From Desulfobulbus sp. (GTDB lineage: Bacteria; Desulfobacterota; Desulfobulbia; Desulfobulbales; Desulfobulbaceae), in NCBI GenBank assembly GCA_030602145.1, contig JAUWAH010000048.1:1-10204 (forward strand): 10,204 bases of DNA, given 5' to 3'. A program made the position numbers and the translations under genes. This document shows, one piece after another, positions 1-10,204 of the stretch. Below the pieces are notes generated by a model that did no database searches, was not told the origin of the DNA, and was given only the letters and a program-made list of their open reading frames with translations. The stretch's first letter is position 1; each line of letters starts with the position of its first letter.

Positions 1-1
1 T

Positions 2-505
2 TTCAGCGACCAGACCGTTGCCGCGACCGCATCCATCAAGAGCGTCAGGTATCCGACCACCCTTGAACTGATCGCCAAGGAAATCGTGACCCATACCCAG
101 ACCCGCAGCTATTTCCGGGTCGACGCCGCTACCCGGGTTGCCGCCTCGTCGGTGGTCCGGCAGGAAATGTCGCGGGAAGGTGAAAGCTGGCGGCGGTTGG
201 GCGATACCATCGACCTGAGCGGCAGCGGCCTGCTGTGCAGCTTCAGCGAACCACTGACCAAGGGAATCAACGTCCGCATCGAACTGACGCTTCCAACCCG
301 GAACATGGAGATCATCACCGCCCTTGGGCACGTGGTCCGCTGCCGTAAAATCGAGGACCATCTCTATCATGTCGCCCTGCATTTCGACAGTATCGACGCC
401 GACAGCCAGGACAAGATCATGGCCTGCTGTTTCGAGTTGCAGCGTCGCTATCTCCGCATGCGGGTTCGGGTAGAAGGTTCAGCAGCGATCGATGACCAGG
501 CTTGA
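2..505 (+). CDS. PilZ-domain c-di-GMP-binding protein (5'-truncated by window edge)
   Basis: The frame is open from base 2, so the gene begins before the window; the GTG at 86 is only an internal candidate. The 28 codons before it match the end of the N-terminal domain seen in the next gene. The PilZ domain starts with RSYFR (104-118), the RxxxR c-di-GMP-binding motif, and is followed by DLSGSG (212-229), the DxSxxG motif. Both nucleotide-binding motifs are therefore intact. The C-terminal part has the VALHF beta strand and ends in an Arg-rich helix. From the family, the expected role is a c-di-GMP receptor, probably of the YcgR flagellar-brake type with an N-terminal YcgR-like domain plus PilZ. 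It lies 38 bases before a paralogous PilZ gene and upstream of FliK/FlhB-like genes, which suggests motility control. The N-terminus, true start and promoter are outside the window. Confidence 0.9.
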   Translation, partial: FSDQTVAATASIKSVRYPTTLELIAKEIVTHTQTRSYFRVDAATRVAASSVVRQEMSREGESWRRLGDTIDLSGSGLLCSFSEPLTKGINVRIELTLPTRNMEIITALGHVVRCRKIEDHLYHVALHFDSIDADSQDKIMACCFELQRRYLRMRVRVEGSAAIDDQA

Positions 506-543
506 ACTTCTCAACTTCTTTAGCCCATGCAGCCTGAAACGCC

Positions 544-1218
544 GTGGCCAGAATCAACGAAATCCTTGAAAAACTGATCGACAACACCCGTGTGGTGGTC
601 GATATTCCCGGCAACAGCGAGGACTGTTTCCGGTACAATGCCTTGCTGATCAAACGAGAAGCACCGCTCTTCGAGTTGCTTTTTCCTCCAAACTCCTGGA
701 ATATCGAAGATCTCAACATCGGGGCCGACTGCACCCTGGCGGTGGACCACAATGGCATGACCATCAACCTGGTCGCCCGGCTCGACGGTGTGATCAACGA
801 TCGCCGGCTCGGGTTCACCGCTCGCGAACCGCTGGCACCGGAGTCCTTACGTGATTACTTCCGGGTGTCGATCAATCTGCCCATCGAAGCCAGCTACATT
901 GCCGGCCTCAAGGAAGTAAAGATACAATCCTGGAAACTCAAGGGCACCACCCTGGATATGAGTGGCAGCGGCGTACTGGCCCTGTTCGACGAAAAACCGC
1001 CCAGCAACCATCGCATTCAACTGGTCATCACCGTGCCCGGCGAAGAAACGCCCATCGCCTGCCTGGCCAACGTGGTCCGCTCCTACAGGATACGGAAAAA
1101 CCGTTTCCAGGTGGCCCTCCATTTCGAGCACATCTCGACAAAAACGCGGGACATGGTCATAGCATGCTGCCTGCAGGAACAACGCCGCCAGCTTCGGGAA
1201 AACGTGCAGGCCCTGTGA
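544..1218 (+). CDS. PilZ-domain protein with YcgR-like N-terminal domain
   Basis: This 224-residue protein has two domains. Residues 1-95 form a beta-rich region resembling the YcgR-type N-terminal domain, and residues 100-208 form a PilZ domain. The c-di-GMP-binding motifs are intact: RDYFR (103-107) and DMSGSG (138-143). It is clearly paralogous to the preceding gene. Both share the VVR...VALHF...ACC...QRR..LR pattern in the same order, so a tandem duplication is the simplest explanation. The GTG at 544 is the first start after an in-frame TGA at 535, and the next Met is residue 72, inside the N-terminal domain. No good Shine-Dalgarno sequence precedes it, so translation may be coupled to the upstream gene. 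Expected role: cytoplasmic c-di-GMP effector acting on motility or surface behaviour. The partner is not known from sequence. Confidence 0.9.
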   Translation: MARINEILEKLIDNTRVVVDIPGNSEDCFRYNALLIKREAPLFELLFPPNSWNIEDLNIGADCTLAVDHNGMTINLVARLDGVINDRRLGFTAREPLAPESLRDYFRVSINLPIEASYIAGLKEVKIQSWKLKGTTLDMSGSGVLALFDEKPPSNHRIQLVITVPGEETPIACLANVVRSYRIRKNRFQVALHFEHISTKTRDMVIACCLQEQRRQLRENVQAL

Positions 1219-1356
1219 TGTTTTCAAACATTGCGCCACGAGTCTCCTGAACCCGACGCTTCACCAGCCACCCCTGCCTAGCCCGCGGAACACCTCCGGC
1301 TACGGGCCACGACACGACCGGGCCGTGGACTTCGTCCATCCGTATGGGGGATCACC

Positions 1357-2862
1357 GTGGATCCGTTGACCCTGATCACCGACATTCAACCTCTGGCTCC
1401 AGCACGTTTCGGCGGAGAACAGCCTCAACGCGCCCCCTTCTTCCAGGGCCAACTGCTGCAAGGTCTGGTGACCGCCAAGGGCGAGGGGCAGCAGTTCACC
1501 CTGGAGATCAACGGCCGACCGGTCAGCGCCGAATCAGCCGCCCCCCTACAAATCGGGCAACGACTCGACCTCCACGTTGCCGCACTGGCGCCGAGGATGG
1601 AGCTGCAGATCGTCGCCGCCAATCCGGTCAACCGCTGGCTGGGCTCCGCCCTGCCCCTGCTCGGTCAACACACGACCCTGCTGCCCGCAGTCGCCACCTT
1701 GGCCGAGGATAAGAGTCTGCTCAGCGGCATGAGTCCGGCTGCCCGGGCCACGCTCCAGCTCTATGCCGGATTCCTGCCCCAGATGGAAGGAGGCCCAACC
1801 GCACCCTCCCCGGCTTCCGTGCACCTGATCAATCTGATAGGGCAAACCGTCACCACCCCGGGCGACCGGCAACTCCAGGCCCTGGCCTTCAAGATCGGCG
1901 GACTGCTCGAGCAGATCGCCAGCACGCCCTTGCTCTCCGCGCAAACCGCCGCCGCGGCAAGCCGCCTTGCCGAGCACTTCAACCAGGCGGCTCTGCGGGG
2001 TGATTTTTCCGCCATGAACGCCGATCCCAGATCGCCTGTTCTGCAAACCAATACGCAAACACCTGGAGCGGCGTCCCCATCGCCACAACCGGGAACATTG
2101 GCGACCATTCCACCCACGCTGCTGCTCCTCCCTAACTTGCCCGCCGTTCTGAAGGCCATCGAAACACTGCCGGACACCCACCCGCTCCGGCAGGTGCTCA
2201 CCCTCGTCACGCAGGTAGAAGGGGAGAGGTCGACTGCCGCCGGCCCCCATGCCGGAGGGACTCTCCTTCATGACCGCGTGCATGGATTGGGCCTCAACAT
2301 GGAACGGCTGCTGGCCGGCGACAGCCCGGAAGAAGCCATCCGCACCCTCAAATTCGCCCTGCTCGAGGTGGCCGGACGGGCTGAAGCGGCCAGCGACCGT
2401 AACCTTTCGCCGGAACGGATGGTGCAAACCCTGGAACTCTATCAACTGCTCCAGCTTCGACTGGCCGGAGAAGCGCTCATTTTCCTGCCCCTGCCGTTTC
2501 CATTTCTGCAGCAGGGGTTTCTCCTTATCGACCGGGATCGCGCCGGTAAAGATCAGGATGATGCCGGACAACAGACCGATCGCCCCAACCAGTCCGCCAG
2601 CCTGCACCTGCAGCTTGAAGGGCTGGGCAACCTGCAGATCGACATCCACCGCCAGGAGGATCGAATTGCACTCACCTTTCGTGCCGAGCAACCGGAACAG
2701 GCCAGATTTCTCGCCAAATTTCGCGACGAGCTAGAACAGTGGATCACCGGAGGCCGGTTGGAATCGGTGCAGTTTCTGCTGGGCGCGAAGGAGCCGAACA
2801 GAACGCTTCTGGAGACCATCGTCGGTCAGGGCGGCACTGGCATGATCGACACCACAGCGTGA
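1357..2862 (+). CDS. FliK-like protein with C-terminal Flg_hook (hook-length control) domain
   Basis: This 501-residue protein starts with GTG at 1357, preceded by GGGGG at 1346-1350 with a six-base spacer. Residues 413-478 have the FliK C-terminal pattern: two amphipathic strands with an L-x-L-x-x-L-G-x-L repeat, then F-R-A-E...R..L...F-x-x-E-L...W-I..G-R-L, then V-x-F. Residues 360-392 (hydrophobic, with LPLPFPF) are typical of the YlqG-like subgroup. The remaining N-terminal 350 residues are Ala/Pro/Gln/Leu-rich with little conservation, as expected for FliK proteins. It is followed 25 bases later by a stand-alone FlhB tail, as in the Bacillus ylqG-ylqH pair. In FliK the C-terminal domain contacts FlhB to switch export specificity. 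Here the partner could be the small FlhB-like protein, but this is inference. It may be an auxiliary protein rather than the main hook-length ruler. The 138 bases upstream (1219-1356) hold no gene and no clear T-tailed terminator. Confidence 0.78.
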   Translation: MDPLTLITDIQPLAPARFGGEQPQRAPFFQGQLLQGLVTAKGEGQQFTLEINGRPVSAESAAPLQIGQRLDLHVAALAPRMELQIVAANPVNRWLGSALPLLGQHTTLLPAVATLAEDKSLLSGMSPAARATLQLYAGFLPQMEGGPTAPSPASVHLINLIGQTVTTPGDRQLQALAFKIGGLLEQIASTPLLSAQTAAAASRLAEHFNQAALRGDFSAMNADPRSPVLQTNTQTPGAASPSPQPGTLATIPPTLLLLPNLPAVLKAIETLPDTHPLRQVLTLVTQVEGERSTAAGPHAGGTLLHDRVHGLGLNMERLLAGDSPEEAIRTLKFALLEVAGRAEAASDRNLSPERMVQTLELYQLLQLRLAGEALIFLPLPFPFLQQGFLLIDRDRAGKDQDDAGQQTDRPNQSASLHLQLEGLGNLQIDIHRQEDRIALTFRAEQPEQARFLAKFRDELEQWITGGRLESVQFLLGAKEPNRTLLETIVGQGGTGMIDTTA

Positions 2863-2887
2863 GGCAACCAATGTCCGGAGGAACGCC

Positions 2888-3196
2888 ATGAGCGACCAAC
2901 GCGCAACCGGCAGGCGGGCCGTGGCCCTGCTCTACGATCCGGCCAAGGGGGCTGCCCCCAAGGTCGTGGCCAGTGGGGCCAACCTGGTGGCCGAAAAAAT
3001 CATCGCCGCAGCGGCAGCCGCCGGGGTGCATATCAAGGAAGACCGTGATCTGGTGGAACTTTTATCCAAGGTCCCTGTCGGCGAGGAAATACCGGTCGAA
3101 CTGTATCAAACCATCGCCGAGGTCCTGGCCTTTGTCTATGCCGTCAACAGCAGGTATAAAAGCATCAAGGAGACTTCCGGTTCTGCTGACCGATAA
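2888..3196 (+). CDS. Stand-alone FlhB C-terminal-domain protein (YlqH/FlhX-like export switch homologue)
   Basis: This 102-residue protein matches only the cytoplasmic tail of FlhB/YscU/EscU. Visible elements, in order, are AVALLYD (11-17), the APKVVASGANLVAEKI block (23-38), DLVELL (54-59), and the ending IPVELYQTIAEVLAFVY (68-84). In full FlhB the AVAL..YD stretch directly follows the self-cleaving NPTH loop. Here that place holds TGRR, and there are no membrane helices, so no autocleavage is expected. It starts at ATG 2888 with a strong GGAGG (2877-2881) and a six-base spacer. It is 25 bases behind the FliK-like gene and almost certainly co-transcribed. Family members of this size are annotated as FlhB-related switch proteins of uncertain function. 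A role in flagellar export or substrate switching is inferred. The Arg/Lys-rich C-terminus after residue 88 is variable. Confidence 0.88.
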   Translation: MSDQRATGRRAVALLYDPAKGAAPKVVASGANLVAEKIIAAAAAAGVHIKEDRDLVELLSKVPVGEEIPVELYQTIAEVLAFVYAVNSRYKSIKETSGSADR

Positions 3197-3259
3197 ACGC
3201 TCTTCTGGCTGACGATTCAACCGGCGCATCCGGAAAAAGATGCTCCTTGAAAAAACCTC

Positions 3260-3288
3260 TTCATATTCAATCTGTTCTGACGTATACT
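3260..3288 (+). promoter_or_regulatory. Candidate sigma70 promoter for the Roadblock-mglA unit
   Basis: TTCATA at 3260-3265 (4 of 6 to TTGACA) is followed by a 17-base spacer and TATACT at 3283-3288 (5 of 6 to TATAAT). It lies in the only sizeable gap before the Roadblock gene, in A/T-rich DNA that contrasts with the flanking GC-rich genes. The predicted start near 3295 would give a leader of about 160 bases. A TTGACA at 3290-3295 has no matching -10. This is a sequence match only. Confidence 0.4.
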
Positions 3289-3318
3289 TTTGACAACTGA
3301 GAAGAACCGGCCAAGATC

Positions 3319-3347
3319 CCATTGAAAAAATTCGTTTTTTTGAATGG
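3319..3347. repeat. A/T-rich imperfect inverted repeat between two transcription units
   Basis: The arms are CCATTGAAAAAA (3319-3330) and TTTTTTGAATGG (3336-3347). They pair over 5 + 6 bases around one G-G mismatch, with a five-base loop. A seven-T run lies at 3335-3341 inside the 3' arm. It could be a weak terminator for the FliK/FlhB-like genes, a leader hairpin of the following operon (it is downstream of the candidate start near 3295), or simply bent A/T-rich DNA. The sequence does not decide between these. Confidence 0.3.
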
Positions 3348-3453
3348 CCATCTTTGGTGCCGTTGCTTTGAAGGACCTGTATCTGACGTGATTCGCGCAA
3401 CCATACAACTTCTCTCCCACCCCCCACTTATTCGAACGTGTACGAGGTAGCAT

Positions 3454-3855
3454 ATGAATTATGGAGTTGTTAGCCAGGAGCAGCTTGAGAAAATCGACGA
3501 AATCCTGACTGAAAAGCTCATAAAAATTGGTGTCGACTGCGTTATCATCATCGACATGGCCGGCAACATCATCACCGCCAAGGACAACGGCACATCAAAA
3601 TACGATGTTTATTCCTTTGCCGCCCTGGCCGCCGGAAACTTTGCCACTGTCGACGCCATGGCCAAGCTGGTCGGGGAACAGGAGTTTTCCTTGCTGTTTC
3701 ACAAGGGCTCGGAATGCAACATCCATTTTTCAAAGATCGACGATGAACTGCTGCTCATCACCATGTTCGGCAAAAGCATTTCGCTTGGTTTCCTTCGCCT
3801 CAATGTTGTGGAAACCATTGAACGCATCAAGAAGATCTGGTCCCGCAGCAGCTAA
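3454..3855 (+). CDS. Roadblock/LC7-domain protein, MglB-like partner of MglA
   Basis: This 133-residue protein is essentially one Roadblock/LC7 domain. It has an N-terminal helix (residues 6-25), the strand-turn DCVIIIDMAGNII (28-40), the ALAAGNFATVDAMAKLVGE helix region (57-75), an F-x-x-x-F-H-x-G strand (78-85), LLLITMFG (99-106) and a final helix to residue 130. The A-x-x-A-G-N-x-A-x-x-x-x-x-A-K-L-x-G-E pattern is characteristic of MglB-type Roadblock proteins, which act as homodimeric GTPase-activating proteins for MglA. It sits directly before mglA, in the Myxococcus mglB-mglA order. It starts at ATG 3454 with GAGG at 3444-3447. Compared with Myxococcus MglB (about 159 residues, from memory) it lacks the acidic C-terminal extension and stops at residues WSRSS. 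I am sure of the domain. GAP activity on the neighbouring GTPase is inferred from gene order. Confidence 0.9.
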   Translation: MNYGVVSQEQLEKIDEILTEKLIKIGVDCVIIIDMAGNIITAKDNGTSKYDVYSFAALAAGNFATVDAMAKLVGEQEFSLLFHKGSECNIHFSKIDDELLLITMFGKSISLGFLRLNVVETIERIKKIWSRSS

Positions 3856-3935
3856 CCGATCGCACAGTTTTTTGACATCGGAGCACTATTGCTGTTGCAT
3901 CGTCGGCGATCAGTTCAAGTCCGCGGGAGAGTACT

Positions 3936-4541
3936 GTGAGTTTCATCAACCTTAGGGAAAAAATCGTTCAGGTGAAAATTGTCTACTACGGTCCTGGCCG
4001 TGGCGGCAAGACCACCAATCTCGAATATATCAACAGGAAGTTCTCCAAGCAGATTCAGTCTGAGATGGTCAGCCTGAAGACCCACGGAGACCGAACCCTG
4101 TTCTTTGACTTCTTGCCCTTCAACATGGGCCAAATCAAAGGCTACGACCTCAAAATTCAACTGTACACCGTTCCCGGTCAGGTCAAATACAACGCCACCA
4201 GAAAACTGGTGCTCAAGGGTGTGGACGGGATTGTCTTTGTTGCCGATGCCCAGGAGCAGATGCGGGAAAAAAACATCCGCTCGCTCAATCAGTTGCACGA
4301 AAACCTCATGAGCTACAAAGAATCCATTTTCCGTCTTCCCCTAGTGCTGCAATATAACAAGGTTGACCTCCGCAACCAGGGCATTCCTATTTTGCCGACC
4401 TCTGTCCTCGACAAGGATCTCAACAGCAAGCTCAAGGTGCCCACTTTTGAAGCAAGCGCACTCACAGGATATAATGTTCCGGAAACGCTTAAAAAAATCA
4501 TTTCATCCACGGTTATCTCCATCCAGAAGAAATTAATGTGA
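3936..4541 (+). CDS. mglA: MglA-type small Ras-like GTPase
   Basis: This 201-residue protein is MglA-like from the first residues (MSFIN). All GTPase motifs are present: P-loop GPGRGGKT (19-26), switch I containing THGDRTLFFDFLP (49-61), switch II YTVPGQ (77-82), NKVD for guanine specificity (141-144) and EASA (172-175). The numbering matches Myxococcus MglA, including Arg53 and Gln82, the residues described there as needed for hydrolysis. Lys25, Thr26, Thr54 and Asp58 are also kept. The P-loop reads R-G where Myxococcus has L-C at 22-23. MglA acts as a GTP-controlled polarity switch for gliding or type IV pili. The target here is unknown. The GTG start at 3936 is supported by GGGAG at 3925-3929. 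The gene lies 80 bases after the Roadblock gene and 37 bases before the acidic protein, which suggests one operon. Confidence 0.95.
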   Translation: MSFINLREKIVQVKIVYYGPGRGGKTTNLEYINRKFSKQIQSEMVSLKTHGDRTLFFDFLPFNMGQIKGYDLKIQLYTVPGQVKYNATRKLVLKGVDGIVFVADAQEQMREKNIRSLNQLHENLMSYKESIFRLPLVLQYNKVDLRNQGIPILPTSVLDKDLNSKLKVPTFEASALTGYNVPETLKKIISSTVISIQKKLM

Positions 4542-4578
4542 CGGGGCAGGCCGTGGAGGCCATCACCAGAGTCGGTAT

Positions 4579-7242
4579 ATGAAAAAATCGCAGCGTGACC
4601 ATATTTCTTCAATGGATGATTTTGAAGATCTGACCCTTTTTGCCAATGAATCGTTTGATACGCAAGACGTCGATCTTTTTGAATTCACCAGTGAGGAATC
4701 CTCGCCGCTGACGCGGCTCAAATCGATCATCCTGTCGTTGGATTGGGAAATCAACGACGAGATCCTCCAGGAACTGGACGATGAACTGGTCAACCTGCAA
4801 GCCATGTGGCAGGGGGACAAGGTCGCCGAGGTCTACCTGCAGGGGCTCAGTAAGATCGGCAGCTATATCCGGACAAAAGGGGCGTACGCCCACCCCAATT
4901 CTATCAAGCTGCTCCTGACCTTCTTCTACAATTTCGAGAAAATCATCTCGTCCGAGCAGATCACTGGCGAGCAGATCACCCAGTTGCTGAAGGGAGATGT
5001 CCGCAAATTCAAGATACTGCAGTACCAGATCAACCAAAGCGAGACCACCGCTCCGGCCGTCGGCGATGCGCTCTTGTCCACCGAACAAAGTGGTGCCGCC
5101 CCAGCCCCCAGCCCAGCCCCTGAGCCGGAAGATCCCTCCAAGCAATTGAAGGCCGCCATTCTCAGTCTGGACTGGGAGGTCACCGATGAGAGCCTGCGCC
5201 AGTTCAACGACAAGATCGCCGGATTTTACCCTCATATAACCGATAACAAGCCGGCATTAGTGCTGGTTCAGGGACTGCAAGCACTCGGCGACTACATTGC
5301 CGAAGAGAGGGCCGATGCCCATCCCGAAGCTTTCATCCTGCTCCATGCTTTCAACGAAGCCCTGGACCAGGTCCTGCATCCGGAAGCGCACCGACTGGAT
5401 CAGGGAGGTGTCCAGGAATTGCTCGTTGACCGGATCAATCGGTTAAACAACCTGAAACTGCTGATCACCTCTCCTTCAGGCGCTCTGGTTGACGATCAAC
5501 GGATTGACGAGGTGGTCGAGGAACTCAGCGCTCCCGTTGCCGTGGAACAGCCGGCCCCCGCTGTCGAGAAAACCCAGCCGGAGGCCGTTGCTTCCATCTC
5601 GCCTGCCGAAGCGCCGGCCATCGATAGGGGGGTCGGTCAAGCACCCGAGCCCGCACCATCCACCGACAGTCTGGAGGCGGAGATTGACACCCTGTTCAAC
5701 ATGGATGCCATGCCGGCCATGGAATCCGCCGATGTCCAGTATCCCGACGAAGTGCTGCCTCCGGACGCCATCCACCCCATCGAGGATGAGTTGCCCGATG
5801 ATTTCATCGAATCGCAACTCAGCAGCAAACGTGGCCTGATGCCGGCCTTGGCCGATGCCGAGGAATCGTCCGGTTTCAACGAGAACGCACAACCTCTGGA
5901 TCTGCCCACCCAGAGCGATCTTGCCGAACAATTGGATTTTCTCTTCGCCGACTCGGAGTCAAGCGGCGAATCGGCAATCACCTTTTCCGCCCTCGATTCC
6001 GCTGAACTGGAACTGGCCATCGCCCATGACGACGATGAGCCCGTGGCTACGGCCGATGGCAATGAGGCTGACGAGGATCTTGAAGAGGCTACAGCACCAT
6101 TCCTGTCAGCCCTGTCCGACGCGGAGATACCGGAGGGGCGCGAAGATGAGGCCCTGGAGTTGGAGACTGCCGTCCCCGACAGCAATGTTTTCGACATCCA
6201 GAGTAAACTGGACAGCTTCTTTGCCGACGCCGACGCCGACGAGGAGCCCTTGGAGGCAACCGCTCCCGCATCAACAGCCGTCGACGAAATTGAGCAGGAA
6301 CTGTTTTTCGACGAGGAAGACACCGTCCAGGCTGCTTTGGCTGACAGCGAGGAGGATCGTGGTTTTTCCGAGGAGGCCGAGGTCGCAGCCCTCAGTTTCA
6401 CGCCCTTGGATGAAATCGAGGAAAAGCTTGATTTCTTCTTTGGCACCGACACTGAAGATGAATCCGACGCAGCCCTGGGCATGGGCGATGTGACGATGCG
6501 GCAGCCATTGGAGGAGGCTTTGGATTTGACGGTCGGCGCACCGGAAACGGTGGCTGATATCGCGCCGGCCCTCTCCGGTTTGGCAAGCGACGAGCCGACG
6601 GTTGAGGAAGATTTTGATCTGTTGGCGGATGAAGACCAGCCGGTCGAGGAACTCACCGGGGCGCTCGACGCCTTTTTCGTGGAAGACCAGGAAACCGAAC
6701 CTCCTCTCTTCACCCCGGTCGACGAGTTGACTTCAGCCCTGGAAGCCACCATGGCCGATGACCAACCCGATTCCGCCGAGATCCAGCTGGCAACCCTGGG
6801 CGCCTTGTTGCCGGCGGTGGTTCGAGCCCCGGCCCGCGACAACATCGTCAAGGCCGTGGAGGCCATCGTCGCCCTCAAGCAACTGGATCTGTCGGCCACC
6901 CAGTTGGCCCTGGTGCAGTTGCTGGAATCGGTGCTCACCCTGCTGATCCGGTTGCCCACCAGGGAGGACGCCGCCACCGAAAAACTGGTGAACCACCTCT
7001 ACCAACAGCTCATTGCCGAGCACGGTCAACTGGACGTTCTAGCCGAAGCCGTTGGTCGGTATACCACCTGGCTGCAACAGGCCACCGCCATCATGCCGGT
7101 TGTACCGGCCGCCAGCGATCAGGACCAGGAAACATCCTTCACCTACACGGGCAAGGAACTGTATTTCGAACTGGCCGAGCTTCGCTCCCATATCCGTGAC
7201 GAGTTCGTCAAACTCCGCCGCGAATTGCACCACCACAAATAG
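4579..7242 (+). CDS. Large acidic multi-domain protein of unknown family, linked to Roadblock-MglA
   Basis: I do not recognise a named family. The 887-residue protein has no signal peptide or membrane segment, so it is probably cytoplasmic. Residues 47-123 and 190-266 are two copies of a helical domain sharing L-K-x-x-I-L-S-L-D-W-E, Q-G-L...G-x-Y-I, and A-H-P. Each is followed by a short helical segment. A Pro/Ala linker lies at 171-186. Residues 310-730 are very rich in Asp, Glu and Ala and probably disordered. They carry seven short motifs (see the repeat entry). Residues 731-835 look helical again, with a Leu-rich core. Residues 858-885 form a likely coiled coil ending in HHHK. ATG 4579 is the first start in this frame after mglA; its ribosome site is weak (a GGAGG at 4555-4559 is too far away). 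It lies 37 bases after mglA and before a terminator, so it likely works with the GTPase as scaffold or effector (inference). Confidence 0.88.
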   Translation: MKKSQRDHISSMDDFEDLTLFANESFDTQDVDLFEFTSEESSPLTRLKSIILSLDWEINDEILQELDDELVNLQAMWQGDKVAEVYLQGLSKIGSYIRTKGAYAHPNSIKLLLTFFYNFEKIISSEQITGEQITQLLKGDVRKFKILQYQINQSETTAPAVGDALLSTEQSGAAPAPSPAPEPEDPSKQLKAAILSLDWEVTDESLRQFNDKIAGFYPHITDNKPALVLVQGLQALGDYIAEERADAHPEAFILLHAFNEALDQVLHPEAHRLDQGGVQELLVDRINRLNNLKLLITSPSGALVDDQRIDEVVEELSAPVAVEQPAPAVEKTQPEAVASISPAEAPAIDRGVGQAPEPAPSTDSLEAEIDTLFNMDAMPAMESADVQYPDEVLPPDAIHPIEDELPDDFIESQLSSKRGLMPALADAEESSGFNENAQPLDLPTQSDLAEQLDFLFADSESSGESAITFSALDSAELELAIAHDDDEPVATADGNEADEDLEEATAPFLSALSDAEIPEGREDEALELETAVPDSNVFDIQSKLDSFFADADADEEPLEATAPASTAVDEIEQELFFDEEDTVQAALADSEEDRGFSEEAEVAALSFTPLDEIEEKLDFFFGTDTEDESDAALGMGDVTMRQPLEEALDLTVGAPETVADIAPALSGLASDEPTVEEDFDLLADEDQPVEELTGALDAFFVEDQETEPPLFTPVDELTSALEATMADDQPDSAEIQLATLGALLPAVVRAPARDNIVKAVEAIVALKQLDLSATQLALVQLLESVLTLLIRLPTREDAATEKLVNHLYQQLIAEHGQLDVLAEAVGRYTTWLQQATAIMPVVPAASDQDQETSFTYTGKELYFELAELRSHIRDEFVKLRRELHHHK
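5671..6765 (+). repeat. Coding array of seven acidic-flanked short linear motifs in the large acidic protein
   Basis: The core is hydrophobic-x-x-x-(Leu/Ile)-Asp-x-(Phe/Leu)-Phe followed by acidic residues. Copies by residue: 365-376 (EIDTLF), 448-460 (QLDFLF), 540-552 (KLDSFF), 571-581 (degenerate, ELFF), 613-626 (KLDFFF), 692-705 (ALDAFF) and 717-729 (degenerate, ALEATM). Copies two, three, five and six are preceded 25-29 residues earlier by an A-L-(A/S) box, mostly A-L-(A/S)-D-(A/S)-E. The true repeat is thus about 40 residues long. Copies five and seven are also preceded by F-T-P-(L/V)-D-E. Divergence between copies indicates an old, selected array rather than recent DNA slippage. Confidence 0.8.
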
Positions 7243-7267
7243 GCGAAAACCGCCACGCCTTTACCAC

Positions 7268-7305
7268 GGGGATCGGAGCGCAGCTCCGGTCCCTTTCTTA
7301 TTTTC
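7268..7305 (+). terminator. Rho-independent-type terminator after the large acidic protein gene
   Basis: GGATCGGAGC (7270-7279), loop GCA, and GCTCCGGTCC (7283-7292) form a 10-bp stem with one G-U pair, extendable by one or two pairs outward. A T-rich tail follows at 7294-7305 on the + strand. It begins 25 bases after the stop of the acidic protein gene. The tail overlaps the stop codon of convergent yejE. In the - direction the hairpin lies just past the yejE stop but lacks a U-tract. Confidence 0.7.
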
Positions 7306-8332
7306 TGGGATCAAACGCCTCCCGCAGGGCTTCGCCAATGAAGATGAGGAGGATCAAGGTCCCCACCAAGACCACGAAGGTGGAGAGTGACAGCCACCAT
7401 GCCTCGATGTTGGCCTTGCCCTGGGCCAGCAGTTCGCCAAGGCTCGGGGTCGAAGGTGGAACGCCGAGCCCGAGGAAGTCGAGGCTGGTCAGGGCAAGAA
7501 TGGCACCGGACATGCGAAAGGGCAGAAAGGTGATCACCGGGGTCATGCTGTTGGGCAGGAGATGGCGGCCCATGATGGTGAAATTGGAAACCCCGAGTGC
7601 CTTGGCCGCCTTGACATACTCCATGTTTCTCCCCTTGAGGAACTCAGCCCGCACATAGTCGGACAGCCCCATCCAGCCAAACATGGACAGCAGGACCAGA
7701 AGCAGGAGCAGACTCGGCTTAAAAATGGAGGCGAAGATGATCAGCAGGTACAGTTCGGGCATGGAACCCCACAGTTCGATGAACCGCTGCATGAACAGAT
7801 CGAGCCGGCCACCGAAGTATCCCTGCAAGCCGCCGGCCGCGATCCCGAGCAAGGTCCCAACGGCGGTCAGTGCCAACCCGAAGAGCACACTGAGACGAAA
7901 TCCGTACAGCAGCCTCGCCAAAACATCACGGCCGCGGTCATCGGTACCGAGGTAATTTTCCTGGCTGGGCGGCGACGGCGTCGGTCGATCGAGGGCCTGA
8001 TTGATGGAATTGTAGCTGTGGGGATTGAGAGGAAAGACAACGAAATTGCCACCACTGGTCAATCGCTCCCGGATATAGGGGTCGCGGTAATCGGTCTCGG
8101 TTTCGAAATCACCGCCGAACACCGTTTCCGGATACATCCGTAAGAGCGGATAATAGAACTGCTGCTCATACCGGACCAACAACGGCCGATCATTGCTGAG
8201 CACTTCGGCAAACAGACTGACGCCGAACAGCACCAGGAACAGGACGAGGGAAACAAAACCGCGGCGGTTCTGCTTGAACCGCAGCCATCTTTTTCGTCCG
8301 AGACTGATCGGTCTGCCCTGTTCCCGCACCAT
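7298..8332 (-). CDS. yejE: YejE-type ABC transporter permease (peptide/microcin C importer family)
   Basis: This 344-residue inner-membrane permease matches E. coli YejE along its length. It has the N-terminal RF.QNRRG..SL..FLVLFG segment with the first membrane helix (24-45), then a periplasmic insert (46-125) with NDRPLLVRY and the PSPPS..N-x-LGTDD-GRDVLAR junction (117-140). The transport domain has further helices near 143-168, 194-216 and 262-285. The ATPase-contact (EAA) loop is YVKAAKALGVSNFTIMGRHLLPN (239-261), and the protein ends in IGEALREAFDP. I chose ATG 8332 because AGGGAG lies seven bases upstream. The longer reading from 8380 would add 16 residues that E. coli YejE does not have and would overlap yejB. 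The start lies four bases after the yejB stop, so translation is probably coupled. It forms the pore with YejB. The ATPase YejF is not downstream here. Confidence 0.93.
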   Translation of the reverse strand: MVREQGRPISLGRKRWLRFKQNRRGFVSLVLFLVLFGVSLFAEVLSNDRPLLVRYEQQFYYPLLRMYPETVFGGDFETETDYRDPYIRERLTSGGNFVVFPLNPHSYNSINQALDRPTPSPPSQENYLGTDDRGRDVLARLLYGFRLSVLFGLALTAVGTLLGIAAGGLQGYFGGRLDLFMQRFIELWGSMPELYLLIIFASIFKPSLLLLLVLLSMFGWMGLSDYVRAEFLKGRNMEYVKAAKALGVSNFTIMGRHLLPNSMTPVITFLPFRMSGAILALTSLDFLGLGVPPSTPSLGELLAQGKANIEAWWLSLSTFVVLVGTLILLIFIGEALREAFDPRK

Positions 8333-8336
8333 CGGC

Positions 8337-9380
8337 CTACTCCCTGCCCTCGAAGCTGATGCGAGGGTCGACCAGAACATAGGACAGGTCGGACAACAGC
8401 CGGGAAACGAGGCCGATGATGGTAAAAAAGTAAAGCGTCCCCAGGACCACCGGATAATCGCGGTTCATGACCGACTGATAGGCCAACAGGCCCATGCCGT
8501 CGAGGGAAAAGATGGTTTCGATCAGCAGGCTGCCGGTGAAGAAGGCGGTGATGAAACTGCCCGGAAAACCGGTGATGATTGGAATGATGGCGTTGCGGAA
8601 GACGTGCTTGTAGAGCACCTGCCCCTCTTCCAGCCCCTTGGCGCGGGCGGTGATCACGTACTGCTTGCGGATCTCCTCGAGAAACGAGTTCTTGGTCAGC
8701 AGGGTCATCACCGCCAGGCTGCCGACGGTGGACGCGGTGATCGGCAGCACCATGTGCCAGAGGTAATCCAAGATTTTCCCCACCAGGCTCAATGTATGCC
8801 AATGGTCGGAAACCAATCCCCGCAGGGGAAAGATATTCCAGAAACTGCCGCCGCCGAAGAGCACGATCAGGACAATGCCGAGCACAAAGCCGGGAATGGC
8901 ATAACCGATCAGGATCACCGAGCTGGTCACGACATCGAAGGTGGATCCGTCGCGCACCGCCTTGGCGATACCCAAGGGGATGCAGACAGAATACACTATG
9001 AAAAAACTCCACAGCCCAAGCGACATCGACACCGGCAGCTTGGCGATCACCAATTCGACGACACTCATGTGGTGGTAATAGGAGCGGCCGAAATCAAAGA
9101 CCAGGTACTGGCCCATCATGGTCACGAAACGTTGCCAGGCCGGCTGGTCGAATCCGTAGAATTTCTTCAGTTGTTCGATCCGCTCCTGGTCCAGCCCCTT
9201 GTTGCCCTGGTACAACCCGCCGCCGCCGGTCTCGCCGCCGGCACCGTAACCGCTCAACTGCGCCATCAGCCGCTCCACCGGCCCACCGGGAACGAACTGG
9301 GTGACGACAAAAGTGATGAGCATGATCCCGAACAGGGTCGGAATCATCAACAGGAGACGTTTGAGGATGTACATCGCCAT
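8337..9380 (-). CDS. yejB: YejB-type ABC transporter permease (peptide/microcin C importer family)
   Basis: This 347-residue inner-membrane protein has the DppB-like permease layout. Membrane helix 1 is at residues 5-28, ending in the family signature QFVPGGPVE. A periplasmic Gly-rich segment follows (44-62), then KGLDQE and a YGFDQP motif. Helices lie near 117-138, 150-176, 206-226, 265-288 and 312-329. The ATPase-contact loop is KQYVITARAKGLEEGQVLYKHVFRNA split over 239-264. The C-terminus SYVLVDPRISFEGR is nearly that of E. coli YejB. ATG 9380 is preceded by GAGGAG (9387-9392) with a six-base spacer. It pairs with YejE to form the channel of an oligopeptide-type importer. In enterobacteria this system takes up microcin C and peptides and also includes YejA and YejF. 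Neither is in this window, so both must be elsewhere or the set is incomplete. Confidence 0.94.
   Translation of the reverse strand: MAMYILKRLLLMIPTLFGIMLITFVVTQFVPGGPVERLMAQLSGYGAGGETGGGGLYQGNKGLDQERIEQLKKFYGFDQPAWQRFVTMMGQYLVFDFGRSYYHHMSVVELVIAKLPVSMSLGLWSFFIVYSVCIPLGIAKAVRDGSTFDVVTSSVILIGYAIPGFVLGIVLIVLFGGGSFWNIFPLRGLVSDHWHTLSLVGKILDYLWHMVLPITASTVGSLAVMTLLTKNSFLEEIRKQYVITARAKGLEEGQVLYKHVFRNAIIPIITGFPGSFITAFFTGSLLIETIFSLDGMGLLAYQSVMNRDYPVVLGTLYFFTIIGLVSRLLSDLSYVLVDPRISFEGRE
8340..8345 (-). promoter_or_regulatory. Ribosome binding site fixing the yejE start
   Basis: AGGGAG on the - strand sits seven bases before ATG 8332 and lies inside the last codons of yejB. It supports the shorter yejE reading over an upstream in-frame ATG at 8380, which would overlap yejB by 44 bases. 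Confidence 0.7.
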
Positions 9381-9453
9381 CGGTCGCTCCTCACCCTGCT
9401 GCCGCGGGTGCGGTGTTCCGCTCGCCGTCGCTGTCGACCGGCACGGTCATGTA

Positions 9454-9864
9454 TCAGGAAATCCTGATGGAGGAGAGAAAATCCGGCTCGTCATTCTGAG
9501 CGGCCGGTTTCCGCTGCCGCTCGGCCACACGGATCGGTTCCGCAGGCTGGGCCTCGGGCTCCGGTTCGAAGCCGGGTTCGACAAAGGCTGTCCGCGGAGG
9601 CGCAACGGCCTGCCGAGACCGGATAACCGGTTGGGGAGGCGGCGCGACGACAACGATCGGTTCGTCGACCAATCGCTCCTGCCCCACCGGCTTCTTGAGA
9701 AAGGCAAGCACGCCGTCCTGGAGCAGGGTCACACTGACCAATTCCCAGCCTTGGCCGCCCATCTGGTTGAGGGTCTTTTCCATCTCCTCGTCATCGACAT
9801 ACTTATCACCCAACAGGCCATCCTTCGTGAATTCAAAAAGCATGGTCCGATATTGCCACAGCAT
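9454..9864 (-). CDS. DUF4177-type small protein with Pro-rich C-terminal tail
   Basis: This 136-residue protein is not known to be an enzyme. Residues 1-58 look like a DUF4177 domain: W-x-Y-(K/R)-T at 3-7, a helix with D-D-E-E-M-E-K-T-L-N at 24-33, G-x-x-G-W-E-L-V-S-V at 37-45, and a final strand GVLAFLKKP. The rest (60-125) is Pro/Ala/Glu-rich and probably disordered, ending in a separate tip DEPDFLSSIRIS. There is no signal peptide or membrane helix. I took ATG 9864 rather than a start at 9933 because AAGGAG lies six bases before it and the domain begins at this Met. It lies 73 bases upstream of yejB on the same strand and may be co-transcribed. No functional tie to the importer can be read from the sequence. 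Confidence 0.82.
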   Translation of the reverse strand: MLWQYRTMLFEFTKDGLLGDKYVDDEEMEKTLNQMGGQGWELVSVTLLQDGVLAFLKKPVGQERLVDEPIVVVAPPPQPVIRSRQAVAPPRTAFVEPGFEPEPEAQPAEPIRVAERQRKPAAQNDEPDFLSSIRIS

Positions 9865-9870
9865 GTTCTT

Positions 9871-9876
9871 CTCCTT
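9871..9876 (-). promoter_or_regulatory. Ribosome binding site fixing the DUF4177 protein start
   Basis: A perfect AAGGAG on the - strand lies six bases before ATG 9864. The 23 extra residues of the longer in-frame reading to 9933 are basic and unlike the domain, so they are taken as untranslated leader. Confidence 0.75.
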
Positions 9877-10036
9877 CCGTCTCTCGCGTTGACACGCCGT
9901 GCTCCTTTCTGCACCCTTTCCGTTAGGTGGCATGGAGCCGGCAATTATCCGCCTCGCGGCGTTGATCGATATTCAACGGCACACACCGGCCTCATTCGGA
10001 GAAGAGGAGATGCGTACCCATTCGTCGACTTGGCAC

Positions 10037-10058
10037 TCACCGGGCTCAAGCCCGGTGA
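10037..10058. repeat. Perfect inverted repeat (REP-like hairpin)
   Basis: TCACCGGGCT (10037-10046) and AGCCCGGTGA (10049-10058) are exact reverse complements separated by CA. This gives a very stable GC-rich stem. No T-tract follows on either strand, so an intrinsic terminator is unlikely. An intergenic REP-type element or a protein-binding dyad fits better. Confidence 0.65.
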
Positions 10059-10130
10059 AGCGTACATCGGGCCGGTTTCAAAAACGCAAATTGTACCAGC
10101 TTCGGAGGAAAAATCCATCAGATATGAGGC

Positions 10131-10177
10131 TTTTGCAAAAAGACGGTTGAGTCATTCCCGAGGTAGTCATCGGGAAT
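10131..10177. repeat. MITE/REP-like element: TTTTGCAAAA palindrome plus TTCCCGA/TCGGGAA hairpin
   Basis: TTTTGCAAAA (10131-10140) is a perfect palindrome. It is followed by ATTCCCGA (10154-10161), an eight-base loop and TCGGGAAT (10170-10177), an exact inverted repeat, then CCAG. The form TCATTCCCG-n-CGGGAATCCAG is, from general knowledge, a common dispersed intergenic repeat in deltaproteobacterial and other genomes. Only one copy is in this window, so dispersal cannot be shown here, and the element may continue past the window edge. Confidence 0.5.
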
Positions 10178-10204
10178 CCAGTCCTGGAAAAATCAATGAG
10201 TTCT

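Follow-up and report, generated by a model that had tools for sequence, protein, structure and literature searches.

Cell polarity controlled by the small GTPase MglA has been worked out in detail chiefly in Myxococcus. Several proteins are described there as acting with the switch. The MglA-GTP effector SgmX is portrayed, in parts of PMC7519303, as a large cytoplasmic protein that ties MglA to the polar localisation of the pilus ATPase PilB. RomY, with 188 residues and one conserved N-terminal domain, acts with MglA-GTP and MglB and stimulates the GAP activity of MglB (sections of PMC9481161). RomR is partly disordered and binds the Roadblock protein MglC through a C-terminal helix (sections of PMC12719032). 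Fixed gene sets around MglA/MglB homologues have been reported for the actinobacterial conservon (CvnA-D) and other MglA groups; Group 1 MglA neighbourhoods are described as widely variable, with PATAN proteins as occasional neighbours, and the passages of that study on Group 1 do not mention a P1-like gene (PMC4316618). A further protein of relevance is FimL of Pseudomonas aeruginosa, which shares homology with the N-terminal part of ChpA, a CheA homologue; in its two Hpt-like domains the acceptor site is occupied by glutamine, and the protein is polar and linked to type IV pilus control (as given in parts of PMC3019171).

The window, the 10,204-nt stretch of Desulfobulbus sp. DNA that was analysed here, contains three genes on the forward strand, separated by gaps of 80 and 37 nt and followed by a hairpin, as the preliminary description had proposed for a Roadblock-MglA module with a third, large acidic protein. 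Terminator-like sites were about twice as frequent as expected between positions 3100 and 7500 (9 versus 4.5 +/- 2.6), and therefore only the long 12-pair hairpin is convincing; a convergent gene ending at 7298 may share it as a terminator.

Table. Features of the Roadblock-MglA locus (positions in the window; residue numbers refer to the 887-aa protein).
Feature	Position	Strand	Details
Roadblock/LC7 protein, MglB-like, 133 aa	3454..3855	+	PF03259 25.4 bits; NF052242 E 2.1e-15, below cut-off
MglA small GTPase, Group-1 type, 201 aa, GTG start	3936..4541	+	PDB MglA E 2e-51; motifs in translation
Third gene, 887-aa acidic protein, doubled P1-like domain	4579..7242	+	net charge -142
N-terminal conserved acidic segment EDLTLFANESFDT..DLFEF, residues 14-42	4618..4704	+	many nearly invariant columns, 75 homologues
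P1-like five-helix domain 1, LSLDWEI signature, residues 41-151	4699..5031	+	i-E 6.2e-35 with a profile trained on relatives; AlphaFold helices 43-157
P1-like five-helix domain 2, residues 184-296	5128..5466	+	
Motif copy 1, LEAEIDTLF	5671..5697	+	
Motif copy 2, LAEQLDFLF	5920..5946	+	
Motif copy 3, IQSKLDSFF	6196..6222	+	
Motif copy 4, IEEKLDFFF	6415..6441	+	
Motif copy 5, LTGALDAFF	6652..6678	+	
C-terminal helical domain, residues 714-838	6718..7092	+	AlphaFold model
C-terminal helix IRDEFVKLRREL, residues 858-886	7150..7236	+	resembles C-terminal helix of small relatives
Terminator-like hairpin, 12 pairs, T-rich tail	7268..7294	+	

The first two genes are what the preliminary description took them for, a Roadblock protein and a complete MglA. 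The Roadblock protein passes the PF03259 cut-off of 23 bits, thus having the Roadblock/LC7 domain of MglB, and is the sole match to this model in the incomplete genome. It also matches the model of Thermus-type MglB (NF052242), yet with 57.1 bits against a model cut-off of 200; by its sequence it is MglB-like. The GTPase matches Ras/Arf Pfam models and aligns with solved MglA structures across residues 1-194. Its G3 motif reads YTVPGQ, and the Arg-Thr in the segment GDRTLFFDF provides an intrinsic arginine beside the G2 threonine. Together with the Roadblock gene directly upstream these features identify a Group 1 MglA, for which TVPGQ in G3 and an arginine by the G2 threonine are given as criteria in sections of Wuichet 2014 (PMC4316618). 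The MglA protein has a net charge of +13.

The layout suggested earlier for the third protein, i.e., a duplicated helical domain, a disordered acidic motif array and a helical end, agrees with its AlphaFold model (mean pLDDT 60.3). Confident helical regions were predicted at residues 43-157, 186-297 and 714-838 and as a helix at 858-886, and the sequence between them is mostly of low confidence. The sequence identity between domains 1 and 2 is 32%. Residues 714-838 are probably a divergent third copy: the family profile gave no match to this region of the window protein, and among 120 homologues it gave 25 weak third-copy matches at E <= 1, with clear copies in three loci (L063-L065) and one at E 1e-4 in another (L135). 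Five strict copies of a short acidic amphipathic motif lie within residues 301-727, versus a mean of 0.045 and a maximum of 2 in 5000 shuffled sequences, a statistic that is post hoc since the pattern had been taken from the family before shuffling.

The preliminary description had assigned the third protein to no recognised family. Database searches bear this out, with zero Pfam or NCBIfam matches at E <= 0.1 and zero PDB sequence matches at E <= 1, but kin do exist, and the core they have in common is a CheA-P1-like, pseudo-Hpt domain, based on fold, profile comparison and the retrieval of CheA by the family profile. The five-helix fold of CheA P1/Hpt was found with the AlphaFold model of a relative (P0121) and with domain 2 of the window protein, at a Z that is borderline for a helical bundle. 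Homology at the profile level was detected by HHalign against 20 CheA-like sequences (Prob 82; 92.4 for the second-clade half and 3.1 for the window's clade alone), and the family profile retrieved one true CheA at E 2.0e-4. The family differs from CheA P1 in having the LSLDWEI signature and acidic motif helices. No conserved column for the phospho-accepting histidine of the HxxKG helix was detected in the alignment of 43 sequences; a single column had histidine in at least 8 of them (20/43), and it was not the one aligned to HxxKG. The phospho-histidine of CheA P1 is thus, as far as the alignment goes, lost in this family. The Pfam Hpt model (PF01627) gave no match at E <= 0.1 and the CheA kinase (HATPase) domain no match in the window protein and ten relatives. 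A CheW-like domain was not matched in the window protein; it is kept in some relatives, namely at the C-terminal end of some second-clade proteins.

The relatives reveal the plan from which the large protein was built. Small versions of 200-300 aa consist of the acidic amphipathic motif, which reads RLDxLFGE or EIDxAIDxLFVE, a single five-helix domain carrying 'LSLDWEI', a linker and a C-terminal helix. Because the CheA-P1-like core is common to these small relatives, the motif array and the length of 887 aa elaborate on their plan. Expanded third proteins range from 887 to 2639 aa, with net charges down to -908.

Whether the third gene adjoins mglA elsewhere had been named as the decisive check, and it does so widely. 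In the order, MglA was found in 151 of 193 sampled genomes, and a helical-domain homologue lies just downstream by coordinates in 148 of these 151. Of the 42 top MglA matches in the phylum sample (148 genomes), 35 have a homologue next to them. The pairing persists in numerous families whose flanks differ, and two MglA clades have it. Since relatives occupy the same place in many related genomes, the third protein looks like a regular, undescribed partner of the polarity switch, and no description of it was found in literature searches, in line with the earlier suggestion that it might be undescribed. Not all paralogues of the domain lie near mglA: 33 of 57 domain matches were not within 1.5 kb of a recorded MglA, 20 of them in genomes whose MglA position was known at that stage. 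The motif was present in 32 of 34 proteins beside Roadblock-MglA versus none of the seven stand-alone paralogues read (0/8 counting locus L062).

A dedicated functional partnership with the switch is very likely. Operons may persist by descent, and the correlated pairwise distances of the Roadblock, MglA and third genes could be explained by shared ancestry alone, but we give hardly any credence to hitch-hiking with no functional link, as the pairing spans many families, changing flanks and two MglA clades and is accompanied by the motif. Several JGI clusters carry the name 'pilus assembly protein FimV', which would make the protein a FimV-like polar landmark. This is very improbable: no FimV core, C-terminal or LysM domain was matched with NCBIfam or Pfam at E <= 0.1. 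The name probably reflects acidic low-complexity sequence, since P1-like domains and short motifs make up what is conserved.

The third gene accompanies Roadblock-MglA pairs, and it is missing next to four MglA copies that lack a Roadblock match. With the RomY precedent, this is consistent with a protein that regulates the GTPase cycle, either as a co-GAP or as an exchange factor, working with Roadblock as RomY does with MglB. We consider this unlikely, and the growth of the expanded proteins in length and negative charge suits a scaffold better. An input adaptor, in which a remnant of CheA without its kinase brings chemosensory or response-regulator signals to MglA in the manner of RomR, is also rather improbable. 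The CheA-P1 homology and the CheW-like C-terminal end of some second-clade members would agree with this, as would the receiver-DUF4388 and HAMP genes downstream in one locus (L058) and the resemblance that we take the motif to have to the CheY-binding N-terminus of FliM (EIDALL), but the phospho-histidine column and, in the window protein, a CheW-like match are missing, and no response regulator was found among the window proteins scanned with Pfam and NCBIfam. Unlike RomR, the third protein has no receiver domain match.

The reading we favour, with somewhat better than even confidence, is a dedicated third component that would serve, in analogy to FimL, as a pseudo-phosphotransfer scaffold of the Roadblock-MglA switch. 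Domains 1 and 2 resemble, on the published description of FimL, its two Hpt-like domains without histidine; the motif array and the MglA and Roadblock neighbours are absent from the FimL passages of PMC3019171. Like SgmX the protein is large, and PilB/GspE-type ATPase genes lie near some relatives; SgmX has TPR domains, whereas TPR models gave no match to the third protein at E <= 0.1. The protein is probably an effector on a polar machine, and the chances are about even that it acts as an effector and not as a GTPase regulator; as had been suggested, it would be an output or localisation component of MglA. Direct binding to MglA or Roadblock seems likely.

The small relatives combine a short acidic amphipathic helix with a single CheA-P1-like domain that lacks the histidine for phosphorylation, a linker and a C-terminal helix. 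In the window's lineage this domain has been duplicated, probably triplicated, and the motif repeated along a strongly acidic linker, so that the protein would be a multivalent scaffold. For the binding partners, the direction of signalling and the output machine, we infer the following arrangement. Either the basic MglA, probably in its GTP form, or the dimer of Roadblock may dock onto the amphipathic motifs and the acidic linker. The P1-like domains may bind a signalling or polar-machine partner, as proposed for the pseudo-Hpt protein FimL, and the C-terminal helix may serve oligomerisation or anchoring. Through these contacts the GTPase cycle would decide the place where the scaffold gathers the polar machine, e.g., a pilus ATPase.

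More tentatively, there may be a phylum-wide class of Roadblock-MglA systems with a standing CheA-derived third subunit, in which the histidine was lost, the kinase dropped, short acidic helices are present where the protein lies beside MglA, and some members retain the CheW-like part, which the window's clade lacks. The findings suggest an evolutionary link of CheA-type signalling proteins with small-GTPase switches. If the proposed role is true, a chemotaxis-kinase scaffold was rewired to read a Ras-like GTPase and not phosphate, and the acidic repeat region would be its tunable part, in proteins of up to 2639 aa and a net charge of -908. The presence of the gene downstream of MglA in nearly all MglA genomes of one order provides a direct way into the function of these switches in such bacteria, and the small versions make the third protein testable at the bench. 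Flagellin and several pilus/secretion-type ATPase matches are present in the organism.

The Roadblock, MglA and 887-aa protein genes lie on one strand as the preliminary description had claimed, with gaps of 80 and 37 nt and a hairpin at the end of the triad. The window is a single contig from genome G000, which is incomplete (481 contigs, 72% complete). Two opposite-strand genes 3' of the triad presumably encode a peptide-type ABC transporter (YejB/YejE), and a gene for a small protein that matches DUF4177 below threshold is conserved past the transporter genes in several close-relative loci. The 5' flank contains a pair of PilZ genes, one FliK-like gene and a short gene related to the FlhB C-terminus; this block stays beside the triad in several Desulfobulbaceae loci (L003, L008, L010-L013). 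Residues 1-194 of the window MglA align with solved MglA structures (E 2e-51, PDB sequence search), and its translation carries the Group 1 marks TVPGQ and Arg-Thr (criteria from the available portion of PMC4316618). The 887-aa protein had no Pfam or NCBIfam match at E ≤ 0.1 and no PDB sequence match at E ≤ 1.

Coordinates of the features in the window and in other loci
Locus	Position	Strand	Feature
Window	86-3196		PilZ/FliK-like/FlhB-related block
Window	3454-3855	+	Roadblock
Window	3936-4541	+	MglA
Window	4579-7242	+	third gene
Window	7268-7294		hairpin
Window	9454-9933	-	small protein
L058	8516-15300		gene set after triad
L072	10481-11575		364-365 aa protein
L132	5916-7013		364-365 aa protein
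L127	2129-3933		second MglA operon type
L128	2087-3927		second MglA operon type
L129	1953-3867		second MglA operon type
L130	1772-3643		second MglA operon type
L139	3822-4856		stand-alone paralogue
L140	2887-4296		stand-alone paralogue
L141	3589-4833		stand-alone paralogue
L143	3936-5108		stand-alone paralogue
L144	3424-4677		stand-alone paralogue
L145	840-2036		stand-alone paralogue
L142	3390-4001		203-aa P1-like protein

Fourteen loci, from Desulfobulbus, Desulfogranum and other records, were found in a scan of the genome collection, and Roadblock and MglA were directly upstream of the large gene in 13 of them; the contig of L009 starts inside the gene. Across the close loci, identity to the window was 84-99% for MglA and Roadblock and 44-69% for the large protein (best segments). 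A protein search returned 271 third-protein homologues at E ≤ 0.001, of which 120 were listed. A profile of the first helical domain (CheA-P1-like, hereafter the P1-like domain; narrow profile) matched 55 of 395 phylum genomes and 121 of 193 order genomes, and the triad arrangement also occurred outside the Desulfobulbaceae in the stretches of 3 kb or larger that were read.

Forty regions were taken from the profile matches, 20 with surroundings mostly seen beforehand (except G422) and 20 weaker matches with surroundings unseen except G107; seven weaker phylum-search rows were omitted. Roadblock and MglA were beside the third gene in 34 of the 40 (16 of the 20 weaker matches), with the order MglA-Roadblock in L051. 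The exceptions were L046 (MglA present, contig ending before Roadblock), L076 (contig end), three regions of one family with MglA 5-7 kb upstream of the P1-like gene (L066, L072, L077), and L062, which had neither gene. In one family (L072 and L132), a 364-365 aa protein with no clear Pfam match comes right after MglA, and the P1-like gene follows 5-7 kb beyond; its end looks CheW-like by eye in L072.

In the order sample (193 genomes), the domain was found just downstream of MglA in 148 of the 151 genomes with MglA (118 + 24 + 6). Among 107 narrow-profile genomes with coordinates, 105 had the domain on the same strand as MglA and 34-430 nt downstream of it, the exceptions being G171 (MglA not found) and G447 (MglA on a different contig); 13 of the remaining 14 were adjacent, and the gene of G536 is cut by the contig end. 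Of the 32 genomes with MglA but no narrow-profile match, a broader profile matched 31: 24 of the 25 with MglA coordinates were adjacent (G416 had no match, with MglA at a contig end), as were 6 of the other 7 (in G439 the domain is on a different contig and MglA is near a contig end). The three MglA genomes without adjacency are thus G447, G439 and G416. G171, a 99%-complete genome from the window's genus, has retained a third-gene homologue of 611 aa (L125), with no MglA or Roadblock match beside it in the 4.4 kb read upstream.

In the phylum sample (148 genomes), the domain was detected in 42 and MglA in 86. The third gene was at most 1.5 kb downstream in 35 of the 42 best MglA matches (at least 204 bits, a bound that is not sharp because some order-sample MglA just below it adjoin the domain), and lower-scoring MglA rows had no domain match nearby by eye. 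Three of the other seven, from one family, have the gene 5-7 kb downstream. The four without it (G033 and second copies in G105, G161 and G134) represent a different operon type, in which MglA is followed by a DUF4388 and cyclic-nucleotide-binding protein of about 390-414 aa (3 of 3 scanned); none of these four copies was accompanied by a match to the window Roadblock. The gene before MglA there had sub-threshold TPR matches in the two scanned.

In alignments of 28 and 75 homologues, the N-terminal segment is almost invariant and is followed by two helical domains, a variable acidic linker and a conserved C-terminal end; the two domains of the window protein are 32% identical. The AlphaFold model has confident helices at 43-157, 186-297, 714-838 and 858-886. 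Domain 714-838 is probably a divergent third P1-like copy: it did not match the P1-like profile in the window protein, and there were 25 weak rows among the 120 homologues listed, clear matches in L063-L065 and E 1e-4 in L135. A strict acidic amphipathic motif occurs five times in the linker of the window protein vs a mean of 0.045 and a maximum of two in 5000 shuffles; in 115 homologues of at least 800 aa, the median number of copies is five, with a range of 2-7. In one genus (L133, L134), the protein reaches 2539-2639 aa and a net charge of -892 to -908, with long acidic repeats containing SFFG; these forms still have the N-terminal segment, a pair of P1-like domains and a comparable C-terminal helix, and contain 13-16 S(F/L)FG units instead of the motif, whose loose pattern occurs once. 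In small relatives of 200-300 aa, an N-terminal motif (e.g., EVSNRLDELFGDE) is followed by a single domain, which a linker connects to a C-terminal helix IKxxIxxEFxxLRxEI. A motif N-terminal of the first domain was found in 31 of 40 third proteins vs 0.24 expected from shuffles, with the pattern defined post hoc from sequences already inspected.

The P1-like domain itself is not confined to MglA operons, because homologues occur away from MglA: 11 of 46 domain rows in the phylum sample had no MglA within 1.5 kb, and 33 of 57 broad-profile rows (32 genomes, 7 then without an MglA place) were not beside an entered MglA row. At six of the eight such places read, the protein (344-469 aa) combines a single P1-like domain with an end judged CheW-like by eye, without a Pfam match in the three scanned. 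In these stand-alone paralogues 'QDW' replaces 'LDW', and PilZ-looking and other genes recur beside several. The 203-aa P1-like protein of L142 ends in a stretch that matches an AbiEi-type antitoxin domain below threshold, and L146 is a true CheA with Hpt, kinase, CheW and receiver domains. The motif was present in none of eight proteins (seven P1-like proteins and L062) vs 32 of 34 beside Roadblock-MglA; within the loci read, the motif-bearing form is what accompanies MglA operons.

The Roadblock-MglA pairing, the accompanying motif helices and the charge contrast with MglA (net +13, vs -4 for Roadblock and -142 for the third protein) make it likely that the third protein is a direct partner. 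Our first choice for its role is an effector scaffold of the MglA switch, and the main rivals are a co-regulator of the GTPase and an adaptor for chemosensory input. Some second-clade proteins, whose MglA is 50-59% identical to the window's and whose motif is EIDxAIDxLFVE (repeated in some), end in a CheW-like domain: PF01584 was above the cut-off in 3 of 10 scanned (L082, 1.6e-17; L081, 4.7e-12; L074, 1.3e-5) and below it in L079. A precomputed PF01584 label was on 101 of the 120 matches listed, from a search seeded partly with CheW-like-ended sequences.

In mechanism, the third protein has its closest analogue in FimL, a polar protein acting in type IV pilus control, with two Hpt-like domains that have glutamine at the acceptor sites and are homologous to the ChpA N-terminus (according to the accessible part of PMC3019171). 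The nearest in role is SgmX, described in the sections available of PMC7519303 as binding MglA-GTP and mattering for polar PilB. Group 1 MglA neighbourhoods vary widely, with PATAN proteins mentioned, in the portion of the Wuichet survey consulted (PMC4316618), and the titles and abstract openings covered contained no description of the third gene beside MglA. MglA modules and pseudo-Hpt proteins are each known already, but our searches turned up no description of a standing combination of the two in a single operon.

The window has no PilB/GspE-type ATPase neighbourhood, and its output could therefore be pili or flagella; the genome contains six matches to T2SSE and three to flagellin-N. A PilB/GspE-type ATPase cluster was within 8 kb in 14 of the 40 regions. 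The two representatives scanned (L058, L072) have MshEN and T2SSE domains, and the L058 ATPase most resembles PilB chains, followed closely by GspE. In that locus, genes for a HAMP protein and a receiver-DUF4388 protein separate it from the triad. The set after the triad there, similar in L048, L050 and L054, begins with a 156-162 aa protein, the HAMP protein and a 326-aa protein, and continues with the receiver-DUF4388 protein, a 123-aa protein and the PilB/GspE-type ATPase with MshEN.
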